Notes under the pieces: generated by a model | Told to the model about the DNA's origin: nothing | Database searches by the model: none | Seen by the model: the letters and a program-made list of their open reading frames with translations, nothing else | Shown: positions 1 through 64,000 of the stretch, piece by piece | Layout: each line of letters starts with the position of its first letter | Position numbering within the stretch: the stretch's first letter is position 1 | Made by a program: the position numbers and the translations under genes | Source of the DNA: Planosporangium thailandense | Lineage (GTDB): Bacteria > Actinomycetota > Actinomycetes > Mycobacteriales > Micromonosporaceae | DNA: 64,000 nt | Direction: 5' to 3' | Assembly (NCBI RefSeq): GCF_011947195.1 | Contig: NZ_JAATVY010000004.1 | Coordinates: 1-64,000 of the forward strand

Positions 1-189
1 CGGTCGGCCGGTACAGGGGAGTGCGAAGGCGGCCGGTACTTCTGGTGTTCCGACCTGGTGATCGTGCCCGCGCCTGGCGTGCAAGCAATGCTCGACGCTG
101 TCGAAGAGTTGGTCCGGTCGGGTGAGATCGATGTCGTGTGCAGTGAGGTTGTCGGCCCGACCGATGATGCGGCGGGGCTGAGTGACTAG
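1..189 (+). CDS. hypothetical protein, C-terminal part (gene begins before the window)
   Basis: The frame is open from base 1 to a TAG at 187-189 and encodes 62 residues. It is clearly paralogous to the C-terminal half of the protein at 5568-5936: both contain GGRYFWCSDLVIVP and then GVQAMLDAV with a near-identical tail. I do not recognise a named family. The small acidic fold and the presence of two diverged copies in an accessory region would fit an immunity-type or island cargo protein, but that is only a guess. The start codon lies outside the window, so length and completeness are unknown. Confidence 0.7.
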   Translation, partial: RSAGTGECEGGRYFWCSDLVIVPAPGVQAMLDAVEELVRSGEIDVVCSEVVGPTDDAAGLSD

Positions 190-368
190 CTGGGTGACAA
201 CGGGGAAGGACGCCGGTGGACACCCACGGACGTCAACGGACCGTTCGAGCAGCTCAGCGGGTAAGGAAGCGCAGTTCAACGAGCGTTGATCGTTGCTTGG
301 GGGTCAAGGAGTCGTCGGTTGCGTGTCGCCCCGACCGGCCGAGGGTGAGTTCCGAGCATGGTGAAGGT
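190..368. repeat. degenerate intergenic repeat, partner at 5391-5560
   Basis: The 180 bases after the stop of the first gene resemble those after the stop of the gene ending at 5390. Both begin CTGGGTGAC-ACGGGGA, continue with a diverged GGACG-CGG stretch, and share a GATCGTTGC-GGGTC-AGG-GTCGTTGG block further on. The genes upstream of the two copies differ, so the intergenic tail has been duplicated or recombined independently. No gene is seen in it. Confidence 0.5.
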
Positions 369-1043
369 CTACGGGCCATGCTTCCTCCAGACCAGGGAGT
401 AGCGCCACAACAGATGCCGGCGGTAGCGGACACCGGGGAGTTGGCGGCGGGCGACCCGTCGCATCTGGCCGAAGGTCACTGGCGGCGGCCAGACCATGGG
501 CGACGGATGTTGCCAGTGGGTCTTGCCGAGGCGGTAGGCACGGGACGCGATGGTGGCCGCCAGGTCGAGGGGCAGGCTCGCTGGTAGTTGCCCGCGTGCC
601 AGTCCGATGATGGCGAGCGTGCCGCCGGGGCGAAGCAGCATCGCCATCCGGTTCAATGCGGTGGTGGCGTCCATGTGGTGCAGCGTGGCTACCGCGGTGA
701 CGAGGTCGAAGGCGTTGGGCTCAAAGTCATGGGTGAGGACATCGCCGAGGAGGTAGGTGATCCGGCCGTTCGGATCCTGCTTGCGGGCGTGGTCGATGCT
801 GGTCCGGTCGAGGTCGATACCGGTTACGTGCGGGACGAGTTCGCGCAGCTGACGGGTCAGGGTGCCTTCGCCGCAGCCGACATCGAGTGCTTGTTGGCAC
901 CCATCCGGGACAGCCTGAAGGATCACCGGGTGATAGTGGATGTTGTGGTTCCAGCGCGAACGCTGGCCGACTTGGTCATCGATGGCGGGAACGTCAGCTG
1001 CGCCGTCGCCCGGTTGACGCCTCGCGGCCTCCATGGCGCACAT
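369..1043 (-). CDS. class I SAM-dependent methyltransferase
   Basis: The product is 224 residues. It has the motif I glycine-rich loop DVGCGEGTL (about residues 55-63), the acidic GIDLD ribose-binding segment (about 75-79), and LLGDV and LRPGGTL segments typical of Rossmann-fold methyltransferases of the UbiE/Methyltransf_11 type. The C-terminal 60 residues are basic and aromatic (FGQMRRVARRQLPGVRYRRH), as in many small-molecule methyltransferases. The substrate cannot be predicted. The start is ATG at 1043; a second in-frame ATG lies three codons later, and neither has a strong ribosome-binding site. It stands alone, with no operon partner. Confidence 0.85.
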   Translation of the reverse strand: MCAMEAARRQPGDGAADVPAIDDQVGQRSRWNHNIHYHPVILQAVPDGCQQALDVGCGEGTLTRQLRELVPHVTGIDLDRTSIDHARKQDPNGRITYLLGDVLTHDFEPNAFDLVTAVATLHHMDATTALNRMAMLLRPGGTLAIIGLARGQLPASLPLDLAATIASRAYRLGKTHWQHPSPMVWPPPVTFGQMRRVARRQLPGVRYRRHLLWRYSLVWRKHGP

Positions 1044-1450
1044 AGCCGAATCGTGTCAGAGGTGCGCAAGGACCGCGAGAATCGGTGACGCGGCCCGTGC
1101 CGATGGGGAGGCCGACTTCGAGATCGAGTCCTGGCGGCGGTACAGCTGAGAAGTACAGCAACCGTGCCGGCCGAAGGTGGCTGGAGTCGGACCGAAGACG
1201 GCGGCTCACCTCGTGTACGACCGTAGTTGGCCTTACTGCCGATATTTGGCACGGAAGGGGTCACTGGCGGGGTGCCGGGGGCGAGGTGTACGGACTTCGC
1301 GTCGCACAAATTGATCTTCGAGTACTGAAGGCCGCGCCTGTCCGTGCCGGCGGTGGCCAGGTCACCACGGCACCGCCAGAGGCCAGGCGCGGTGGGCTCA
1401 GTCGTTGTCGGGTAGCGGTCGAGGCGCGGGTCCAGCGACGGCCAGTCGGA
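1044..1450. other. intergenic region without a convincing gene
   Basis: No frame here has the character of a protein gene. It holds one copy (1140-1164) of a paired repeat: GTACAGC followed 13 bases later by GTACAGCAACCG, also found at 4658-4682. The stretch around 1235-1268 faintly resembles 10425-10470, which also lies on the flank of the second GYD-domain gene. This suggests that the two GYD loci share duplicated surroundings. Confidence 0.5.
1140..1164. repeat. GTACAGC tandem pair, copy 1
   Basis: GTACAGC occurs twice with a 13-base period and the second unit ends in AACCG. The same arrangement is at 4658-4682. It differs from the TGTAGCA pairs next to the tRNA fragments but has a similar layout, so it may be another protein-binding arm of an integrated element. 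Function is inferred only from layout. Confidence 0.4.
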
Positions 1451-1771
1451 TCAGGCGCCGGGCGCGCGGTAGTCGACGGTCTGCTTCACCGCTTGGTCGA
1501 CTTCTGCCGGGGTCAGCAGCACCACCGTCTTGGTGGTGGCTCCACCGGCTGCGCCTACTGCGAAAGCGACGGCGGCGGCGGCTTTGTTGTCGGGCAGTTC
1601 GCAAATCAGATACACGTCGGGCTCGCCGAATCCGAAGTCGAACGACTCAAGTCGCCCGCCGACACTCTCGGCCGCCTTCCGGACCGCCTCGACTCGCCCG
1701 CTGCCCCCGTCCTTGCGCAGTCCGCGGAGTCCGTCGAGCGTGTAGGTCGACTGGATGAGGAATCTTGGCAT
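1451..1771 (-). CDS. GYD domain-containing protein (copy 1)
   Basis: The product is 106 residues and starts MPRFLIQSTYTLDGLRGL, the usual beginning of the GYD family of small ferredoxin-like-fold proteins. The later GEPDVYLICELPDNKAAAAV segment is also typical. ATG at 1771 is chosen over an upstream GTG because GGAGGGGG lies a suitable distance before it. The length equals that of its paralogue at 9893-10213, with which it shares most residues. The family has no settled biochemical function. The gene is monocistronic, and the two copies about 8 kb apart sit in the same orientation inside the repeat-rich part of the window. Confidence 0.85.
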   Translation of the reverse strand: MPRFLIQSTYTLDGLRGLRKDGGSGRVEAVRKAAESVGGRLESFDFGFGEPDVYLICELPDNKAAAAVAFAVGAAGGATTKTVVLLTPAEVDQAVKQTVDYRAPGA

Positions 1772-2112
1772 CGCGATCACCCCCTCCAGCCGAGCGTAGC
1801 CGCCGGAGGCATTCCGGCCGAAACGTCCAAGCTGTGACAGACCCGCACCATTTGAGATTCCGACGACGGGGAAGGGGTCTTATGGCGCCGGCCGAGAGGC
1901 GTGAAGAGTCGAGCGCTGAGGGGCGGGACCGTCGACCCGACCTGCGGGCAGCGGGCCGACTCCGGGTCGCCACGAAGCGCGAGAACGGCCGGCCGGCGTG
2001 TAGCACCGGCTGTAGCAACGGCAGTGGACGATCACGGATCCGCGCGGTCGGCACGGGGCGTTGTTCCGACTCCACGGACGGAAAGCGCGGCCACAGCGAC
2101 AGTTGCCCGGAA

Positions 2113-2156
2113 CTTACAAGCGGGGGTCGCTGGTTCGAACCCAGCCGCGCCCACCA
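2113..2156 (+). other. tRNA 3'-half fragment, putative attachment site 1
   Basis: The sequence runs from a CTTACAA anticodon loop through a GCGGG stem half, a GGTC variable region, a GCTGG-TTCGAAC-CCAGC T-arm, and a CGCGCCC acceptor strand, then A and CCA. It reads as the 3' half of a tRNA with anticodon TAC (valine). The bases just before the loop (CCGGAA) cannot form the matching CCCGC anticodon-stem strand, so it is not a whole tRNA. Such 3' identity segments are left by tyrosine recombinases that use tRNA genes. A TGTAGCA pair with a 12-base period lies at 1999-2020, and an integrase remnant lies at 2212-2335. Confidence 0.75.
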
Positions 2157-2211
2157 GGTAGTACTCTCCGGATCGTGGCCCCGGCCAGGGGCCTGACATC
2201 CAGTTCTGACA

Positions 2212-2335
2212 TCAGCCGGCCCCGCCGAACGCCTCGCCGAGGGACCGCAGCGCCTTCGTCTGCTCCTCCATGGCCGAGCGCGTAGATCGTCATGGTGACA
2301 TTAATGTGGCTGTGGCCGGCGATCGCATGGCGATG
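2212..2335 (-). pseudogene. tyrosine recombinase (integrase) C-terminal remnant
   Basis: Read on the minus strand, this stretch encodes AGHSHINVTMTIYA. This matches the conserved GHSsixxTmxxY box of phage-type integrases, including the terminal catalytic Tyr. After a frameshift the next frame continues MEEQTKALRSLGEAFGG to a TGA at 2212-2214, which is a normal integrase tail. Nothing recognisable of the Arg and HxxR regions remains upstream, so only about 40 codons survive. The dead gene ends 56 bases from putative attachment site 1, which is where an integrase gene normally sits. Confidence 0.65.
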
Positions 2336-2345
2336 TGCGGGGGAC

Positions 2346-2386
2346 GGCCCGGCATTGCGCAGCACAGGCGACGGGATGACTCCTCG
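2346..2386. repeat. 41-bp dispersed repeat, copy A
   Basis: It is identical to 17422-17462 except for three transitions, in the same orientation, and contains the block CACAGGCGACGGGA. Copy A lies directly upstream (in coding sense) of the integrase remnant. Copy B lies in a gene-poor stretch 15 kb away. This suggests that both are relics of related mobile elements. Confidence 0.6.
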
Positions 2387-2438
2387 ACGGGGCGCTTGAG
2401 CGGTACCACATCTACCGGCGTGCGCAGCTAACAGCGGA

Positions 2439-3299
2439 TCAGATGAGGAAGAGTCCCCTGGTGATCGTCGCGGTACCGCCGACCAGGACCACTGAGCCTG
2501 CAAGGCCGGAACGGGTGTTGGCAGCGATGGTGGCAGGTTCGCCGAGCGAGTCGCCCATGTCGACGTCCAGCGTCGAGAAACCGCGGTCGGCGAGATGTGC
2601 GGCCAGGCAGGCGGTGCTGTTGGCGTTGGCAATGTCTTCGGGGACACCGATCGAGGGGGCGAACATACGGGCCGCTGCGCGTCCATCTGGTGACGGTGTG
2701 CTGTAGACGTAGCAGCCCAGCAATCCCGACCGGTCGCAAGCCTCCCGTAAGCGGAGCATGTTGGGCGTCAGATCCGCCAGGATCCCACGATCAGAGACTT
2801 GCACCAGCATCCGGGGCCGTCCCACTGAAGCGATGTGGCACCGTGCCGACGCCTCCCCAGCATCAATGTTCAATGCGGATAGGACGGGTTCGCGCTCTGC
2901 CGTGGTGGGGGCGCGTAGTTCGACGGGCCCGGGATCGAAAACAGCGTTGTATCCGCCATCACGGGCGGTGGCCTCGCCGAGGAAGGTCCGGCCACCAGAC
3001 CGCAGAACAGCCTTGTACTCCCGCATCCGGGCACGTGCGGCGAGCACCGCTAGCGCGGCCACAGTGCCGTGTCCGCAGGCGGGCAACTCTCCGGTGGCGG
3101 TGAAGAAACGCAGCGACACGGTCGGACGGTCGGGCCCGTGTTCCTCGGTCGAGATAAACACGACATGCGATGTGCCGGCCGCGACCGGCACTGCACGACG
3201 CTCGGCATCGCTCAAAGCCGTCTCATCGACCACTGCAGTTGGACTCCCGCCTCGCCCAGCGCGCTGGCAGGCGTGGACGATCGTAACGTGGAGACTCAT
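2439..3299 (-). CDS. PhzF family protein, catalytic Glu not conserved
   Basis: The product is 286 residues, a normal length for the PhzF/DapF-like isomerase family. The family signatures are CGHGTVAAL (about residues 75-83) and the C-terminal segment ARMFAPSIGVPEDIANANST. The family's catalytic Glu normally lies in a SET-aF box near residue 45. Here the box reads GTSHVVF, so residue 45 is His, and normal isomerase chemistry is doubtful. It may be a binding protein or act differently. The start is ATG at 3299 and the gene is monocistronic. Small tRNA-fragment sites lie on both sides (2113 and 3454), so it may be cargo of one former element. Confidence 0.8.
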   Translation of the reverse strand: MSLHVTIVHACQRAGRGGSPTAVVDETALSDAERRAVPVAAGTSHVVFISTEEHGPDRPTVSLRFFTATGELPACGHGTVAALAVLAARARMREYKAVLRSGGRTFLGEATARDGGYNAVFDPGPVELRAPTTAEREPVLSALNIDAGEASARCHIASVGRPRMLVQVSDRGILADLTPNMLRLREACDRSGLLGCYVYSTPSPDGRAAARMFAPSIGVPEDIANANSTACLAAHLADRGFSTLDVDMGDSLGEPATIAANTRSGLAGSVVLVGGTATITRGLFLI

Positions 3300-3453
3300 G
3301 AATACGGGAGGCTAGCAACAAGAGAGCGGATTTAGCTGACATCTACGGCTGACATCAACCGTGGCGGTTGATCGCGGACCAGCCTGGACTGATGGAGCCG
3401 TCAGCTTGGACGTGAGGGATCTCGGCGGACGCTGCGGATCACGTCAGAAGAGC

Positions 3454-3497
3454 CTTACAAGCGGGGGTCGCTGGTTCGAACTCAGCCGCGCCCACCA
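3454..3497 (+). other. tRNA 3'-half fragment, putative attachment site 2
   Basis: It is the same 44-base segment as site 1, with one C-to-T change in the T-stem (CTCAGC instead of CCCAGC), and it ends in CCA. The upstream flank differs from the other copies (AGAAGAGC). The TGTAGCA pair lies downstream at 3546-3566, whereas at sites 1, 3 and 4 it lies about 110 bases upstream. Site 2 may therefore be the opposite end type of an element. Confidence 0.7.
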
Positions 3498-4043
3498 CGG
3501 TTCAGCAGGTCTTTCACTCCGGGGAAGACCGCAACGGAGATCATCTGTAGCAGCGCCTGTAGCAATGGCAGCTCAGTCGAGGTGGTCGTCAAGGCTGCCC
3601 TGCCGGGCCGCGCAAGCTCCGCCGCTTGGGCGTCGTGATCGCCCGGCCGACGGCTGGCCGGGAGATCACGCCAACGCCCAGCGGCACGTCGCAGACAGCA
3701 GACAGCAAGCGGGCCGCCGACGTACGACAGCGCCGAGGGCACCTGATCGGGGCGGGCCGGCCCGACGGCGAGCTGGGCGCGCGGCGGGCAGCCACGCCGC
3801 GCCGTAGCGCGGGTCATGGTCCGCAGTGGGCGGGTGGTCGGCGTGGGCGTCCCACGGTGCCTGATCGTCCACGCCACCTGCCCGGCCTCCAGGACGCGTC
3901 GCGTCGGCTGCGCCGATGGCCTGCGGCCACCCTGGACCCCGGCCGGGCGTCGAGGATCTTGGCACCTATCCGGGGGACGGGGAGCAGTGCGGCGAGCAGG
4001 ACGGCGCCTGCTCGTGTCGTAAGGTGCCCGGCATGCGTCGCCT
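3498..4043. other. intergenic region, no gene seen
   Basis: Only a TGTAGCA pair (3546-3566) and GC-rich sequence with no protein-like frame were found. Short open frames on both strands are dominated by Arg/Ala/Pro and look like chance frames of high-GC DNA. Confidence 0.5.
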
Positions 4044-4445
4044 CTACTTCGGGTCCAACTGGCGCAGCCGGCGGATGGAGTCATGCCTGGCAAGTCGGGT
4101 GAGAATAGCGGTAGTTGCGTCCGGGATATCTACTTTCAGAGACTTGACTGCTGATCTCCCAATCTTCCAGCCAGCGAACATGAGGATCCATGCTGGTACC
4201 AAGCTGGCGTGGTTGAGGAAAGTCGGGTTCTGGTTGGTCGTCATCATGCGGACGCCGCCGATCGCGACTGCCAATAATCCGACGGCAAACCCGGCGAGCG
4301 ACAGCCGCTCACCTCGCACGAGGGACGGATAGCAACGGTGCCCGCGAATCCGTTCCGACAAATCGTGGTCGGCTGTCGCCACGGCTCCTCCGATGCCGCA
4401 GATAATTCCCGCCGAGCTGGTGGCGCCCCGACGGCGTCCCGGCAA
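4044..4445 (-). CDS. small two-helix membrane protein, unknown function
   Basis: The open frame gives up to 133 residues. Two hydrophobic segments are seen, LSLAGFAVGLLAVAIGGV (about 49-66) and SLVPAWILMFAGW (about 81-93), followed by a basic cytoplasmic-type tail rich in Arg and Lys. No family is recognised. The start is uncertain: in-frame GTG codons at about residues 22 and 43 are possible and would leave the two helices intact. The gene lies between gene-poor stretches in the accessory region, with no operon partner. Confidence 0.5.
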   Translation of the reverse strand: MPGRRRGATSSAGIICGIGGAVATADHDLSERIRGHRCYPSLVRGERLSLAGFAVGLLAVAIGGVRMMTTNQNPTFLNHASLVPAWILMFAGWKIGRSAVKSLKVDIPDATTAILTRLARHDSIRRLRQLDPK

Positions 4446-5042
4446 CGCATGTCACCAGAACGATGATCTTAATAGCACCTTCGCCCGGCTGTAGCCAGAG
4501 CGAAGGTCCGCCGCGGCCAACCGGGCAGCCAAGTCGCTGGACGACGGTGGACATCAGCGAAGTCCGTTAGGCGTCGACGACGATTACGACCACGCAGGTC
4601 CAGAAACCGCTGCCGACACATGACGCCCACACCGAGGAGTCGTCTGAAGCGCAGCCCGTACAGCAGCGAAGTACAGCAACCGACGGCACCGCACGAGACC
4701 ATGAGGAACCGCAACAGCCCGTCTGGCCTCCGACGGGACCTCATGGGACCAGATTGCCCGTAGCTCACACCGACTTGTGTGATGGGTGGCAGGAGATCAG
4801 GGTCTGCAGCCAGGATCTTCGAGGTGGTGGCCGGGGTCGCTCGGTTCACACCTGCCGAAGCGATCAGTTGCTCGGGGTGACAGCAACGCTGGCTGTAACC
4901 GAGGTGGTCAACCTCGGTCGGCGCAGTCCTGATCGGGCGGTTCGCCGCACCTCGGGGCCGGCATCGGGCGTACGAGTCCGTCGGGCGCGGGGACGCTGAA
5001 AGTATCCAGAAGGGCTGTCGTGGGTCCGCGTAGCCTGACACC
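4446..5042. other. intergenic region with one GTACAGC pair, no gene seen
   Basis: About 600 bases without a supported gene. It contains the GTACAGC pair at 4658-4682, matching 1140-1164. A 194-codon minus-strand frame is open but has no domain-like features and an atypical composition, so I do not call it. Confidence 0.45.
4658..4682. repeat. GTACAGC tandem pair, copy 2
   Basis: GTACAGC and GTACAGCAACCG are spaced 13 bases apart, matching 1140-1164 with only a few differences in the spacer. The context is a gene-poor region between integration relics. Confidence 0.4.
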
Positions 5043-5390
5043 GTGCTGATCAAGTTGATGGGCGATTACAGCTGCTGGCCCTTGTGGATTCGCGACGAAG
5101 ACGACGGGGTCTTCTACCCGCGTGATCCTGCCACGCTCGGGCTGGGCGCCAGCCTCATCGGACGGTTGGCGGCGTGGCAGCAATGGCACGAATCCATGGT
5201 CAACGTCGCCGACCCTAACGACAGCAGGCCTGTCACCGAGGCCGAGTGGGAAGCCTTCGCCAACGAGGGCCGCCTACTGGCGGCGCGGGTCGCTGAAGAG
5301 CTTCCTCACGCAACTGCCTGGTTTTACCAGGATCCCCAGCCGCATTCTGAAGTAGACGCCCTCAGGCGACGTCGAGCGGTGGGTGACTAA
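5043..5390 (+). CDS. conserved actinobacterial hypothetical protein
   Basis: The product is 115 residues and begins MLIKLMGDYSCWPLWI from a GTG at 5043. The N-terminus and the later WEAFANEGRLLAARVAEELP segment resemble a widespread actinobacterial family of unknown function. No membrane helix, signal peptide or metal site is seen. The last dozen residues (ALRRRRAVGD) are atypical and read into the sequence shared with the repeat after the first gene of the window, so the C-terminus may be a recombination joint. No operon partner is close. Confidence 0.7.
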   Translation: MLIKLMGDYSCWPLWIRDEDDGVFYPRDPATLGLGASLIGRLAAWQQWHESMVNVADPNDSRPVTEAEWEAFANEGRLLAARVAEELPHATAWFYQDPQPHSEVDALRRRRAVGD

Positions 5391-5567
5391 CTGGGTGACG
5401 ACGGGGACGGACATCGGCGGACGGCCACGGACCTTGGTGGACCTTTGTCGCAGGTCGAGCTGCAGGGAGCCGCAGGCCTAGCGACCGTGATCGTTGCCTC
5501 GGGTCCAGGGGTCGTTGGCCGCGGTCATCGCAGCGCCTGACTACGGTCGTCGTGCCATCATCGCCTC

Positions 5568-5936
5568 GTGAGTAACGACTCCAGGTGGACGCATGAGTTG
5601 GATGGCGCGACGGTCCAGTTCATGCCGGGGAAAGACAATGACCCGGAAACTGTGGAGAACACCGACGCGCACATCTATCTCCGCGACAGCACGCACCGGT
5701 ACGCCACGTTCATGACCACGAACGAGATCGCTCGCGTTCTTCAACGGTGGGCCGATACGGGGGAGGGTGGAGGTGGTCGGTACTTCTGGTGTTCCGACCT
5801 GGTGATCGTTCCGAGGCCGGGGGTGCAAGCGATGCTTGACGCTGTCCAGGAGCTGGTTCGCTCGGGCGAGATCGCCGTTACATGCAGCGAGGTTATGGGT
5901 ACGGGAGATGACGCAGCGCACGCCAGCAAGCCGTGA
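5568..5936 (+). CDS. hypothetical protein, full-length paralogue of the gene at 1-189
   Basis: The product is 122 residues from a GTG at 5568 (MSNDSRWTHELDGATVQF). It is soluble and acidic, with a central THRYATFMTTNEIARVLQRW and a conserved GGRYFWCSDLVIVP block. The second half matches the truncated gene at the window start. No named domain is recognised. The two copies are about 5.6 kb apart, on the same strand, and differ enough to be old duplicates or separate acquisitions. The next feature downstream is attachment site 3. Confidence 0.65.
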   Translation: MSNDSRWTHELDGATVQFMPGKDNDPETVENTDAHIYLRDSTHRYATFMTTNEIARVLQRWADTGEGGGGRYFWCSDLVIVPRPGVQAMLDAVQELVRSGEIAVTCSEVMGTGDDAAHASKP

Positions 5937-6078
5937 TCGTTGCCTAGGCATCAGGGCCCGCACCTGTAGCAGCGCCTGTAGCAACGACGGCGGACCGCCA
6001 CAGAAAGCGGTGGACCGGCTAAGCGATCGGCGCGAACCCACGGACATGCGCAGTGCCGACGAGGACAGGTGCCCGGAA

Positions 6079-6119
6079 CTTACAAGCGGGGGTCGCTGGT
6101 TCGAACCCAGCCGCGCCCA
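6079..6119 (+). other. tRNA 3'-half fragment, putative attachment site 3
   Basis: It has the same anticodon-loop to acceptor sequence as site 1 but ends CGCGCCCA without CCA (TACC follows). A TGTAGCA pair with a 12-base period lies at 5965-5986, about 110 bases upstream, as at sites 1 and 4. It forms the left end of the 283-bp direct repeat. Confidence 0.75.
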
Positions 6120-6265
6120 TACCTGATGGCCTGGGTATCTCCCCGGGTCATCGTTTGTTTTCCGCGATCTTTGCCATCGTCTGTCGTTGACCTCCGACGC
6201 CCCGGTTGACCGTGGTTCGCCGGAGGATGTCGCACGCGGAGCGCACGGACGACGCGGTGAGCGGG

Positions 6266-6352
6266 TCAGTTCCCGTCTCGGAGCCGCGATCGCGCTTGGT
6301 TGACCAGCTCCTGGTGCTCGGGGGAGAGCGGCTCGACGAGCGCCCGTTCGAG
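6266..6352 (-). pseudogene. truncated 3' end of a small conserved gene (intact copy at 8641-8880)
   Basis: On the minus strand the frame encodes LERALVEPLSPEHQELVNQA and then the RSRLRDGN tail, identical to the C-terminus of the protein at 8641-8880. Upstream of 6352 the similarity stops within the codon run, so about 50 N-terminal residues are missing. It is a gene fragment left by the repeat-forming event. Confidence 0.75.
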
Positions 6353-6621
6353 CCACAAGGGAACTGGGTGTAGTGGTGCTCGGTCGTGTTCCGCGCGGCC
6401 CGGGCCGGCGCGCCGCAGCGGAAGGCGAGAGGCGCGCCGTGCCCTGGCCGTGACGGTCGTAGCTGGCCACAGTAGGCGGAGATGGTCGCCGAGCGGGCGA
6501 CGACGACGGGGCGGATTGAAGAAATTGATAGCGATGTGTGACTGGTCGACTCTGGCCCCGGTTCGGTGGCCTGCCGGCGTTATGGGTGGGCGGCCCGTCG
6601 AGGCACGGCTAATGTGCGACC

Positions 6622-7041
6622 ATGGGGCCCGACGTGCCGAAGGTGATCAAGCTTGTTGCCAAGTCTGATCTTGTTGCGCTGAGCGAGAAGGCGCGTGCGC
6701 TGCATCTGGGCGTTGGTCGGCGTGCCGATTGGTTGACTGAGTATGTTGCAGAATCCTCGAACGGAGCGCTCTGGGCGATCCTTCAAGAAAGCCATCCACA
6801 GCGGTGTTACCGGTGCCAGATCGTGATCAGGCGCAGCGGCGACGGGATCGAGAACTTCCTGCTCGATGTGCTGCCCGACGACTTCGAGCAACTGCCAAAT
6901 CTGCCTGAGGAACGCTTGGTGCAGCTCACTCGATGGGCGTTGAGCCACGTTCCAGTTAGCCCGCTACCGGCCGAGTACCTGGCGGAGTGGGACAGGGCCG
7001 CGCCCGGATGTGCGACCGTCGAGAAGTCGAAGTCGCGCTAA
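6622..7041 (+). CDS. hypothetical protein
   Basis: The product is 139 residues, starting MGPDVPKVIKLVAKSDLVAL from ATG at 6622. It contains a YRCQIVIRRSGDGIENFLLDVLPDDFEQL segment (shown only in part here as RCQIVIRR), mixed alpha/beta in character and soluble. No named family is recognised. It is the first gene inside the 2.4-kb segment bounded by the 283-bp direct repeats, together with two VOC or glyoxalase-type genes and two gene relics, so it may be element cargo. No ribosome-binding site is obvious. Confidence 0.6.
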   Translation: MGPDVPKVIKLVAKSDLVALSEKARALHLGVGRRADWLTEYVAESSNGALWAILQESHPQRCYRCQIVIRRSGDGIENFLLDVLPDDFEQLPNLPEERLVQLTRWALSHVPVSPLPAEYLAEWDRAAPGCATVEKSKSR

Positions 7042-7062
7042 ACCGGGGAACGAAAGCTCCTT

Positions 7063-7200
7063 GAGGGCCTGCCCCACCCGGACGATTTGGATGGTCACTT
7101 CATGGTCGATCCTCGAAGTTCGGCTTCTACGCTACGGACTGCTACCGCCTGCTCGGTGAGAACAACCTGGCCGAGATGTACGCCCACGAGATCATGAGAG
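7063..7200 (+). pseudogene. frameshifted remnant of an XRE-type regulator C-terminus
   Basis: One frame reads GLPHPDDLDGHFMVDP and, after a one-base shift, the next reads KFGFYATDCYRLLGENNLAE then MYAHEIMR. These two blocks are adjacent in the C-terminal part of many actinobacterial helix-turn-helix regulators with TPR-like repeats. The rest of the gene is absent. The relic abuts the start of the VOC gene at 7213, so a deletion probably joined them. Confidence 0.55.
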
Positions 7201-7212
7201 TAGGTTTCGTCA

Positions 7213-7593
7213 ATGGCATGTCGTATCAGTGAGCTCGTGCTCGGTTGCCGCGACCCCGAGGTGCTGGCGCGGTTCTGGTGCGAGGTCCTGGACTTCGTAG
7301 TGCTCGATCGCGAAGCGGACGGCAGTCTCGAGATCGGGCCGCGCGAAGGGTTCGGTGGCCCGCAGCCGACGATCATCCTCAGCCGCAGGGACAAGCCGGA
7401 GCAGGGGAAGCCCCGGCTGCACATCGACGTCAACGCCACCGACCGCGATCAGGACGCCGAGCTCGAACGCCTCCTGAAGCTCGGGGCGCGCCCGGCCGAC
7501 ATCGGTCAGACCGGCGAGGAGCCCTGGCACGTTCTTGCCGACCCCGAGGGCAATGAGTTCTGCCTGCTCAAGGCCCGCCTCAACCCGCTCTGA
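7213..7593 (+). CDS. VOC family protein (glyoxalase-like)
   Basis: The product is 126 residues. It has the vicinal-oxygen-chelate fold pattern: ISELVLGCRDPEVLARFW at the start (first beta-alpha unit), RLHIDVNATD in the middle, and a DPEGNEFCLL end. The last block, with Asn-Glu-Phe-Cys, is characteristic of the Glyoxalase_6 subgroup common in actinobacteria, which includes many enzymes of unknown substrate and some resistance-type binding proteins. It starts at ATG 7213. The neighbours are a regulator relic upstream and an HD-domain relic downstream. Confidence 0.85.
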   Translation: MACRISELVLGCRDPEVLARFWCEVLDFVVLDREADGSLEIGPREGFGGPQPTIILSRRDKPEQGKPRLHIDVNATDRDQDAELERLLKLGARPADIGQTGEEPWHVLADPEGNEFCLLKARLNPL

Positions 7594-7618
7594 CGGCTCT
7601 GTGTCCCCCGGTGCGGCC

Positions 7619-7855
7619 CTAGTCGAAGGTCCTGCCGAACGCGTGCGCCCGATTCAGTACGCGATCGATCGCGGCTCGGATCTCGTTCGAAGCGGCGGTG
7701 ATCGCCCGAGAGACGTTGTGGTCTTGGCCGTAACGTTCCCGGATCTCGACTAGGCGTGCGTCGAAGGTCACCGGCAGGCCAACTGGGCTGGTGGTCATGT
7801 CGCAGTACCAGACACCATTGCGGGCAAGCGAGTCTTCATCGGGGAACTCGGAGCC
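7619..7855 (-). pseudogene. HD-domain phosphohydrolase, C-terminal fragment
   Basis: On the minus strand the frame encodes FPDEDSLARNGVWYCDMTT, then PVTFDARLVEIRERYG and VSRAITAASNEIRAAI, ending in TAG at 7619-7621. The YCDMTT and ERYG blocks are typical of the C-terminal region of actinobacterial HD (metal-dependent phosphohydrolase) proteins. A TGA lies in frame immediately upstream at 7856-7858 and the catalytic HD region is missing. It is a decayed gene between two VOC genes. Confidence 0.55.
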
Positions 7856-7904
7856 TCAGCCCGCGTGCGATCATCACGCATACTCGTTCAGGCGGGAGGA
7901 CCGT

Positions 7905-8258
7905 ATGCGCGTCACACGCATCATCGCCGACCTTCGGGTGGCGGACGTCGAGGCGGCGAAGAGCTTCTACACCCACTACCTCGGCCTGAGCACGGAGGAG
8001 TTCAACATGGGCTGGGTGGCGCGCTACACCTCCCCGGATACCGGTGCGAATGTCCAGCTCGTGACGCGCGATGCTGCGGCTCCCGAGGATCCGGTCATCT
8101 CCGTGCTCACGGAGGACGTGGACGGTGCCTATGCAGAGGCGCAGGAACTCGGCTACGAGATCGTGCACCCGCTGACCACGGAGCCATGGGGTGTGCGTCG
8201 GTTCTTCGTCCGCGCGCCGGACGGCACCGTGATCAACGTCGTGCGCCACCGCGACTGA
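7905..8258 (+). CDS. VOC family protein
   Basis: The product is 117 residues. ATG at 7905 is preferred because GGGAGGA lies six bases upstream; an upstream in-frame start would add 38 residues unlike the family. The sequence shows two beta-alpha-beta units: MRVTRIIADLRVADVEAAKS with FYTHYLGL, and the later DGAYAEAQELGYEIVHPLT with RRFFVRAPDGTVINVV. This is a typical antibiotic-biosynthesis or bleomycin-resistance-like VOC protein. The substrate is unknown. It is in the segment between the 283-bp direct repeats. Confidence 0.85.
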   Translation: MRVTRIIADLRVADVEAAKSFYTHYLGLSTEEFNMGWVARYTSPDTGANVQLVTRDAAAPEDPVISVLTEDVDGAYAEAQELGYEIVHPLTTEPWGVRRFFVRAPDGTVINVVRHRD

Positions 8259-8444
8259 GATAGCGCCGCGGCGTGCGGTCAGGGGCGGGGCGGCCACGGT
8301 TGGCTAGCGTGACCAGCCGGTGCCGTCGACCCGCCAGCGTGTAGCGGCGGCTGTAGCGACGGCAGTGGACGATCACGGATCCACATGGGCGGCACGGGCC
8401 GTTGTAGCGAGCCCATGAACGGAGAGTGGGGCCGCAGGGACAGT

Positions 8445-8727
8445 TGTCCGGAACTTGCAAGCGGGGGTCGCTGGTTCGAACCCAGCCGCGCCCACACCTG
8501 ATGGCCTGGGTATCTCCCCAGGTCATCGTTTGTATTCCGCGATCTTTGCCATCATCTGTCGTTGACCTCCGACGCCCCGGTTGACCGTGGTTCGCCGGAG
8601 GATGTCGCACGCGGAGCGCACGGACGACGCGGTGAGCGGATCAGTTCCCGTCTCGGAGCCGCGATCGCGCTTGGTTGACCAGCTCCTGGTGCTCGGGGGA
8701 GAGCGGCTCGACGAGCGCCCGTTCGAG
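8445..8727. repeat. 283-bp direct repeat, right copy
   Basis: It pairs with 6070-6352. It contains tRNA fragment 4 and the spacer beginning ACCTGATGGCCTGGGTATCT, and runs into the intact small gene at 8641-8880. Its left flank (8339-8444) also resembles the left flank of site 1 (1998-2112), which the left copy of this repeat does not share as closely. Confidence 0.85.
8454..8494 (+). other. tRNA 3'-half fragment, putative attachment site 4
   Basis: It is the same segment with one change in the anticodon loop (CTTGCAA instead of CTTACAA), a complete T-arm and acceptor strand, and no CCA. The TGTAGCG pair at 8340-8358 keeps the 12-base period. The altered loop shows that this copy is free of selection as a tRNA. 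Confidence 0.75.
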
Positions 8728-8880
8728 AAGGCAAGTGAGGTTCCACAGCGCTCGCTGCTCGGCCTGGTCCACGACCAGGTCGCCGAAGTCGTTGGTCGCC
8801 TCGTCGGTGCGGGACAACCATTCGAACAGAACCAGCGCCTCGTCGCGGCTGAGCCTGACTACGAGCTCGTCTTGATCCAC
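8641..8880 (-). CDS. small conserved actinobacterial protein
   Basis: The product is 79 residues from a GTG at 8880: MDQDELVVRLSRDEALVLFE, then a helical acidic remainder (LVVDQAEQRALWNLTCLLER) and the RSRLRDGN end. It matches a common family of small actinobacterial proteins of unknown function, often near regulators or toxin-like genes. No membrane or metal-binding feature is seen. The C-terminal third is duplicated as a fragment at 6266-6352. Confidence 0.7.
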   Translation of the reverse strand: MDQDELVVRLSRDEALVLFEWLSRTDEATNDFGDLVVDQAEQRALWNLTCLLERALVEPLSPEHQELVNQARSRLRDGN

Positions 8881-9104
8881 GTCCGGCAGTCTACGTACCG
8901 TGCGGTGGGCGGACCGCAGAAGAGATGATCCCGGTCGGGTGAGGCGGAAGAATGCCGTCAGCCATTGCCGACCGAGATCGTTCTGCCGTCATCTCTGCAT
9001 GTCAGGAGCTGTTCGGCGTTATTGGTTGCGAACGGCTGTCAGCGCTGCCGCTGACGTTCTGCTGACTGCCATACGGCGTGCAAGCAGGCAAGTTAGCATC
9101 CGGT

Positions 9105-9620
9105 GTGACTTCGATACAGGTGGGCGACGTCAGCGAGACGGCCGACGGACTGTACGCGGTGTCAATATGGCCCGCCTCGGCGGCAATGCTCGCGCAGGCA
9201 CCCGATCCCGCTGCCGGCCCTGTGGTGGTCGAGGGCTATCTCGCCGCGGGCTCCGGCTGGACCAAGTTGCGTCTGCCGTTCTTCGGAATCCCAGGTGACG
9301 AGCTGCAGCAGCTCACGGTGCGCCGCATGAGCCTCGATCTGCTGCTGTCGCCCAGCGAGTTCGCGCAGCTCGCTCCGAGGCTGGAAGGCACGAGGGTGGC
9401 GGGCCTTGAGTTCTGGCAGACCTACCGCGACCAAGTGCCTCAACACGCCAGCCTCAGCGACAAGCAGGGCAAGGCTCGCCGAGCTGCGTTCATCGGCCTG
9501 GACGTGGCAATTGCGGTGCAGTTGCCCCACGACGGTGAAGTCGCAGTCCTGGCCGCGCCGACAGCAGTTCGCGTCCAGGCGGCATTGAAGCGAATCATGG
9601 ATGCGAGCGACTCCGTCTGA
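9105..9620 (+). CDS. hypothetical protein
   Basis: The product is 171 residues from GTG at 9105 (VTSIQVGDVSETADGLYAVS); a start nine codons earlier at 9078 is also open. It is soluble, with a well-balanced composition that differs from chance frames. Recognisable segments include FFGIPGDELQQLTVRR and FIGLDVAIAVQLPHDGEVAV, but no named family. No operon partner is close; the next gene is convergent. Confidence 0.55.
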   Translation: MTSIQVGDVSETADGLYAVSIWPASAAMLAQAPDPAAGPVVVEGYLAAGSGWTKLRLPFFGIPGDELQQLTVRRMSLDLLLSPSEFAQLAPRLEGTRVAGLEFWQTYRDQVPQHASLSDKQGKARRAAFIGLDVAIAVQLPHDGEVAVLAAPTAVRVQAALKRIMDASDSV

Positions 9621-9816
9621 GCCGGTATGTCAGCCAAGCGCGCGTACCGTCAGTTAGGGAAGACCGGAGATCATTGCCCCGAGATGCCGGAACGCCTGCT
9701 CGCTGGCTCGGTCGAACTGACCGCTCGTGAGCGTTCATGACCAGGGGCGGACACGATTACTGGCACGCCGACGGCACGCCGGCCGAGAGGCGTGGAGATT
9801 GACCATCGGGGGACGG

Positions 9817-9861
9817 GTGCGGCCGGCCGGCGCGTGCGAGGCGGGCCGGAGGTCCAGAGCG
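9817..9861. repeat. 45-bp dispersed repeat, copy A
   Basis: It is identical to 38216-38260 except at two positions, in the same orientation, and includes the block CGGGCCGGAGGTCCAGAGCG. Copy A precedes the 3' end of the second GYD gene; copy B follows the PPOX gene. The two loci share no other similarity, so this is a small dispersed repeat. Confidence 0.65.
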
Positions 9862-9892
9862 TCGGCCGGGTCAGCGACTGACCATCGCAGGA

Positions 9893-10213
9893 TCAAGCAC
9901 CGGGTGCGCGGTAGTCGACGCGCTGCTGGACGGCCTGGTCGACCTCTGCCGGGGTCAGCAAGGCCACGGTCTTGGTGGTGACTCCGCCGGATGCGCCGAT
10001 CGCGAGAGCGACGGCGGCGGCGGCTTTGTTGTCGGGCAGTTCGCAGATCACGTACGTGTCGGGCTCGCCGAACGCGAAGTCGTATGACTCAAGACGCCCG
10101 CCGACGCTTTCGGCCATCCGCCGGAGCGCCTCGACGCGCCCGCTGCCCCCGTCCTTGAGCAGCCCGCGGAGTCCGTCGAGCGTGAACGTACCCTGGATGA
10201 GGAATCTTGGCAT
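9893..10213 (-). CDS. GYD domain-containing protein (copy 2)
   Basis: The product is 106 residues, MPRFLIQGTFTLDGLRGL at the start and VDYRAPGA at the end, the same length as copy 1 at 1451-1771. ATG at 10213 has a near-perfect AAGGAGGTGAT upstream, which settles the start. The central GEPDTYVICELPDNKAAAAV block is conserved. The fold is ferredoxin-like and no reaction is established for the family. Two copies in one accessory stretch suggest duplication of a segment or repeated acquisition. Confidence 0.88.
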   Translation of the reverse strand: MPRFLIQGTFTLDGLRGLLKDGGSGRVEALRRMAESVGGRLESYDFAFGEPDTYVICELPDNKAAAAVALAIGASGGVTTKTVALLTPAEVDQAVQQRVDYRAPGA

Positions 10214-10465
10214 GGAGATCACCTCCTTCCAATCAAGCGTAGTTGCGGGAGACGTGCCCGACACCATGTCTCGACGTGCGGCAGGATCCCCTCAATGAGG
10301 TGATGTCGACGGCGGGAACGAGTGGTAGTGGCTCACCGTGGCAGCGACAAATCCACTGTCATCCGTAACCGCGGCACTACGACGGGGCCGGGCAGTGGCT
10401 GTACACCACCGAAGCGCAGCGATCTGCCTGCCGGTAATCGACACGGAAGAGGTCGCTGGACCCGG

Positions 10466-10984
10466 CTATGCGCGCCGGATGCTCGCGGTTATCTGGCGGG
10501 CGCGTGCCTCGCCCATGAAGTCGCGGCCGAACATGGACAGCAGCATGGCGAGGCAGAGCCCGGTATCGAAGGGCATGAGGACGAACGCGAGGCAGCCGAT
10601 CGGAACGACGACCCGGGGCATCCAAGCTCGACCGATGACGGGAGCCTTGGCGACTGCCCGTAGGCCGTAGCCGAACCCGAGCACCGCGGTCAGGTCGTAG
10701 AGTACGGCCAGGACGACACCGAGCGGGCCGTGCCCGGTGCCCTCCAGGATGCCGAGCGTGAACGCGACGGCGAAGGCGCCAACGAAGATGGTGAGGAACA
10801 CAAACAGAACGACCGCGCCAATTCGGCGACGCCAGTAGGCCGGGCCTCGCTGCTGCCACGTCGTGCCCAGGAACGGTACTGGTACGACGCCGCCGTTCAT
10901 CTGTGCCTGAGCACGCAGGCGCAGCAGTTGAGGATCATCCTCGGCTGTTCCCCGGCGTGGTTGCTTGCTCACGGTTCGCTCCAT
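10466..10984 (-). CDS. membrane protein at the end of the WXG100-like operon
   Basis: The product is 172 residues starting MERTVSKQPRRG. Its ATG overlaps the stop of the preceding gene (TGATG), so translation is probably coupled. About 70 soluble N-terminal residues are followed by four hydrophobic segments: VVLFVFLTIFVGAFAVAFTL, LGVVLAVLYDLTAVLGFGYG, VVVPIGCLAFVLM and GLCLAMLLSMFG. No family is recognised. As the last gene after a WXG100-type protein it could be a membrane partner or an immunity protein, but nothing in the sequence proves either. Confidence 0.7.
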   Translation of the reverse strand: MERTVSKQPRRGTAEDDPQLLRLRAQAQMNGGVVPVPFLGTTWQQRGPAYWRRRIGAVVLFVFLTIFVGAFAVAFTLGILEGTGHGPLGVVLAVLYDLTAVLGFGYGLRAVAKAPVIGRAWMPRVVVPIGCLAFVLMPFDTGLCLAMLLSMFGRDFMGEARARQITASIRRA

Positions 10985-12240
10985 CAGAACAGGTTCTTCA
11001 CGCCGTGCCAGAGACTCTTGGCCGCGTCCACTGGGTGCTGCACGTCGCTTTCGACTTTCTTGAACATGCCGTATCCGTCGTTTTCCCAGGTCGCCTTGGT
11101 GGTGTCCCACAGCCCCTCGGCGGTACCGACGGCGACGCCGTCCTCGTGGATGTGCTCGGTCCAGTGCCCCTCATGGGCGGCCTCGTAGGTCCAGGCGCCC
11201 ACGCCGTAGCTGACTGCCGGAGCCAGGAACGGCCCGGCCCCAGGAATGCAGTCGGTGGCCAGGCCGGCGCCGATCGCCGCGGCGTTGGAGCCGCCGTCGG
11301 CGATGATCGCGTGCGTCCAGGACCAGCCTTTTTCGTGGTCCTCCTTGGCCTGCGCCCAGGTCGCGAAGGCGCCGACGACGATGTCGACGGCAGGTAGCCC
11401 GTCGAGCACGCGGGAGAGCTTGCTGCCGTCGGAGAGCACACCCATGCTGTCGGCGATGTCGCCGACCGAGCTGCCCAGTAGCCGACCGGCCTTGAACCGG
11501 TCGGCGAACTTCTCGGCGACCTCGGCGTCGGTCTGCAGCAGCTTGCGCTCGGCGCGCATCTGCTTGAGTTGTTCGGTCAGCTCGGCCTTGGCCTTGCTGC
11601 CGGCGGTGGAGTGCTTGCGCTCGTACTGGGTGGCCTTGTACCTGCGGTTGAACTCGTCGAGCTCGCCCTGGGCGATCTCGGACAGCTCGTTGGGCAGGGC
11701 GTAGTAGCCCTTCAGCGCAGCGGCGAGGGCGGCGGCGTCGGCGGCCTTGAGGAACGAGGTCCCGTCTCCGTGAATCGCTGCGGCGATGTCGTGCAGCTCC
11801 TCGATGGCGGTTTCGCGCGCCTGTTTCGCGGCCTCGAACGCCGCTTGGGCCGCGACCGAGAACTGCGTGGCGGCGTCGGCGGCCGGTCCGACGTAGGGGC
11901 CGTTGATCGGCTGGTCGTCGGCTGTGAACGGCATGCCGGCGGCCTTGGCCGCTGCGACCGCGTGGTCGAGTTGGCGCTGTGCGGTGTCCAGGGCGTCGGC
12001 CAGCTCGGCGAGGCAGCGGCCGGCGATGCGGGTGCAGCTGGCTATCTCCACCAGCGCGGCGGCGTCCTGCTCCCAGGCACCCTTGAACTCCTCGGCGGCC
12101 GCGCCGCTCCACCCGGCGTCGCCGACGAGCTGGTCGACCCGCTTGCTCAGGTACTCGCCGGTGTCGCTGACTTCGCCGACGACGCCGGTCAGGGAGGCGG
12201 CGACGGCCCGCAGGCCGCCGATGTCACCACCGATGCGCAC
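10984..12240 (-). CDS. large WXG100-type protein, putative type VII secretion substrate
   Basis: The product is 418 residues from GTG at 12240, with GGAGGACATCA directly upstream. The first 110 residues form two predicted helices around a WSG turn (DAGWSGAAAEEFKGAWEQ), the hallmark of WXG100/ESX proteins. A middle Ala/Glu/Lys-rich helical part (about 150-270) follows. The C-terminal third is Gly/Ala-rich with hydrophobic stretches (SNAAAIGAGLATDCIPGAGP, then LAPAVSYGVGAWTYEAA), and the end is amphipathic. No nuclease, deaminase or ADP-ribosyltransferase motif was seen, so a toxin role is not shown. It is the third of four co-oriented genes. Confidence 0.75.
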   Translation of the reverse strand: MRIGGDIGGLRAVAASLTGVVGEVSDTGEYLSKRVDQLVGDAGWSGAAAEEFKGAWEQDAAALVEIASCTRIAGRCLAELADALDTAQRQLDHAVAAAKAAGMPFTADDQPINGPYVGPAADAATQFSVAAQAAFEAAKQARETAIEELHDIAAAIHGDGTSFLKAADAAALAAALKGYYALPNELSEIAQGELDEFNRRYKATQYERKHSTAGSKAKAELTEQLKQMRAERKLLQTDAEVAEKFADRFKAGRLLGSSVGDIADSMGVLSDGSKLSRVLDGLPAVDIVVGAFATWAQAKEDHEKGWSWTHAIIADGGSNAAAIGAGLATDCIPGAGPFLAPAVSYGVGAWTYEAAHEGHWTEHIHEDGVAVGTAEGLWDTTKATWENDGYGMFKKVESDVQHPVDAAKSLWHGVKNLF

Positions 12241-12263
12241 TGATGTCCTCCGTCGGTGGTCGG

Positions 12264-12563
12264 TTACGCCTGGGCGATCAACTTGTTGTAGAGCGCCACC
12301 ACGTCGGAGTCGTCCTCCTTGTAGCCGTCGTGGCACTTCCTGAGCTTGTCGGCGTGCTCGCCCATCGCCTTGGTCAGCGCCGCGTTACCCGCGCCGAGCA
12401 GGGCGAGTACCGCGGTGATCCCCGCGTTGAGCGTGTCGTCGCCGCCGTCGACCGGGTCCGGGGACATTCGCCGGCGCAGCTTGGCGAAGTCGGTTGACTC
12501 GGTGGCGAACGCTTCCGCCATCGCGGCCAGGTCGCCCAGCACCACCTGGTACCCGGCGCTCAT
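12264..12563 (-). CDS. small helical ESX-associated protein (EspC/DUF6317-like)
   Basis: The product is 99 residues, starting MSAGYQVVLGDLAAMAEAFA, and is almost wholly helical. The ATG overlaps the preceding stop by four bases (ATGA). Proteins with this size and N-terminal pattern are commonly encoded just before WXG100 proteins in actinobacteria and are grouped with EspC-type ESX partners. It lies 23 bases before the WXG100-type gene, so a secreted helical pair or heterodimer is the simplest reading. There is no signal peptide. Confidence 0.7.
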   Translation of the reverse strand: MSAGYQVVLGDLAAMAEAFATESTDFAKLRRRMSPDPVDGGDDTLNAGITAVLALLGAGNAALTKAMGEHADKLRKCHDGYKEDDSDVVALYNKLIAQA

Positions 12564-12877
12564 GACATCACCTGCGCCGCGTCGGCGAGCCGGTCGGCCG
12601 ACCACTGCGATACGTCGTCGGCGTAGCGGGGATCGACCTGTACCCGGTAGACGCCCTGCACGCGCAGCCACGTGACGTAGGAGTACATCGGCATGCTGAT
12701 CCACGGCTGGTACTCACCGAGCGTGTCGACCAGCGCCTGTGGGCTGGTGAACGCCAACCCGACCCGCTCGTCACTGTCACGGAGTCGGCGCAGCTCGATC
12801 GCGGGCTCGCGCTCAGAGCCGTCGCGTAACGGCCGCGCCGGCACGTACACCAGATCACCGTCCGCTGGCAGATCCAT
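12560..12877 (-). CDS. SAV_915/SseB-like protein
   Basis: The product is 105 residues starting MDLPADGDLVYVPARPL from ATG at 12877, with GGGAGG upstream. The LVYVP start, the AIELRRLRD...RVGLAFTSPQALVDTLGEYQP pattern (given in part) and the PMYSYV segment match the SseB-like N-terminal domain carried by actinobacterial SAV_915 family proteins. The function is unknown, but the family is repeatedly found beside EspC- and WXG100-type genes. It is the first gene of the four-gene operon. Confidence 0.75.
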   Translation of the reverse strand: MDLPADGDLVYVPARPLRDGSEREPAIELRRLRDSDERVGLAFTSPQALVDTLGEYQPWISMPMYSYVTWLRVQGVYRVQVDPRYADDVSQWSADRLADAAQVMS

Positions 12878-13085
12878 AGCATGCCTCCCCGTTCCTACCT
12901 GCGGGGAGGCTACCAACAACCGTCCATGCCGGACTGTCCCTGCGGACTGAAATAGACTGGCCGGCGGCGGGCCGAGGCGTATCCAAACCTGTAGCCAAGA
13001 CCGGTTGGGTCGAACCACGACGCGTGTAATGCCGTGAAGCGCCGATTCGAGGTTGAGGACGGCCGGGCCGGCAAGCCGCACCGCG

Positions 13086-13445
13086 TTACCGCTGCATCCG
13101 AGCCAGGTGCTCTGCGCAACCGAGCCGGGTCACGCCGTTAGTGCGATCGATGAAAGGGCGCCCGCAGCGGGTACACCGCTTGAGGCGGTGCCAACCGCCG
13201 GAAACGACCAGGATGGCCAACGCGGTGACCGCCTCGGCGAGCGGGTCACGGCTGATGACGACGATGTGCCATCGTCCATGACGGCCGACGAGCTGCGGTG
13301 TGGCACCCGTCAACATCAGCGCTCGGTTGAGCCGGTGAGCGGCGGCTGGCTCGTCTGGCAGTACCGAGCAGACGTCGGCGAGGGCGGTTGACAGTAGTGC
13401 CTCAGCGTTGCACAGGCCGGGATCAAGCATCCGGTACGGCGGCAT
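13086..13445 (-). CDS. hypothetical protein with CGNR-like zinc finger
   Basis: The product is about 119 residues if started at the ATG at 13445 (MPPYRMLDPGLCNAEAL); an earlier start at 13487 would overlap the L11-like gene. The C-terminus has RCTRCGRPFIDRTNGVTRLG followed by CAEH. This is a Cys-x2-Cys ... Cys-x2-His arrangement like the zinc finger of CGNR proteins, though without the exact CGNR box. A nucleic-acid-binding or regulatory role is possible. It lies directly downstream of the L11-like gene with 19 bases between them, so they are probably cotranscribed. Confidence 0.6.
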   Translation of the reverse strand: MPPYRMLDPGLCNAEALLSTALADVCSVLPDEPAAAHRLNRALMLTGATPQLVGRHGRWHIVVISRDPLAEAVTALAILVVSGGWHRLKRCTRCGRPFIDRTNGVTRLGCAEHLARMQR

Positions 13446-13464
13446 CACCCCACGCCAGAGGCCG

Positions 13465-13896
13465 TCACTCCTCGGCAATGAGCACACCCATCGACCTTGC
13501 CGTGCCGGCGACCTGTCTCATGGCCGCCTCCACATCGTCGGTATTGAGGTCGGGCAGCTTGCGCTCGGCGATTTCGCGTAACTGCCGGCGGGACATCTTC
13601 GCCACCGTTTGCGAGCCGGGTTGTGCCGACCCGCCGGACAGCCCCAGCATCTTACGGATGAGGTACGCCGTCGGCGGCGTCTTGTACCGCAGCGCGAATG
13701 AACGATCTTCGAAGACGGTCACCACGACGGGCACGACATCCCCGCGCTGGGTGGCGGTGGCCGCGTCGTAGTCGAGCTTCAGCTGCCGGGTGTTTATGCC
13801 GGTAGGGCCGAGCATCTTGCCGATGTCGACCATGGCCGCGTTGCCGGCCTCAAGCTCCAGAGTGACTGTGCGTGAGATCTTCTTCTGGATTGCCAT
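13465..13896 (-). CDS. divergent ribosomal protein L11 (uL11) paralogue
   Basis: The product is 143 residues, the normal L11 length. Nearly every L11 landmark is present: YDAATATQRGDVVPV, TVFEDRSFALRYKTPP, VAKMSRRQLREIAERKLPDL and AAMRQVAGTARSMGV. The N-terminal loop, normally NPAPPVGPALGQ, is replaced by NAAMVDIGKMLGP. The two prolines of PPVGP and the following one are therefore lost, and those contact thiopeptide antibiotics in ordinary L11. The housekeeping rplK sits beside rplA with secE and nusG upstream, which are not here, so this is an extra copy. A resistance or specialised-ribosome role is an inference. Confidence 0.88.
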   Translation of the reverse strand: MAIQKKISRTVTLELEAGNAAMVDIGKMLGPTGINTRQLKLDYDAATATQRGDVVPVVVTVFEDRSFALRYKTPPTAYLIRKMLGLSGGSAQPGSQTVAKMSRRQLREIAERKLPDLNTDDVEAAMRQVAGTARSMGVLIAEE

Positions 13897-14012
13897 GCCG
13901 GCGACGCTAGGGACTGCCGTAACGAGAAGGTCAACCTGTGCGGCGCGGAGAACCTCGACGAATCAGCCACACAGCGGCGTCCGACCGGGGAACGGCGCGA
14001 AGCCGGTGAGGA

Positions 14013-14049
14013 TGCGGCTTCACATCCAACCAGCGGATGTGAAGCCGCA
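14013..14049. terminator. perfect 15-bp hairpin between the Mrr-like and L11-like genes
   Basis: TGCGGCTTCACATCC and GGATGTGAAGCCGCA form a perfect stem with a 7-base loop. It lies downstream of the Mrr-domain gene and upstream of the L11-like gene, both on the minus strand. It has no T-run, so it may act as an intrinsic-like terminator, as is usual in high-GC actinobacteria, or as an operator for the L11-like gene. Confidence 0.6.
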
Positions 14050-14181
14050 GGCCAGCTGATGGTGATGGTTGCCTGGGGGCAAGGAGTCCGCTGGCGGCAA
14101 CGCCACCGCAACAGCCGCACACCCTCAGCTGGCGCGATCCGCAAGCCGCTTCGTCAAGTCGACGCCTTCAGGCCTGTCAGT

Positions 14182-15132
14182 CTACTTACGCCCGTTCCAT
14201 TCCGGTTTGCTCCTCAACAACAGGGCCCGGTCTTTGGCGTCGTCCTCGCGCCACGACCGCCCCCATGCCAGCAAGGCCACACCAGGAATCCAATATCCGA
14301 TCAAGATCCCGGCAAACTTTGCTAGGTCAAGCCACCACGGTCCCCGGTACACCAGGTCGTCTCCGATCGACACGAACGGTGCGACGCCGAAGATGGCGGC
14401 CAGCGCCGGGCCGAACCGGCTTGGGCCAAAGAGTCGGATCGCAAGCGACAGAGATGCGCCGGTACGCCGTCTTACCCACCACCATCGGACCAGCAGCGCA
14501 CCGATCGCCCAGAAGACAGTGAAGCTGAACGCGAACTCGAACCGGCTTCCGATGGCACCTTGGCTGAGGTGGGAGATCGGAAGGTACAGAAAACCCAGCC
14601 CAGCCAACAACCGCCAGTGGCGTCCCCAAAGCCCGGGCTCGCCCGTCTTCGGCGAACCAATCGTGCGCGGCTGGGGCGCGCCTATCCTTTGCCGGCCTGA
14701 GACCGCGGTGGCGTGAGTGCCAGGGGTCTCAGCGCTGATGAGCCGAGCGGGTGCGTTTACGGCCACCATCGACCCGTCGAGCTCGTATCGGAACAGGGCG
14801 ATGCCGTGCTCGTCGGCGTAGGCGACTGCCGTGGAGGCGTAATCGCTGCCGGTAAAAAAGATCAGCTGCTTCTCGGATGCGTGGCCGCGCGCACCGAAGA
14901 GTTTCTGCAGTTCCGGCCGTCCCACGTGGGAGGCCTGATACTTCACCTGACCAAGCGCACGGGCCGCGCGGATGTCGACACCGCCGTCCGCGCCACCCGG
15001 CTTGGCCGCGGCATCCCGATATCCCCAGTACCGCATCCACGCGGCGGCGTTGTGCTCGGCATCCTGCCAGGACCGGATCAGGCGCGGTTCCGGCCTTGCC
15101 CCCAGGGGCGATCCGTTCGCGGTGCTACTCAC
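14182..15132 (-). CDS. Mrr-type restriction endonuclease domain fused to membrane helices
   Basis: The product is 316 residues. Residues about 20-125 form an Mrr_cat-like PD-(D/E)xK nuclease: Glu26 in WQDAEHNAAAWM, Asp53 in GGADGGVDIRA and the QxK motif Q62-V-K64. The sequence continues to ELQKLFGARGHASEKQLIFF, which is usual for Mrr/type IV enzymes. Residues 165-300 carry about four hydrophobic segments (such as FEFAFSFTVFWAIGALLV and FAGILIGYWIPGVALLAWG). The nuclease half has all expected catalytic residues. A membrane-tethered nuclease of this kind may act against incoming DNA. The gene stands alone. Confidence 0.8.
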   Translation of the reverse strand: MSSTANGSPLGARPEPRLIRSWQDAEHNAAAWMRYWGYRDAAAKPGGADGGVDIRAARALGQVKYQASHVGRPELQKLFGARGHASEKQLIFFTGSDYASTAVAYADEHGIALFRYELDGSMVAVNAPARLISAETPGTHATAVSGRQRIGAPQPRTIGSPKTGEPGLWGRHWRLLAGLGFLYLPISHLSQGAIGSRFEFAFSFTVFWAIGALLVRWWWVRRRTGASLSLAIRLFGPSRFGPALAAIFGVAPFVSIGDDLVYRGPWWLDLAKFAGILIGYWIPGVALLAWGRSWREDDAKDRALLLRSKPEWNGRK

Positions 15133-15238
15133 GCTCGAAGTATCGCAGGCGAGATCGTCGCCGATTACTGGCGCGACGGCTCACACGATGGACGGGCGAG
15201 GGAACGGTTTCGGAGCCGCCCGGCCGTGCTGTGAGCCG

Positions 15239-16057
15239 CTACGGAGGTCCCGCGGTGCCGGCGACGAACGCGGTGACGGTGATCGGGATCGGCTGGCCGG
15301 TCGGTGTGGAGGCGGGGATGTCGACCGTCACCGGGATGCCGGTTTGGTTGCCCGGCACGACGACCCGCACCTGGGTGATCATGTAGAGGTGCGCGCCTCC
15401 TTCGTACGCGGTCGTGGTGCCGAGGGCGAAGGACGCCGCTCCGTGTGGTGGCAGTTCGATGCGCTGTGGCCCGGGGTCGGTGCGTTCGTAGATCGAGCCA
15501 TCGGTGACCGTGGTCGGTAGGGTGCCCGTGGCCGTGGGCGCCGATTGTGGGTGTCCGGTGGCGGTGACTTTCGGGTAGTCGGTCAGCTGGCAGGGTGATC
15601 CCGCGGTGTTGGTCAGCGCGATGATGACGAACGGCTGGGAGGCCATCGAACCTTGCTTGGTGACTGCACCGGTTAGCTGATCTGCCCGGCACGCAGTGAC
15701 CTGAGGTGGTGTGCTGGTGGTCGCCGTGCCCCCCGGCGACGCCGACGACGGTGTGGACGGATCGGGTGCCGGGGACGGCGGACCCGCTGTGGGCTGGACG
15801 CTTGCGCTGGCGGTCGGGTTCGGGGTGACGCCAACCGGCGTCGGCGTGTGGCGGCCGCCGGAGACGTAGGCGTACCCGGCTGCCGGGACGGCGATCGCGA
15901 GAGCGGTGAGTGCCGAGGCGGCGAGCACGCGGACGCGGCGGCGATGACGAACCGTGGCGCGTACCGCGGCCATGCCCGCTGGCCGTACCGATGCGGCCTC
16001 GCGGTGACGGAAGTCAGCGAACGCGGCGCTGATCGAGTCGTACTCGAGTTCACCCAT
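15239..16057 (-). CDS. DUF4232 membrane-anchored protein, likely partner of the ECF sigma factor
   Basis: The product is 272 residues. An N-terminal cytoplasmic part of about 45 residues is followed by one helix (VLAASALTALAIAVPAAGYAYV, about 44-65), a Pro/Thr/Ser-rich linker, and a C-terminal DUF4232-like domain from about residue 122. Two Cys (CRADQ and SPCQLTDYP) fit the disulphide of extracellular DUF4232 domains. The start overlaps the sigma gene by eight bases, so the pair is cotranscribed and probably coupled. The small cytoplasmic N-terminus followed by one helix is the layout of anti-sigma proteins, but the classic ZAS motif is not seen, so anti-sigma activity is only inferred. Confidence 0.75.
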   Translation of the reverse strand: MGELEYDSISAAFADFRHREAASVRPAGMAAVRATVRHRRRVRVLAASALTALAIAVPAAGYAYVSGGRHTPTPVGVTPNPTASASVQPTAGPPSPAPDPSTPSSASPGGTATTSTPPQVTACRADQLTGAVTKQGSMASQPFVIIALTNTAGSPCQLTDYPKVTATGHPQSAPTATGTLPTTVTDGSIYERTDPGPQRIELPPHGAASFALGTTTAYEGGAHLYMITQVRVVVPGNQTGIPVTVDIPASTPTGQPIPITVTAFVAGTAGPP

Positions 16058-16607
16058 GCCGGTACTCCATTCCAGTCTCGGCCAACAGTGCGGCGAGAGC
16101 AGTGCGGCCGCGGTGCAGCCAGACCCGCACGGTGCTTTCGGCGACGCCCTCCTGTTGGGCGATGTCCCTGGTGGTCAGGTCAGCGAGGTAGTGCAGGACC
16201 AGCGCCCGGCGTTGGGTCTCGGGCAGCTTGGCCAGCGCGGCGGTCAGCGCGACCCGATCGGGGCCCGGCCCCGGTACCGGCGCCTCGCGGTAGCGGCGGA
16301 CGAAGTCCACGCCCGAGCGCAGCCGCCGCCACCGACTGGTGGCTAGGTTCCAGGCCACCCGGCGCACCCACGCGGCCGGGTCGTCGTACCTGCTGATTCG
16401 GTCCCATCGGGGCAGGGCCCTGCAGAACGCTTCCTGGACGACGTCCTGGGCGGCGGCAAGGTCGCCGGTATACGCGTAGAGCTGCAGCGTCAGCGTGTTG
16501 ACGTTGGCGGCGTAGAACTCCTCGATGTCGCCAGCCGTCGTCGTGCTGGCGGAGGCGTCCCGGCGAGGTGGTGACGCGTTTGCGGGTGGGTCGCGGTGAG
16601 CGATCAC
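16050..16607 (-). CDS. SigE-family ECF RNA polymerase sigma factor
   Basis: The product is 185 residues from GTG at 16607. Region 2 is seen in FYAANVNTLTLQLYAYTGDL and VVQEAFCRALPRWDRI, with the VRRVAWNLATSRWRR segment following. Region 4 is seen in LPETQRRALVLHYLADLT and the helix-turn-helix segment TRDIAQQEGVAESTVRVWLH. There is no SnoaL-type extension. Overlap with the DUF4232 gene implies a sigma/regulator pair. No target promoter consensus is evident in the window. Confidence 0.88.
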   Translation of the reverse strand: MIAHRDPPANASPPRRDASASTTTAGDIEEFYAANVNTLTLQLYAYTGDLAAAQDVVQEAFCRALPRWDRISRYDDPAAWVRRVAWNLATSRWRRLRSGVDFVRRYREAPVPGPGPDRVALTAALAKLPETQRRALVLHYLADLTTRDIAQQEGVAESTVRVWLHRGRTALAALLAETGMEYRHG

Positions 16608-16776
16608 TGAGCCTGCCTTCCCCGACTACGGCCGCACGCCGGCCGCTTGTGGACTACACGCGCCGGCGTAGGAGAGTGTTACAGCCGGTTTCGCCGCAGC
16701 GGGTGCGCCGCCAACGGAGGGGCGCCGGCCAGAGCACGCGACGCGCCAGCGGGGTGCCTTGACGAGCCGAGATGTC

Positions 16777-16914
16777 CTAAACGTACGGCCGCCCGCCGTC
16801 CAGGTCCCCGGTGATCCCGACTCTTCGGTTGTAGACGGGCAGGTCAGGCCAGTCACACCAGCGATCGATTGCCAGGGTGCCGTGGCCATGACGCACTGTC
16901 TTGCCGCGGTCCAC
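16777..16914 (-). CDS. possible 45-residue small protein
   Basis: A GTG at 16914 opens a frame whose second half reads IDRWCDWPDLPVYNRRVGIT and then GDLDGGRPYV before TAG. The composition (Trp, Tyr, Asp-rich, few Arg/Ala repeats) is unlike chance frames of this DNA. No family is recognised, and there is no clear ribosome-binding site. It may be a small gene or the 3' end of a decayed larger one. Confidence 0.35.
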   Translation of the reverse strand: MDRGKTVRHGHGTLAIDRWCDWPDLPVYNRRVGITGDLDGGRPYV

Positions 16915-17033
16915 GCTCGGATTTCGCAGCTCAGTTGGCGGACGGCTGCCGCGCATCGGAGCTTGGCTAGCTGCACTATTCGGGATGTGGCCGGCGATAG
17001 TAGTGATTGATGAATAGTCATACGTTGTCGGGT

Positions 17034-17168
17034 ATGCATGGCTGGGGCGGGATCGTGTTCACGGCAGCGTTTCTCGTCGCACTGCTGCTGGCGCGGCTAC
17101 CGGCGGCACGGCGGTACCGGCAGCGACGGTTGGAGCAGCACGAGGCGCGCAGGCGCAGGCGCCCGTAG
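17034..17168 (+). CDS. possible 44-residue single-helix membrane peptide
   Basis: The frame begins MHGWGGIVFTAAFLVALLLA, giving one hydrophobic helix, and is followed by a strongly basic tail of Arg and Gln ending at TAG 17166-17168. This positive-inside layout is typical of small actinobacterial membrane peptides. There is no recognised family and no strong ribosome-binding site. Confidence 0.4.
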   Translation: MHGWGGIVFTAAFLVALLLARLPAARRYRQRRLEQHEARRRRRP

Positions 17169-17245
17169 GTTGCGGCTCAGGGGCGGCCAGTAGCTGATTC
17201 GGCGTTGTGCGGTTGCGGGCACTGATCGACATCTAGGCTGCGGCG

Positions 17246-17401
17246 ATGCTGGATTTCCTGGTCGGGTTCGTGGCGCAGGTGGTGCTCGACGTGCTCGTCG
17301 ACCGGGCGCAGCATTCGTTGGGCATGGCGGCGACTGGCGCGACGCGGGTAAGCGGGTGCCCCTTGACCTGTGGGGGCCGGAGTCATCCTGGCGCCTGCTG
17401 A
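17246..17401 (+). CDS. possible 51-residue small protein
   Basis: An ATG at 17246 starts MLDFLVGFVAQVVLDVLVDR, a hydrophobic-amphipathic helix, then a Gly/Cys-containing tail to TGA at 17399-17401. Only the N-terminal half looks protein-like, so it may be a truncated gene. Confidence 0.25.
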   Translation: MLDFLVGFVAQVVLDVLVDRAQHSLGMAATGATRVSGCPLTCGGRSHPGAC

Positions 17402-17421
17402 AGGGCCGCCAGTCGGGCGCT

Positions 17422-17462
17422 GGCCCGGCGTTGCGCGGCACAGGCGACGGGACGACTCCTCG
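17422..17462. repeat. 41-bp dispersed repeat, copy B
   Basis: It pairs with 2346-2386 (three differences). In the first copy it adjoins a degraded integrase. Here no integrase motif is visible, so only this fragment of the element remains. Confidence 0.6.
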
Positions 17463-17705
17463 GGCCGGGTGTGAGGGGCAGGGGCGGAGGTCCGCTTCGG
17501 ATTTCCGACCTCGACACCAACGCCTCGTCGAGCCGATCAGGTGCTCAGCAACGCGGTAGGTCGACAGGTATGTTGACGCCGCCGTGGACACGCTGACCGT
17601 GGCGGGCTTGCACGATGACCCCTCAGCGGTGCCGACGACGCCGTCCTCATGCAAAACGATGGTCGGTGCCGGAGTGCGCAACCTTCGGTCTGCGACCATC
17701 TGATC

Positions 17706-18308
17706 ATGCAAGCAACCCGGCAGTACATTCGCGTGGCACGGTCGCCCTGGCGACGGGGCCTACTCGCGGTCAATGTGGCCGCGACCGGAGCGATCGTCGC
17801 GGTGCCGGTCCTGATCGTGATCGACCCCGCGTTCCGGGTGGATGCGGCCAGTGTTGCCATGGTGGCCGTCCTTGTGGCTATTGCGGTGTTCGCGGCCCTG
17901 TGGGTGCCGACTCATCTCCGGGCGATGATCACGCAGCCCCGTATCTGGCTCGACGGGGACTGTCTCGTTCTCCATGACCCAGCGCTGTTTCGACGCGACG
18001 AACCCATCAGCCGTGCGGATATTCGCTATGTTCGGCGGTTCGACGGCGATTGGGGAGAGAAGCTGCTCTCCTGTCGCCTCAGTCCATTTCGTGAGCGGGC
18101 CACCGTAGCCGTGCGGTTCGCCCATCCCCGACGATTCCCCGCAGCTCGTTTCAGCTTGTACAGCAACGCTGTTTGGAGCTATTCGCGCCGGCTCCTGCCG
18201 CCGATACCGTTGCCTATGGCGACGGTCAACTACAGCGGCTTCACCTTCCGGGCCGCCGACCAGGACGAGGCAATCGTGCTGTTGCGCTCATGGTTGGAGC
18301 GAGGTTAG
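17706..18308 (+). CDS. two-helix membrane protein, unknown function
   Basis: The product is 200 residues from ATG at 17706 (MQATRQYIRVARSPWRRGLL); an upstream in-frame ATG at 17649 is less likely. Two helices are visible, LLAVNVAATGAIVAVPVLIV and ASVAMVAVLVAIAVFAALWV, followed by a cytoplasmic-type domain of about 120 residues with DCLVLHDPALFRRDEPISRA, which resembles bacterial PH-like (DUF-type) membrane proteins. The function is unknown. It is monocistronic. Confidence 0.65.
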   Translation: MQATRQYIRVARSPWRRGLLAVNVAATGAIVAVPVLIVIDPAFRVDAASVAMVAVLVAIAVFAALWVPTHLRAMITQPRIWLDGDCLVLHDPALFRRDEPISRADIRYVRRFDGDWGEKLLSCRLSPFRERATVAVRFAHPRRFPAARFSLYSNAVWSYSRRLLPPIPLPMATVNYSGFTFRAADQDEAIVLLRSWLERG

Positions 18309-20022
18309 ACCACATCCCTGCCGGAGGCGGGTCCGTCATGGTGGCGCTCCGGCTGACGGCTACGGTGACCTCAACCAGGTCGGACACGGACAAGGCGCCG
18401 CATGGACCTCCGGTACGACCTGCCGGTCGATCGCGGACCGTCCCGGGCCGGCGTCGGTTGACGCGCCCCGGCTCGGGTTCGTCGACGGCAACGACGTGTC
18501 TTGACGCCTTGAGGCAGGTTCCTATCCTGGGTCGGTGTTCAGCGTGCGCCCAGCAGTAGCCGACGACGTCACCGGAGTTCGGGCGGTGGCGGTCGCCGCG
18601 TACGAGGTTTACGTGCCCCGCATCGGCCGGCCCCCGGCACCGATGACCGCCGACTACGCGCAGGCCGTACGCGAGGGCCGGGTCTGGGTGGCGGTGGAGA
18701 ACGGCGAGCCCGTCGGCTTCGCCGTGCTCGTCCCGCAGCCGGATCACCTGCTCCTGGAGAACGTCGCCGTCTCGCCGGGCACGCAGGGGCGGGGTATCGG
18801 TACCCGACTGTTGGCCCTGGCCGAGGACCACGCACGCCGGCAGGGTGTGAGCGAGGTGCGGCTCTACACCAATGAGGCGATGACCGAGAACCTCGCCTAC
18901 TACGCCCGACGCGGGTACGTCGAGACCCATCGGGCAGAGCAGGACGGCTTCCGGCGCGTGTTCTTCCGGAAAGCCGTCACGCCGTAGCGGATGCGTGGAA
19001 CGTGCCGGGTCGCTACGGCCGAATCGGCGCTCCGCTGTCGGATCGCGGCGCGCCGCCTCGGCCAGCTCCGGCTCCATCAGTACGCGCAGGGCGGTGGGGC
19101 CGGTGACGCCGTACGCGTCGAGCGCAGGCGGGGTTCCGTGGCGTCCGCCGGCTGCCCATTCGCGCCACGCGGCTTCGAGTTTCCGGTCGGCGTCCGTCCT
19201 GTCTTCGCCCGCCTGTGCCCGCTGCGCGGCACCGATGAACGTGAGCGCGGCGCGCTGCGCGGCCATGCCTTCGGGCCCGATGTGGTCGGCGTTGAAGACC
19301 AGATGGTACTCGTGGCCGATGTCGAGGCTCCACAGTGTCCGGTGGAGCTGCTCGGTGCCGTCGTGCAGCTTGAACACGTCCCGGTCGCCGCAGCGCAGGA
19401 AGATGGGTAGCGCGCTCGCGCGGATCGTGTCGGCGTTGGCCCGCAGCCGGTGCAGGACACTGTTGTCCGCGAACCGCCGGGGGTCGGTGCCGTCGCCGGC
19501 CATCTCCGTGCCGAGTTGGGCGAGCACCCCGAGCGTGTTGCGCGGTCGTAGCTCCTGCGGCGTGTTCGCGGGCAGGAGCGCGGGGGCGATCGCGGCGACC
19601 GCCTGCCAGCGCGTCGGTTCGGCGAAGGCGATTTTCAGCGCACCGTAGCCGCCCATCGAGGAGCCCATCAGCGAGATACGGTCCGGGTCGATGCCGTAGC
19701 GCCGCTCGATCAGTTGGGGAAAGGCAGCCGCCATGAAGGTCTCCCAGGAGCCGCCACCGGGATGGTCGAGGTAGAAGCCCCCGGCTGTGGGCGTCGACGC
19801 GCTGGCGATGACCGACCGGGGCAGCGACCCGTCGTTCCACAGGGCGTCGATGACCGGGTGGAGCGCGGCGAGCACCTCGCTCGACGAGTTCGCGCCGTGC
19901 AGGATCAGGACCAACGGCAGCCGCTCGTCGGGCGTCCATCCACTCGGTGTGAGCACGGCATAGGCGACGCCGTCCCCGACGAGCGGGTCGCCGGTGACGT
20001 CACGCGTGAGGCTGCTTTCCAT
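18241..20022 (-). CDS. alpha/beta hydrolase, esterase D-like, with abnormal readthrough tail
   Basis: From ATG at 20022 the protein starts MESSLTRDVTGDPLVGDGVA. It has an oxyanion-side LILHGANSS, the nucleophile elbow GSSMGGYGALKIAF (Ser about residue 125), CGDRDVFKLHDGT for the acid, and FNADHIG for the His. These are the catalytic elements of the esterase D / PHB-depolymerase-like group. Family similarity ends near 19050 (about 325 residues), but no stop occurs in this frame until 18241. The last 250 codons are therefore antisense to the GNAT gene and unlikely to be native protein. A one-base shift near 19015 would meet a TAG at 19013-19015, so a frameshift or a lost stop is likely. Confidence 0.7.
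   Translation of the reverse strand: MESSLTRDVTGDPLVGDGVAYAVLTPSGWTPDERLPLVLILHGANSSSEVLAALHPVIDALWNDGSLPRSVIASASTPTAGGFYLDHPGGGSWETFMAAAFPQLIERRYGIDPDRISLMGSSMGGYGALKIAFAEPTRWQAVAAIAPALLPANTPQELRPRNTLGVLAQLGTEMAGDGTDPRRFADNSVLHRLRANADTIRASALPIFLRCGDRDVFKLHDGTEQLHRTLWSLDIGHEYHLVFNADHIGPEGMAAQRAALTFIGAAQRAQAGEDRTDADRKLEAAWREWAAGGRHGTPPALDAYGVTGPTALRVLMEPELAEAARRDPTAERRFGRSDPARSTHPLRRDGFPEEHAPEAVLLCPMGLDVPASGVVGEVLGHRLIGVEPHLAHTLPACVVLGQGQQSGTDTPPLRARRDGDVLQEQVIRLRDEHGEADGLAVLHRHPDPALAYGLRVVGGHRCRGPADAGHVNLVRGDRHRPNSGDVVGYCWAHAEHRPRIGTCLKASRHVVAVDEPEPGRVNRRRPGTVRDRPAGRTGGPCGALSVSDLVEVTVAVSRSATMTDPPPAGMWSNLAPTMSATARLPRPGRRPGR
18535..18987 (+). CDS. GNAT family N-acetyltransferase
   Basis: The product is 150 residues from GTG at 18535. 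It has the GNAT fold in order: FSVRPAVADDVTGVRAVAVA (beta1-alpha1), VWVAVENGEPVGFAVLV (beta2-3), LLLENVAVSPGTQGRGIGTR with the acetyl-CoA loop Q/RxGxG/A present as QGRGIGT (about residues 84-90), and LYTNEAMTENLAYYARRGYV at the end. The substrate is unknown. It lies wholly antisense to the extended tail of the esterase frame on the other strand; its GNAT motifs make this strand the real coding one here. Confidence 0.88.
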   Translation: MFSVRPAVADDVTGVRAVAVAAYEVYVPRIGRPPAPMTADYAQAVREGRVWVAVENGEPVGFAVLVPQPDHLLLENVAVSPGTQGRGIGTRLLALAEDHARRQGVSEVRLYTNEAMTENLAYYARRGYVETHRAEQDGFRRVFFRKAVTP

Positions 20023-20075
20023 GTCCGGCAAACTCTCATGGCGCGAGATCGGCGAGCAAGCCGAATTACGACCGG

Positions 20076-21461
20076 TCAGCGCTGGTAGCACCGCTTCAGC
20101 TCGTCGAGGTCGTAGTAGTAGCTGCCCGGTGCGTACGGCTTGCAGTCGGCCTTGAAATGCGTCTCCTTCTCGTTGTAGAGCATCCTGATCAGCATCCGGC
20201 CGGCTGCGTTCCGGTACGCGTCCCACTGCATGTTCGCCGCGTAGGGCGCCACGTCCGCCCCGCGCCACGGGTTGTGCCGGTAGCTGAACGTGTCGCTGGT
20301 GGGAACCTGCACCTCGCTGCCGGGTAGCCGCATCAGGGCGGCGAGCGGGATCACCGTCTCCGCGTGGGCGAAGCGCAGTCGGGCGACGTCCGTACTGGTC
20401 CCGTTCCGGTACGCCTCCACCGCCTGGAAGAAGTCGTCCTCGAGGGGCTCGGCCATCGCGTAGGTGATTGTGTTGCCCGCGAAGCTCGGACCCTTCCGGT
20501 AGAAGGTCGTCGCGTCGTCGACGTATGCGAAGTGCTCGGCGGCCCCGCGGTCGAGGTACCGGTCGAAGTGCCAGGTGCCTTCGGCGCTGAGGCCGGGCGC
20601 GATCGCGTACACGTTGAACAATGCCATGGCGGCGTCGACAGCGTTGCCGACGCGGTACGTGCCGGACGCCAGCCGGTCCACGAAGTCGTGCGCGAAGAGC
20701 CGGTCCAGACACGTCATCGCGTCGCGCGCGGACTCCTTGCTGTACGTGATCTCGTCGAGCTTGGCTTTCAGGGTCGGATCGCTCTTGAGCCAGTTCGCGT
20801 AGTCCGCGTTCGTCTTCTCCTTGTGGAAGTACAGGGTCTTCGTGTCGACGACGGGCGGGTCGACGAGCGGTGCGAGGTCCGGTTCCGCGCTCTTCAGCGC
20901 GTCGGCGAACGCGGCACCGCTGTCCGCGGCGCGGGGAATCCCCGAGTTGAGCACCCGGATGTGCCGGCCGGTGGCGGCGGCGTCAAACAGGTTCGGCAGC
21001 CGGCGCAGCAGCCGCTTGGCGAGATCCGCGTGCTCGCGCCGGCCGAGCCCGCTGAGCGCGCCGAACCCCAGCTTTTCGTGCGCGCTGGCCAGGGTCTGCA
21101 GTTCGGCCGACAGCTGACCACCCAGCGGCTTCAGCTTGCCCTCGGCTTTCGCGTCCGCGATGACCTGCTGGAGGAGTGCGATGTCGTCAGCGTCGTCGAG
21201 CGCGCGGGCGCCGTGCCTGGCGACCATCTCCGTGAAGACCGGGGCGAACCCGGCCGGGGACGGCTCGTACGCGCCGGGATCCTGGCCCGGCGCGTACGGC
21301 GTATTCGTGGTGAAGTTCCTCTGTAGACCATCCACGCTCGACGTCGACGCCGCCTTGGCGTGGTGCGTGGCGGACGCCGCGAAGCGAACACCGACCAGCG
21401 CCACCACGGCGGCGCAGACGACAGCCGCCAGGCCCACTCGGTACCGTCGCTTTGTGACCAT
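20076..21461 (-). CDS. secreted histidine-type phosphatase, MINPP/phytase-like
   Basis: The product is 461 residues from ATG at 21461 with GGAGGACGG upstream. A signal sequence (basic MVTKRRYRVG then a hydrophobic run to about residue 30) implies export. The catalytic RHG motif is MVARHGARA (Arg82-His83-Gly84), and the distal box is RFAHAETV (about 366). The HAE form, instead of HD, is the mark of the multiple inositol polyphosphate phosphatase branch of histidine acid phosphatases. It probably releases phosphate from phytate or other organic phosphates outside the cell. It is followed by the esterase gene 53 bases downstream. Confidence 0.85.
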   Translation of the reverse strand: MVTKRRYRVGLAAVVCAAVVALVGVRFAASATHHAKAASTSSVDGLQRNFTTNTPYAPGQDPGAYEPSPAGFAPVFTEMVARHGARALDDADDIALLQQVIADAKAEGKLKPLGGQLSAELQTLASAHEKLGFGALSGLGRREHADLAKRLLRRLPNLFDAAATGRHIRVLNSGIPRAADSGAAFADALKSAEPDLAPLVDPPVVDTKTLYFHKEKTNADYANWLKSDPTLKAKLDEITYSKESARDAMTCLDRLFAHDFVDRLASGTYRVGNAVDAAMALFNVYAIAPGLSAEGTWHFDRYLDRGAAEHFAYVDDATTFYRKGPSFAGNTITYAMAEPLEDDFFQAVEAYRNGTSTDVARLRFAHAETVIPLAALMRLPGSEVQVPTSDTFSYRHNPWRGADVAPYAANMQWDAYRNAAGRMLIRMLYNEKETHFKADCKPYAPGSYYYDLDELKRCYQR

Positions 21462-21517
21462 CCGTCCTCCCCGGGAGAGTACGGAGCGCGCGCCGGTGAG
21501 GGTTCAAAAGGTGGTTG

Positions 21518-22267
21518 TCAGGCAGCCACCCGGAGCGCCGGCCGACGGTAGTCCGCGGTCACCACGTGCAGCGCGGGAACCGGGGGCCGACCGGCGGTCG
21601 CCGGCACGGCGTACGCGATGGGCGCCGCCGTCGCCGGGGCGGTCCGTCGTCCTCGGATGATGAACGCGCACACCGTCGAGGTGCAGATCAGGCCGAAGCC
21701 GGACGACGCCCAGACAGCAGGCTGGCCGGTGGACAGCCCGTACACCGTCCACAGTGTTCCGGAGCACAGCCCGAGCCACCACCGCGCCGGCGAGAGTCCC
21801 GACACGTCGCACCCCCGGTCGCGCAGCAGCGACAACGGTTGCGGAACCGCCGACAGCACGGCGACGACGGCGAGGATGCTCCCCAGCGCCCCCGCCGCGG
21901 CTTGCGGGTGGAGGCCCGGAACGGCCGCCGCTGCCACCGCCACGCCGCCGGTGACCACGATCAGCGCCACCGCCGGCCACCCGAACGCGGCGAGCGCCTT
22001 GCGGCTGCGGACGATCGGCTGGGTGGCCAGCAGTGCGACCAGGATCGCGATCGCCGCGGTACCGGTGACCGTGTTCGCGACCACCTGCACCCCGTCGCCG
22101 ATCAGCGCGCCGTAGGCCAGCCAGCCGACCGGCAGGGCCGCCGCGAGCCAGGTGGCCGTTGGCGACAGACCTTCGGTCCGTCTACGGGCGCAGGACACCC
22201 ACACCTGGGGCCAGAGCAGGGACATGGACGCGGCGGCGGCGAGCCAGCCGAAAACAGCGGTGGTCAT
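21518..22267 (-). CDS. PQ-loop (SWEET-like) membrane protein
   Basis: The product is 249 residues from ATG at 22267 (MTTAVFGWLAAAASMSLLWP). Two PQ-loop repeats are recognisable: SLLWPQVWVSCARRRTEGLS then PTATWLAAALPVGWLAYG, and LSAVPQPLSLLRDRGCDVSG then LSPARWWLGLCSGTLWTVYG. Between them are two further hydrophobic helices, so about seven helices in all. The tandem arrangement resembles a full-length SWEET rather than the single-repeat SemiSWEETs usual in bacteria. A sugar or small-metabolite transporter role is plausible. The longer upstream frame was rejected because its first 63 residues lack membrane or family character. Confidence 0.75.
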   Translation of the reverse strand: MTTAVFGWLAAAASMSLLWPQVWVSCARRRTEGLSPTATWLAAALPVGWLAYGALIGDGVQVVANTVTGTAAIAILVALLATQPIVRSRKALAAFGWPAVALIVVTGGVAVAAAAVPGLHPQAAAGALGSILAVVAVLSAVPQPLSLLRDRGCDVSGLSPARWWLGLCSGTLWTVYGLSTGQPAVWASSGFGLICTSTVCAFIIRGRRTAPATAAPIAYAVPATAGRPPVPALHVVTADYRRPALRVAA

Positions 22268-22525
22268 GATCCAATTCCGAGTCGGGTACAACGGGACGGC
22301 CGGCACGCGGCCGGGGGAGGCCCGGCGGGCAGAGGCCATAGGTGGTATCGGCACGCCACCGCGGCTGGTAACGGATAGTGACCCGTGACACCCGTTACGG
22401 CCGTCCGGCCCTCCCGGCATCGACCCGCTCGCGCCGTTCGGGGCGACGGCCGTCAACGAACGGCGGATCTTGCGCAGGTCAGCGCCGCCGACGCCGACCC
22501 GCGTCCGAACCCGACAGTGGACGCT

Positions 22526-25500
22526 TCAGCCGGCCCGCGACGACGACTCCCCGTCGGGGTGTGGTGTGGAGAACACACACCAGACCGCCTTGCCGTGCGG
22601 CGTGGGCCGGGTGCCCCACCGGTCCGCCAGATGCGCGACGAGGTGGAGGCCGCGCCCGTGCTCGTCGTCGGGAGCGGGCCGCAGCTTGCGGGGCAGGAAC
22701 GGGGCGGCGTCGTGCACCTCGAGGACGACGTGCCCGCTGGTCCGGCGCATCCGCAGCTCGATGGGTGACGCGCCATAGAGGACGGCGTTGGTGACGAGCT
22801 CGCTGACCAGCAGCACGATCTCCCTGGTCCGGGTCTCCGGGACACCCCAGCCGGACAGGGTGGTGGTGGCGAACCGGCGGGCGTCGTGCACCGCGCGCTC
22901 TTCCGCCTCGATGTGGCGCACCGCCGAGGTCGTCTGCTGCGGCTGCGCCGTCGCCTGGGCGAGGAGCACCGCGATGTCGTCGTTCGGGCCGTCCGGTAGC
23001 AGCGCGTCGACGAGGGCGTGCGGCACCTCGGCCAGCGGTGCGGTGATCCTGGTGAGCTGTGCGGTGAGCTTGTCGATCCCGGCGTCGAGGTCGCTGCCGC
23101 GCCGTTCCACCAGCCCGTCGGTGTAGAGCGCGAGGATCGCGCCCTGCGGCAGGACCACCTGCTCCTCGGAGAGGGTGACCGGGCCGGTGCCCAGCGGCGG
23201 GCCGGCCGCCCCGGTCAGCCGGCGCACCGACCCGTCGGGGCTGACGAGGACCGGCGGCAGGTGGCCGGCGTTGGCGTAGGTGAGGCGGGCGTCGCCCGGG
23301 TCGTACACGGCGTACACGCAGGTGACGATCTGGTCGTTGCCCAGGTCGCGGACGACGCCGTCGAGGAACTCCAGGACGTCGGCGGGCGGGAGGTCGAGCC
23401 GGGCGTACGCGCGGACGGCGGCCCGCAACTGCCCCATGACGGCGGCGGCGCGCACCCCGCGGCCCATCACGTCGCCCATCACCAGCGCGGTGCGGTCGGC
23501 GCCCAGCTCGATGACGTCGTACCAGTCGCCGCCGACCTGGGTACCCTCCACACCGGCCTGGTAGTAGGAGGCCACGTGCAGCTGGTCGGGGTCGAAGCTG
23601 TCCGCCGGGAGCAGACTGCGCTGCAGTTCGTCGGCGATGCGGTGCTCGCGGCTGGCGGCCTCCTGCGCGGCGGCCGCCGCGGCCATGGCCTGCTCGGCCC
23701 GGCGCTGCTCGGTGATGTCCTGGATACTGCCGCGCAGCCGCGCCGGGCTGCCGTCGGCGTGGCGTTCGAGCTCGCCGATCGCGCGGTGCAGGCGCACCGT
23801 CCCGTCCGGGTTGACCAGCCGGATCTCGATGTCGAGCGGCTCGCCCCGCGCCGCCGCTTCGAGCGCGGCCCGCAGCGGGGCCGCGTCGTCGGGGTGCACG
23901 CGCCGGACGGCTTCGTCGAACCCGCCGGTACGCAGGTCCTCGGGGCTGAGGCCCAGCTGGCGGACGTACTCGTCGGAGCCCACGATCGCGCCGGTCGCGA
24001 GGTCCAGCTCCCAGCTGCCGACCGCGGCCAGGCGCTGCGCCTGGTCGAGCAGTTTCCGGCTGTGCTCCAGCTCGGTACGGGCCCGCCGGGCCCGGTCGAG
24101 CTCGAGGTTGGCCCGGACCCGGGCGAGCAGCTCGCGTGCGGAGAACGGCTTGACGAGGTAGTCGTCGGCGCCGGCCTCGAGCCCTTCGACCGTCGCCTCG
24201 TCGCCCGCCCGGGCCGACAGCATCACCACGGGGATGAACGTGGTGGCCGGGTCGGCGCGCAGCGCCGCGAGCAGCCCGAACCCGTCGAGATTGGGCATCG
24301 TCACGTCGGTGAGCACGAGGTCCGGCGGGTTGGCGCGGGCCTTTTCCAGGGCGGCCTCGCCGTCCGGCGCGGTCTCCACGGTGTAGTACACGGCGAGCAG
24401 CGTGGTGATGTAGGTGCGCATGTCGGCGTTGTCGTCGACGACGAGCACCCGCGGCCGGTCACCGTCCGCATGCGACGACGGCGCCCCGGCGGCGTTCGGG
24501 ATCGCCGGCTCCACCGGGTCCAGCCACCGCATCGCCTCGCGCACGTACGGCTCGGACTGCAGCTCCGTGGCCACCGCGTCGGCGAGCCCGGCGGAGACGA
24601 CCGGGTCGGAGGAGCGCCGACCGCCGTCGGGCCGGACGCGTACGGTGAAGGTGCTGCCTTCGCCCAGCGTGCTGTGCACCGCGGCGGTCCCGCCGTGCAG
24701 CCGGGCCAGCTCGGCGACCAGTGCGAGCCCGATTCCCGACCCTTCATGCGTACGCGACCGGACCCCGGTGACGCGATGGAAGCGTTCGAAGATCTTCGCC
24801 TGGTCGGCGGGCTCGATCCCCACGCCGGTGTCGGTCACGGCGAGCTCGACCATGCCGTCCAGCGGCCGGAGCCGGACGGTGATGCCGCCGCTGAAGGTGA
24901 ACTTCAGCGCGTTGGACAGCAGGTTGAGGACGATCTTCGCCCACATCTCGCGGTCGGCGTGGACCGGCTCGCCCAGCGGTGGACAGTCGACGGTCAGGGT
25001 GAGACCGGCCCGCTCGACGGCGGGCCGGAACGTCTCGGCCAGCTCGACGGTGTACCCGGCGAGATCGAGCGGCTCGTAGTGGGCGGTGGCCGTCCCGGAC
25101 TCCAGCCGGGAGAAGTCGAGCAGCGTGTTGACCAGTCCGAGCAGCCGCTTCGCGTTCCGGTGGATGATCTCGAATCGGGACTGGTGTGGGGCGAGCAGCG
25201 GGTTGGCGAGGTCGGCGAGCGCGTCCTCGGCGGGCCCGAGCAGCAGCGTGAGCGGGGTGCGGAACTCATGGCTGATGTTGGTGAAGAAGGCCGTCTTCGT
25301 CCGGTCGAGCTCCGCGAGGGCCTCCGCGCGCCGTCGCTCGGCCGCGTAGGCGCGGGCGCTGGCGATGCCGGCGGCGAGCTGACCGGCGATCAGGTCGAGG
25401 TAGCCCTGGTAGGCCTCGTCGAACACCCGGTACCGGTTGAGGCCGACGACCAGGAAGCCGTACGGTTCGGCCCTGCCCTGCTGGGTGAGCGGCACGAGTC

Positions 25501-26374
25501 GGGCCTGCGTCGGCGGCGCCTGCCAGGCGCCCGTGGGCAGCTTCGGGAACCGTTCGTCGAGGTCGGTGACGGTGATGGCTTTCCCGTCGGCGAGCACCGA
25601 GGCCGGCCAGACCTCGTCGGGTGCGGCCGGGTCGATGGTGACCGGCGCGGCCGGATGCCCGTCCGGCATCCCGGTGGAGCACACCAGCCGGGCTGTCGTG
25701 GCGCCGTCGTCGAACAGGTACAGCAGGGTGAAGGGGAGGGAGTGGTCGGCGGCGCCGAGATGCCGCTCGGCCGCGGCGAACACCTCCGGCTCGGTGCGTA
25801 CGGTCGCCAGCTCCGACCCCAGGTCACGCAGTGTGGTCATCCGGCGCTCGCTGATGACCCGCAGGGTGTCCTCGCTGACCACGCACAGCATCCCCGCGAC
25901 CTCGCCGGCGTCGTCGGTGAGCGGGCTGTAGGAGAAGGTGTGGTAGGTCTCCTCCACGTAGCCGCTGCGCTCGAGGAACAGCATGAGCGCCTCGTCCCAG
26001 GTGGCCGTGCCGGTGCGCAGCACCGTCTCCACGCGGGGAGCGATCTCAGGCCAGATCTCGGCCCACACCTCGGGGGTCGGCCGGCCCAGCGCCCACGGGT
26101 ACTTCTTGCCCAGCGTGTCCCGGCGGTAGGCGTCGTTGCAGAAGAAGGTCAGCTCCGGGCCCCAGGCCATCCACATGGCGAAGCGCGAGGTCAGCAGCAT
26201 CCGCACCACGGTGCGCAGGCTCTGCGGCCACGACGCGGGTGGCCCGAGCGGCGTGGCCGCCCAGTCGACCGTCATCAGGTGCCGGCCGACCTCGCCGCCG
26301 GCGAGGAACATCGCACGGACCTGTGCGTCGTGGACCGCGCTCGCGGGCGCGTCGTCGCCGTCCCCGCCTGCCAT
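22526..26374 (-). CDS. hybrid sensor kinase / receiver / SpoIIE phosphatase / RsbW-like kinase
   Basis: The product is 1282 residues from the ATG at 26374. Domains, in approximate order: PAS (about 20-150), GAF (about 190-340), HisKA with NISHEFRTPLTLLLG (His about 367), HATPase with LLSNALKFTF and EGSGIGLALV, a receiver with VLVVDDNADM and phospho-acceptor LTDVTMP (Asp about 690), a second PAS (about 790-900), a PP2C/SpoIIE phosphatase with VGGDWYDVIE and VMGDVMGRG (about 950), and a C-terminal HATPase of the RsbW type with SELVTNAVLYG (about 1196) and GRGLHLV. This suggests one chain for histidine kinase signalling and partner-switching control of a sigma or anti-sigma system. No cognate STAS gene is adjacent. 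Confidence 0.9.
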   Translation of the reverse strand: MAGGDGDDAPASAVHDAQVRAMFLAGGEVGRHLMTVDWAATPLGPPASWPQSLRTVVRMLLTSRFAMWMAWGPELTFFCNDAYRRDTLGKKYPWALGRPTPEVWAEIWPEIAPRVETVLRTGTATWDEALMLFLERSGYVEETYHTFSYSPLTDDAGEVAGMLCVVSEDTLRVISERRMTTLRDLGSELATVRTEPEVFAAAERHLGAADHSLPFTLLYLFDDGATTARLVCSTGMPDGHPAAPVTIDPAAPDEVWPASVLADGKAITVTDLDERFPKLPTGAWQAPPTQARLVPLTQQGRAEPYGFLVVGLNRYRVFDEAYQGYLDLIAGQLAAGIASARAYAAERRRAEALAELDRTKTAFFTNISHEFRTPLTLLLGPAEDALADLANPLLAPHQSRFEIIHRNAKRLLGLVNTLLDFSRLESGTATAHYEPLDLAGYTVELAETFRPAVERAGLTLTVDCPPLGEPVHADREMWAKIVLNLLSNALKFTFSGGITVRLRPLDGMVELAVTDTGVGIEPADQAKIFERFHRVTGVRSRTHEGSGIGLALVAELARLHGGTAAVHSTLGEGSTFTVRVRPDGGRRSSDPVVSAGLADAVATELQSEPYVREAMRWLDPVEPAIPNAAGAPSSHADGDRPRVLVVDDNADMRTYITTLLAVYYTVETAPDGEAALEKARANPPDLVLTDVTMPNLDGFGLLAALRADPATTFIPVVMLSARAGDEATVEGLEAGADDYLVKPFSARELLARVRANLELDRARRARTELEHSRKLLDQAQRLAAVGSWELDLATGAIVGSDEYVRQLGLSPEDLRTGGFDEAVRRVHPDDAAPLRAALEAAARGEPLDIEIRLVNPDGTVRLHRAIGELERHADGSPARLRGSIQDITEQRRAEQAMAAAAAAQEAASREHRIADELQRSLLPADSFDPDQLHVASYYQAGVEGTQVGGDWYDVIELGADRTALVMGDVMGRGVRAAAVMGQLRAAVRAYARLDLPPADVLEFLDGVVRDLGNDQIVTCVYAVYDPGDARLTYANAGHLPPVLVSPDGSVRRLTGAAGPPLGTGPVTLSEEQVVLPQGAILALYTDGLVERRGSDLDAGIDKLTAQLTRITAPLAEVPHALVDALLPDGPNDDIAVLLAQATAQPQQTTSAVRHIEAEERAVHDARRFATTTLSGWGVPETRTREIVLLVSELVTNAVLYGASPIELRMRRTSGHVVLEVHDAAPFLPRKLRPAPDDEHGRGLHLVAHLADRWGTRPTPHGKAVWCVFSTPHPDGESSSRAG

Positions 26375-26427
26375 CCGGCCGCCCCCTGTCAGTCCGTCCT
26401 GCTCTTGCACCAACTGGTCGCCGGACG

Positions 26428-26462
26428 AGAGTCGCGCGACAAGAGTCGCGCAACAAGAGTAC
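26428..26462. repeat. 14-base tandem repeat upstream of the hybrid kinase gene
   Basis: AGAGTCGCGCGACA at 26428-26441 is followed by AGAGTCGCGCAACA at 26442-26455 and a partial third unit AGAGTAC. It lies about 55 bases upstream of the kinase start codon. The first unit contains a palindromic GTCGCGCGAC. It could be an operator for this divergent promoter region, but no regulator is identified. Confidence 0.4.
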
Positions 26463-26650
26463 AAAGCGTATCCGGCCGTCATCGATCAGCAGACGATGAC
26501 GACCCGTCGTGATCGAGGCTCACCGGCGGCGAGGGGAACTGAGGGTCGGCAGTGATCGTGAAGTTCGCAAATGGGCATTATCGCCGAGGATGCGACATCG
26601 CCGGGGGCTGCCAGACCGCCACAGAAAAGATAGACGGATACCATTCGGCC

Positions 26651-26809
26651 ATGCTCACTCTGAAGCCTTGGCAGCTTGCTCTGCTCCTGGTGATCCTGAT
26701 GATCCTGGGCGGGGGAATCGGCGCGGCGTTGTGGTCGGTGAGCCGGGGCGGGGTGGAACCCGCGCCGAAGCGTCGCGGTCGGCGCGCCGCCGAGGCGCGC
26801 CACCGCTGA
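26651..26809 (+). CDS. small single-helix membrane protein
   Basis: The product is 52 residues, MLTLKPWQLALLLVILMILG followed by GGIGAALWSV, then a basic Arg/Lys/Ala tail (KRRGRRAAEARHR). It is a single hydrophobic helix with a positive cytoplasmic tail, similar to many small actinobacterial membrane proteins. The family is not identified. The gene lies 67 bases before the AI-2E family transporter gene and may be cotranscribed with it. Confidence 0.55.
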   Translation: MLTLKPWQLALLLVILMILGGGIGAALWSVSRGGVEPAPKRRGRRAAEARHR

Positions 26810-26876
26810 ACCCCGGCGGCGTGCCCGCCCTGCTCCGGTGGCGTTTGTCGAACCGTTGTCCGGGGACCGTGCCCGG

Positions 26877-28118
26877 ATGACGACATCGAGCGCCCGCAGC
26901 CCTGCCCGGACCACCCTGACCGTCATCGGACTGGTCCTGCTCACGGCCTTCGTGCTCGGCCTGGTGTACGAGGCCCGCCGCGTCCTGACCTGGCTCGTCA
27001 TCGCCGCGTTCTTCGCCGTCGCGCTGTACCCGGCCGTGAACTGGATCGACCGGCACGTCGGTTGGTGCCGGCGATGGTTGTCGACGCTGCTGGTTTTCCT
27101 GCTGGTCTTCGTGATCCTCGCCGGGCTGACGGCGCTGTTCGTGTTGCCGCTGGTCAACGACGTCACCCGGTTCGCCGATCAGGTGCCGGCCCTCGTCCAC
27201 GACACTCGCGCCGGTCGTGGCCCGCTCGGCGCGCTGGTCAACCGGTTCCACCTGCGCCAGTACGCCGAGCAGCACAGCGGGCAGATCCGTGCGTACCTGA
27301 GCAATCTCGGCGCGCCGACGCTGGCGTTGATCCGGGGCGCCGTGACCGCCGTGGTCGGGGCGATCACGGTCTTCGTGCTCGCGTACCTGATGGTGCTGGA
27401 AGGTCCGCGCGTGGTCGACGGAGTCCTCGGGCTGCTCGAGCCGCGCCGGGCCGAGCGCATCCACCGCGTCGGCCGCGACTGCGCCCGTACGATCACCGGC
27501 TACATCACCGGCAACCTGCTCATCAGCGTGATCTGCGGGGCGCTCACGTACGCCGTCCTGGCGCTGCTGCACGTGCCCTTCGCCGGCCTGATCGCCCTGT
27601 TCGTGGCGATCGCGGATCTGATACCGCTGGTCGGCGCGACCCTCGGCGCGGTCGTGGCGGCCCTCGCCGGGTTCTTCTACTCGCTGACCGCCGGGATCGT
27701 CGTCGTCGTGTTCTTCATCGTCTACCAGCAGGTGGAGAACCATCTGCTGCAGCCGGTGATCCTGGCCCGGACGGTGCGGCTCGACCCGCTGACGGTGCTG
27801 ATCAGCATCCTGATCTTCACCGAGCTGGCGGGCATCCTGGGCGCCCTGCTGGCGATCCCGATCGCGGGGATGATCCAGATCATCGCCCGGGAGGTGTGGA
27901 GCGTGCGCCGGCAGCGGCGCGCCGCGCAGCCGTCGGGTGCCCCGGCGCCGTCGGCGGGTTCGGAGCCGGCGCCGTCGGCGGGCTCGGAGTCGGCGCCGTC
28001 GGCGGGCTCGGAGCCGCCGCCGGGGGATGGGGAGGCGCGACCTGTCGCGGAGGGCGCGCAGCCGCCAGGCCGGGAGGCCGCGCCGCAGGTGGGACAGCCT
28101 GGGAGCCGCGGCGGGTGA
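26877..28118 (+). CDS. AI-2E family transporter (PerM/YdiK-type permease)
   Basis: The product is 413 residues from ATG at 26877; a start 13 codons earlier has less support. The N-terminal helices (VIGLVLLTAFVLGLVYEARR, LVIAAFFAVALYPAVNWI) and the conserved blocks VIADLIPLVGATLGA (present here as IADLIPLVGAT), VVVVFFIVYQQVENHLLQPV and ILIFTELAGILGALLAIPIA identify the family. A C-terminal low-complexity tail has three PSAGSEP-type units. Family members export small molecules or ions; no AI-2 role is proven for most. The tail could be a flexible cytoplasmic extension. Confidence 0.85.
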   Translation: MTTSSARSPARTTLTVIGLVLLTAFVLGLVYEARRVLTWLVIAAFFAVALYPAVNWIDRHVGWCRRWLSTLLVFLLVFVILAGLTALFVLPLVNDVTRFADQVPALVHDTRAGRGPLGALVNRFHLRQYAEQHSGQIRAYLSNLGAPTLALIRGAVTAVVGAITVFVLAYLMVLEGPRVVDGVLGLLEPRRAERIHRVGRDCARTITGYITGNLLISVICGALTYAVLALLHVPFAGLIALFVAIADLIPLVGATLGAVVAALAGFFYSLTAGIVVVVFFIVYQQVENHLLQPVILARTVRLDPLTVLISILIFTELAGILGALLAIPIAGMIQIIAREVWSVRRQRRAAQPSGAPAPSAGSEPAPSAGSESAPSAGSEPPPGDGEARPVAEGAQPPGREAAPQVGQPGSRGG

Positions 28119-28126
28119 GCGTTCGT

Positions 28127-28146
28127 TCACATGTCAACACATGTGA
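28127..28146. promoter_or_regulatory. inverted repeat TCACATGT-N4-ACATGTGA
   Basis: The arms are perfect 8-base inverted repeats with a CAAC loop, immediately after the stop of the AI-2E transporter gene and about 200 bases before the XRE regulator. The short AT-containing dyad suits a regulator operator more than a terminator. The XRE product itself is a candidate binder. Confidence 0.4.
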
Positions 28147-28222
28147 GTCAGCCTCGGTTTACAGTTGGCCCGGGCAGCCGTGACGTACGGTACATCGCGC
28201 GTCACCGGTGGCGTACCTAGAT

Positions 28223-28243
28223 CGTTTTTTCATTGAAGAAACG
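28223..28243. terminator. AT-rich inverted repeat upstream of the XRE gene
   Basis: CGTTTTTTC and GAAGAAACG are inverted with a 3-base loop and one G-T pair. The six-T run is unusual for this DNA. It may end the upstream AI-2E transcript or bind the regulator. Evidence is limited to the sequence symmetry. Confidence 0.35.
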
Positions 28244-28339
28244 CTCTGACTGCCGGGACTGGCCGCCCGCCGAAGGCGTGGCAGGAACCCGACCGGAGTC
28301 CGGCGGCGAGCCGCCGGACAGGGAGGGAGCGCGACAGAC

Positions 28340-29569
28340 ATGGAGGAGCTGCCGATCGGGCGCCGCGTGGCGTACTGGCGCAGCCGGCGCAAGATGTCGC
28401 AGCAGGTCTTCGCCGACCGGCTCGGCAAGTCCAAGAGCTGGGTCGACAAGGTGGAGCGCGGGGTCCGCCGGCTCGACAAGTTCTCGGTCGTCTACGAGAT
28501 TGCCGATGTCCTCCAGGTCGACGTGCAGCTTCTGCTGGGCAAGGAGCCGGAGCGGCGGCCGGACGTCGTCAACGGCGTCGATCAGGTCGAGGTGGAGGAG
28601 ATCCGCGCCGCGCTGGAGCGGTACGACCAGATCAGCGCGTTCTTCAACGCGCCGCCCGAACCGCCACCACTCGGGCAGCTCCGTAAGGCCGTCAACCACG
28701 CGTGGCTGACCTACCAGCACGCCAAGTGCAGCATGCTCACCCGGGCGCTGCCGAAACTGCTGCGCGACGCCCAGGCGGCCGAAACGGCGTACGCCGGCAC
28801 CGACGACGCCCGGACCGCCGCGCACCTTTTGTCCCAGGTGTACCAGCTGGCCTCGTCGACGCTGCGCAAGCTCGGCGAACACGAGCTGTCCTGGCTCGCG
28901 GCCGACCGCGCCATCGCGACCGCGCAGCGCTCCGGCGACCCGCTGCTGGCGGGCGTGGGTACCTACCGGGTGGCCCTCTCCCTGCTGGCGCTCGGCCGGG
29001 CCCGACCGGCGCTCGAGGTCAATGTCAACGTTGCCAACCGGCTGGCGCCCGGCGGCAGCGAGCCGACCACACCGGAGCGGCTGTCGGTGTACGGGATGCT
29101 GCTGCTGCAAGGAGCCATCGCCGCCGCGCGGATCGGCGACACGGCCTCCGTACGCGACCTGCTCGCCGGCGCGGGCGAGGCGGCCCGCGCCCTCGGCGGC
29201 GACCAGAACCACTACTGGACGTCGTTCGGGCCGACCAACGTCGAGCTGCACCGCGCGGCCGCCGCCGTCGAACTGGGCGAGGGCAAGCTGGCGGTGCAGA
29301 CCCACCACCGGCTCGACCCGGAGGGCTTCGGGGCGCTGCTGCCCGAGCGGCGGGCCCACCACTTCCTCGACATCGCCCGCGGATACGCGCAGATCGGCGA
29401 CGTCGAGGGCGCCAGCGAGATGCTGCTGGAGGGCGACCGGCTCGCCCCGTCCGAGATCCGCTGCCGGCCGATCGCCCGCGAGGTGCTGACCGACGTGCTG
29501 CGCCGCAGCCGCGGCACCCCGCCCCCACCCATCGCCGAGCTGGCCGAGAACATGGGGGTAGCGGCGTGA
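28340..29569 (+). CDS. XRE family transcriptional regulator with TPR-like domain
   Basis: The product is 409 residues. Residues 8-65 form the helix-turn-helix: RRVAYWRSRRKMSQQVFADR with LGKSKSWVDKVERGVRRLDK. The rest is helical with a tetratricopeptide-like pattern (LSWLAADRAIATAQRSGDPL, GYAQIGDVEGASEMLLEGDR), as in many actinobacterial XRE regulators. It is probably a DNA-binding regulator that senses a peptide or ligand through its TPR region. The gene precedes the Nif3 - zinc ribbon - RNase H run by 46 bases, so cotranscription is possible. Confidence 0.85.
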   Translation: MEELPIGRRVAYWRSRRKMSQQVFADRLGKSKSWVDKVERGVRRLDKFSVVYEIADVLQVDVQLLLGKEPERRPDVVNGVDQVEVEEIRAALERYDQISAFFNAPPEPPPLGQLRKAVNHAWLTYQHAKCSMLTRALPKLLRDAQAAETAYAGTDDARTAAHLLSQVYQLASSTLRKLGEHELSWLAADRAIATAQRSGDPLLAGVGTYRVALSLLALGRARPALEVNVNVANRLAPGGSEPTTPERLSVYGMLLLQGAIAAARIGDTASVRDLLAGAGEAARALGGDQNHYWTSFGPTNVELHRAAAAVELGEGKLAVQTHHRLDPEGFGALLPERRAHHFLDIARGYAQIGDVEGASEMLLEGDRLAPSEIRCRPIAREVLTDVLRRSRGTPPPPIAELAENMGVAA

Positions 29570-29615
29570 CGACGGCGCGCTGACCGGTCACCCGGATTGC
29601 GGTAGCCTCGCGCCC

Positions 29616-30464
29616 GTGACAGTCGCCCAGCCGCCCACCCTCACCGATGTCGTGGCCGTGATCGAGGACCGCTACCCGCCGGCCTGGGCGGAGGACTGGG
29701 ACCGGGTCGGCCTCGTGCTCGGCGAGCCGGAGGCGGGCGTACGGAAGATCCTCTGCGTCGTCGACTGCGTGCCCGAGACGGTCGACGAGGCCGTCGCCGT
29801 CGGCGCCGACCTGATCGTTTCGCACCATCCGCTGCTGTTGCGCGGGGTCTCGTCGGTGGCGCCGACCACGTACAAGGGGCGCATCGTCCACCGGCTCATC
29901 CGCGCCGGCATCGGGCTGTACGTCGCCCACACCAACGCCGACGTCGCCAACCCCGGTGTCTCCGACGCCCTCGCCGCCCGCTTCGGCCTGGTCGACGTCC
30001 GTCCGCTGCGCCCGGCGGTCGGTGCCGCGGCCGGCGGGGGGCGCGGCCACGGCCGGATCGGCCGCCTGCCGCAGTCGACCACGCTGGCCGAGTTCACCGG
30101 GCTGGCCGCCCGGGTGCTGCCGCCGACCGTGTGGGGGGTGCGCGTCGCGGGAACGCCGGGGCGGAAGATAACCACCGTGGCGGTCAGCGGCGGTGCGGGT
30201 GACAGCTTCCTCGCCGATGCGGTGGCGGCCGGCGTCGACGTGTACCTCACCGCTGACCTGCGCCACCACCCGGCCAGCGAGTTCGTGGCCGAGGGCGGCC
30301 CGGCGCTGCTGGACGCCGCCCACTGGGCCACCGAGCGGCCGTGGCTCGACGACCTCGCCGCCCACCTGGGCGGCACCCTCGGCGTCGAGGCGGTCGTCTC
30401 CGACCTCGACACCGACCCGTGGACGCTGCACGCCACCTCTACTAGCGAGGAGCAGAGCCGATGA
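29616..30464 (+). CDS. Nif3-like dinuclear metal centre protein
   Basis: The product is 282 residues from GTG at 29616. Family landmarks are WDRVGLVLGEPEAGVRKILC near the start, the metal-binding LIVSHHPLLLRG (about 67-78), VAHTNADVANPGVSDALAAR, and the C-terminal DVYLTADLRHHPASEF. This is the Nif3/YqfO family (GTP cyclohydrolase I type 2 superfamily), a hexameric dinuclear metal protein of unclear function. Its 3' end overlaps the zinc-ribbon gene by four bases, so translation is coupled. The same arrangement is known in other actinobacteria. Confidence 0.9.
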   Translation: MTVAQPPTLTDVVAVIEDRYPPAWAEDWDRVGLVLGEPEAGVRKILCVVDCVPETVDEAVAVGADLIVSHHPLLLRGVSSVAPTTYKGRIVHRLIRAGIGLYVAHTNADVANPGVSDALAARFGLVDVRPLRPAVGAAAGGGRGHGRIGRLPQSTTLAEFTGLAARVLPPTVWGVRVAGTPGRKITTVAVSGGAGDSFLADAVAAGVDVYLTADLRHHPASEFVAEGGPALLDAAHWATERPWLDDLAAHLGGTLGVEAVVSDLDTDPWTLHATSTSEEQSR

Positions 30465-31198
30465 AGGCCGACCCGCAAGCCCAACGACGCATGCTCGACC
30501 TGCAGGCCGTCGACACCTCCTTGGCGCAGCTCGCGCACAAGCGCAAGAACCTGCCCGAGTACGCGGAGCTCGACCGGCTGGCGCGTGAGCTGTCCGCGCT
30601 GGAGGACGAGCGGGTACGCGTACAGGTCGGCGTCGACGACCTCGACCGGGACATCTCCCGCCTGGAGAACGACATCGACCAGGTACGCGCCCGCGCCGCC
30701 AAGGACCAGGCGCGGCTGGACGCGGGCACCGGTCCGGCGCGGGAGCTGGAGGCCCTCCAGCACGAGCTGGGCACGCTAGCCCGCCGCCAGGGCGAGCTGG
30801 AAGACGCCGAGCTGGAGCTGATGGAGCAGCGCGAGTCCGCGCAGAACTCGCTCGACGAGGTGGAGCAGCGGCTGGCGGCGCTGCGGGAGAAGCGCGACGA
30901 GGTCGAACGCACCCGGGACCAGACGCTGGCGGAGATCGGCCGGGAGGAGGAGTTCCGGCGCTCGGGGCGGACCCCGCTCGTGTCCGACCTGCCGGCCGAC
31001 CTCGTCGCCCTGTACGAGCGCATCCGGGAGCAGACCGGGATGGGCGCCGCGCTGCTGCGCTCCGGCCGCTGCGGCGCGTGCCGGCTGGAGCTGTCCGGCA
31101 GCGAGCGGACCCGGCTGAAGGCCGCGCCGGCCGACGAGGTCGTCCGGTGCGAGGAGTGCGGGCGCATCATGGTCCGTACGGAGGAGTCCGGCCTGTGA
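30461..31198 (+). CDS. coiled-coil zinc-ribbon protein (C4-type, DUF164)
   Basis: The product is 245 residues. Residues 10-180 are a long heptad-like coiled coil rich in Glu, Arg and Leu (LDRLARELSALEDERVRVQ, LGTLARRQGELEDAELELME). The C-terminus has two Cys-x2-Cys knuckles, CGACRLELSG and VRCEECGRIM, forming the C4 zinc ribbon of the DUF164/CT398 family. It starts four bases before the Nif3 stop and ends four bases into the RNase H gene. The family is thought to act in nucleic-acid or secretion-related assemblies; the role is not established. Confidence 0.88.
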   Translation: MKADPQAQRRMLDLQAVDTSLAQLAHKRKNLPEYAELDRLARELSALEDERVRVQVGVDDLDRDISRLENDIDQVRARAAKDQARLDAGTGPARELEALQHELGTLARRQGELEDAELELMEQRESAQNSLDEVEQRLAALREKRDEVERTRDQTLAEIGREEEFRRSGRTPLVSDLPADLVALYERIREQTGMGAALLRSGRCGACRLELSGSERTRLKAAPADEVVRCEECGRIMVRTEESGL

Positions 31199-32286
31199 AG
31201 GTGATCGTCGAAGCCGACGGCGGCGCCCGAGGCAATCCGGGTACGGCGGGGTACGGGGCCGTCGTGCTCGACGCGGACACCGGCGAGGTGCTGGCGCAGC
31301 GGCTCGGGGCACTGGGGATCACCACCAACAACGTCGCCGAGTACGAGGGGCTCATCGCGGGCTTGACCGCCGCGGCCGAGCTCGGCGCCGACGAGGTCGA
31401 GGTCCGGATGGACTCGAAGCTCGTCGTGGAGCAGATGTCCGGGCGCTGGCAGATCAAGCACCCCGGACTGCGGCCGCTCGCCGCGCAGGCCGCCGACCTG
31501 ATCCGCCGGTTCCGGTCGGTGCGGTTCACCTGGATCCCCCGGGAGCGCAACAAGCGCGCCGACGCGCTCGCGAACGCGGCGATGGACGGCAGGTCGGCGC
31601 CGGACGAACCGGCCCTGTCGACCCCCACCGGTCCCACGGCCGCGCCCGCTCCGTCCTGGACGCCGCCGGACGCCCCGGCGACCCGCATGATCCTGGTCCG
31701 CCACGGGGAGACCGAGTACACCGTGCGCCGGCTGTACTCCGGCCGTGGCGACGCCGCGCTGACCCCGCGCGGTCTGGCCCAGGCCCGGGCGGCCGCGACG
31801 CGGGTCGGTGCGGTGGCGGCGGTCGTCACCTCCCCCCTGAGCCGGTGCGTCCGCACCGCCGAGATGATCGCGCAAGCCGCCGGCGGCGTGCCGGTACGCA
31901 TCGACGACGACCTCGTGGAGTGCGACTTCGGCAAGTGGGAGGGGCTCAGCTTCGCCCAGGTGGAGGAGCGCTGGCCCGACGAGATGCGGTCCTGGCTGGC
32001 GTCGCCGGCCGTCGCCCCGCCGGCCGGTGAGTCGTTCGACGAGGTCGCCGCACGGGTGAGCCGGACGGTGCAGCGGGTGCGCGCGGCGTACCCGGGCGAG
32101 CGGGTCGCCGTCGTCAGCCACGTGTCGCCGATCAAACTGATACTGCGCGATGCGCTCGCGGCCGGCCCGGAGTTCCTGCACCGCTGCTACCTCGACCCGG
32201 CCGGAATCTCCATGGTGGACTTCTGGCCGGACGGCGGCATCGCCGTACGGGCCGTCAACGAGACCGCCCACCTCGCTTCGCTGTAG
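31195..32286 (+). CDS. bifunctional RNase H / acid phosphatase
   Basis: The product is 363 residues from GTG at 31195, overlapping the previous stop (GTGA). Residues 1-140 are RNase HI-like: VIVEADGGARGNPGTAGYGA (first Asp), YEGLIAGLTAAAELGA (Glu), VRMDSKLVVEQMSGRWQIK (Asp) and NKRADALANAAMD (last Asp). A Pro/Ala linker of about 40 residues follows, and then a histidine phosphatase domain with LVRHGETEYT (about 166-175), SPLSRCVRTAEMIA and VSHVSPIKLI. This fusion is characteristic of actinobacteria, and its phosphatase part is related to CobC-type alpha-ribazole phosphatases. It degrades RNA-DNA hybrids. Confidence 0.92.
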   Translation: MKVIVEADGGARGNPGTAGYGAVVLDADTGEVLAQRLGALGITTNNVAEYEGLIAGLTAAAELGADEVEVRMDSKLVVEQMSGRWQIKHPGLRPLAAQAADLIRRFRSVRFTWIPRERNKRADALANAAMDGRSAPDEPALSTPTGPTAAPAPSWTPPDAPATRMILVRHGETEYTVRRLYSGRGDAALTPRGLAQARAAATRVGAVAAVVTSPLSRCVRTAEMIAQAAGGVPVRIDDDLVECDFGKWEGLSFAQVEERWPDEMRSWLASPAVAPPAGESFDEVAARVSRTVQRVRAAYPGERVAVVSHVSPIKLILRDALAAGPEFLHRCYLDPAGISMVDFWPDGGIAVRAVNETAHLASL

Positions 32287-32339
32287 GTGCCGCGCTTCGC
32301 GGTAGGCGCCGCGCTTCGCTGTAGGCGCCGCGGCAGCCT

Positions 32340-32981
32340 TCACCTTGGCGGCGGGGGCTCGGGCGGGTGCGGTGGATGCGGCGGGTGCGGGTGTGGATGC
32401 GGCGGCGGATGCGGCGGCTGCGGATGGGGATGGTCGGGCGGGTGCGGACCGGCCTGGTCGGGTGGGTGCGGACCGGCCTGGTCGGGTGGGTGCGGACCGG
32501 CCTGGTCGGGCGGCTGCGGCGGCAGCGTCGCCAGGTCGGGCGGCTCGTCGGGCCAGACCAGCAGGACGCGGCACGGCGCATGGTCGACGACGAACCGGGT
32601 CTCCCGCCCGAGGCTCGCCGGACCGAGCCGGCTGTGGTCGCCGTCGCGGGCCAGGATGAGCAGGTCCGCGCCGGCACACGCGGCCACGACCTCCCGTTCG
32701 GGGCGGCCCCGCAGGGTCTTGTGTACGCACGGACGGCCGAGCCGGCGCTCCGCGGCGGCGAACATCGCGTCCACCGCGTCGGTGATGGCCCGTTCGAGCA
32801 CGATCTCCGGATCGGAGGTGTGCCGCCATCGTCCGAGCAGTCCCAGCCGGGCGCCCCGCATGGCCGCGTCCAGCGCCGGATCCGGTGCGTGCACCAGTAC
32901 GACCTGGCCCGGCGCCGAGTCCCGGGCCGCGTCGACGCACGCCTCCCAGGTGCCCTCGGTGATCCAGACGACGGTCCTCAC
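32340..32981 (-). CDS. universal-stress-type protein with Pro/His-rich C-terminal tail
   Basis: The product is 213 residues from GTG at 32981, its start overlapping the permease stop by four bases (GTGA). Residues 1-145 resemble UspA-type domains: VVLVHAPDPALDAAM, HKTLRGRPEREVVAACAGAD, then LLILARDGDHSRLG and APCRVLLVWP. The last 65 residues contain PPDQAGPH three times and then a run built almost only of Pro and His. Such tails can bind divalent metals. Coupling to the ArsB-type permease suggests a metal- or anion-transport accessory role. The nucleotide-binding G-x2-G-x9-G loop is only partly visible. Confidence 0.65.
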   Translation of the reverse strand: MRTVVWITEGTWEACVDAARDSAPGQVVLVHAPDPALDAAMRGARLGLLGRWRHTSDPEIVLERAITDAVDAMFAAAERRLGRPCVHKTLRGRPEREVVAACAGADLLILARDGDHSRLGPASLGRETRFVVDHAPCRVLLVWPDEPPDLATLPPQPPDQAGPHPPDQAGPHPPDQAGPHPPDHPHPQPPHPPPHPHPHPPHPPHPPEPPPPR

Positions 32982-34210
32982 GACCCCCAGAGTCGCAGAC
33001 CCACCCACAGTCCCGCGACCGCGGCCGCGAGACAGGGCGCAACGGTGAGCGCGCCGAGCCGCAGGAACTCGACGGTCGACGGTGGCGCGTTCCGCGCGTG
33101 CAGGACCTGACGCCACAGCAGGGTGGCCAGCGAGCCGACGTACGTCAGATTGGGCCCGATGTTCACCCCGATGAGCGCGGCCAGCACGAGGGCGGGGGAG
33201 TGCGCCACCAGGGGGACCAGCATCAGGGTGGCGGGCAGGTTGTTCAGCAGGTTGGCCAGCAGCGCGGCCAGGGCCGCCATGACGAACAGACCCGCGAGGT
33301 CGCCGTGCCGCGGCACCAGGTGCGCGACGATCGCGCCCAGCCCGCTGCGGCGTACCGCGAGCACCACGATGCCGAGGGCCAGCACGAACGCCAGGAACGC
33401 GGGGTTGGCCGCCCGTACCAGGTCGCCGGTCCGGCCGAGGGCGGCCAGCGCGCCGTGCCGTACCGTCAACGCCAGCACGCCGGCCAGCGCCACGAAGGCG
33501 GGGTGCACGCCCAGCGGCTCCAGGACGACGAAGCCGGCGAGCACCACGGCCAGCACGGTGAGCGCGTACGCGGGGACCGCGACCGGCTCGGGTGCCACGG
33601 CGTGCCGCGGGGTCGACAGGTCGGCGGCGAAGAACCGGCGGAACACCACGTACTCGACGGCCAGGGCGGCCAGCCACGGCACCGCCATCAGCGCGGTGAA
33701 CCGGCCGAACGACAGCCCGCTCGCCGCGAACGCCAGCAGGTTCGTCAGGTTCGACACGGGCAGCAGCAGCGACGCCGAGTTGGCCAGGTGCGTGCACGCG
33801 TACACGTGCGGGCGCGGCCGGACACCCACCGTGGCGGCCGTGGCGAACACGACCGGGGTGAGCAGCACGACCGTCGCGTCGAGGCTGAGCACGGCGGTGA
33901 CGGCGGCCGCGACCGCGAACACCACCGCCAGCAGCCGCCGTGGCGACCCGCCGCTGAGCCGGGCGGCGAACCCGCCGGCGTACCGGAACACGCCTTCTAC
34001 GTCGGCGAGGTGGGCCAGTACGAGGATGGCCGCGAGGAACCCGACGGTGGGGCCGAGTGAGGCCATCTCGTGGATCGCGTCGGGCCACGTCACCAGGCCG
34101 AGCGCGAGGACCACCAGGGCCGCGGGTACGGCTGCGACCGCCTCGGGCAGGCCGCACGGCCGCGCGACGGCGAAGCCGAGGACCGCGACGAGGAAGAGGA
34201 CGGGGATCAT
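32978..34210 (-). CDS. ArsB/NhaD-type membrane permease (SLC13-like ion transporter)
   Basis: The product is 410 residues with about eleven hydrophobic segments. ATG at 34210 (MIPVLFLVAVLGFAVARPCG) is chosen over an upstream TTG. Family blocks include VLSLDATVVLLTPVVFATA, then LANSASLLLPVSNLTNLLAF, and LLANLLNNLPATLMLVPLV with the discontinuous-helix asparagines of ArsB/CitM-type carriers. It is likely to move an oxyanion or sodium/proton, possibly arsenite. No arsR or arsC gene is near, so arsenic specificity is unproven. The USP/His-tail gene overlaps its 3' end. Confidence 0.8.
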   Translation of the reverse strand: MIPVLFLVAVLGFAVARPCGLPEAVAAVPAALVVLALGLVTWPDAIHEMASLGPTVGFLAAILVLAHLADVEGVFRYAGGFAARLSGGSPRRLLAVVFAVAAAVTAVLSLDATVVLLTPVVFATAATVGVRPRPHVYACTHLANSASLLLPVSNLTNLLAFAASGLSFGRFTALMAVPWLAALAVEYVVFRRFFAADLSTPRHAVAPEPVAVPAYALTVLAVVLAGFVVLEPLGVHPAFVALAGVLALTVRHGALAALGRTGDLVRAANPAFLAFVLALGIVVLAVRRSGLGAIVAHLVPRHGDLAGLFVMAALAALLANLLNNLPATLMLVPLVAHSPALVLAALIGVNIGPNLTYVGSLATLLWRQVLHARNAPPSTVEFLRLGALTVAPCLAAAVAGLWVGLRLWGS

Positions 34211-34348
34211 CGAACGCAACGGTATCGGCGCCGCCGACCGCTGGGCGCAGGGCGGGAACCGTTGGGCGCAAAGGACCGTCGCGCAGTGTCCTCAGTTGAG
34301 TGCGATCTGGTTACCTCCGCCACACCCCGTGTGTCAGGGAGGATCACG

Positions 34349-34573
34349 ATGACATCGCCTCATACCGACCCGGTACCGCCGCGTGGTGACCGCAGCCCGC
34401 TGTACTGGCTGCTGCTCGTCCCGGTCGTGGTGCCGCTTCTCGTACCGCTGTTCAACGCCGATGACCCTCGGCTGTTCGGCTTCCCGCGCTTCTACTGGCT
34501 CCAGCTCGCGTTCATCATCCTCGGCGTCGGCACGACGACGCTGGTCTACCAGCTGACGAAGCGGCGGGGGTGA
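34349..34573 (+). CDS. DUF3311 small membrane subunit
   Basis: The product is 74 residues from ATG at 34349, after AGGGAGGAT. Two helices are visible, LYWLLLVPVVVPLLVPLFNA and FYWLQLAFIILGVGTTTLVY. Proteins of this DUF are encoded immediately before sodium:solute symporters in many actinobacteria, and here the next gene starts six bases downstream. It probably serves as a small partner of the symporter. There are no catalytic residues. Confidence 0.85.
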   Translation: MTSPHTDPVPPRGDRSPLYWLLLVPVVVPLLVPLFNADDPRLFGFPRFYWLQLAFIILGVGTTTLVYQLTKRRG

Positions 34574-34579
34574 GAGTCC

Positions 34580-36214
34580 ATGTGGAAGGACCATCTCACC
34601 GAGATCATCATCTTCACGATCCTGTTCCTCGCCGTCAGCGCCCTCGGCTTCGTCGCCGCCCGCTGGCGCCGGCCCGCGACGCTCGAGCACCTCGACGAGT
34701 GGGGGCTGGGCGGGCGCAGCTTCGGCGGGTGGATCACCTGGTTCCTGCTCGGCGGTGACCTGTACACCGCGTACACGTTCGTGGCCGTACCCGCGCTGAT
34801 GTTCGGCGCCGGCGCGACCGGGTTCTTCGCGCTGCCGTACACGGTCATCATCTACCCGATGGCGTTCCTGGTCCTGGTGCGCCTGTGGTCGGTGTCGCAC
34901 CGGCACGGCTTCGTCACGCCGGCCGACTTCGTGCGGGCCCGGTTCGGCTCGCCGACGCTCGCGCTGGTCATCGCGATCACCGGCATCGTCGCCACGATGC
35001 CGTACATCGCGCTGCAGCTCGTCGGGATCGAGGCGGTCCTGAAGACGATGGGGGTGACCGGCAGCAGCATGCTCGCCCGGCACCTGCCGATCATCGTCGC
35101 GTTCGCGATCCTCGCCGCCTACACGTACCAGTCGGGGCTGCGCGCGCCGGCGCTGATCGCGTTCGTCAAGGACACCCTCATCTACCTCGTGATCATCGTG
35201 GCGGTGCTGTACATCCCGGCCAGGCTCGGCGGCTGGGACAAGATCTTCGGCGCGGCCGACGCGCACTTCGCCGCCAACCCGAAGGCCGGCGGAACCCTGT
35301 TGACCAGTGCCAACCAGTGGCAGTACGTCACCCTCGCGTTCGGGTCGGCGCTCGCGCTCTTCCTGTACCCGCACAACGTGACCGGTGTGCTCGCCAGCCG
35401 CAACCGCGGTGTGATCAAGCGGAACATGTCGGCGCTTCCGGCGTACTCGTTCCTGCTCGGCCTCATCGCGCTGCTCGGGTACATGGCGATCGCGGCGAAG
35501 ATCGTGCCGCTGCCCGGCGCCAAGGCCGGTTCGAAGGACGCCAACACGGTCGTGCCGCTGCTGTTCCAGCACATGTTCCCGGGCTGGTTCGCCGGTATCG
35601 CGTTCGCGGCCATCGGCATCGGCGCGCTCGTGCCGGCGGCGATCATGTCGATCGCGGCGGCCAACCTGTTCACCCGCAACGTCTACAAGGAGTATCTGCG
35701 GCCGGACGCCACGCCGGCGCAGGAGGCGAAGGTCAGCAAGGTCGCCTCGCTGCTGGTGAAGGTGGGCGCGCTGGCGTTCATCGTCTTCCTCGACCCGCAG
35801 TTCTCCATCGACCTGCAGCTCATCGGCGGGATCATCATCCTGCAGACGCTGCCGGCGGTCGCCCTCGGCCTGTACTCGCGGTGGTTCCACCGCGGGGCGC
35901 TCATCGCCGGGTGGGCCGCGGGGATGGTGGTCGGGTTCTGGATGCTGTGGGTGACGCCGAACGCGGCCACCAGGCACAAGCACTTCGGCGGATCGGCGTA
36001 CGCGCTGAGCCACCTCGGCTTCGACACCAAGGTGACCATGTACACCGGGTTCCTCGCGGTCCTGGTCAACCTCGTGGTGGTGGTGCTCGCGACGCTGGTG
36101 CTGCGGGCGATGAAGACGCCCGACGGCGTCGACGCGACCGTCGAGGACGACTACCACGTCGACGCGGGCGACCCGGGCGTCACACCGACGCCGGCTGAGC
36201 CGGCGCCGGTCTGA
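34580..36214 (+). CDS. sodium:solute symporter family protein (monocarboxylate-type)
   Basis: The product is 544 residues with about thirteen hydrophobic helices. Landmarks include LGGRSFGGWITWFLLGGDLY (near residue 40-60), VGIEAVLKTMGVTG, VLYIPARLGGWDKIFGAADA and GIAFAAIGIGALVPAAIMSI AANLFTRNVYKEY in two adjacent segments. Together with DUF3311 this pair matches the MctP-type monocarboxylate uptake system known from other bacteria. It is probably a sodium-dependent importer of lactate, pyruvate or similar acids; the exact substrate is not shown. A hairpin terminator follows its stop. Confidence 0.88.
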   Translation: MWKDHLTEIIIFTILFLAVSALGFVAARWRRPATLEHLDEWGLGGRSFGGWITWFLLGGDLYTAYTFVAVPALMFGAGATGFFALPYTVIIYPMAFLVLVRLWSVSHRHGFVTPADFVRARFGSPTLALVIAITGIVATMPYIALQLVGIEAVLKTMGVTGSSMLARHLPIIVAFAILAAYTYQSGLRAPALIAFVKDTLIYLVIIVAVLYIPARLGGWDKIFGAADAHFAANPKAGGTLLTSANQWQYVTLAFGSALALFLYPHNVTGVLASRNRGVIKRNMSALPAYSFLLGLIALLGYMAIAAKIVPLPGAKAGSKDANTVVPLLFQHMFPGWFAGIAFAAIGIGALVPAAIMSIAAANLFTRNVYKEYLRPDATPAQEAKVSKVASLLVKVGALAFIVFLDPQFSIDLQLIGGIIILQTLPAVALGLYSRWFHRGALIAGWAAGMVVGFWMLWVTPNAATRHKHFGGSAYALSHLGFDTKVTMYTGFLAVLVNLVVVVLATLVLRAMKTPDGVDATVEDDYHVDAGDPGVTPTPAEPAPV

Positions 36215-36241
36215 CGGCACTTCCGCGATCGGCTTCTCCGC

Positions 36242-36289
36242 GATCTTGGACACTTGGCGGTGCCATAGGCCCGCCAAGTGTCCAAGATC
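36242..36289. terminator. 19-bp perfect hairpin between convergent genes
   Basis: GATCTTGGACACTTGGCGG pairs perfectly with CCGCCAAGTGTCCAAGATC across a 10-base loop. It sits between the ends of the symporter gene and the TSUP permease gene, so it can terminate both transcripts. The same outer GATCTTGGACACTTG is used at 51759-51808, which shows a conserved terminator family. Confidence 0.8.
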
Positions 36290-36295
36290 TGCGTG

Positions 36296-37084
36296 CTAGC
36301 GGTATGCGCGGATCAGCAGGTACACGCCGATCACGCCGGCGAACGTCACGATCATGCCGCGCAGCACCGGCGCAGGCAGGCGCCGCGCGAGGCGGGCGCC
36401 GACGTAGCCGCCGGTGATGGTCGCCGGCGCGAGGATCGCCACGTCGGCCCAGTCGACCGGGCCGAACAGCGCGAACACCAGCAGCGTGATAAACCCGACC
36501 AGGGCCGACAGGGCGTTCTTGAGGGCGCTGACACGGGCCAGGGTGGTGGCGAGGACCAGCCCCAGCGCGGCGACGAACATGACGCCGAGCGCGGCGCCGA
36601 AGTACCCGCCGTACACCGAACCGATCAGGGCCATGCCGTGCAGGTACAGCAGTCGGCGGCGCGGCGGCAGGTCGTGCGGGTGGCCGACGATGTTCCGCAG
36701 CCGGGGCTGGAACGCGAGCACCGCGCCCGCGCCGAGCACCAGGAACGGCACCACCTTGTCGAACGCGCTCGCCGGGGTGGCCAGCAGCAGGCCGCATCCG
36801 ACGGCCGTGCCGACGATCGCGGTCGGCGCGAGGGCGAGCAGGCGCCGCCGGCCCTGCTTCGGGTCCTCGGCGGCGAGGTCCGCCAGGTCGTGCCGGCTGC
36901 CGACGACACTGCTGATGTACCCGGGGAAGACCGCGATCGAGTTCGTCACGTTGGCCGCGATCGTGGGCAGGCCCGTCGCCACCAACGCCGGGAACGTCAC
37001 CAGCGAGCCGCCGCCGGCGATGGCGTTCACGGTGCCGGCGGCGAGCCCGGCTACCAGCAGGAGCGCGATGTGTGCGGCAGTCAT
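36296..37084 (-). CDS. TSUP family membrane permease (TauE/SafE)
   Basis: The product is 262 residues from ATG at 37084. Two related halves each carry hydrophobic helices; family blocks are GLAAGTVNAIAGGGSLVTFP (residues about 14-33) and SVYGGYFGAALGVMFVAAL (second half), with the Gly-rich motif duplicated. Members export or import sulfur-containing anions such as sulfite or sulfoacetate. The substrate here is unknown. The gene converges with the symporter and is followed by rnpB on the other side. Confidence 0.88.
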   Translation of the reverse strand: MTAAHIALLLVAGLAAGTVNAIAGGGSLVTFPALVATGLPTIAANVTNSIAVFPGYISSVVGSRHDLADLAAEDPKQGRRRLLALAPTAIVGTAVGCGLLLATPASAFDKVVPFLVLGAGAVLAFQPRLRNIVGHPHDLPPRRRLLYLHGMALIGSVYGGYFGAALGVMFVAALGLVLATTLARVSALKNALSALVGFITLLVFALFGPVDWADVAILAPATITGGYVGARLARRLPAPVLRGMIVTFAGVIGVYLLIRAYR

Positions 37085-37180
37085 GGTGCCGCCAGGCTAG
37101 CCGCAATCCATTTGTGGCGGTATGAGGCGTAGCTCATGGGGAAGGGCGTCGGGGCCGCAAGGGTTAGTACGATGGGACGT

Positions 37181-37599
<419 letters not shown>

Positions 37600-37752
37600 C
37601 TTCCTGGTCGTCGCCGCTCCCGGCGCTCCTGAGCTGGGTGGATAGCCGGTTGTCGCTGGCCGATGTTGGTCGTCATCGGGCGGCGTTTGACGTGGCGTGG
37701 CGAGTCGAGCACCGGGGGGACGCCCGCCCGATGTAATGGTCACAATCAAGCA

Positions 37753-38184
37753 GTGACCCGTGCCGACTTCGACATTGACGCATTCCTCGCCCGCCCACTC
37801 ACCGCCCGTGTCGCCACGAACGGCCCGACCATCCGGCCCACCTGGTACCTCTGGGAAGACCAAGCGTTCTGGATTCTGACCGGTCCGTGGACCAAGCTGT
37901 TCAGCCGAGTTAAGACCGATCCGACGGTGGCCCTCACCGTGGACGTCTGCGATCTCACCACCGGCCTCGTGCAACAGGTCATCGCCCGCGGCCGCGCCGA
38001 GCTTCTGCCCTTCGACGTTCCGCGTGGCAAACGCAAACTGAGCCGCTACCTCGGCCATGACGAGACCTGCTGGGACGCCCGGTTCCGCGACTACCTACAC
38101 GACGACCCGGCCGAACGCGGCACCGCTTGGCTACGGCTACGCCCCACGTTCCTGACCGCCATCGACCTCAGCTACCAACCCTGA
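37753..38184 (+). CDS. pyridoxamine 5'-phosphate oxidase-like flavoprotein
   Basis: The product is 143 residues from GTG at 37753 (VTRADFDIDAFLARPLTARV); an upstream ATG would add 30 residues without family character. The split-barrel pattern VATNGPTIRPTWYLWEDQAF WILTGPW (two adjacent segments) and VKTDPTVALTVDV, VIARGRAELLP is typical of PPOX-type FMN- or F420-binding proteins. The function is unknown; related proteins reduce F420-linked or flavin-linked substrates. It follows rnpB by 150 bases and is probably monocistronic. Confidence 0.8.
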   Translation: MTRADFDIDAFLARPLTARVATNGPTIRPTWYLWEDQAFWILTGPWTKLFSRVKTDPTVALTVDVCDLTTGLVQQVIARGRAELLPFDVPRGKRKLSRYLGHDETCWDARFRDYLHDDPAERGTAWLRLRPTFLTAIDLSYQP

Positions 38185-38215
38185 TCCAGTGCCGTGAAGT
38201 CGGTCCCGGCGTCTG

Positions 38216-38260
38216 GTGCGGCCGGCCGGCGGGTGCGCGGCGGGCCGGAGGTCCAGAGCG
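38216..38260. repeat. 45-bp dispersed repeat, copy B
   Basis: It matches 9817-9861 with two differences, in the same orientation, about 28 kb apart. It lies 30 bases after the PPOX gene. Confidence 0.65.
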
Positions 38261-38320
38261 CGTCGCACATCAGTTTTCGGGTCACATGATGATGGACGAG
38301 CTGCGCGACCGCGGCTGCGG

Positions 38321-38563
38321 TTAGCCGCGCTCTCGACCTGGCAGGGTTGCCCCACTGAGGAAAGCCTCGTACAGGTCACGGACGTCGTCGTCGATCTGCG
38401 GTCGGATGTTGCTGTAGCGGGTGTCAGCGCGATCTCGGTGCGGCCCCGACAGCCAGTACGCCGTCTGCCAACTCTTGGTGAAGCGTACGCGGCTGATCCA
38501 GGCTGGTCCCTTGTCCGTGTCGTGGCCCGTCTTCAACTGCACGAACATCACTCGCTCTGCCAT
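38321..38563 (-). CDS. conserved hypothetical protein, apparently shortened
   Basis: The product is 80 residues from ATG at 38563 (MAERVMFVQLKTGHDTDKGP). The blocks AWISRVRFTKSWQTAYW and SGPHRDRADTRYSNIRPQID, and the end DLYEAFLSGATLPGRERG, match a common actinobacterial family of unknown function. In that family, as I recall it, a segment of about 25 residues lies between the SWxTAYW and SGPxRxxxDxRYS blocks; here it is absent, with the frame kept. This may be an in-frame deletion or a short subfamily. Confidence 0.6.
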   Translation of the reverse strand: MAERVMFVQLKTGHDTDKGPAWISRVRFTKSWQTAYWLSGPHRDRADTRYSNIRPQIDDDVRDLYEAFLSGATLPGRERG

Positions 38564-38726
38564 CGCGGACATCCTGACAGCGGACAATCGCGACGCGCGT
38601 CATGCGTCGGGTGGGATTCGACACCGCGATGTGCGCAGCGCACGATCCATGAGCCGTCACCGCAGAGGACGGGCGAGGTGGCCGAGTAGATCGACAACCT
38701 CGCGGTCGCGCTGGCAGAGTGCGTAC

Positions 38727-39074
38727 ATGGAAATGGAACTGCTCTTCGCGGGAGTGGCGGTTGGGGCCTTTGCCGACGCCGTTGAGTGGTACGGCCGGTT
38801 GTTCGGCCGGGCTGCCGATGTCGTTGTGACCGACCACGAGGTCATGTGGCGAGTTGCCGGCACCGGGTGGCTGTACGTCATAAAGGACGCCGCACGCGCT
38901 GGCCGGAGTCTGGTCACCATCTCCGTGCCGGATCTGGATGAGGCGGTGGCCGACCTGGAAACGCGGGGCATCAGCAGTGGCCCTATCGAGACGGTCGGCG
39001 ACGCCGGACGCAAGGCCACCGTGACCGACCTCGAAGGCAATTCGATCGCGCTCATCCAGGTCGCCGCTGACTGA
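38727..39074 (+). CDS. VOC family protein
   Basis: The product is 115 residues from ATG at 38727 (MEMELLFAGVAVGAFADAVE). The pattern of beta-alpha units with WYGRLFGRAAD at the start, VMWRVAGTGWLYVIKD, ISVPDLDEAVADLETRGI and ATVTDLEGNSIALIQVA is typical of the glyoxalase/bleomycin-resistance superfamily. The substrate is unknown. The gene stands alone between a divergent hypothetical and a small membrane peptide. Confidence 0.82.
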   Translation: MEMELLFAGVAVGAFADAVEWYGRLFGRAADVVVTDHEVMWRVAGTGWLYVIKDAARAGRSLVTISVPDLDEAVADLETRGISSGPIETVGDAGRKATVTDLEGNSIALIQVAAD

Positions 39075-39260
39075 CGCCGGCGACGCCCGTTCGCTCAGTC
39101 GGCGCCAACCAGGTTTGCGTGGGGACCACGCGCGGTCCACCCTCCCCGGAGCGGCCAGGTCCGCCGACGCTGCGCCCGCGCCTGGATACGCCCTGGTCGC
39201 AGGGCTTTTGAACCGACGATCGGGGCAGCGGCGAAACATGATCACGTGTACGGTGCCGGC

Positions 39261-39404
39261 ATGAATGACGGTGCTGCGTTAGCCATCGTGTGGTGGGCGC
39301 TCGGCCTGCTGTCCCTCTACATGGTCATCCGCGCGGCCGTGCGCGGCGGCATAGAGGACGCGTGGAAGCGTCGGGCGAAGCGTGAACGCTCATCTCAACA
39401 GTGA
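39261..39404 (+). CDS. 47-residue single-helix membrane protein
   Basis: ATG at 39261 opens MNDGAALAIVWWALGLLSLY with MVIRAAVRGG and an Arg/Lys-rich tail (DAWKRRAKRERSSQQ), stop at 39402-39404. There is one hydrophobic helix and a clear positive tail. The frame is separate from the following DUF5946 gene, whose GTG is 25 bases downstream, so the two may be cotranscribed. Confidence 0.55.
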   Translation: MNDGAALAIVWWALGLLSLYMVIRAAVRGGIEDAWKRRAKRERSSQQ

Positions 39405-39428
39405 CAGCGGGACAGGGATGCTGAGCCG

Positions 39429-39902
39429 GTGACGGGCTGCCCGCAGTGCGGCGCGCGGACCGAGGCGGTGACCTGCGAGGAGCTGTTCGAGCGCCTGCTG
39501 GCGTTGGATCATTCCCGCCGGCCACCGTGGGGCCCGCTCCACGCCGTGGCCGTCACCTGCTTCTTCCTGCAGCACCCTGCGCACCCGCTCGCCCCGCTCG
39601 GCAGGAACGATCCGGGGTGGGCGATCCTGCACGCTTACCTCGCGGGAGGGCAGCAGGCACTCGACGCCGTGACCGACGCCGCTCGCCGGAGCAATTCACG
39701 CGGACATCGGGGCCGTGGCGGCGCGGCTCGACCGCCATTCGATTCGAGCCCGCCGATGCCGGATCGTCCGGCGCCCAGGGCGCTCAAGGTGACGATCGCG
39801 GATGTGGCCGCAGACGGGAGCTTCCCCGCGCCGGGTTACGAGCAACGGGTGCGCCGCTGGGCCGAAGACACCGTCGCGATGTGGACATCGTGCGCGCCCT
39901 GA
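39429..39902 (+). CDS. DUF5946 family protein
   Basis: The product is 157 residues from GTG at 39429. It begins TGCPQCGARTEAVTCEELFE, with a Cys-x2-Cys pair, then a conserved WGPLHAVAVTCFFLQHPAHP block and GWAILHAYLAGGQQ, as in DUF5946 proteins. The Cys pair suggests a metal or thiol site. The function is unknown. The C-terminal part (KVTIADVAADGSFPAPGYEQ) is also family-like. Confidence 0.75.
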   Translation: MTGCPQCGARTEAVTCEELFERLLALDHSRRPPWGPLHAVAVTCFFLQHPAHPLAPLGRNDPGWAILHAYLAGGQQALDAVTDAARRSNSRGHRGRGGAARPPFDSSPPMPDRPAPRALKVTIADVAADGSFPAPGYEQRVRRWAEDTVAMWTSCAP

Positions 39903-40250
39903 CCATGTGTGTCGGTGGCGCCCTCACAGTGCCGAGGCAGGCTCCCCGGAGCCGTGCCGGCCGCGTAATCCGCCTGCCGGCAGGGCGGCACCTGCGACGC
40001 TGCGCGGATGAATCGCGATCCGATGGCGGACGCGCGGAATCTGGTTGCCGAGCTGTTCCCGACCGGCAGTCGCGAAGCGCCAGGAGCCTGGCCGAGCGGT
40101 GGTTGGCCGCCCACGGCGATCCCGTCGCGACCGAAGCACTGGTGCCCGTACCTCTCGCGGGTTTTCGTCGTTCTTCCGTGCCGGGTGCCGATCTTCAGGG
40201 ACGGATTCGCGGCAGCCCGTCATCGTTGTCCTGGCAGAGGAGCGCAGTAC
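39903..40250. other. intergenic region, no supported gene
   Basis: A plus-strand frame open from 40008 begins MNRDPMADARNLVAELFPTG, which has some protein character. It continues into a Pro/Trp/Arg-rich stretch and then the CPBP gene, whose own start is clear. The first 20 codons may be the remnant of a truncated gene. Confidence 0.45.
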
Positions 40251-41054
40251 GTGACCCATCCCGACCTCGCGTGGCTGCACCCGGCCCTCAACCTCCCGGC
40301 CGCGGTGCTGGCTCTCGCCCTGGCCTGCTACCTGCTGGTCGGCGAGCCGTTGCTGGGCAGGCGGATGTACCGACGCCTGCAGCAGCAGCGCGACCGCGAC
40401 CCGAATGCGCTGCTGCGGTTTCTCCGCCAGACGATGGGCTTCCAGGCCGGCTTCGTGGCGGTCACGCTCGCCTGCCTCGCGCTCGCTCCGGGACTGCACG
40501 CACGGCATCTCGGCCTGGCCTGGCCGGCCGGTCCGCTGCGCTGGCAGGCGACCGGGTTCACCGCGTACCTCGTCGTGATCATCCTCGTCATGGGGCTTGC
40601 GATGCGGGTCCGGGCCCGTCGCGGACGGTCGGTGCCCGGTCAGGCGGCGTTCTCGGCGATGCTGCCCCGCACCCGTGCGGAACGGTGGCACGCCCTCGCG
40701 GTCGCGGTAGGGGCCGGAGTCAGTGAGGAACTGGCCTTCCGGGGGCTGCTCATCGCCACCGGTGTCGCGCTGTTCGGCGTGTCCCCGTACGTCGCGGCGG
40801 CGGCGCTGATCGTGCTGTTCGGTGTCGCCCACCTCTACCAGGGCGTTGGCGGCATGGTCGGTACCGCGCTGGTGGGCGCCTTGCTCACCGGCCTGTATCT
40901 GGCCTCCGGCAGCCTGCTGCTACCGATCGTGTTGCACGTCGTCATCGACATCCGGTCGCTCCTGCTCGTACCGGCGCCCCGCAGCGCGCCGACCGATCCG
41001 GGGACCGCCACTGTCACCGGCGCACGTTGCCTTGACGCCGGTGACAAGGTCTAG
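40251..41054 (+). CDS. CPBP family intramembrane metalloprotease
   Basis: The product is 267 residues from GTG at 40251, with AGAGGAGCG upstream; longer starts are not needed. It has about eight hydrophobic segments and the family motifs SEELAFRGLLI (Glu-Glu-x3-Arg, about residues 157-166), VLFGVAHLYQG (His) and LHVVIDI (second His). CPBP proteases cleave within membranes and often act in bacteriocin self-immunity or protein processing. The target is unknown. The MerR-type promoter for the next genes overlaps its 3' end. Confidence 0.85.
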   Translation: MTHPDLAWLHPALNLPAAVLALALACYLLVGEPLLGRRMYRRLQQQRDRDPNALLRFLRQTMGFQAGFVAVTLACLALAPGLHARHLGLAWPAGPLRWQATGFTAYLVVIILVMGLAMRVRARRGRSVPGQAAFSAMLPRTRAERWHALAVAVGAGVSEELAFRGLLIATGVALFGVSPYVAAAALIVLFGVAHLYQGVGGMVGTALVGALLTGLYLASGSLLLPIVLHVVIDIRSLLLVPAPRSAPTDPGTATVTGARCLDAGDKV

Positions 41055-41057
41055 CGT
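41027..41057 (+). promoter_or_regulatory. MerR-type promoter with 19-bp spacer and dyad operator
   Basis: A -35-like TTGCCT (41027-41032) and a -10-like TAGCGT (41052-41057) are 19 bases apart, the long spacing used by MerR regulators. Between them CCTTG (41030-41034) and CAAGG (41045-41049) form a dyad, CCTTGACGCCGGTGACAAGG. The elements lie 30 bases before the MerR gene start, so autoregulation is likely. Confidence 0.6.
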
Positions 41058-41086
41058 CGCTGCCATGAGCGGGTGAGGGAGGTCGC

Positions 41087-41479
41087 ATGCTGATCGGCGA
41101 ACTGGCCGAGCGGGCCGGCACAAGCACCCGGACGCTGCGGTACTACGAGGCACACGGGTTGGTGCGGGCACAGCGCTCCGCCAACGGTTACCGCGTCTAC
41201 GACGAGGCGGAGCTGAGGGTCGTACAGGAGATCCGGGCCCTGCTCGCCGTAGGCTTCGGCCTCGACGACATCCGCCCTTTCGTCGCGTGCCTCCGGGCCG
41301 GCAACACATCCGGCGACGTCTGCCCCGACTCGGTGGCCGTACTGCGGCGCAAGCTCGCCGAGGTCGACGCCTGCATCGACCGGCTCGGCGCGGTACGGCA
41401 GCAGCTACAGACCCAGCTCACCCACGCCATCGCGCACCGGGAGGAAACGTGCCTCAAGCTTCGAAGACCGGCTCCCTGA
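41087..41479 (+). CDS. MerR family transcriptional regulator
   Basis: The product is 130 residues from ATG at 41087 after GAGGGAGG. MLIGELAERAGTSTRTLRYY with EAHGLVRAQRSANGYRVYDE is the MerR winged-helix, and a coiled-coil dimerisation helix follows (ALLAVGFGLDDIRPFVACLR and beyond). Cys residues at ACLRAGN, DVCPD and DACID are possible sensor positions. It overlaps the next gene by 31 bases. The pairing with a thioredoxin suggests control of a redox-linked response. Confidence 0.88.
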   Translation: MLIGELAERAGTSTRTLRYYEAHGLVRAQRSANGYRVYDEAELRVVQEIRALLAVGFGLDDIRPFVACLRAGNTSGDVCPDSVAVLRRKLAEVDACIDRLGAVRQQLQTQLTHAIAHREETCLKLRRPAP

Positions 41480-41796
41480 TCACTGTCAGCGACGAGACCT
41501 TCGCCGAGACGGTGCTGACCAGCGACCGGCCCGTGGTGGTCGATTTCTGGGCGGAGTGGTGCCGACCCTGCAAGATGATTGCCAACAGCCTGGCCGAGCT
41601 TGCCGAGGAGTTCGGCGACCGGATGGTCGTGGCCACGCTCAACTCTGACGAGAATCCGAACGCCACCCGGACGTACGGCGTCATGTCGCTGCCGACCCTG
41701 CTTGTCTTCCGTGGGGGAGAGGTCGTCGGTTCGATCGTCGGGGCCCGGCCGAAGGCTTCACTGCGGCAGGCGTTGGCCGCGCATGGCGGGTTGTGA
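41449..41796 (+). CDS. thioredoxin-like protein
   Basis: The product is 115 residues from GTG at 41449 with GAGGAAAC upstream. The active site is WAEWCRPCKM, the classic WC-x2-CK pattern with Arg-Pro between the Cys, and the cis-Pro loop is present as MSLPTLLVF. It is of normal thioredoxin length and fold (VVVDFWAEW, VATLNSDENPNATRTYGV, GEVVGSIVGARPKASLRQAL). It is encoded with the MerR regulator and is probably under its control as a disulphide reductase. Confidence 0.9.
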   Translation: MPQASKTGSLITVSDETFAETVLTSDRPVVVDFWAEWCRPCKMIANSLAELAEEFGDRMVVATLNSDENPNATRTYGVMSLPTLLVFRGGEVVGSIVGARPKASLRQALAAHGGL

Positions 41797-41831
41797 CACC
41801 GTCGACGGTGGTTGTGACACCGTCGGCGGCC
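41790..41831. repeat. 21-base tandem duplication overlapping the thioredoxin stop
   Basis: GTTGTGACACCGTCGACGGTG is followed directly by GTTGTGACACCGTCGGCGGCC, differing in three bases. The first copy contains the TGA stop of the thioredoxin gene. It may be replication slippage or a pair of binding sites for the downstream operon. Confidence 0.5.
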
Positions 41832-42050
41832 GCCGGCGCTCGGCGCTCACGCGGCCCGGCGACCGCAGGAGATCGGCGCGCCTGCGGTCGATCGTCGCCA
41901 CCCCGGCCGTCGCGGCCATGAGGGCACCCGCCGGCGAGCAGCAGCATCCGGGCATCCCCGTGCCGCGTGACCTTCATCTGCCCGCCGCTACCTGCTGAGG
42001 CGCCGGATGAATGTATGGCGGGTGGACGGTGGCGGCTAACCTCGACGAGC

Positions 42051-42650
42051 GTGGTGGTACGGGCTGTCGTCTTCGACATCGGCGGAGTACTCGAGATCAC
42101 GCCGGCGCTCGGCTGGGACACCGTGTGGGCGGACCGGCTCGGCCTGTCGCCGGCCGAGTTCTACGAGCGGACGTTCCCCGTGTGGCGGGCCGGCTCGATC
42201 GGCGCGATCTGCGAAGCGGACGTCCACCGGCGCCTGGGCGACCTCCTCGGACTGGCCGAGACACAGGTGGACGCCCTGATGAGCGACGTGTGGACCGAGT
42301 ACCTGGGCAGCCTCAACGTCGAGCTCAGCGAGTACTTCCGGGGTCTGCGCCCCCGTTACCGCACCGCCATCCTCAGCAACAGCTTCGTCGGCGCGCGTGA
42401 GCGGGAGCATGAACGTTACGGTTTCGGCGACATCACCGACCTGATCGTGTACTCGCACGAGGTCGGGATGTCGAAGCCGGATCCGCGCATCTACGAGTTG
42501 ACGTGCGGGCGGCTCGGCGTACGGCCCGAAGAGGCGATCTTCCTGGACGACGTGGAACCCTTCGTCGACGCCGCACGCCAGGCGGGTATGCAGGCCATTT
42601 TGTTCAAGAACAACGAGCAGGCGATCGCGGACATCGACGTCAGCCTGTGA
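42051..42650 (+). CDS. HAD superfamily hydrolase (subfamily IA)
   Basis: The product is 199 residues from GTG at 42051 or 42054. Motif I is VVFDIGGVLE: the nucleophile Asp is present, but the second Asp of the usual DxDxT is replaced by Gly, as in IA members that use DxGGV. Motif II is LSNSF, motif III GMSKPDPRIYE and motif IV IFLDDVEPFVDAAR. Such enzymes hydrolyse phosphate esters or act on epoxides and haloacids. The substrate is unknown. The next gene starts 15 bases later, so an operon is likely. Confidence 0.88.
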   Translation: MVVRAVVFDIGGVLEITPALGWDTVWADRLGLSPAEFYERTFPVWRAGSIGAICEADVHRRLGDLLGLAETQVDALMSDVWTEYLGSLNVELSEYFRGLRPRYRTAILSNSFVGAREREHERYGFGDITDLIVYSHEVGMSKPDPRIYELTCGRLGVRPEEAIFLDDVEPFVDAARQAGMQAILFKNNEQAIADIDVSL

Positions 42651-42665
42651 CCGTCGGGAGGGGTC

Positions 42666-43124
42666 GTGAGCGAACCGGACGAACTGATGGTCCGGATCGG
42701 CCGGGGGATCGAGCTGAGCCAGCGTGGTGACCGAGCTGCCGCCCGTGAGCTGTTCGCGCGGATCTGGGACGAGATCGGACCCGACGGCGACCCGTTGCAC
42801 CGCTGCGCGCTCGCGCATCACATGGCAGACACCCAGGACGACGTGACCGAGGAGCTGGCCTGGGACCTGCGGGCGCTGGAAGCGGCCGATTCGATCACCG
42901 AGGAGCGGGCGCGGCAGGCCGGGGTCGCGGGCTCCGTACGCGGCTTCTACCCGTCACTGCATCTCAACCTGGGCGAGGCGTATCGCAAGCTCGGAGACCT
43001 CGAGCGGGCACGCCACCACCTCGAGCGGGGACGGGCCGCCGTCGACGCTCTCGGCGACGACGGGTACGGGCGGCTGGTCCGGGGCGCGCTGGATCGCCTT
43101 GCCGACCGGCTGGGGACGGTCTGA
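42666..43124 (+). CDS. TPR-like hypothetical protein
   Basis: The product is 152 residues from GTG at 42666. It is all-helical with tetratricopeptide-like units: LSQRGDRAAARELFARIWDE, and LHLNLGEAYRKLGDLERARH with HLERGRAAVDALG. The function is unknown; TPR proteins of this size usually mediate protein binding. It lies immediately after the HAD hydrolase in the same orientation. Confidence 0.75.
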   Translation: MSEPDELMVRIGRGIELSQRGDRAAARELFARIWDEIGPDGDPLHRCALAHHMADTQDDVTEELAWDLRALEAADSITEERARQAGVAGSVRGFYPSLHLNLGEAYRKLGDLERARHHLERGRAAVDALGDDGYGRLVRGALDRLADRLGTV

Positions 43125-43208
43125 CGCATTTCGGTGCGATTCGCTCCGAGACGCCGGGGTATGTGCTCAATGTGCCGTAGGAGTCAAGAAGCGAGAGGCG
43201 CGACCGTC

Positions 43209-43478
43209 ATGGTGACCAGGGACGAGGTGCTGCCGTACCTCAACACGGTGGATTTCCCGGCGATGAAGGAGGACATCGTCCGCGAGGCCGAAAAGCTTGG
43301 TGCGCCGGAGCAGGTGCTGAAAGCGTTGCGGGGTATGCCGCCGGTTGACTACCGCAACAAGAACGAGGTGCTCCGCTCCGCGAAGACCGAAATCGCGGAA
43401 GAGACCGACGCGGAGAAGGCGGTCAAGGCACGCGACCACAAACACCAGCGGGTGGCCGAGTATCTGCGAAGCAGCTAG
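43209..43478 (+). CDS. DUF2795 domain protein
   Basis: The product is 89 residues from ATG at 43209 (MVTRDEVLPYLNTVDFPAMK). The YLNTVDFPAMKEDIVREAEK pattern is characteristic of DUF2795 proteins, small helical proteins common in actinobacteria. The Lys/Glu/Arg-rich tail fits a nucleic-acid or protein-binding role, but the function is not established. A strong hairpin terminator follows. Confidence 0.8.
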   Translation: MVTRDEVLPYLNTVDFPAMKEDIVREAEKLGAPEQVLKALRGMPPVDYRNKNEVLRSAKTEIAEETDAEKAVKARDHKHQRVAEYLRSS

Positions 43479-43494
43479 CTTCCGCGCGACCCCC

Positions 43495-43543
43495 GTACCG
43501 GTACGCCGATGGCACCGCGCTGGTGCCGTCGGCGTACCGGTAC
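43495..43543 (+). terminator. 22-bp hairpin downstream of the DUF2795 gene
   Basis: GTACCGGTACGCCGATGGCACC and its inverted copy 43522-43543 form a near-perfect stem with one mismatch and a 5-base loop (given in two parts because of length: left arm 43495-43516). It is a terminator without a T-run, typical of these genomes. The following 320 bases contain no gene. Confidence 0.7.
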
Positions 43544-43862
43544 GCGGATGCGCCGCGACAACCGGCGAGCAGGACGGTCCCGCCGGATGATCGGCGCGAT
43601 TTCTGGACCTCCTCGGGCACCGTATCGGCGACGTGGTCGCCGAGATCAAGTCAGCTGTTCCAGCGCGGTCAGGTAGGTGCCGTTCAGGTTCGCCGCAAAG
43701 CAATTACCGCACGTGCCGCGTATCCCACTCGGCGTTTCGCAAGCCGGATTACGGGCATGACCATGGTGTTCGACTGTCACTCGATCGGGTCTATTGTGGA
43801 TCCCTTGGTCAAATTTATAAGGCTCGGTAACCGACGGCCGATTGTGGGAGCGCAGTGAGGAC

Positions 43863-44063
43863 ATGAGCAACAACGGAGATGACCAGTACTACTGGTGCCT
43901 TTCACATCACCGCGTCGAGAACAACGACAACATGTGCGCCGCGGTGGACCGACTCGGACCGTACGCGTCGGCTCAGCAAGCCGAGCAAGCGCTCGACCGA
44001 GTAAGACAACGAAACGAGACTTGGGATGCGGAGGACGCCCGCTGGAACGGAGAGGACGAGTAA
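43863..44063 (+). CDS. small conserved actinobacterial protein
   Basis: The product is 66 residues from ATG at 43863 (MSNNGDDQYYWCLSHHRVEN). The YYWCLxHHRVE start, the RLGPYASAQQAEQALDRV middle and the WDAEDARWNGEDE end match a widespread actinobacterial small protein of unknown function. Cys13 with His15 and His16 might bind a metal. It precedes the histone-like gene by 64 bases. Confidence 0.7.
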   Translation: MSNNGDDQYYWCLSHHRVENNDNMCAAVDRLGPYASAQQAEQALDRVRQRNETWDAEDARWNGEDE

Positions 44064-44127
44064 GCGCTCTTGTTGTGACGCTTGCGTCGACCGATCAGCG
44101 AACGTCCCCGACGAGGGGGAAAACACG

Positions 44128-45732
44128 ATGGCCGTAGCGAACAAGGCCACCACCAGACCGGCTGCCAAACGCGCGGCTGGCACGAGCACGACCAAGAGCA
44201 CGGGTACCCGGACCGCGGCTGGCAAGGCTGCGACGGCGAAGAGCGCCGGCGCGAAGACGACCGCCGCGAAGACGACCGCCGCGAAGACGACTGCGGCGAA
44301 GACCGCCGCGGCGAAGCGGCCGGTCGCGGCTGCGGCCACCGGCACCCGCCGTGCGGCGACGGCTACGGCGGTGCGCGGCGCGGCCAGCGCCCGCAAGTCG
44401 ACGCCGGCGACCAAGTCGACCGCCAAGACCGCTCCGGCGAGCAAGTCGACCGCCAAGACGGCCCCGGCGAGGAAGACCGTTGCCAAGAGCACCGCGACGC
44501 GTGCGACCGCGGCCAAGAAGGTGACCGCGCCGAAGAAGACCGCTGCGCCGAAGAAGACCACGGCCAAGGCGACCACGGCGACCAAGCCGGCCACCGTGGC
44601 GAGGAAGACCGCCGCGCCGAAGAAGGCGACCTCGGTCAAGGCGGCCACCGCCGTGAAGAAGACCGCCGCGCCGAAGAAGGCGACCTCGGTCAAGGCGGCC
44701 ACCGCCGTGAAGAAGACTGCCGCGCCGAAGAAGGCGACCTCGGTCAAGGCGGCCACCGCCGCGAAGAAGACCGCCGCGCCGAAGAAGACCACGGTGGCGA
44801 AGAAGACCACGGTGGCGAAGGCCGCACCGGCTCGCAAGACGGCTGCCGCGACCAAGGCTCCACCGGCTCGCAAGACGGCTGCCGCGACCAAGGCCGCACC
44901 GGCTCGCAAGACCGCCGCCGCGACCAAGGCTGCGCCCGCCCGCAAGGCGGCCGCGTCGAAGGCGCCGGCGAAGAAGGCGACGACGGCGGCGAAGAAGGCG
45001 ACGACGGCGGCGAAGAAGGCGGCGCCTACGAAGAAGGCGGCGCCTACGAAAAAGGCGACGACGGCGGCCAAGAAGACGGCTCCCGCCAAGAAGACGGCTC
45101 CCGCCAAGAAGACCGCTCCCGCCAAGAAGACGGCCACCGTGGCCAAGAAGACCGCTCCCGCCACGAAGGCGGCGCCTGCGAAGAAGGCGCCGGTCCGGCC
45201 GGCCGCGGTCAAGCGGGCGCCGGCGTCGGGTACCGCGACCGGTACGGCCGTGCCGGTCAAGAAGGCGGCGACCCGCAAGGCCGCCCCGGCGACGGCCAAG
45301 GCCGCCAAGGCGACCTCGGCCAAGACGACCCCGGCGAAGCCGGCTGCCACGAAGCCCGCCACCGTCAAGGCCGCTGCCACCGCCAAGAAGGCGACCGACA
45401 CCGCCAAGAAGGCGACCGACACCGCCAAGAAGGCGACCGGCACCGCGAAGTCGGCGACCGGCACCGCGAAGAAGGCGGTCTCGAAGGCCACCAACACCGC
45501 GAAGTCGGCGGCGAACCTCGCCGCGAAGGCCGCGTCGGCCGCCGCCGCGAAGGTGGCCACCGCAGCCGCGGTGAAGGCCACCGAGGTGACCATGACGGCT
45601 GCCACCAAGGCGACGCGCGCCGCCGGCGTCAAGATCCCGGCTCAGCGCAAGGGCGCCAACGGCGGCAACGGGGCGACCCGCAAGCCGGCCACCGCCGGTA
45701 GCGCCGTCAAGGCGGCGAGCCTCCGCAAGTAG
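44128..45732 (+). CDS. histone H1-like Lys/Ala-rich protein
   Basis: The product is 534 residues from ATG at 44128, with GAGGGGGAAAACACG upstream. Almost the whole sequence is Ala, Lys, Thr, Pro and Val, with three 54-base tandem units (44620-44781) encoding KKATSVKAATAVKKTAAP, and further short KKTAPA and KKATDTA repeats. This resembles bacterial histone H1-like (Hc2/HU-tail) nucleoid proteins and should bind DNA by charge. It has no globular domain. Its size is large for such tails. Repeat length may vary between strains. Confidence 0.75.
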   Translation: MAVANKATTRPAAKRAAGTSTTKSTGTRTAAGKAATAKSAGAKTTAAKTTAAKTTAAKTAAAKRPVAAAATGTRRAATATAVRGAASARKSTPATKSTAKTAPASKSTAKTAPARKTVAKSTATRATAAKKVTAPKKTAAPKKTTAKATTATKPATVARKTAAPKKATSVKAATAVKKTAAPKKATSVKAATAVKKTAAPKKATSVKAATAAKKTAAPKKTTVAKKTTVAKAAPARKTAAATKAPPARKTAAATKAAPARKTAAATKAAPARKAAASKAPAKKATTAAKKATTAAKKAAPTKKAAPTKKATTAAKKTAPAKKTAPAKKTAPAKKTATVAKKTAPATKAAPAKKAPVRPAAVKRAPASGTATGTAVPVKKAATRKAAPATAKAAKATSAKTTPAKPAATKPATVKAAATAKKATDTAKKATDTAKKATGTAKSATGTAKKAVSKATNTAKSAANLAAKAASAAAAKVATAAAVKATEVTMTAATKATRAAGVKIPAQRKGANGGNGATRKPATAGSAVKAASLRK

Positions 45733-45801
45733 AACGGCTGCGGGACTCCCTGAGGTAACGACGGGTGGGGCGCCGTACGCGAGAGTGATAGGACATACCC
45801 T

Positions 45802-47199
45802 GTGGCTCTTCGACGCGTACGTGCGCCCCATCTCGATTTCGGCGCACTGCGCCGTGAGCTGAACCTGCCGGACGGGTTCCCGTCGGCGGCACAGCAGGAG
45901 GCGGAGCAGGCTGCCGCCGACCCTCCGAGACCGCCGGTCGATCGCACGGACATCCCGTTCGCGACGATCGACCCGGTCGGCTCGCTCGACCTGGACCAGG
46001 CGATGTGCCTCCAGCGCCGAAGCGGCGGCTACCGGGTGTACTACGCCATCGCGGACGTCGCGTCCTGGGTACGGCCCGGTGGCGCGGTGGATGTCGAGAC
46101 GTGGAAACGCGGGCAGACGGTCTACTTCCCGGACGGGAAGGTGCCACTGCATCCGGCGCTGCTGAGCGAAGGCGCCGCGAGCCTGCTGCCCGGCCAGGAC
46201 AGGCCGGCGGTGCTCTGGACGATCGATCTGGACGCCTACGGGGCGACCGTGGCCGTCGAGGTCGAGCGCGCGCTCGTACGAAGCCGGGCGAAGCTGGACT
46301 ACGAGCAGGTGCAGTCCGACGTGGATGCCGGCCAGCCCGCCGAGCCGGTGGCCCTGCTGCCCGAGGTCGGCAAGCTGCTCATCGAGCGCGGTCTGGCCCG
46401 GGGCGCCATCAACCTGCCGATTCCCGAGCAGGAGGTCGAACGCGACGGTGCCGGCTGGCGGCTGCGGTTACGCGCGCCGCTGGTGGTGGAGGAGTACAAC
46501 GCCCAGATCTCGCTCCTCACCGGGATGGCCGCGGCGAAAATCATGATCGACGGGCGGATGGGTCTACTGCGCACGATGCCGGCGCCCCTACCGGACGCGG
46601 TGGCCAGGCTGCGCGCCGCCGCGCCCGCCCTCGGTGTCCTCTGGCCGCACGGGGTGCAGGTGGGGGCGGTCATCGCGACGCTCGACCCGGCCGACCCGCG
46701 GGCGGCGGCCTTCCTCGACCAGGCGGCCGAGCTGATGCGGGGCGCCGGGTACCGGGCGTTCGCCGGCGAGGCCCCGGCGGACGCCGGACACGGGGCGGTC
46801 GCCGCCCCGTACGCGCACGTCACCGCGCCGCTGCGCCGCCTGGCCGACCGGTACGCCACCGAGGTGTGCCTGGCGCTGCACGCCGGGGTCGAGGCGCCGG
46901 AGTGGACGCGGCAGGCCCTGCCCCGGCTACCGGAGGTGATGTCGTCGACCGACCGGGTCGCGAACGCCGCCGAGCGGGGCGCGGTCGACCTGCTGGAGGC
47001 GGTACTGCTGCAGGGCCGGGTCGGTGAGGTGTTCGAGGCGGCGGTGCTCGACGTCGACCCCGCTCTCGTCGCGCTGGACGAGCCGCCGGTGCGGGCCCGC
47101 TGCGACGGCGACGGCCTGGTGGCCGGCGCCCGGGTACCCGTCCGCCTCGTCGAGGCCGACCCCGTAAAGCGGAAGGTCCGGTTCCACACCGCGCCGTGA
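45802..47199 (+). CDS. RNB-domain ribonuclease (RNase II/R family)
   Basis: The product is 465 residues from GTG at 45802. RNB landmarks are TIDPVGSLDLDQAMCLQRRS with the metal-binding Asp cluster (DLDQA, the usual DxDDA-like box), YYAIADVASWVRPG, LSEGAASLLPGQDRPAVLWT, and VTAPLRRLADRYATEVCLAL. It has no cold-shock or S1 domain like full RNase R, so it belongs to the short RNB proteins found in actinobacteria and Deinococcus. It degrades RNA 3' to 5'. It is divergent from nothing close; the acyl-CoA synthetase gene follows by 92 bases. Confidence 0.88.
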   Translation: MALRRVRAPHLDFGALRRELNLPDGFPSAAQQEAEQAAADPPRPPVDRTDIPFATIDPVGSLDLDQAMCLQRRSGGYRVYYAIADVASWVRPGGAVDVETWKRGQTVYFPDGKVPLHPALLSEGAASLLPGQDRPAVLWTIDLDAYGATVAVEVERALVRSRAKLDYEQVQSDVDAGQPAEPVALLPEVGKLLIERGLARGAINLPIPEQEVERDGAGWRLRLRAPLVVEEYNAQISLLTGMAAAKIMIDGRMGLLRTMPAPLPDAVARLRAAAPALGVLWPHGVQVGAVIATLDPADPRAAAFLDQAAELMRGAGYRAFAGEAPADAGHGAVAAPYAHVTAPLRRLADRYATEVCLALHAGVEAPEWTRQALPRLPEVMSSTDRVANAAERGAVDLLEAVLLQGRVGEVFEAAVLDVDPALVALDEPPVRARCDGDGLVAGARVPVRLVEADPVKRKVRFHTAP

Positions 47200-47291
47200 C
47201 CCGGTCGGGTGACGCCGCGGGCATGGACAGACCGCGGCCGGACCGGATATGACAAGAGATCCGGTCGATGACCCACGAGGAGGGTGACCGC

Positions 47292-49046
47292 GTGCCCGAC
47301 GATCCGCAGTACGACGACATCTCGGTCGACGGTTCCGTCCCGGACCCCGCCGCCGGCAGCGCCTTCCGCGCCGCCCGTGACTTCCTGCTCGACCACCGCG
47401 ACGACTACGAGATGGCCTATCGCGACTTCCGGTGGCCGAAGCTCGACACGTTCAACTGGGCCGTGGACTGGTTCGACGGCGTGCTGGCGACGGAGCGGCC
47501 CGACCAGACCGCGCTGTGGGTCGTGGAGGAGGACGGCAGCGAGGCCAGGCGGACCTTCGCGGAGATGTCGGCCACCGCCAGGCAGATCGCGGCGTGGCTG
47601 CGCAGCGTCGGTGTCCGACGGTACGACCGGATCCTGCTGATGCTCGGCAACCAGGTCGAACTGTGGGAGGTGATGCTGGCCGCCATCCGGATCGGCGCGG
47701 TGGTCATCCCGGCGTCGACGCTCCTCGGCCCGGACGACCTGGCCGACCGGATCGAGCGGGGCAACGTCGACCACGTGGTGGCCCGCAGCGTCGACGCGGC
47801 CAAGTTCGCCGACATCGGCGGCGCGTGGACCCGCGTCGCGGTCGGTGCGCCGGTCGCCGGCTGGCTGCGCTACGACCAGGCGTACGACTTCCTCGGAGAC
47901 GAAGCGATCGAGGGCCGCAGCCGGGCCGACGACCCGATGCTGCTGTACTTCACCTCCGGTACGACGGCGCAGCCGAAGCTGGTGGCGCACACCCACACGT
48001 CGTACCCGGTCGGGCACCTGTCCACCATGTACTGGCAGGGCCTGCGCCCCGGCGACGTGCACCTGAACATCTCCTCGCCGGGCTGGGCCAAGCACGCCTG
48101 GAGCAACCTGTTCGCGCCGTGGAACGCCGGCGCGACCGTGCTGGTGGTCAACCAGGCCCGTTTCAACGCGCCCGCGCTGCTGGACGCGATCGTCCGCTGC
48201 GGCGCGACCACGTTCTGCGCGCCGCCGACGGTGTGGCGGATGCTCATCCAGGCCGACCTGGGGGCCTGGACGGTGCCGCTGCGCGAGTGCGTCGCGGCCG
48301 GCGAGCCGCTCAACCCCGAGGTCATCGAGCAGGTACGCGCGGCGTGGGGTGTCACCGTGCGCGACGGGTACGGGCAGACCGAGACGACGGCCCAGATCGG
48401 CAACCCGCCCGGCCAGCCACTGAAGCCCGGCTCGATGGGCCGGCCGCTGCCCGGATACCGGATCGTTCTGGCGGACGTGCTGACGGGGGAGCGGGTGCCG
48501 GACGGGGTGGAGGGCGAGATCTGCCTGGACCTCGACGAGCGTCCGGTCAGTCTCATGAAGGGCTACCTCGACGATGAGCACACCGCGCACGTGATGCGGG
48601 ACGGGCTCTACCACACCGGGGACGTCGCGGTTCGCGAGGCGGACGGGTACATCACCTACGTCGGACGCACCGACGACGTGTTCAAGGCGTCGGACTACCG
48701 CATCTCGCCGTTCGAGGTGGAGAGCGCGCTGATCGAGCACGAGGCGGTGGTCGAGGCGGCCGTCGTGCCGTCGCCCGACCCGTTGCGGCTGGCGGTCGTC
48801 AAGGCGTACGTGATGCTCGCCGACGGCTACGAGCCGGGGCCCGAGATGGCGCGGGAGATTCTGCGGTTCGCACGTGGCCGGCTGGCGCCGTACCAGCGGG
48901 TGCGCCGGATCGAGTTCGCCGAGCTGCCGAAGACGATCTCCGGCAAGATCCGTCGGGTGGAGCTGCGCGGGGCGGAGAACAGCCGCACCCGCCGCGCCGA
49001 GCACGAGTACTGGGAGGACGACTTCCCGGAACTCAGGAACATGTGA
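47292..49046 (+). CDS. AMP-dependent acyl-CoA synthetase (acetyl/medium-chain type)
   Basis: The product is 584 residues from GTG at 47292, which has GAGGAGGGTGACC upstream; an ATG eight codons earlier is also open. Adenylation motifs are LYFTSGTTAQPKLVAHTHTS (P-loop), CGATTFCAPPTVW, the GYGQTETT acyl/adenylate motif, YHTGDVAVREADGYITYVGR and the catalytic-Lys end ELPKTISGKIRRVEL. It makes acyl-CoA from a carboxylic acid and ATP. The presence of a P450 and F420 reductase downstream may point to a lipid- or small-acid-modifying pathway. Confidence 0.88.
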   Translation: MPDDPQYDDISVDGSVPDPAAGSAFRAARDFLLDHRDDYEMAYRDFRWPKLDTFNWAVDWFDGVLATERPDQTALWVVEEDGSEARRTFAEMSATARQIAAWLRSVGVRRYDRILLMLGNQVELWEVMLAAIRIGAVVIPASTLLGPDDLADRIERGNVDHVVARSVDAAKFADIGGAWTRVAVGAPVAGWLRYDQAYDFLGDEAIEGRSRADDPMLLYFTSGTTAQPKLVAHTHTSYPVGHLSTMYWQGLRPGDVHLNISSPGWAKHAWSNLFAPWNAGATVLVVNQARFNAPALLDAIVRCGATTFCAPPTVWRMLIQADLGAWTVPLRECVAAGEPLNPEVIEQVRAAWGVTVRDGYGQTETTAQIGNPPGQPLKPGSMGRPLPGYRIVLADVLTGERVPDGVEGEICLDLDERPVSLMKGYLDDEHTAHVMRDGLYHTGDVAVREADGYITYVGRTDDVFKASDYRISPFEVESALIEHEAVVEAAVVPSPDPLRLAVVKAYVMLADGYEPGPEMAREILRFARGRLAPYQRVRRIEFAELPKTISGKIRRVELRGAENSRTRRAEHEYWEDDFPELRNM

Positions 49047-49098
49047 TGATCGCGACGCTCGCGATCCACGGCGCCGCTGCCGGTGCGAGACTGACGGC

Positions 49099-49806
49099 AT
49101 GAGCTTCGACCCGACGACGTTGCCGGACGTGTCCGGGCTGACGGTTGGCATTCTGGGCGGCACCGGCCCGCAGGGGCGCGGCCTGGCGTACCGGTTCGCG
49201 CGCGCCGGTCAGAAGGTCCGCATCGGTTCCCGGTCGAGCGAGCGCGGCGCGCAGGCGGCCGCTGAGCTCGCCAAGATGCCCGGCGTGGTCAGCGGGCTGG
49301 TCAACGGCGAGCACGTGACCGGCGGCGACAACGCGTACGCCTGCGGCGCCGACGTGGTCATCGTCGCGGTGCCGTGGGAAGGCCACGGCGAACTGCTGTC
49401 CAGCCTCGCCGAGCACCTGGCCGGGAAGATCGTCGTGGACTGCGTCAACCCGCTCGGGTTCGACAAGCAGGGCCCGTACGTGCTGCCGGTACCGGAGGGC
49501 AGCGCCGCCGAGCAGGCGGCGGCCCTGCTGCCGGACTCGCGGGTGTGCGCGGCGTTCCACCACGTCAGCGCCGTGCTGCTGATCGCCCCCGAGGTCGCCG
49601 CGATGGACCTGGACGTGCTCGTCCTCGGTGACGACCGGGAGGCCGTGGCCGTGGTGCAGGCGCTCGCCGGCCGTATCGACGGCATGCGCGGCCTGCACGC
49701 CGGCCGACTGCGCAACGCCTCCCAGGTGGAGGGGATGACGGCCAACCTCATCGCCATCAACAAGCGGTACAAGGCGCACGCCGGCGTACGCATCACCGAC
49801 GTGTGA
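49099..49806 (+). CDS. npdG: NADPH-dependent F420 reductase
   Basis: The product is 235 residues from ATG at 49099. The Rossmann signature GILGGTGPQGRGLAYRFARA and the GSRSSERGAQAAAELA segment bind NADPH, and the rest (VIVAVPWEGHGELLSSLAEH, KIVVDCVNPLGFDKQGPYVL) matches the F420:NADPH oxidoreductase family. It transfers hydride between NADPH and coenzyme F420, supporting F420-dependent enzymes. It is in a run with the metal-receptor and P450 genes, overlapping the next by four bases. Confidence 0.92.
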   Translation: MSFDPTTLPDVSGLTVGILGGTGPQGRGLAYRFARAGQKVRIGSRSSERGAQAAAELAKMPGVVSGLVNGEHVTGGDNAYACGADVVIVAVPWEGHGELLSSLAEHLAGKIVVDCVNPLGFDKQGPYVLPVPEGSAAEQAAALLPDSRVCAAFHHVSAVLLIAPEVAAMDLDVLVLGDDREAVAVVQALAGRIDGMRGLHAGRLRNASQVEGMTANLIAINKRYKAHAGVRITDV

Positions 49807-50567
49807 ACGACGACCTCGGCGAGCCACTGTCGCTGGCGGGGCCACCCCGGCGGGTGGTCTCGCTCGTGCCGTCGCTGACCGAGGCCGTCGCGGTCAGCGC
49901 GCCGGGCCTGCTGGTCGGCGCGACCGACTACTGCACGCACCCGGCGTCGCTTCCGGTCGCGCGGGTCGGCGGGTCGAAGTACCCGTCGGTCGAGGCCGTC
50001 CTCGCCCTGACGCCGGACCTGGTGCTCGCCAACGCCGAGGAGAACCGGCCCGAGGACGTCGCCGCGCTGCGGGCCGCCGGGGTGCCGGTGTGGGTGACGT
50101 TCCCGCAGACGGTGGACGAGGCGTTCGGTTCGCTGGAACGGATGCTCGCGGTGCTCGGTGTGGCCCGGCCGGCCTGGCTCGACGCGGCGCGGGCGGCCTG
50201 GGCCGCGCCGCCGGAGTACGCCCTCCGGGTCGTCGTACCGGTCTGGCGTCGCCCCTGGATCGTCCTCGGTGGCCGGACCTTCGCCGGTGACGTGCTGGCC
50301 CGGTTCGGCCTCGTGAACGTCTACGCCGACGACGCCGAGCGCTATCCGCGCCCGAAGCTGGCCGACATCCGGGAGTCCGACCTGGTCGTCCTGCCCGACG
50401 AGCCGTACGCGTTCACCGCCACCGACGGTCCGGAGGCGTTTCCCGGCCGACCGTGCGCGCTCGTCTCCGGCCGGCACCTCACCTGGTACGGCCCCTCGCT
50501 CGCCGAGGCCCGTGCCGTCCTCTCCCGGCAGCTGTCACCGCACGCCTGGGTACGCTGCACCGCGTGA
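49803..50567 (+). CDS. helical backbone metal receptor protein (BtuF-like), without signal peptide
   Basis: The product is 254 residues from GTG at 49803, overlapping the previous stop (GTGTGA). The fold-specific blocks RVVSLVPSLTEAVAVSAPGL, VEAVLALTPDLVLANAEENR and SDLVVLPDEPYAFTATDGPE identify a cobalamin/siderophore-binding type protein. No signal sequence is visible before RRVVSLVPSLTE, so it appears cytoplasmic, unlike BtuF. It overlaps the P450 gene by four bases, which suggests a coupled role, possibly in metal or cofactor handling. Confidence 0.8.
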   Translation: MNDDLGEPLSLAGPPRRVVSLVPSLTEAVAVSAPGLLVGATDYCTHPASLPVARVGGSKYPSVEAVLALTPDLVLANAEENRPEDVAALRAAGVPVWVTFPQTVDEAFGSLERMLAVLGVARPAWLDAARAAWAAPPEYALRVVVPVWRRPWIVLGGRTFAGDVLARFGLVNVYADDAERYPRPKLADIRESDLVVLPDEPYAFTATDGPEAFPGRPCALVSGRHLTWYGPSLAEARAVLSRQLSPHAWVRCTA

Positions 50568-51757
50568 CGCCCGTATTCGATCCCTGGTCACCGGAGTTCG
50601 TGGCCCATCCGTACGACGTGTACGCCCACCTGCGCGACCACGAGCCGGTCAGCTGGTTCGAGCCCACCGGCCAGTGGCTGATCTCCCGGTACGCCGACGT
50701 GAACGCGCTGCTGCGCGACCGCCGGCTGGGGCGCACGTACCTGCATGTGGCGAGCCACGCCGAGATGGGCCGGCCCGATGACCCGGCGTACCTCGACCCG
50801 TTCTGGCGGGTCGTACGCGCGGGCATCCTCGACATGGAGCCGCCGGACCACACCCGGCTGCGGCGGCTGGTGTCGCAGGCGTTCACGCCGCGCCGGGTGG
50901 AGGCGCTCCGGCCGACCGTGCAGCGCATCGCCGACCGGCTCGTCGACGAGTTCGTCGCCGACGGCGGGGGAGACCTCATCGCACGGGTCGCCGAACCGCT
51001 GCCGGTGACCGTCATAGCCGAGATGCTCGGCGTACCGGAGTCCGACCGGCACCTGCTGCGCCCCTGGTCGGCGGACATCTGCGGGATGTACGAGCTGAAC
51101 CCGTCGCGGGAGGTCGCCGACCGGGCGGTGCGCGCCTGCGAGGAGTTCTCCGCGTACCTGCGGGGGCTGGCGGCGGCGCGCCGCGCCGACCCGCGCGACG
51201 ACCTCATCACCGCCCTGACGCAGGTCGAGGGGCTGACCGAGGACGAGCTGATCGGCACCTGCGTCCTGCTGCTCAACGCCGGCCACGAGGCCACCGTGAA
51301 CACGACCGGCAACGGCTGGTGGGCGCTGTTGCGCAACCCTGGTGAGCTGGCGCGGCTGCGGGCTTCGCCGGACCTGTTGCCGACGGCGATCGAGGAGCTG
51401 ATGCGCTACGACACCCCGGCGCAGATGTTCGAGCGCTGGGTGCTCGAGGACATCACCGTGCGGGGCGTCGACATCCCGCGCGGCAGCGAGGTCGCGCTGC
51501 TGTTCGGGTCGGCGAACCACGACCCGGCCGTGTTCACCGACCCGGCCCGCCTGGACCTCGGCCGTACCGACAACCCGCACATCAGCTTCGGCGCCGGCAT
51601 CCACTACTGCCTGGGCGCTCCGTTGGCGCGCATCGAGCTGACGGCGTCGTTCGGCGCGCTGCTGGCGAAGGCGCCGGCGATGAAGCTGGTCGAGGAGCCG
51701 GCGTGGAAGCCCGGGTACATCATCCGGGGCCTCGAGGCTCTGCCGGTCGAGATTTAG
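50564..51757 (+). CDS. cytochrome P450
   Basis: The product is 397 residues from GTG at 50564 (VTPVFDPWSPEFVAHPYDVY). The I-helix oxygen-activation box is LLNAGHEATVNTTGN, the ExxR of the K-helix is in EELMRYDTP, and the heme loop is FGAGIHYCLGAPLAR with the Cys at about residue 349. These mark a functional monooxygenase of the CYP type that uses a ferredoxin. The substrate is unknown. It is the last gene of a four-gene run that starts with an acyl-CoA synthetase, and is followed by a strong hairpin. Confidence 0.92.
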   Translation: MTPVFDPWSPEFVAHPYDVYAHLRDHEPVSWFEPTGQWLISRYADVNALLRDRRLGRTYLHVASHAEMGRPDDPAYLDPFWRVVRAGILDMEPPDHTRLRRLVSQAFTPRRVEALRPTVQRIADRLVDEFVADGGGDLIARVAEPLPVTVIAEMLGVPESDRHLLRPWSADICGMYELNPSREVADRAVRACEEFSAYLRGLAAARRADPRDDLITALTQVEGLTEDELIGTCVLLLNAGHEATVNTTGNGWWALLRNPGELARLRASPDLLPTAIEELMRYDTPAQMFERWVLEDITVRGVDIPRGSEVALLFGSANHDPAVFTDPARLDLGRTDNPHISFGAGIHYCLGAPLARIELTASFGALLAKAPAMKLVEEPAWKPGYIIRGLEALPVEI

Positions 51758-51758
51758 C

Positions 51759-51808
51759 CGATCTTGGACACTTGTGCGACCTATGGCTCGCACAAGTGTC
51801 CAAGATCG
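51759..51808. terminator. 21-bp perfect hairpin between P450 and panB genes
   Basis: CGATCTTGGACACTTGTGCGA pairs perfectly with 51788-51808 across an 8-base loop (left arm 51759-51779). It lies between converging genes and should end both transcripts. Its outer 15 bases GATCTTGGACACTTG are identical to those of the hairpin at 36242. Confidence 0.85.
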
Positions 51809-51818
51809 CGCAGAAGAG

Positions 51819-52658
51819 CTAGTGGAACGTGTGCTCCGCCGCCGGGAACGCGCCGTCGCGTACCTCGTCGGCGTAGCGGCGGGCCGCGTCGGTCAGCACC
51901 CCGGCCAGGTCGGCGTACCGCTTGACGAAGCGGGGACCCTTGCCGGTGCGCAGCCCCGCCATGTCCTGCCAGACCAGGACCTGGGCATCGGTGTCCGGAC
52001 CGGCGCCGATCCCGATCGTCGGGATGGGAAGCTCGTGCGTGATCTCCTTGGCGACCTCGCCGGGCACCATCTCCAGGACCACCGAGAACGCGCCCGCCTC
52101 GGCCACCGCGTGCGCGTCGGCCAGCACGTCGGCGCCGGCGTCGCCGCGACCCTGCACCCGGTACCCGCCGAGGGTGTGCTCGCTCTGCGGGGTGAAGCCG
52201 ATGTGCGCCATGACCGGGATGCCCGCGCCGGTCAGCGCGGCGATCTGCGCGGCGCAGCGGCGGCCGCCCTCGAGCTTGACGGCGTGGGCGCCGCCCTCCT
52301 TCATGAACCGCACCGCCGTGCGCAGGGCCTGCGCCGGGCCCTCCTCGTACGAGCCGAACGGCAGGTCGGCGACGACGAGGGCGCGCTTCGTGGCGCGGAC
52401 GACCGCGCGTACGAGCGGGAGCATCTCGTCGACGGTGATCGGCAGGGTGCTCTCGTAACCGAACACGTTGTTGGCCGCGGAGTCGCCGACCAGCAGGACC
52501 GGGATGCCGGCCTCGTCGAAGATCGAAGCGGTGTACTGGTCGTAGCTGGTGAGCATGGCCCACTTCTCGCCACGGTCCTTCGCGGTGATCAGGTCGCGCG
52601 TGCGTACCCGTCGGTTGGTGACTCCGCCGTAGAGCGACGCCACCTCAGGCTGGGACAT
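51819..52658 (-). CDS. panB: 3-methyl-2-oxobutanoate hydroxymethyltransferase
   Basis: The product is 279 residues from ATG at 52658, with GAGGGAG upstream; the frame is open far upstream but that part is not family-like. KetoPantoate synthase landmarks are [80 protein letters not shown] and [20 protein letters not shown]. It makes ketopantoate from 2-oxoisovalerate and methylenetetrahydrofolate, the first committed step to pantothenate and CoA. Confidence 0.95.
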
Positions 52659-52773
52659 CGTCGTCTCCCTCACGCTCCTCGAGGCCCGCTTGCCGGGTCC
52701 CCGGGCTATCGGGTCGATCGTCGCACCGATGCCGTCCACGCGCGTACGCCCGATGCGGAATTTCACAGCGGCG

Positions 52774-54528
52774 TCAGCTGGCTCCCTCCCGGAAGCGGTT
52801 GGTGATCGGCAGGCGCCGGTCCCGGCCGAACGCCTTGATGCTGATCTTCGGTCCGGGCGCCGACTGCCGGCGCTTGTACTCGGCCAGGTCCACCATGCGC
52901 AGGACCCGGTCGACCAGCGCCGGGTCGTGGCCGGCCCGGACCAGGCCGTCACGGCCGAGGTCGCCGTCGATGTAGCCGGCCAGGATCGCGTCGAGCACGG
53001 CGTAGTCCGGCAGCGAGTCGGTGTCGAGCTGGCCGGGGCGAAGCTCCGCGCTCGGCGGCTTGGTGATGGAGTTCTCCGGGATCGGCGGGGTCTCGCCACG
53101 CCGGGCCGCTTCGGCGTTGCGCCACTGCGCCAACCGCCACACCATCGTCTTCCACACGTCCTTGATCGGGTTGAAGCCGCCGACCGAGTCGCCGTAGAGC
53201 GTCGAGTACCCCACCGCCAGCTCGCTCTTGTTGCCGGTGGTGAGCACCAGGTGGCCTTCCTGGTTGGACAGCGCCATCAGGATCACCCCGCGTACCCGCG
53301 CCTGGAGGTTCTCCACCGCCACGCCCGACAGCGACATGTTGGCCTTGAACGCGTCCACCATCGGCTGGATCGGCACGACCCGGTAGTCCAGCCCGGTGCG
53401 CTTGGCCAGGTCGGCGGCGTCGTCGCGGGAGTGCTCCGAGGAGTACGTGCTGGGCAGCGACACTCCGGCGACGTTGTCCGCGCCGATCGCGTCGCAGGCG
53501 ATCGCTGCGACGACCGACGAGTCGATGCCGCCGGACAGCCCGAGCACCACCGACGGGAACCGGTTCTTGCGGACGTAGTCGCGCAGGCCGAGCACGAGCG
53601 CCTGCCACACCTCGGCTTCGTCGGTCAGTCGCTCGGTGACCGTCGGCGGCAGCAGCGCGCCCGACGGCGCCCGCAGGTCGCCGGCCAGTTCGAGGCGCTC
53701 GACGGCCATCTCGCCGAAGTCACCCACGGCGTCGCTGGTGGCCGCCGGCAGGTCCAGATCGAGGACGAGCAGGTGCTCGGCGAACTGGGGCGCCCGCGCC
53801 AGCAGCGTGCCGTCGGCCGCGACGACCATCGAGTCGCCGTCGAAGACCAGCTCGTCCTGGCCGCCGATCACGTTGACGTACGCGACGACCGAGTCCGCCT
53901 CGGCCGCCCGGCGCCGCACCAGCGGCAGCCGGACGTCGTCCTTGTTCAGCTCGTACGGCGAGCTGTTGATGTTGACGACCAGCCCGACGCCGGCCTGCCC
54001 GGCGACCGCGAACGGCCCGCCCGGCTGCCAGATGTCTTCGCAGACCGTGAGCGCGACGTCCACCCCGGCGATGCGCACGATCTTCAGGGTGTCGCCGGGG
54101 ATGAAGTACCGGTCCTCGTCGAAGACGCCGTAGTTGGGCAGGTGGTGCTTGAAGTACGTGGTGACGACCTGCCCGCCGTGCAGCAGGGCGAGCGCGTTGC
54201 GCGGGCCCCGGCCGGGGTCGGCGTCGGCGCCGAGCTTCGCCGGCCCGTCCGCGTCGAGGTAGCCGACCACCACCGCGACGTCGCCGAGGCCGTCGGCGGC
54301 GAGGTCGGCGGCGAGCCGGTGCAGGGCGGTCCTGGACGCGGCCACGAACGACTCCCGGAACACCAGGTCCTCGACCGGGTACCCGGTGAGCATCATCTCC
54401 GGGAACGCGACGAGCTGGGCGCCCGTGTCGGCGGCCCGGCGGGTGTGCTCCCGCACGATCGCGGCGTTTCCGGAGAAGTCTCCGACGGTCGGGTCCACCT
54501 GGGCTAGAGCGATGCGGAGCTGCGGCAT
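52774..54528 (-). CDS. nadE: glutamine-dependent NAD+ synthetase
   Basis: The product is 584 residues. The N-terminal nitrilase-type glutaminase (about 1-260) has Glu in [10 protein letters not shown], Lys in [10 protein letters not shown] and Cys in [12 protein letters not shown]. The C-terminal synthetase has the ATP pyrophosphatase P-loop [20 protein letters not shown] (about 315-323), and [19 protein letters not shown]. It amidates deamido-NAD using glutamine nitrogen, the last step of NAD synthesis. It is divergent from glnA2 across 157 bases containing GTAAC repeats. Confidence 0.95.
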
Positions 54529-54617
54529 CTATCCATCTTCGCGCAGCCGGTAACGGGCCTGCGAGATCCCCTCCCCGCTGGCGATACCGGGCGAATACTG
54601 CGGCTCGAGGCGTGGCC

Positions 54618-54633
54618 GTAACGTGGTCGTAAC
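54618..54633. promoter_or_regulatory. possible GlnR-type direct repeat upstream of glnA2
   Basis: GTAAC occurs at 54618-54622 and 54629-54633, 11 bases apart, with GTGGTC between them. Direct repeats with this period are the pattern recognised by GlnR (and PhoP) in actinobacteria. The site lies 53 bases before the glnA2 start. The following half-site is not clearly present, so this is a candidate only. Confidence 0.35.
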
Positions 54634-54685
54634 AAGGGCGGGCAAGACTTTGCCCGGAATGGCCGACTCGACCAGGGGAAACACC

Positions 54686-56038
54686 ATGGACCGTCAGCAG
54701 GAGTTCGTCTTGCGCACCCTCGAGGAGCGCGACATCCGGTTCGTGCGCCTGTGGTTTACCGACGTGCTGGGCACGCTCAAGAGCGTCTCGGTGGCGCCGG
54801 CCGAGCTCGAGGCGGCGTTCGAGGAGGGGATCGGCTTCGACGGCTCGGCCATCGAGGGCTTCGCCCGGGTGCACGAGTCGGACATGGTGGCCATGCCCGA
54901 CCCAACCACGTTCCAGGTCTTCCCGTTCGAGGGCGGGATCAGCGGCGAGAGCGCCCGGATGTTCTGCGACATCCTGCTCCCCGACGGCTCGCCGGCGTGG
55001 GCCGACCCGCGGCACGTGCTGCGCCGGGCGCTGTCGCGCGCCGCGGAGAAGGGCTTCACCTTCTACACCCACCCGGAGATCGAGTTCTTCCTGCTGGAGA
55101 ACGTGCCCGCCGACGGCAGCGTGCCGCGGCCGGTCGACACCGGCGGCTACTTCGACAACACCACCCACGCCGCCGCGCGGGACTTCCGCCGCCAGGCGGT
55201 GCTGTCGCTGGAGCGGATCGGCATCTCGGTCGAGTTCAGCCACCACGAGGTCGCGCCCGGTCAGCAGGAGATCGACCTGCGCTACGCCGACGCCCTCGCC
55301 ACGGCCGACAACATCATGACGTTCCGCCACGTGATCAAAGAGGTCGCGATCTCGCACGGGGTGCACGCGACCTTCATGCCCAAGCCGTTCTCCGACCAGC
55401 CGGGCAGCGGGATGCACACCCACCTGTCGCTGTTCGAGGGCGAGCGGAACGTGTTCCACGACCCGGGCGACCCGATGAAGCTGTCGAAGGTGGGGCGGGG
55501 GTTCATCGCCGGCCTGCTCACACACGCCCGCGAGTACACGGCGATCACCAACCAGTGGGTCAACTCGTACAAGCGGCTGTTCCCGCAGGTCCTGCCCGAC
55601 CGGATCACCGAGTCGCCGGCGTACGTGTGCTGGGGGCACCTCAACCGCAGCGCCCTGGTCCGGGTGCCGGCCTACGGCAAGCCCAACTCCGCGCGGGTCG
55701 AGGTGCGCTCGCTGGACTCGGCCTGCAACCCCTACCTGGCGTACGCGGTCCTGCTCGGCGCCGGCCTGAAGGGCATCGAGGAGGGGTACGAGCTGCCGCC
55801 GGGCGCCGAGGACGACGTGTGGGCGCTGTCGGACGCCGAGCGCAGGGCCGCCGGGTACCAGGCGCTGCCGGAGAACCTGTCCGAGGCGCTCGACGTGATG
55901 GCCGGCTCCGAGCTGGTCGCCGAGGTCCTCGGCGAGCACGTGTTCGACTACTTCCTCAAGAACAAGCGCACGGAGTGGGAGGAGTACCGCCGCGTCGTGA
56001 CGCCGTACGAGCGGGAGCGCTACCTGACGATGCTGTAG
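54686..56038 (+). CDS. glnA2: glutamine synthetase type I homologue (GlnA2 group)
   Basis: The product is 450 residues from ATG at 54686 (MDRQQEFVLRTLEERDIRFV) after AGGGGAAACACC. GS landmarks are IGFDGSAIEGFARVHESDM, SARMFCDILLPDGSPAW, EIEFFLLENV, GMHTHLSLFEGERN and NSARVEVRSLDSACNPYLAY. The N-terminus (LEERDIRFVRLWFTDVLG) and end (VFDYFLKNKRTEWEEYRRVV) match GlnA2, a homologue that in some actinomycetes acts on polyamines rather than ammonia. A Tyr lies in GYELPP (about residue 368), equivalent to the adenylylation stretch. Its position beside glnE and nadE matches actinomycete genomes. Confidence 0.88.
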   Translation: MDRQQEFVLRTLEERDIRFVRLWFTDVLGTLKSVSVAPAELEAAFEEGIGFDGSAIEGFARVHESDMVAMPDPTTFQVFPFEGGISGESARMFCDILLPDGSPAWADPRHVLRRALSRAAEKGFTFYTHPEIEFFLLENVPADGSVPRPVDTGGYFDNTTHAAARDFRRQAVLSLERIGISVEFSHHEVAPGQQEIDLRYADALATADNIMTFRHVIKEVAISHGVHATFMPKPFSDQPGSGMHTHLSLFEGERNVFHDPGDPMKLSKVGRGFIAGLLTHAREYTAITNQWVNSYKRLFPQVLPDRITESPAYVCWGHLNRSALVRVPAYGKPNSARVEVRSLDSACNPYLAYAVLLGAGLKGIEEGYELPPGAEDDVWALSDAERRAAGYQALPENLSEALDVMAGSELVAEVLGEHVFDYFLKNKRTEWEEYRRVVTPYERERYLTML

Positions 56039-56066
56039 CCCGCTCGATTGCGGGTACACCGACGGC

Positions 56067-56459
56067 ATGGCTACGCAGGTGCAGGTGGTGATCGACTGCG
56101 CGGACCCTGCCAAGCTGGCCGAGTTCTGGGCGCTGGCGCTCGGGTACGAGGCGGACGAGGCGGACGAGGCGCCGACACAGGACGACCGCGTCCGTACGGT
56201 GCTCGACCCGGCCGGCGCCGGTCCGCCGATCTGCCTGCGGCAGGTGCCCGAGCCCAAGGCCGGCAAGAACCGGGTCCACCTCGACCTGCACGTCGGCGGT
56301 GGAGCGGGCACGCCCGCCGACACCCGCCGGGAGCGGATCGAGGAGGAGGCCGCGCGGCTGGAGACGTTCGGCGCTGTGGCGCGGCGCGCCGCCGCCGACG
56401 GCGACACCCATCGGATGATCATGCAGGACCCCGAAGGTAACGAGTTCTGCCTGTACTAG
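56067..56459 (+). CDS. VOC family protein
   Basis: The product is 130 residues from ATG at 56067 (MATQVQVVIDCADPAKLAEF). The first unit WALALGYEADEAD and the end MIMQDPEGNEFCLY, with the conserved DPEGNEFCL box, put it in the Glyoxalase_6 group. It is the fourth VOC gene in this window. The substrate is unknown. It lies between glnA2 and the class I GATase gene in the same orientation and may be cotranscribed. Confidence 0.85.
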   Translation: MATQVQVVIDCADPAKLAEFWALALGYEADEADEAPTQDDRVRTVLDPAGAGPPICLRQVPEPKAGKNRVHLDLHVGGGAGTPADTRRERIEEEAARLETFGAVARRAAADGDTHRMIMQDPEGNEFCLY

Positions 56460-56498
56460 TACGGCGCTCCGGGGTGAGCCGGGCCACCGGCTAGCCTC

Positions 56499-57314
56499 AT
56501 GGGTGTGAGCAGCGAGGTTGAGGACCGCCGGGCACCGGCACCGCGGGGGCGCCGGTGCCTGGTCGTCGAGAACGACCCGACCGACGACGTCTGCCGGCTG
56601 GGCGACTGGCTGACCGAGGGCGGGCTGGAGCTGGTCGTCCTGCGCGCCCACGCGGGGGAGGCGCTGCCCGACACCCTGGACGGGTACGCGGGGCTGGTCG
56701 TGCTCGGCGGCGAGCAGGACGCCTACCCCGGCCCGGACGGCGAGCGCGACGCGCCGTGGTTCCCCGCGCTGGACCGGCTACTGCGCAAGGCGGTACGGGA
56801 GCGGGTGCCGACCCTCGCGGTGTGCCTGGGCGCGCAGCTGCTCGCGGTCGCCCACGCCGGCACGGTCGAGCGCAGCCCGGCCGGCCCGGAGATCGGCGCC
56901 CGGCTGGTCGCCCGCCGCGACCTCGCCGACCGCGATCCGCTCTTCGCCGATGTGCCGTTCGCGCCGGACGTGTTCCAGTGGCACGTCGACGAGATCACCG
57001 AGCTGCCGGCCGGCGCCGTGCTGCTCGCCGCCTCCACCAACTACCCGCATCAGGCGTTCCGCCTCGGCGACGCGGCCTGGGGCCTGCAATTCCACATCGA
57101 ATGCGACATCGAGATGCTCGCGAAGTGGACCTCCGACGGCCTCGACGTGCTGGCCGACCTCGGCCAGGACCCGATCGAGCTGCTGGAGGCTTTCGACGCC
57201 GTGCTGGACGACGTCGCCGACGTCTGGCGGCCGTTCGCGCTGCGGTTCGCGTCGCTGGCGCTGACCGGGCCGGGGGCTGCGAATTCCCGGCACCTTCCGC
57301 TGCTCGGCGCATGA
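56499..57314 (+). CDS. class I glutamine amidotransferase-like protein
   Basis: The product is 271 residues from ATG at 56499. The GATase fold is clear: LVVLGGEQDAYPGPDGERD, the nucleophile elbow TLAVCLGAQLLAVAHAG (Cys about residue 109), and QFHIECDIEM for the His and Glu of the triad. The protein stands alone, without a synthase domain, like the GuaA-type GATase proteins next to glnA genes. It may supply or process gamma-glutamyl groups in nitrogen or polyamine metabolism. It starts 39 bases after the VOC gene. Confidence 0.85.
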   Translation: MGVSSEVEDRRAPAPRGRRCLVVENDPTDDVCRLGDWLTEGGLELVVLRAHAGEALPDTLDGYAGLVVLGGEQDAYPGPDGERDAPWFPALDRLLRKAVRERVPTLAVCLGAQLLAVAHAGTVERSPAGPEIGARLVARRDLADRDPLFADVPFAPDVFQWHVDEITELPAGAVLLAASTNYPHQAFRLGDAAWGLQFHIECDIEMLAKWTSDGLDVLADLGQDPIELLEAFDAVLDDVADVWRPFALRFASLALTGPGAANSRHLPLLGA

Positions 57315-57345
57315 CGGTGGAGCAGCGCGCGAGTAGGTGGGCGTC

Positions 57346-60267
57346 ATGACGCGACCGGCGAGCGTGGCGGCGCGGTTGGCGCGCTGCGGCTTCGCCGACG
57401 GCGCCCGGGCCCGGGAACTGCTGGGGCCGCAGGGCCTCGGGGTATGGTCCGACCCCGACCACCTGCCGGTCGACGGCGCCGAGGCGCTGCTGGACTCCTT
57501 CGCGCGGGCGGCCGACCCCGACCTGGCGCTGCTGCAGTTGGAGCGGATGGTCGAGGCCGAACGGCGGGCCGGCCAGCCCGCGGTCCTCGACGCCGCGCTG
57601 TCCGACGCGCCGCTGCGGGAGCGGCTGATCCGGGTCCTGGGCACGTCGGCCAGCCTCGGCGACTACCTCGTCGCCAACCCGGGGGAGTGGCGGGTGTTCG
57701 GCGAGACCGAGCCGGTCGCCCCCATCGCCGGCGACGCGTCGGACGTACCGGCGCTGCGCCGCGAGTACCGGCGCAGTCTGCTGCGGATCGTCGCCGCGGA
57801 CCTGACCGACGGGGTCGACCTGGAGCAGACCATGGGTGACCTGTCGGCGCTGGCCGACGCGACCCTGCAGGCCGCGCTCGCCATCGCGGCGGCCGAGCAG
57901 CCCGCGCAGGCGAAGGCCTGCCGGCTCGCCGTCATCGCGATGGGCAAGTGCGGCGGCCGGGAGCTCAACTACGTCAGCGACGTCGACGTGGTGTTCGTCG
58001 CGGAGCCCGCGGGCGACGACGGCGACACCGACGAGGCGCTGCGCGCGGCGGCGGACCTGGCCAGCCGGATGATCCACATCTGCGGGCTGGTGGCCTGGCC
58101 GGTCGATGCGGCCCTGCGGCCGGAGGGCAACCGGGGGCCGCTCGCGCGTACCCTCGCCTCGCACCTGGCCTACTACCGCAAGTGGGCGAAGACCTGGGAG
58201 TTCCAGGCGCTGCTCAAGGCGCGCCCGGCCGCCGGCGACCGCGCGCTCGGCGAGCGGTGGCTGGCCGAACTCCAGCCGCTGATCTGGCACGCCGCCGAAC
58301 GGCCGGAAGCCGTCGACGAGGTACGGGCGATGCGCCGGCGCATCGTCGACGCCGTACCCCGGGACGAGCTGGACCGCGAGATCAAGCGTGGTCCCGGTGG
58401 CCTGCGCGACATCGAGTTCGCGGTGCAGCTTCTGCAGCTCGTGCACGGCCGCGTCGACGAGTCGCTGCGCTCACCGTCCACCTTGGAGGCGCTGCGGGCG
58501 CTCACCGACGGCGGCTACGTGGGCCGGGCCGACGGCGAGGCGCTCGGCAAGGCGTACCGGTTCCTGCGTACCGTCGAACACCGGCTGCAGCTGCAGAAGC
58601 TGCGGCGTACCCACACCGTGCCCGACGACCCGGCGGCGCTGCGCTGGCTCGCCCACGCCCTCGGCTACACCAGCGGCCCCCGGCGCGACGCGGTCGAGGC
58701 GTTCCACGCCGACTGGACCCGCCACGCCGGTGACGTCCGCCGCCTGCACGCCAAGCTGCTCTACCGGCCGCTGCTGGAGGCGGTGGCCCGGGTGCCGTCG
58801 GACGAGCTGCGGCTGACGCCCGAGGCGGCCGGGGCCCGGCTGAAGGCGCTCGGTTTCGCCGACCCGGCCGGGGCGCTGCGCCACATCCAGGCCCTCACCG
58901 GCGGGGTGTCGCGCACCGCGCTGATCCAGCGCCAGCTGCTGCCGGTACTGCTCAGCGAGTTCGCCGACGCGCCCGAGCCGGACCGGGGCCTGCTGGCGTA
59001 CCGGCAGGTGTCGGAGAAGCTCGGCAGCACGCCGTGGTACCTGCGGCTGCTGCGCGACGAGGGGCCGGTCGCGATGCGGCTGGCCCGGCTGCTCGGGCTG
59101 TCGCGCTACGCGACCGACCTGCTCAGCCACGACCCCGAGGCGCTGCGGCTGCTGGCCGACGACACCGAGCTGGCGCCCCGCTCGACCGAAGCGCTCTGCG
59201 ACGGCTTCCTGGCCGCCGCCGCCCGCCACGCCGACCCGGAGCAGGCGATCGCGGCCGTACGCGCGCTGCGCCGCCGCGAGCTGTTCCGGGTCGCCTGCGC
59301 CGACCTGCTCGGCCTGCTCGACGTCACCGCGGTGGGGGAGGCGCTCGCCGGCGTGACCGACGCCACCCTCGCCGCGGCGCTCGCGATCGCGAACCCGGCC
59401 GGTGTGCCGATCACGATCATCGGCATGGGCCGGCTCGGCAGCGCCGAGATGAGTTACCCGTCCGACGCCGACGTGCTGTTCGTGTACGAGCCACCGGCCG
59501 GCACGCCCGACGACGCCGCCAGCGCGGCCGCCCACGCCGTCGCCGAGGAGCTGCGCCGGCTGCTGTCCATGCCGTGCCCCGACCCGCCGCTCGGCGTCGA
59601 CGCCGGCCTGCGGCCGGAAGGGCGGCAGGGCCCGCTGGTACGCAGCCTCGACGCCTACCGCCGCTACTACGCCCGGTGGTCGAAGGTGTGGGAGTCCCAG
59701 GCGCTGCTGCGTGCCCGGTTCGTGGCCGGCGACCCCGACCTCGGCGCGCGGTTCCTGCGCCTGGCCGACTCCGTGCGCTACCCGGCCGGCGGGCTGTCGC
59801 GGGAACAGGTGACCGAGATCCGCCGGATCAAGGCGCGGGTCGACAGCGAGCGGCTGCCGCGCGGCGCCGACCCGGCGACCCACACCAAGCTCGGCCGGGG
59901 CGGGCTCGCCGACGTGGAGTGGACCGTCCAGCTGCTGCAGTTGCGGCACGGACACGACGTCGCGGGGTTGCGGACCACCCGTACCCTCGAAGCGCTGTCC
60001 GCCGCCACCGACGCGCGGCTGATCGACGCCGGTGACGCCGCCGCGCTGGCCGCGGGGTGGCGCCTGGCCAGCCGGGTGCGCAACGCGCTGACGCTCGTCC
60101 GCGGCCGGCCGGTCGACCAACTGCCGCGCCACGGCGTCGACCTCGCCGGCGTCGTCTCGGTGCTCGGTGACACGACGGTCGAGGACCCCCAGGAGTTCCT
60201 CGAGGAGTATCTGCGGACGGCACGGCGGGCACGGCAGGCGGTGGAACGGGTCTTCGATGCGGGTTAG
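57346..60267 (+). CDS. glnE: bifunctional glutamine-synthetase adenylyltransferase/deadenylylase
   Basis: The product is 973 residues from ATG at 57346. Two nucleotidyltransferase halves are present: GKCGGRELNYVSDVDVVFVA in the N-terminal part (about 205) and GMGRLGSAEMSYPSDADVLF in the C-terminal part (about 695). Each is followed by a helical region with LRPEGNRGPLART and LRPEGRQGPLVRS respectively. In the family, the N-terminal half removes and the C-terminal half adds AMP to glutamine synthetase, according to nitrogen status through PII. It is located with glnA2 and a GATase gene, as in other actinomycetes. Confidence 0.95.
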   Translation: MTRPASVAARLARCGFADGARARELLGPQGLGVWSDPDHLPVDGAEALLDSFARAADPDLALLQLERMVEAERRAGQPAVLDAALSDAPLRERLIRVLGTSASLGDYLVANPGEWRVFGETEPVAPIAGDASDVPALRREYRRSLLRIVAADLTDGVDLEQTMGDLSALADATLQAALAIAAAEQPAQAKACRLAVIAMGKCGGRELNYVSDVDVVFVAEPAGDDGDTDEALRAAADLASRMIHICGLVAWPVDAALRPEGNRGPLARTLASHLAYYRKWAKTWEFQALLKARPAAGDRALGERWLAELQPLIWHAAERPEAVDEVRAMRRRIVDAVPRDELDREIKRGPGGLRDIEFAVQLLQLVHGRVDESLRSPSTLEALRALTDGGYVGRADGEALGKAYRFLRTVEHRLQLQKLRRTHTVPDDPAALRWLAHALGYTSGPRRDAVEAFHADWTRHAGDVRRLHAKLLYRPLLEAVARVPSDELRLTPEAAGARLKALGFADPAGALRHIQALTGGVSRTALIQRQLLPVLLSEFADAPEPDRGLLAYRQVSEKLGSTPWYLRLLRDEGPVAMRLARLLGLSRYATDLLSHDPEALRLLADDTELAPRSTEALCDGFLAAAARHADPEQAIAAVRALRRRELFRVACADLLGLLDVTAVGEALAGVTDATLAAALAIANPAGVPITIIGMGRLGSAEMSYPSDADVLFVYEPPAGTPDDAASAAAHAVAEELRRLLSMPCPDPPLGVDAGLRPEGRQGPLVRSLDAYRRYYARWSKVWESQALLRARFVAGDPDLGARFLRLADSVRYPAGGLSREQVTEIRRIKARVDSERLPRGADPATHTKLGRGGLADVEWTVQLLQLRHGHDVAGLRTTRTLEALSAATDARLIDAGDAAALAAGWRLASRVRNALTLVRGRPVDQLPRHGVDLAGVVSVLGDTTVEDPQEFLEEYLRTARRARQAVERVFDAG

Positions 60268-61822
60268 GTTGACCGCCGGCGCCACGGCGCTGGTCTTCTC
60301 GATCATCTATCTCCTGGCGCCGGCGATGGGTACCGACCTGTCGGCGCAGGTGGCGCGGGCCGGCTTCGTTACCCGCCACGGCCTCGCGCCGATCGACTTC
60401 GGCTGGTACGGCGGCCAGCGTCAGTTCGGCTACAGCCTGCTCACCGCGCCGCTCGGCGCGCTGGTCGGGGTACGGACGTTAGGCGCGGTCGCGGCCGTCG
60501 TGTCGGCCGTGGCCTTCGCGTACCTGCTGGACCGCTGGCGCGCCCACCGACCGATGCTCGGCGGCGTGCTCGGCGCGCTCGTGCTGGTGGCCAACCTGGT
60601 CAGCGGCCGTACCACCTTCGCCGTGGGCACGGCGTTCGGCCTGCTCGCCCTGTGCGCGGTGTCGGCGTCCCGGCCCGGGCGGGTCGTACGCCTGGTCCTC
60701 GCCGCGGTGTGCGCGGCGCTCGCCACCTGGGCGAGCCCCCTCGCGGGCCTGTTCAGCGGCCTTGCCGGTGGCGCCCTGCTGCTCGCCGGGCTGGTCCGCA
60801 AAGACGGCCGGTGGCGGTCCGACGGGCGGCTCGCCGAGAGCCTCGTGCTGTGCCTGGCGCCGGTGGCGGCGCTGTTACCGATGACGGTGCTGTTCGGCAA
60901 CGGCGGCGTGCAGCCGTTCACCGCCGACTCGATGCGGGTCAACGTCGCGCTGACGGCGGTGGCGTTCGCGATGGTGCCGGCCCGCCAGCGCGCTCTGCGG
61001 TTCGGTGCGGTCCTCACCGTCGCGCTGCTCGTCGCGGCGTCCTACGTGCCCACCCCGATCGGTTCGAACGCGCTGCGGCTGCCGATGCTGTTCGCGCTGC
61101 CGGTCATCGCCGCGTTCGCCACGCTGGATCGGCGGTGGCTGGCCGCGGCGCTCGTCGCGCTCGTGTGGTGGCAGTCCCCGGTCGTCATCTCGGACCTGAG
61201 GCGGACCGGTTCGCCGGAGGCGCACCCAGGCTTCTACCAGCCGCTGCTCGACGAGTTGGCCCGGCGCGCGCCGGTCGGGCGGGTCGAGGTGGTGCCGCTG
61301 CAGGACCACTGGGAGACGGTGTACGTCGCGGCGCACGTCCCGCTGGCCCGTGGCTGGGAACGCCAGTCCGACGTCGACCGCAACCCGCTGTTCTACCGCC
61401 TGACGCTCGACTCCGGCGCGTACGCCGACTGGCTGCGCGGCAACGCCGTCAGCTACGTGGCGCTGGCCGTCGACAGCGACCCCGACACGTACGGGCAGAA
61501 GGAGGCCGCCCTGGTCGCGTCGGACCCGCCCTACCTGCGGGAGGTGTGGAGCGACCAGACCTGGCGGCTGTACGCCGTCGTCGACCCGGCCCCGCTGGTC
61601 GACGCTCCCGGGCGCCTGGTGGCGTCGGCGCAGGACGGGGTGACGCTGGCCACGGATCGTCCCGGTGATGTCAAGGTCCGGGTGCGCTGGTCGGGCTGGT
61701 TGAGCGTGGACGGGCCGGGTGCCTGTCTCGCCCCGGCGGCCGACGGCTGGACGACGGTGCGGGTCAGCCGCCCGGGACGGTACCGGCTGACCAGCGCGCT
61801 GCGGCCGGGACCGCGCTGCTGA
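60257..61822 (+). CDS. polytopic membrane protein, unknown function
   Basis: The product is 521 residues from ATG at 60257, overlapping glnE by 11 bases. The first 310 residues carry about nine hydrophobic segments (LTAGATALVFSIIYLLAPAM, VSAVAFAYLLDRW, LGALVLVANLVSG), and the C-terminal 200 residues are probably extracellular (HPGFYQPLLDELARRAPVGR onward, ending GRYRLTSALRPGPRC). The layout resembles membrane glycosyltransferases or lipid-linked sugar enzymes, but no DD or DxD pair confirms it. Overlap with glnE suggests cotranscription. Confidence 0.7.
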   Translation: MRVRLTAGATALVFSIIYLLAPAMGTDLSAQVARAGFVTRHGLAPIDFGWYGGQRQFGYSLLTAPLGALVGVRTLGAVAAVVSAVAFAYLLDRWRAHRPMLGGVLGALVLVANLVSGRTTFAVGTAFGLLALCAVSASRPGRVVRLVLAAVCAALATWASPLAGLFSGLAGGALLLAGLVRKDGRWRSDGRLAESLVLCLAPVAALLPMTVLFGNGGVQPFTADSMRVNVALTAVAFAMVPARQRALRFGAVLTVALLVAASYVPTPIGSNALRLPMLFALPVIAAFATLDRRWLAAALVALVWWQSPVVISDLRRTGSPEAHPGFYQPLLDELARRAPVGRVEVVPLQDHWETVYVAAHVPLARGWERQSDVDRNPLFYRLTLDSGAYADWLRGNAVSYVALAVDSDPDTYGQKEAALVASDPPYLREVWSDQTWRLYAVVDPAPLVDAPGRLVASAQDGVTLATDRPGDVKVRVRWSGWLSVDGPGACLAPAADGWTTVRVSRPGRYRLTSALRPGPRC

Positions 61823-61906
61823 CCGGTCCGGTCGGTGGCGCGACGGGTTTCGTCGGCTCGATGTCGGGGCAAGAGAGCCGGGTCCAACCTGGGGTGAGGA
61901 GGCCCG

Positions 61907-62407
61907 ATGTCGACCGACGCCATCGTGATACTGAAGGAAGACCACAAGAGGATCCGCCGGCTGTTCAAGGAGTTCCAGCAGTCCAGCAAGGGCGCGCGGA
62001 CCACCCGCGGGAAGCTCGTCGATCAGATCGTCGAGGAGCTGACGGTCCACACCTACCTCGAGAACGAGGTCATGTACCCCGCCGTCCGCAACGCCATCCC
62101 GGACCTCACCGACGACGTGCTCGAGTCGTACGAGGAGCACCACGTCGCGGACGTGCTGTGCATGGAGCTGGCCGGTATGGAGCCGACCGACGAGCGCTTC
62201 GACGCGAAGACGACCGTCCTCATCGAGAGTGTGACGCACCACATCGATGAGGAGGAGCAGGACTGGTTCCCTAAGGTCCGCGAGGCCCTGGGGCGCAAGG
62301 AGCTCCAGCAGCTGGGTGAGGCGATGATCGCCAAGCGCGACGACGCTCCCCGCCGGCCGTCCCAGCCGAGCGCGCTGAAGAAGGCCGTCGACGCGGTGAT
62401 CTCCTAG
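61907..62407 (+). CDS. hemerythrin domain-containing protein
   Basis: The product is 166 residues from ATG at 61907, with GAGGAGG upstream. Hemerythrin-type metal ligands are spread over four helices: ILKEDHKRIRRLFKEF (His), VHTYLENEVMYPAV (His and Glu), VLESYEEHHVADVLCMEL (His pair) and VTHHIDEEEQDWFPKV (His, Glu). These are the elements of a non-heme diiron site that binds O2 or NO. The C-terminal basic tail (RRPSQPSALKKAVDAVI) is unlike canonical hemerythrin. It is monocistronic, ending at a strong hairpin. Confidence 0.9.
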   Translation: MSTDAIVILKEDHKRIRRLFKEFQQSSKGARTTRGKLVDQIVEELTVHTYLENEVMYPAVRNAIPDLTDDVLESYEEHHVADVLCMELAGMEPTDERFDAKTTVLIESVTHHIDEEEQDWFPKVREALGRKELQQLGEAMIAKRDDAPRRPSQPSALKKAVDAVIS

Positions 62408-62413
62408 TCCTCA

Positions 62414-62463
62414 TGATCCTGAAGGATTTTCCGTGTCCCAGCACGGAAAATCCTTCAGGATCA
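62414..62463. terminator. 22-bp perfect hairpin between hemerythrin and penicillin acylase genes
   Basis: The left arm 62414-62435 (begins TGATCCTGAAGGATTTTC) pairs perfectly with 62442-62463 across a 6-base loop. The right arm includes the stop codon of the acylase gene on the minus strand. It should terminate both convergent transcripts. Confidence 0.85.
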
Positions 62464-64000
62464 CTGGAGGACGAGCTTGTGGCGTGACTCGCGCTCGATG
62501 GTGGCGCGGTCCCAGCGCATCGGAAGCGTCTTTCCGGTGCGCCACAGCTCCAACTGATCGGAGTAGTGCGGGCTGAACGCGTGCCCCGACTGCCCCAACA
62601 GCTGCACCCAGCGGGAGCTGTTCAGATCGGACAGGTCGACGGCCATGCGCATCGACGGTACCCAGATGACGTCGTACCCGTCGGGGGCGTTCCAGCCGGT
62701 CGCGTCTACGAGGGAGCTTCCGCCGGACGTACGCACCGGGCCGACGTTGAACAGCCACTCGACCGGTGCGATCCCCGACGTGCCGAAGGTCTGGTTGCGG
62801 ACCGTGAGCCGGTGCAGCGCGCCCCAGCGCCAGCCGGCCGGATCGGCGCCGAGCCGGCTCGACAGCTCGTCGGCCGCGTCGCGCATCGCCGCCGCCACGA
62901 CCTCCTCGCGGGTCGTCGGCTTCCCGTTACTCGCCCACCACGCGGACGAGGGGTCGTCGATCAGTCCGCGTACCACCTCGAACCACCGGTCGTTGCCGTC
63001 CGGCCGCTGGTCGGCGGGCAGTTCGTCGAACAGCCGCGACAGCAGGTGGCGCCAGACCGCGTTGTAGTACGCCGCCGCCGCTGAGCTGCGTCCCTGTGCC
63101 GAGCCGGGCGCGCCGTCGGCCGGCTGCTGGAAGTCCCAGCCCCGCAGCAGCGCCTGCGCCTTCGCCGCCGCGCCGGTCACCCGTGCCTCCAACAGCAGGG
63201 GTACGAGCGTGGGCGCCATCCCGTTGCGGGCGTCCAACTGCATCCGGGTGACGTCGGCGACGCTGACCTTCTTACCGGCGCCGTCGATCATCTCCTTGAT
63301 CCGCCCGGCCCGGTAACCGTAGGCCCAGTCGTCGGTCAGCAGGTACGGGTACGACGGCCCGATGACGGCCTGGTTGGCGGTCACGATGTAGCCGGCTGCC
63401 GGGTTGTACACGCTGGGCAGCGCGTCGAAGGGGATGAAGCTCTTCCACTCGTAGCTGGAGTCCCAGCCGGCTGCCGGCCAGCGCCCGTCGCCCTTGCCTC
63501 GGACGGGGATGCGGCCGGGCGACTGGTATCCGATGTTGCCGTCCACGTCGGCGTAGATCAGGTTCTGTGCCGGGACGTCGAACTGCGACGCCGCCTTCCG
63601 GAACTCCGACCAGTTGTGCGCCGCGTCGAGGGCGAACAGGGCGTCGGCCGTGCGGCCGGGATCGAGGGCCGTCCAGCGCAGCGCGACCGCGTACGCCGGG
63701 GTCTGCTTCGTGGCGGTGCCGGTGGGCTCGCCGTGCGCGTCGACCGGTGCGGCGGCGCCGATGCCGCGCAGTTCCGCCGACGCGTCCGACAGGAGCGGCC
63801 CGTCCTTGCCGGTACGCACGGTGATCGTGACCGGCTTGCCGCCCGCGACCTTGATCGTCTCCTTGCGGGTGGACAGGTCCCGCCACTGCCCGTCGACGAG
63901 GTACCGGTCGCCGTCGACCTTCTCCAGGTACAGGTCGGTGACGTCCGGCCCCAGGTTGGTGAAGCCCCACGCGATGCGGTCGTTGTGCCCGATGACCACG
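62461..64000 (-). CDS. penicillin acylase family protein, N-terminus beyond the window
   Basis: The frame is open from the window edge to TGA at 62461-62463, giving 513 residues of C-terminal protein. It begins within VIGHNDRIAWGFTNLGPDVT, a segment that follows the autocatalytic Ser of the beta chain in penicillin acylase Ntn hydrolases; the Ser itself lies outside the window. DLYLEKVDGDRYLVDGQWRD, FALDAAHNWSEFRKAASQFD with PAQNLIYADVDGNIGYQSPG and the end RWVQLLGQSGHAFSPHYSDQ LELW support this. These secreted enzymes cleave amides, including beta-lactam or N-acyl-homoserine lactone side chains. The substrate is unknown. Confidence 0.9.
   Translation of the reverse strand, partial: VVIGHNDRIAWGFTNLGPDVTDLYLEKVDGDRYLVDGQWRDLSTRKETIKVAGGKPVTITVRTGKDGPLLSDASAELRGIGAAAPVDAHGEPTGTATKQTPAYAVALRWTALDPGRTADALFALDAAHNWSEFRKAASQFDVPAQNLIYADVDGNIGYQSPGRIPVRGKGDGRWPAAGWDSSYEWKSFIPFDALPSVYNPAAGYIVTANQAVIGPSYPYLLTDDWAYGYRAGRIKEMIDGAGKKVSVADVTRMQLDARNGMAPTLVPLLLEARVTGAAAKAQALLRGWDFQQPADGAPGSAQGRSSAAAAYYNAVWRHLLSRLFDELPADQRPDGNDRWFEVVRGLIDDPSSAWWASNGKPTTREEVVAAAMRDAADELSSRLGADPAGWRWGALHRLTVRNQTFGTSGIAPVEWLFNVGPVRTSGGSSLVDATGWNAPDGYDVIWVPSMRMAVDLSDLNSSRWVQLLGQSGHAFSPHYSDQLELWRTGKTLPMRWDRATIERESRHKLVLQ

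Follow-up and report, generated by a model that had tools for sequence, protein, structure and literature searches.

The CIMEs of Streptococcus thermophilus, attributed to Pavlovic (2004), are reportedly att-flanked elements formed by deletion and tandem accretion. Integron gene cassettes carry one gene closely 5' of a recombination site and occur in arrays. In Streptomyces, according to the sections of PMC9513070 available, tandem AICEs and defective AICEs are found at one tRNA between direct repeats, and AICE remnants hold a partial integrase and cargo genes between the repeats, with tRNA-Val among the named sites. The available sections of PMC3218068 describe the tandem AICEs Fean5518/Fean5534 (tRNA-Lys, Frankia) and Sav3708/Sav3728 (tRNA-Arg), as well as an extra att copy for Fean6303. 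pACPL of Actinoplanes sp. SE50/110 is presented in the corresponding part of PMC3364876 as a complete 13.6 kb AICE with a tRNA-Pro target and is likened to pSAM2.

The 64,000 nt stretch of the Planosporangium thailandense genome analysed here (the window) contains most of an array that resembles the Streptomyces accretions, as far as PMC9513070 was available, in having repeat-flanked remnants in tandem at one tRNA. It differs from them in that every unit is decayed and four fragments lie within 6.4 kb. In addition, half-cores of five further tRNAs are present at right ends in its interior; no description of such ends was found in the available sections of PMC9513070. Tandem insertion at one tRNA is shared with the Fean and Sav AICEs, whose integrases are closely related or different. 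Excision has been demonstrated for the Frankia elements (PMC3218068, in the part available), whereas no intact integrase was found in this array.

The four tRNA-Val(TAC) 3' halves in a single orientation that were reported in the initial annotation are confirmed (Table 1). Their local alignment scores against the 3' half of the genome's own tRNA-Val(TAC) are 82, 77, 76 and 73, against a null maximum of 32 (47 tRNA halves versus 30 dinucleotide-preserving shuffles of the array). Fragments 2 to 4 are 93–98% identical to fragment 1 across 44 nt. All matches start from the anticodon loop, which reads CTTGCAA in copy 4 and CTTACAA in the other three, and reach CGCCCA or further, and one variable-loop G of the intact tRNA-Val(TAC) is absent from all four copies. 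Other tRNA-Val genes were rejected as the source, the Val(CAC) and Val(GAC) halves scoring 33–39 there versus 73–82 for Val(TAC). The absence of a 5' half, also reported initially, holds because ARAGORN detects no tRNA gene in the whole window. An exact fragment pattern, which recovers just two of the four fragments in the window, matched 245 of 354 genomes with at most three matches each; at least two matches were present in 37 genomes (own count), where the additional match may in some cases be a second tRNA gene.

An intact tRNA-Val gene sharing the 3' end of the fragments had been expected upstream of the window and was found just to its left, on the neighbouring contig (G000:C104:4938-5012, minus strand). 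Contig C104 leads into window base 1, and 8 bases are common to both ends (CGGTCGGC). A gene homologous to window 5568–5936 spans the join, and in the congener G002 the tRNA, flank and core region are on a single contig in the same order. Judging from the shared bases, the gene across the join and this synteny, C104 probably neighbours the window contig. Between the intact tRNA and copy 1 there is an additional unit of ~7 kb, outside the view of the initial annotation. The ancestral chromosomal flank comes after copy 4, and a second, truncated version of it stands behind copy 3 (290-nt repeat, 97%). Related genomes, which had been proposed for a comparison of empty sites, do have them: in three of the same genus (G001, G002 and G003) tRNA-Val(TAC) is followed directly by the flank of copies 3 and 4, the aligned flank past the tRNA being ~130 nt in G002, 93 nt in G003 and 31 nt in G001.

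Genes do lie between the fragment copies, as had been proposed, but the cargo is split more finely than into three units, and several internal boundaries are the ends of elements with other tRNA specificities. Unit 2 looks like one discrete element because the arm repeats at 2193 and 3336 match near both ends, with the PhzF-like gene as its sole recognised gene. In a Pfam scan of 13 array ORFs (the join-spanning gene and ORF 7619–7798 apart), no RepSA-type or other replication initiator and no FtsK/SpoIIIE-type transfer protein was found. ORFs 4044, 5043, 5568, 6622 and 8641 and the integrase-B remnant had no Pfam match.

Table 1. Features of the tRNA-Val(TAC) array, in window positions.
Feature	Position	Strand	Remarks
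Unit 1, right part	1–2112	+	End of join-spanning gene, methyltransferase, GYD-domain gene; left part G000:C104:4937-1
GTGAC-type arm pair (182) and tRNA-Pro(GGG) core remnant (from 297)	182–339	+	Right end, element of other specificity
Methyltransferase gene (unit 1)	369–1043	-	
GTACAGCA arm pair and tRNA-Val(GAC) half-core (1246–1267)	1140–1267	+	Offset 106
GYD-domain gene (unit 1)	1451–1780	-	
Right end of unit 1: TGTAGCA arm pair (1999) and fragment 1 (2113–2156)	1999–2156	+	Offset 114
Unit 2	2113–3453	+	Fragment 1, CTGACATC arms 2193 and 3336, integrase-B tail remnant, PhzF-like gene
Integrase-B tail remnant (unit 2), two pieces	~2215–2365	-	
PhzF-like gene (unit 2)	2439–3299	-	
tRNA-Val(TAC) 3' fragment 2	3454–3497	+	
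Unit 3	3454–6078	+	Fragment 2, TGTAGCA arm 3546, integrase-A tail start, internal arms 4658/5383, right arm 5965
Unit 3 ORFs	4044–4445 (-), 5043–5390, 5568–5936		
GTACAGCA arm block	4658–4773	+	Core position is TCACACCGA alone; Val(CAC)-like, by itself not significant
GTGAC-type arm pair and tRNA-Pro(GGG)-like core remnant	5383–5515	+	
290-nt repeat, 97% to 8438–8727	6063–6352	+	Fragment 3 and truncated ancestral tRNA flank
tRNA-Val(TAC) 3' fragment 3, right end of unit 3	6079–6122	+	
Unit 4 cargo	6353–8326	+	ORF 6622–7041, glyoxalase-like genes 7213–7593 and 7905–8258
Distal junction: TGTAGCA arm pair (8340, two mismatches) and fragment 4 (8454–8497)	8340–8497	+	Ancestral flank behind

Integrase sequence is present as C-terminal tails only, beside the intact tRNA and the copies at 2113 and 3454; relatives have longer open frames at the same tRNA. 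The DNA at the intact tRNA is 94% identical over 145 nt to the start of the integrase-A tail in unit 3. The tail DNA represents two integrase families that are found in other genomes at tRNA-Val(TAC) and also at tRNA-Thr(TGT). Among 30 int-A tail loci, the array's own remnant included, 12 are beside tRNA-Val(TAC), 16 beside tRNA-Thr(TGT) and one beside a Val(TAC) fragment, with none of these found at the last. Int-B-like pieces lie beside tRNA-Val(TAC) in L060, L127, L289, L292 and L293 and beside tRNA-Thr(TGT) in L290 and L291, and the exact CTGACATC pair is present in three of these seven loci (L289, L291 and L293). The relative G036 has a 12.5 kb AICE between tRNA-Val(TAC) and its fragment, with genes for Int, RepSA (E 1.2e-143), FtsK and DUF2637. 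Other arrays are found in G322, with the tRNA and three further cores, and in G364, with the tRNA and two. No RepSA was found in the genome that carries the array, but neither was it in any of 14 control genomes, therefore this search proves little. Since the genome gave no second int-A match at E 1e-12, the array can probably not move without an incoming helper.

The 13.4 kb array has 15 pairs of integrase arm-type repeats (putative arms), all on the same strand. A named-motif scan of 70,535 flanking bases gave no arm pairs (shuffle mean 0.06, maximum 1), a 15-versus-0 count that is partly circular because the motifs were first noticed in this array. An unbiased scan for repeats with a 13-nt period gave uneven densities of 0.20 and 0.59 per kb in parts of the array versus 0.07–0.16 outside, and a 12-nt-period scan showed no enrichment in the array. 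The named-motif scan is the stronger of the two approaches, yet carries this circularity; independent of the array motifs, a repeat of at least 7 nt is present in 26 of the 30 gaps of the int-A loci, and the pACPL repeats are likewise support from outside the array. Arm-to-core offsets are nearly constant, the arms preceding the Val(TAC) fragments by 114–118 nt. Matched putative arm pairs are located at both ends of units 1 to 3 and at the right end only of unit 4. Direct-repeat att sites at the tRNA 3' end are present, as in pSAM2-type AICEs.

Eight of the 15 arm pairs are of other element types, and most of these run into a tRNA half-core that is cut near the variable loop. The interior right ends in units 1 and 3 have Pro(GGG), Pro(CGG), Val(CAC), Val(GAC) and Lys(CTT) cores. 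In gapped alignment the Val(TAC) fragments match to positions 42–45 and the interior cores to 17–24. Ungapped left/right identity is by itself no proof of truncation, because the complete Val(TAC) fragments score alike (0.82/0.29–0.32, due to the missing G), whereas gapped alignment does show it. C104:1350, window 4658 and the integrase tails are so worn that they cannot be assigned with certainty. Arm 5383 of the array is GTGACTAACTGGGTGAC, which reads as GTCACCCAGTTAGTCAC on the opposite strand and fits the 21-nt repeats of pACPL: in that reading it corresponds to the initial 17 nt of one repeat form given in the available part of PMC3364876. In contrast to pACPL, only right ends of this type are left here, and the other GTGAC arms differ by at least one base. 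The GTGAC/TACAGCA blocks were considered as a new attC-like site and this was dropped: the TACAGCA pair is found beside other tRNAs and leads into tRNA fragments, and one GTGAC pair matches published arm sites. Rfam up to E 1 gave no name for the structured repeat.

Serial AICE accretion with decay, a known process, very probably accounts for the array. Successive integration at one tRNA followed by decay had been proposed at the outset and is supported by the matching tRNA, the three empty sites and the integrase tails. Elements of at least two integrase families (A, with TGTAGCA arms, and B, with CTGACATC arms) would have been inserted successively, into the tRNA or into fragments from earlier insertions. 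As the anatomy and the empty site show, each insertion rebuilt the tRNA or fragment proximally and left a 3' fragment distally. Integrase, replication and transfer genes would then have disappeared from the elements. What remains are att-flanked units that measure 1.3 to 7 kb and carry one or more genes; the gene loss is evident in the remnants, and the sequence of events is a likely reconstruction. The interior right ends in units 1 and 3, each an arm pair with a half-core, would come from related elements. The break of their half-cores close to the variable loop points to strand exchange at this place, by which integrases would have attached these ends to non-tRNA DNA. Like the CIMEs of S. 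thermophilus, the units are att-flanked and have neither recombination nor transfer genes, and they can be classed as CIMEs or defective AICEs, with the integrase tails pointing to a probable derivation from ICEs. Counted against serial accretion are the duplicated chromosomal flank behind copy 3, which simple tandem accretion does not explain, and the greater frequency of int-A relatives at tRNA-Thr(TGT) than at tRNA-Val(TAC) in the 30-locus survey.

The half-cores might instead be the attR ends of whole AICEs inserted in non-tRNA DNA, from which everything to the left of the last gene was later deleted, a reading that falls somewhat short of an even chance. Secondary sites are known for tyrosine integrases, and a clustering of half-core ends fits a strand-exchange point. 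Among 42 candidate arms, from loci picked by earlier matches and several from one genus, 11 have a full core, 13 a half-core and 18 no assigned core. The assigned half-cores end at tRNA-half positions 17–23, with one at 35, and four of the 18 (L219, L376, L377 and L238), which the script did not assign and which resemble half-cores by eye, end at 19–28. Against this reading, six of ten half-core arms with a left flank have no tblastn match to the four probes (two Int, RepSA and FtsK), and the matches of the remaining four (L395, L396, L398 and L406) adjoin other tRNAs. No left-hand partner end, with a right half-core and P' arm, was identified for the half-core arms.

It is also possible, though on the unlikely side, that a gene with its right-hand arm pair and tRNA half-core is itself a mobile unit, cut and inserted at the half-core by AICE-type tyrosine integrases in the manner of integron cassette shuffling; this is compatible with serial accretion. 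The array may resemble integron cassettes in having genes with a site close behind, serially arranged, but the site is an arm pair and tRNA half-core of a pSAM2-type integrase rather than an attC. Several observations are suggestive of such mobility of single-gene modules. A block of 634–657 nt, with a 119-aa gene, a GTACAGCA arm and a Val(CAC) half-core, is 88.7% identical between G001:C27 and G002:C12 and is flanked left and right by unrelated DNA; it is the sole similarity at E 1e-5 between 30.4 and 25.3 kb, and its right edge is the half-core. The PALP module of the array genome (G000, C104:2524-1224) is 91% identical in G001:C27, where homology stops inside the right half-core. Nine of the 14 between-arm intervals hold exactly one gene by our own gene list, with three holding none and two more than one; four of the nine single genes are on the opposite strand. 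Seven + strand genes adjoin an arm with a stop-to-arm distance of -7 to 94 nt.

The cognate tRNA was found upstream of 5/5 full-core but 0/10 half-core arms among 15 classed arms of relatives (p 0.0003), in loci chosen with the class partly known. This count depends on a lowered cut-off for 'full', under which the G047 site (L379, the same as L412), matching to position 35, passed from the half to the full class; counting L412 as half gives 4/4 versus 1/11 (p 0.004). The other five of the 20 loci are L407 (where the pattern gave no arm), L409 (lacking a left flank) and three unclear cases, one of them with a cognate tRNA. On the other hand, neither a circular form nor a strain-level empty site was seen, 18 of the 42 candidate arms have no assigned core, and the two-species block is a single case of a kind that homologous recombination between islands can also give. 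At the left half-core of the PALP module, where a step in identity would favour the cassette reading, none was found (arm block 0.82, DNA past the half-core 0.81); the homology sets in at the arm. A tentative likeness to tRNA-Gly(CCC) extends over 10–12 nt at the left edge of the 119-aa module.

For the Micromonosporaceae in general, a system of gene cassettes resembling that of integrons and operated by AICE-type tyrosine integrases is doubtful. Its units would consist of a gene, an arm-type repeat pair, ~100 nt and a tRNA half from anticodon loop to variable loop, and would be joined mutually and to non-tRNA DNA through strand exchange close to the variable loop, forming chains at tRNA-Val(TAC) and elsewhere. 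That the fragments resemble the tRNA by chance, or are pieces copied from tRNAs with no history of integration, has a negligible probability and was rejected: nothing but the lack of an intact integrase in the scanned array ORFs favours it, against scores far above the shuffle maximum, arm repeats at a set distance before each fragment and the empty site in congeners.

Under serial AICE accretion with decay, the array beside tRNA-Val in this actinomycete is made up of the worn ends of many small, successively inserted mobile elements, some of which look like single-gene packages that may have moved as units. It is a compact example, with the tRNA, four further att copies and empty sites in congeners, of an actinomycete keeping single metabolic genes from dead mobile elements. 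With the half-core rule of an arm pair, a near-fixed offset and half a tRNA, any genome can be searched for orphan AICE ends. Should the single-gene modules turn out to be mobile, an actinomycete family would have a second, integron-like form of gene capture by integrases.

Serial integration at one tRNA followed by decay, as the initial annotation had proposed, very probably accounts for the four tRNA-Val(TAC) 3' segments, which are present in one orientation at 2113, 3454, 6079 and 8454. Aligned to the 3' half of the tRNA-Val(TAC) of this genome, they score 82, 77, 76 and 73; when 47 tRNA halves were run against 30 shuffled versions of the array, the top score was 32. No tRNA was found in positions 1–64000, and the intact tRNA-Val(TAC) lies upstream of the window, where it had been expected, on contig C104 (bases 4938–5012, minus strand). 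Contig C104 appears to run into C49, whose bases 1–64000 form the window. The two contig ends have 8 bases in common and a gene homologous to window 5568–5936 spans the join. In congener G002 a single contig carries the tRNA, its upstream DNA and DNA matching window 26.6–28 kb. All four fragments are missing one G of the variable loop, as are fragments in two relatives (G272 and G162). If this derives from attP, then strand exchange took place to the right of the variable-loop G run; alternatively, the missing G may reflect slippage after loss of function. In another relative (L047, G046:C60) there are two tRNA-Val(TAC) fragments opposite in orientation to the gene, one of which lacks a variable-loop G.

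Comparison with related genomes, which had been suggested as a way to find an empty site, revealed one: congeners G001, G002 and G003 have, immediately behind the tRNA, a flank holding a terminator-like inverted repeat. Past the tRNA, this flank aligns for about 130 nt (G002), 93 nt (G003) and 31 nt (G001). In the source genome this flank is behind copy 4 (8454), which is therefore the distal junction, with a truncated version behind copy 3. The insert from the tRNA to copy 4 is about 13.4 kb, and some 31.6 kb separate the tRNA from the conserved core, as against 2.2 kb in G002. An element has rebuilt the intact tRNA-Val(TAC) gene as a hybrid, since the gene encodes the full CCA, which the tRNA genes of the three congeners do not, and is followed by element DNA. 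A 290 nt repeat (97% identity, 6063–6352 and 8438–8727) consists of the tRNA fragment and chromosomal flank, and the ORF found whole at 8641–8880 is truncated in its upstream copy; this duplication is not explained by simple tandem insertion. Two GYD-type genes, 83% identical, are located within the array (1427–1808) and beyond it (9867–10251). Also beyond the array is a tRNA-Val(GAC)-like half-core at 10440–10459, which scores 35 where the array's null maximum is 32; more remnants may thus occur as far as about 26 kb.

The intact tRNA and copy 3454 adjoin one shared sequence (94% over 145 nt) that includes the start of an integrase tail. Of 300 family genomes, 47 (counting the source genome) have matches to this 60 aa int-A tail (E 1e-12), with no other int-A tail in the source genome at this threshold. 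Of 30 int-A loci fetched, tRNA-Val(TAC) adjoins in 12, its fragment in one and tRNA-Thr(TGT) in 16, with none found in the remaining locus. Spacing from tail to tRNA-Val(TAC) is 61–77 nt in the 12 loci, except in L106 (144 nt), where the frame breaks early. A second tail is found in pieces behind copy 2113, and a 29 aa piece has matches next to tRNA-Val(TAC) in G079 (69% identity; a single locus, numbered both L037 and L060) and in L127 (62%). Between tRNA-Val(TAC) and its fragment, relative G036 carries an element with integrase, RepSA (E 1.2e-143), FtsK-type and DUF2637 proteins. In G057 and G004 the next integrase tail is close behind a full core, a position that points to further insertion at the same site. 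Two or three additional cores form arrays in G364 and G322, the latter with no full-length integrase in its ORF list.

A repeated, strongly folding noncoding stretch, from 3585 to about 4000 and beginning near TCAAGGCGGCCCG, has copies at L303–L317 in five genomes (G000, G001, G002, G006 and G011). Both in the window and at L230, beside tRNA-Lys, it breaks an integrase tail, and it is present in 7 of 21 genomes (E 1e-6), with partly incomplete matches. The DNA fold z-score is −4.1; of 50 predicted pairs, 8 have changes on both sides across eight aligned copies, the covariation term (+0.62) is slightly unfavourable, and Rfam offers no name at E values up to 1. Bacterial class A RNase P RNA is at 37189–37595.

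In the relatives, the gap between the integrase stop and the tRNA contains a pair of short direct repeats (arms) 12–13 nt apart; a repeat of at least 7 nt is reported in 26 of 30 gaps, the exceptions being L096, L101, L103 and L104. A scan for four arm-pair types found 15 pairs in the array, every one on the same strand as the tRNA. The 70,535 bases of flanking DNA had none, and shuffled sequence (200 replicates) had on average 0.06 and at most 1. Scanning 884 kb of the source genome with a slightly different pattern gave 24 rows, 9 elsewhere and 15 in the array, where one pair is counted twice and that at 8340 is missed. Seven of the 15 pairs are placed as expected for four elements: units 1–3 each have one at either end, and unit 4 has one on the right. 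The remaining eight are inside units 1 and 3. Among these, the pair at 5383 includes GTGACTAACTGGGTGAC, a sequence consistent with the repeats that PMC3364876 gives for pACPL, an Actinoplanes AICE in a tRNA-Pro gene. Short elements with GTACAGCA arms at both ends are also present in the source genome at tRNA-Lys(TTT) (L230, C27:391231–393900, arms 2.5 kb apart) and tRNA-Arg(ACG) (L231, C27:519279–524200, 4.7 kb apart). At tRNA-Pro(CGG) in G066 (L228, C31, 7754–11700) there are one P' arm and three right-hand arms spaced 730–970 nt, with a tRNA-Pro fragment behind the last.

The tRNA 3' half starts at a near-fixed distance behind right-hand arms: 114 nt for TGTAGCA, 118 for CTGACATC, 106 for GTACAGCA and 114–120 for GTGAC. 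Gapped alignment covers positions 1 to 42–45 at the four tRNA-Val(TAC) sites and ends early behind interior arms, leaving half-cores cut near the variable loop. Two interior arms, C104:1350 and w4658, were not significant in the free test; the scores of the other six were reached or exceeded by 0 to 1% of 300 control pieces.

tRNA-like sequence behind interior arms (w, window position)
Feature	Location	Extent	Basis
Half-core Pro(CGG)	C104:2669	tRNA-half positions 1–18	gapped alignment
Half-core Val(CAC)	C104:2524	tRNA-half positions 1–17	gapped alignment
Half-core Lys(CTT)	C104:483	tRNA-half positions 1–22	gapped alignment
Half-core Pro(GGG)	w182	tRNA-half positions 2–24	gapped alignment
Half-core Pro(GGG)	w5383	tRNA-half positions 5–22	gapped alignment
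Half-core Val(GAC)	w1140	tRNA-half positions 1–22	gapped alignment
Val(GAC)-like stretch	C104:1350	0.82 over 17 nt	offset 115

In 71 family genomes the GTACAGCA arm pattern has 53 matches in 23 genomes, and its reversed control none. Among 42 candidate right ends, from loci chosen through matches of this arm type, there are 11 full cores, 13 half-cores and 18 without an assigned core. The half-cores end at positions 17–23, with one at 35, and core offsets of the 24 assigned ends are 99, 106 or 111 nt. A cognate tRNA is 6–17 kb upstream of 5 of 5 full-core arms versus 0 of 10 half-core arms (Fisher p 0.0003; n = 20, including three unclear, one of these with a cognate tRNA, and two unusable). 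Classing the borderline G047 site as half, as among the 42 ends above, gives 4 of 4 versus 1 of 11 (p 0.004). Half-core ends may mark lost secondary-site insertions.

That half-core ends mark mobile single-gene modules is rather unlikely. By an author-chosen gene list, the 14 inter-arm intervals of the array hold one gene in nine cases, none in three and more than one in two; four of the nine single genes are oriented against the arms. Families in the array include PALP, HIRAN, methyltransferase, GYD, PhzF and glyoxalase-like. The PALP module (one gene, arm and half-core; C104:2524–1224) is common to the source genome and G001 (91% over 1301 nt), where there is no tRNA within the stretches read. 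Its homology starts at the first base of the left arm and stops inside the right half-core, with identity unchanged at the left half-core. In G001 a 119 aa gene with arm and half-core sits in front of it, and this block recurs, as a single case, in G002 (88.7% over 657 aligned nt). The right edge of the block is the half-core, and the 30.4 kb (G001) and 25.3 kb (G002) compared share nothing else at E 1e-5.

The four fragments are very probably the outcome of AICEs that accumulated one after another at tRNA-Val(TAC) and decayed. The process itself is known from PMC9513070 and PMC3218068, which report AICEs lying in tandem at a single tRNA and decayed remnants enclosed by direct repeats. A search of open-licence PubMed Central papers found no published description of half-core ends; the simplest view is that integrases produced them by strand exchange with non-tRNA DNA.
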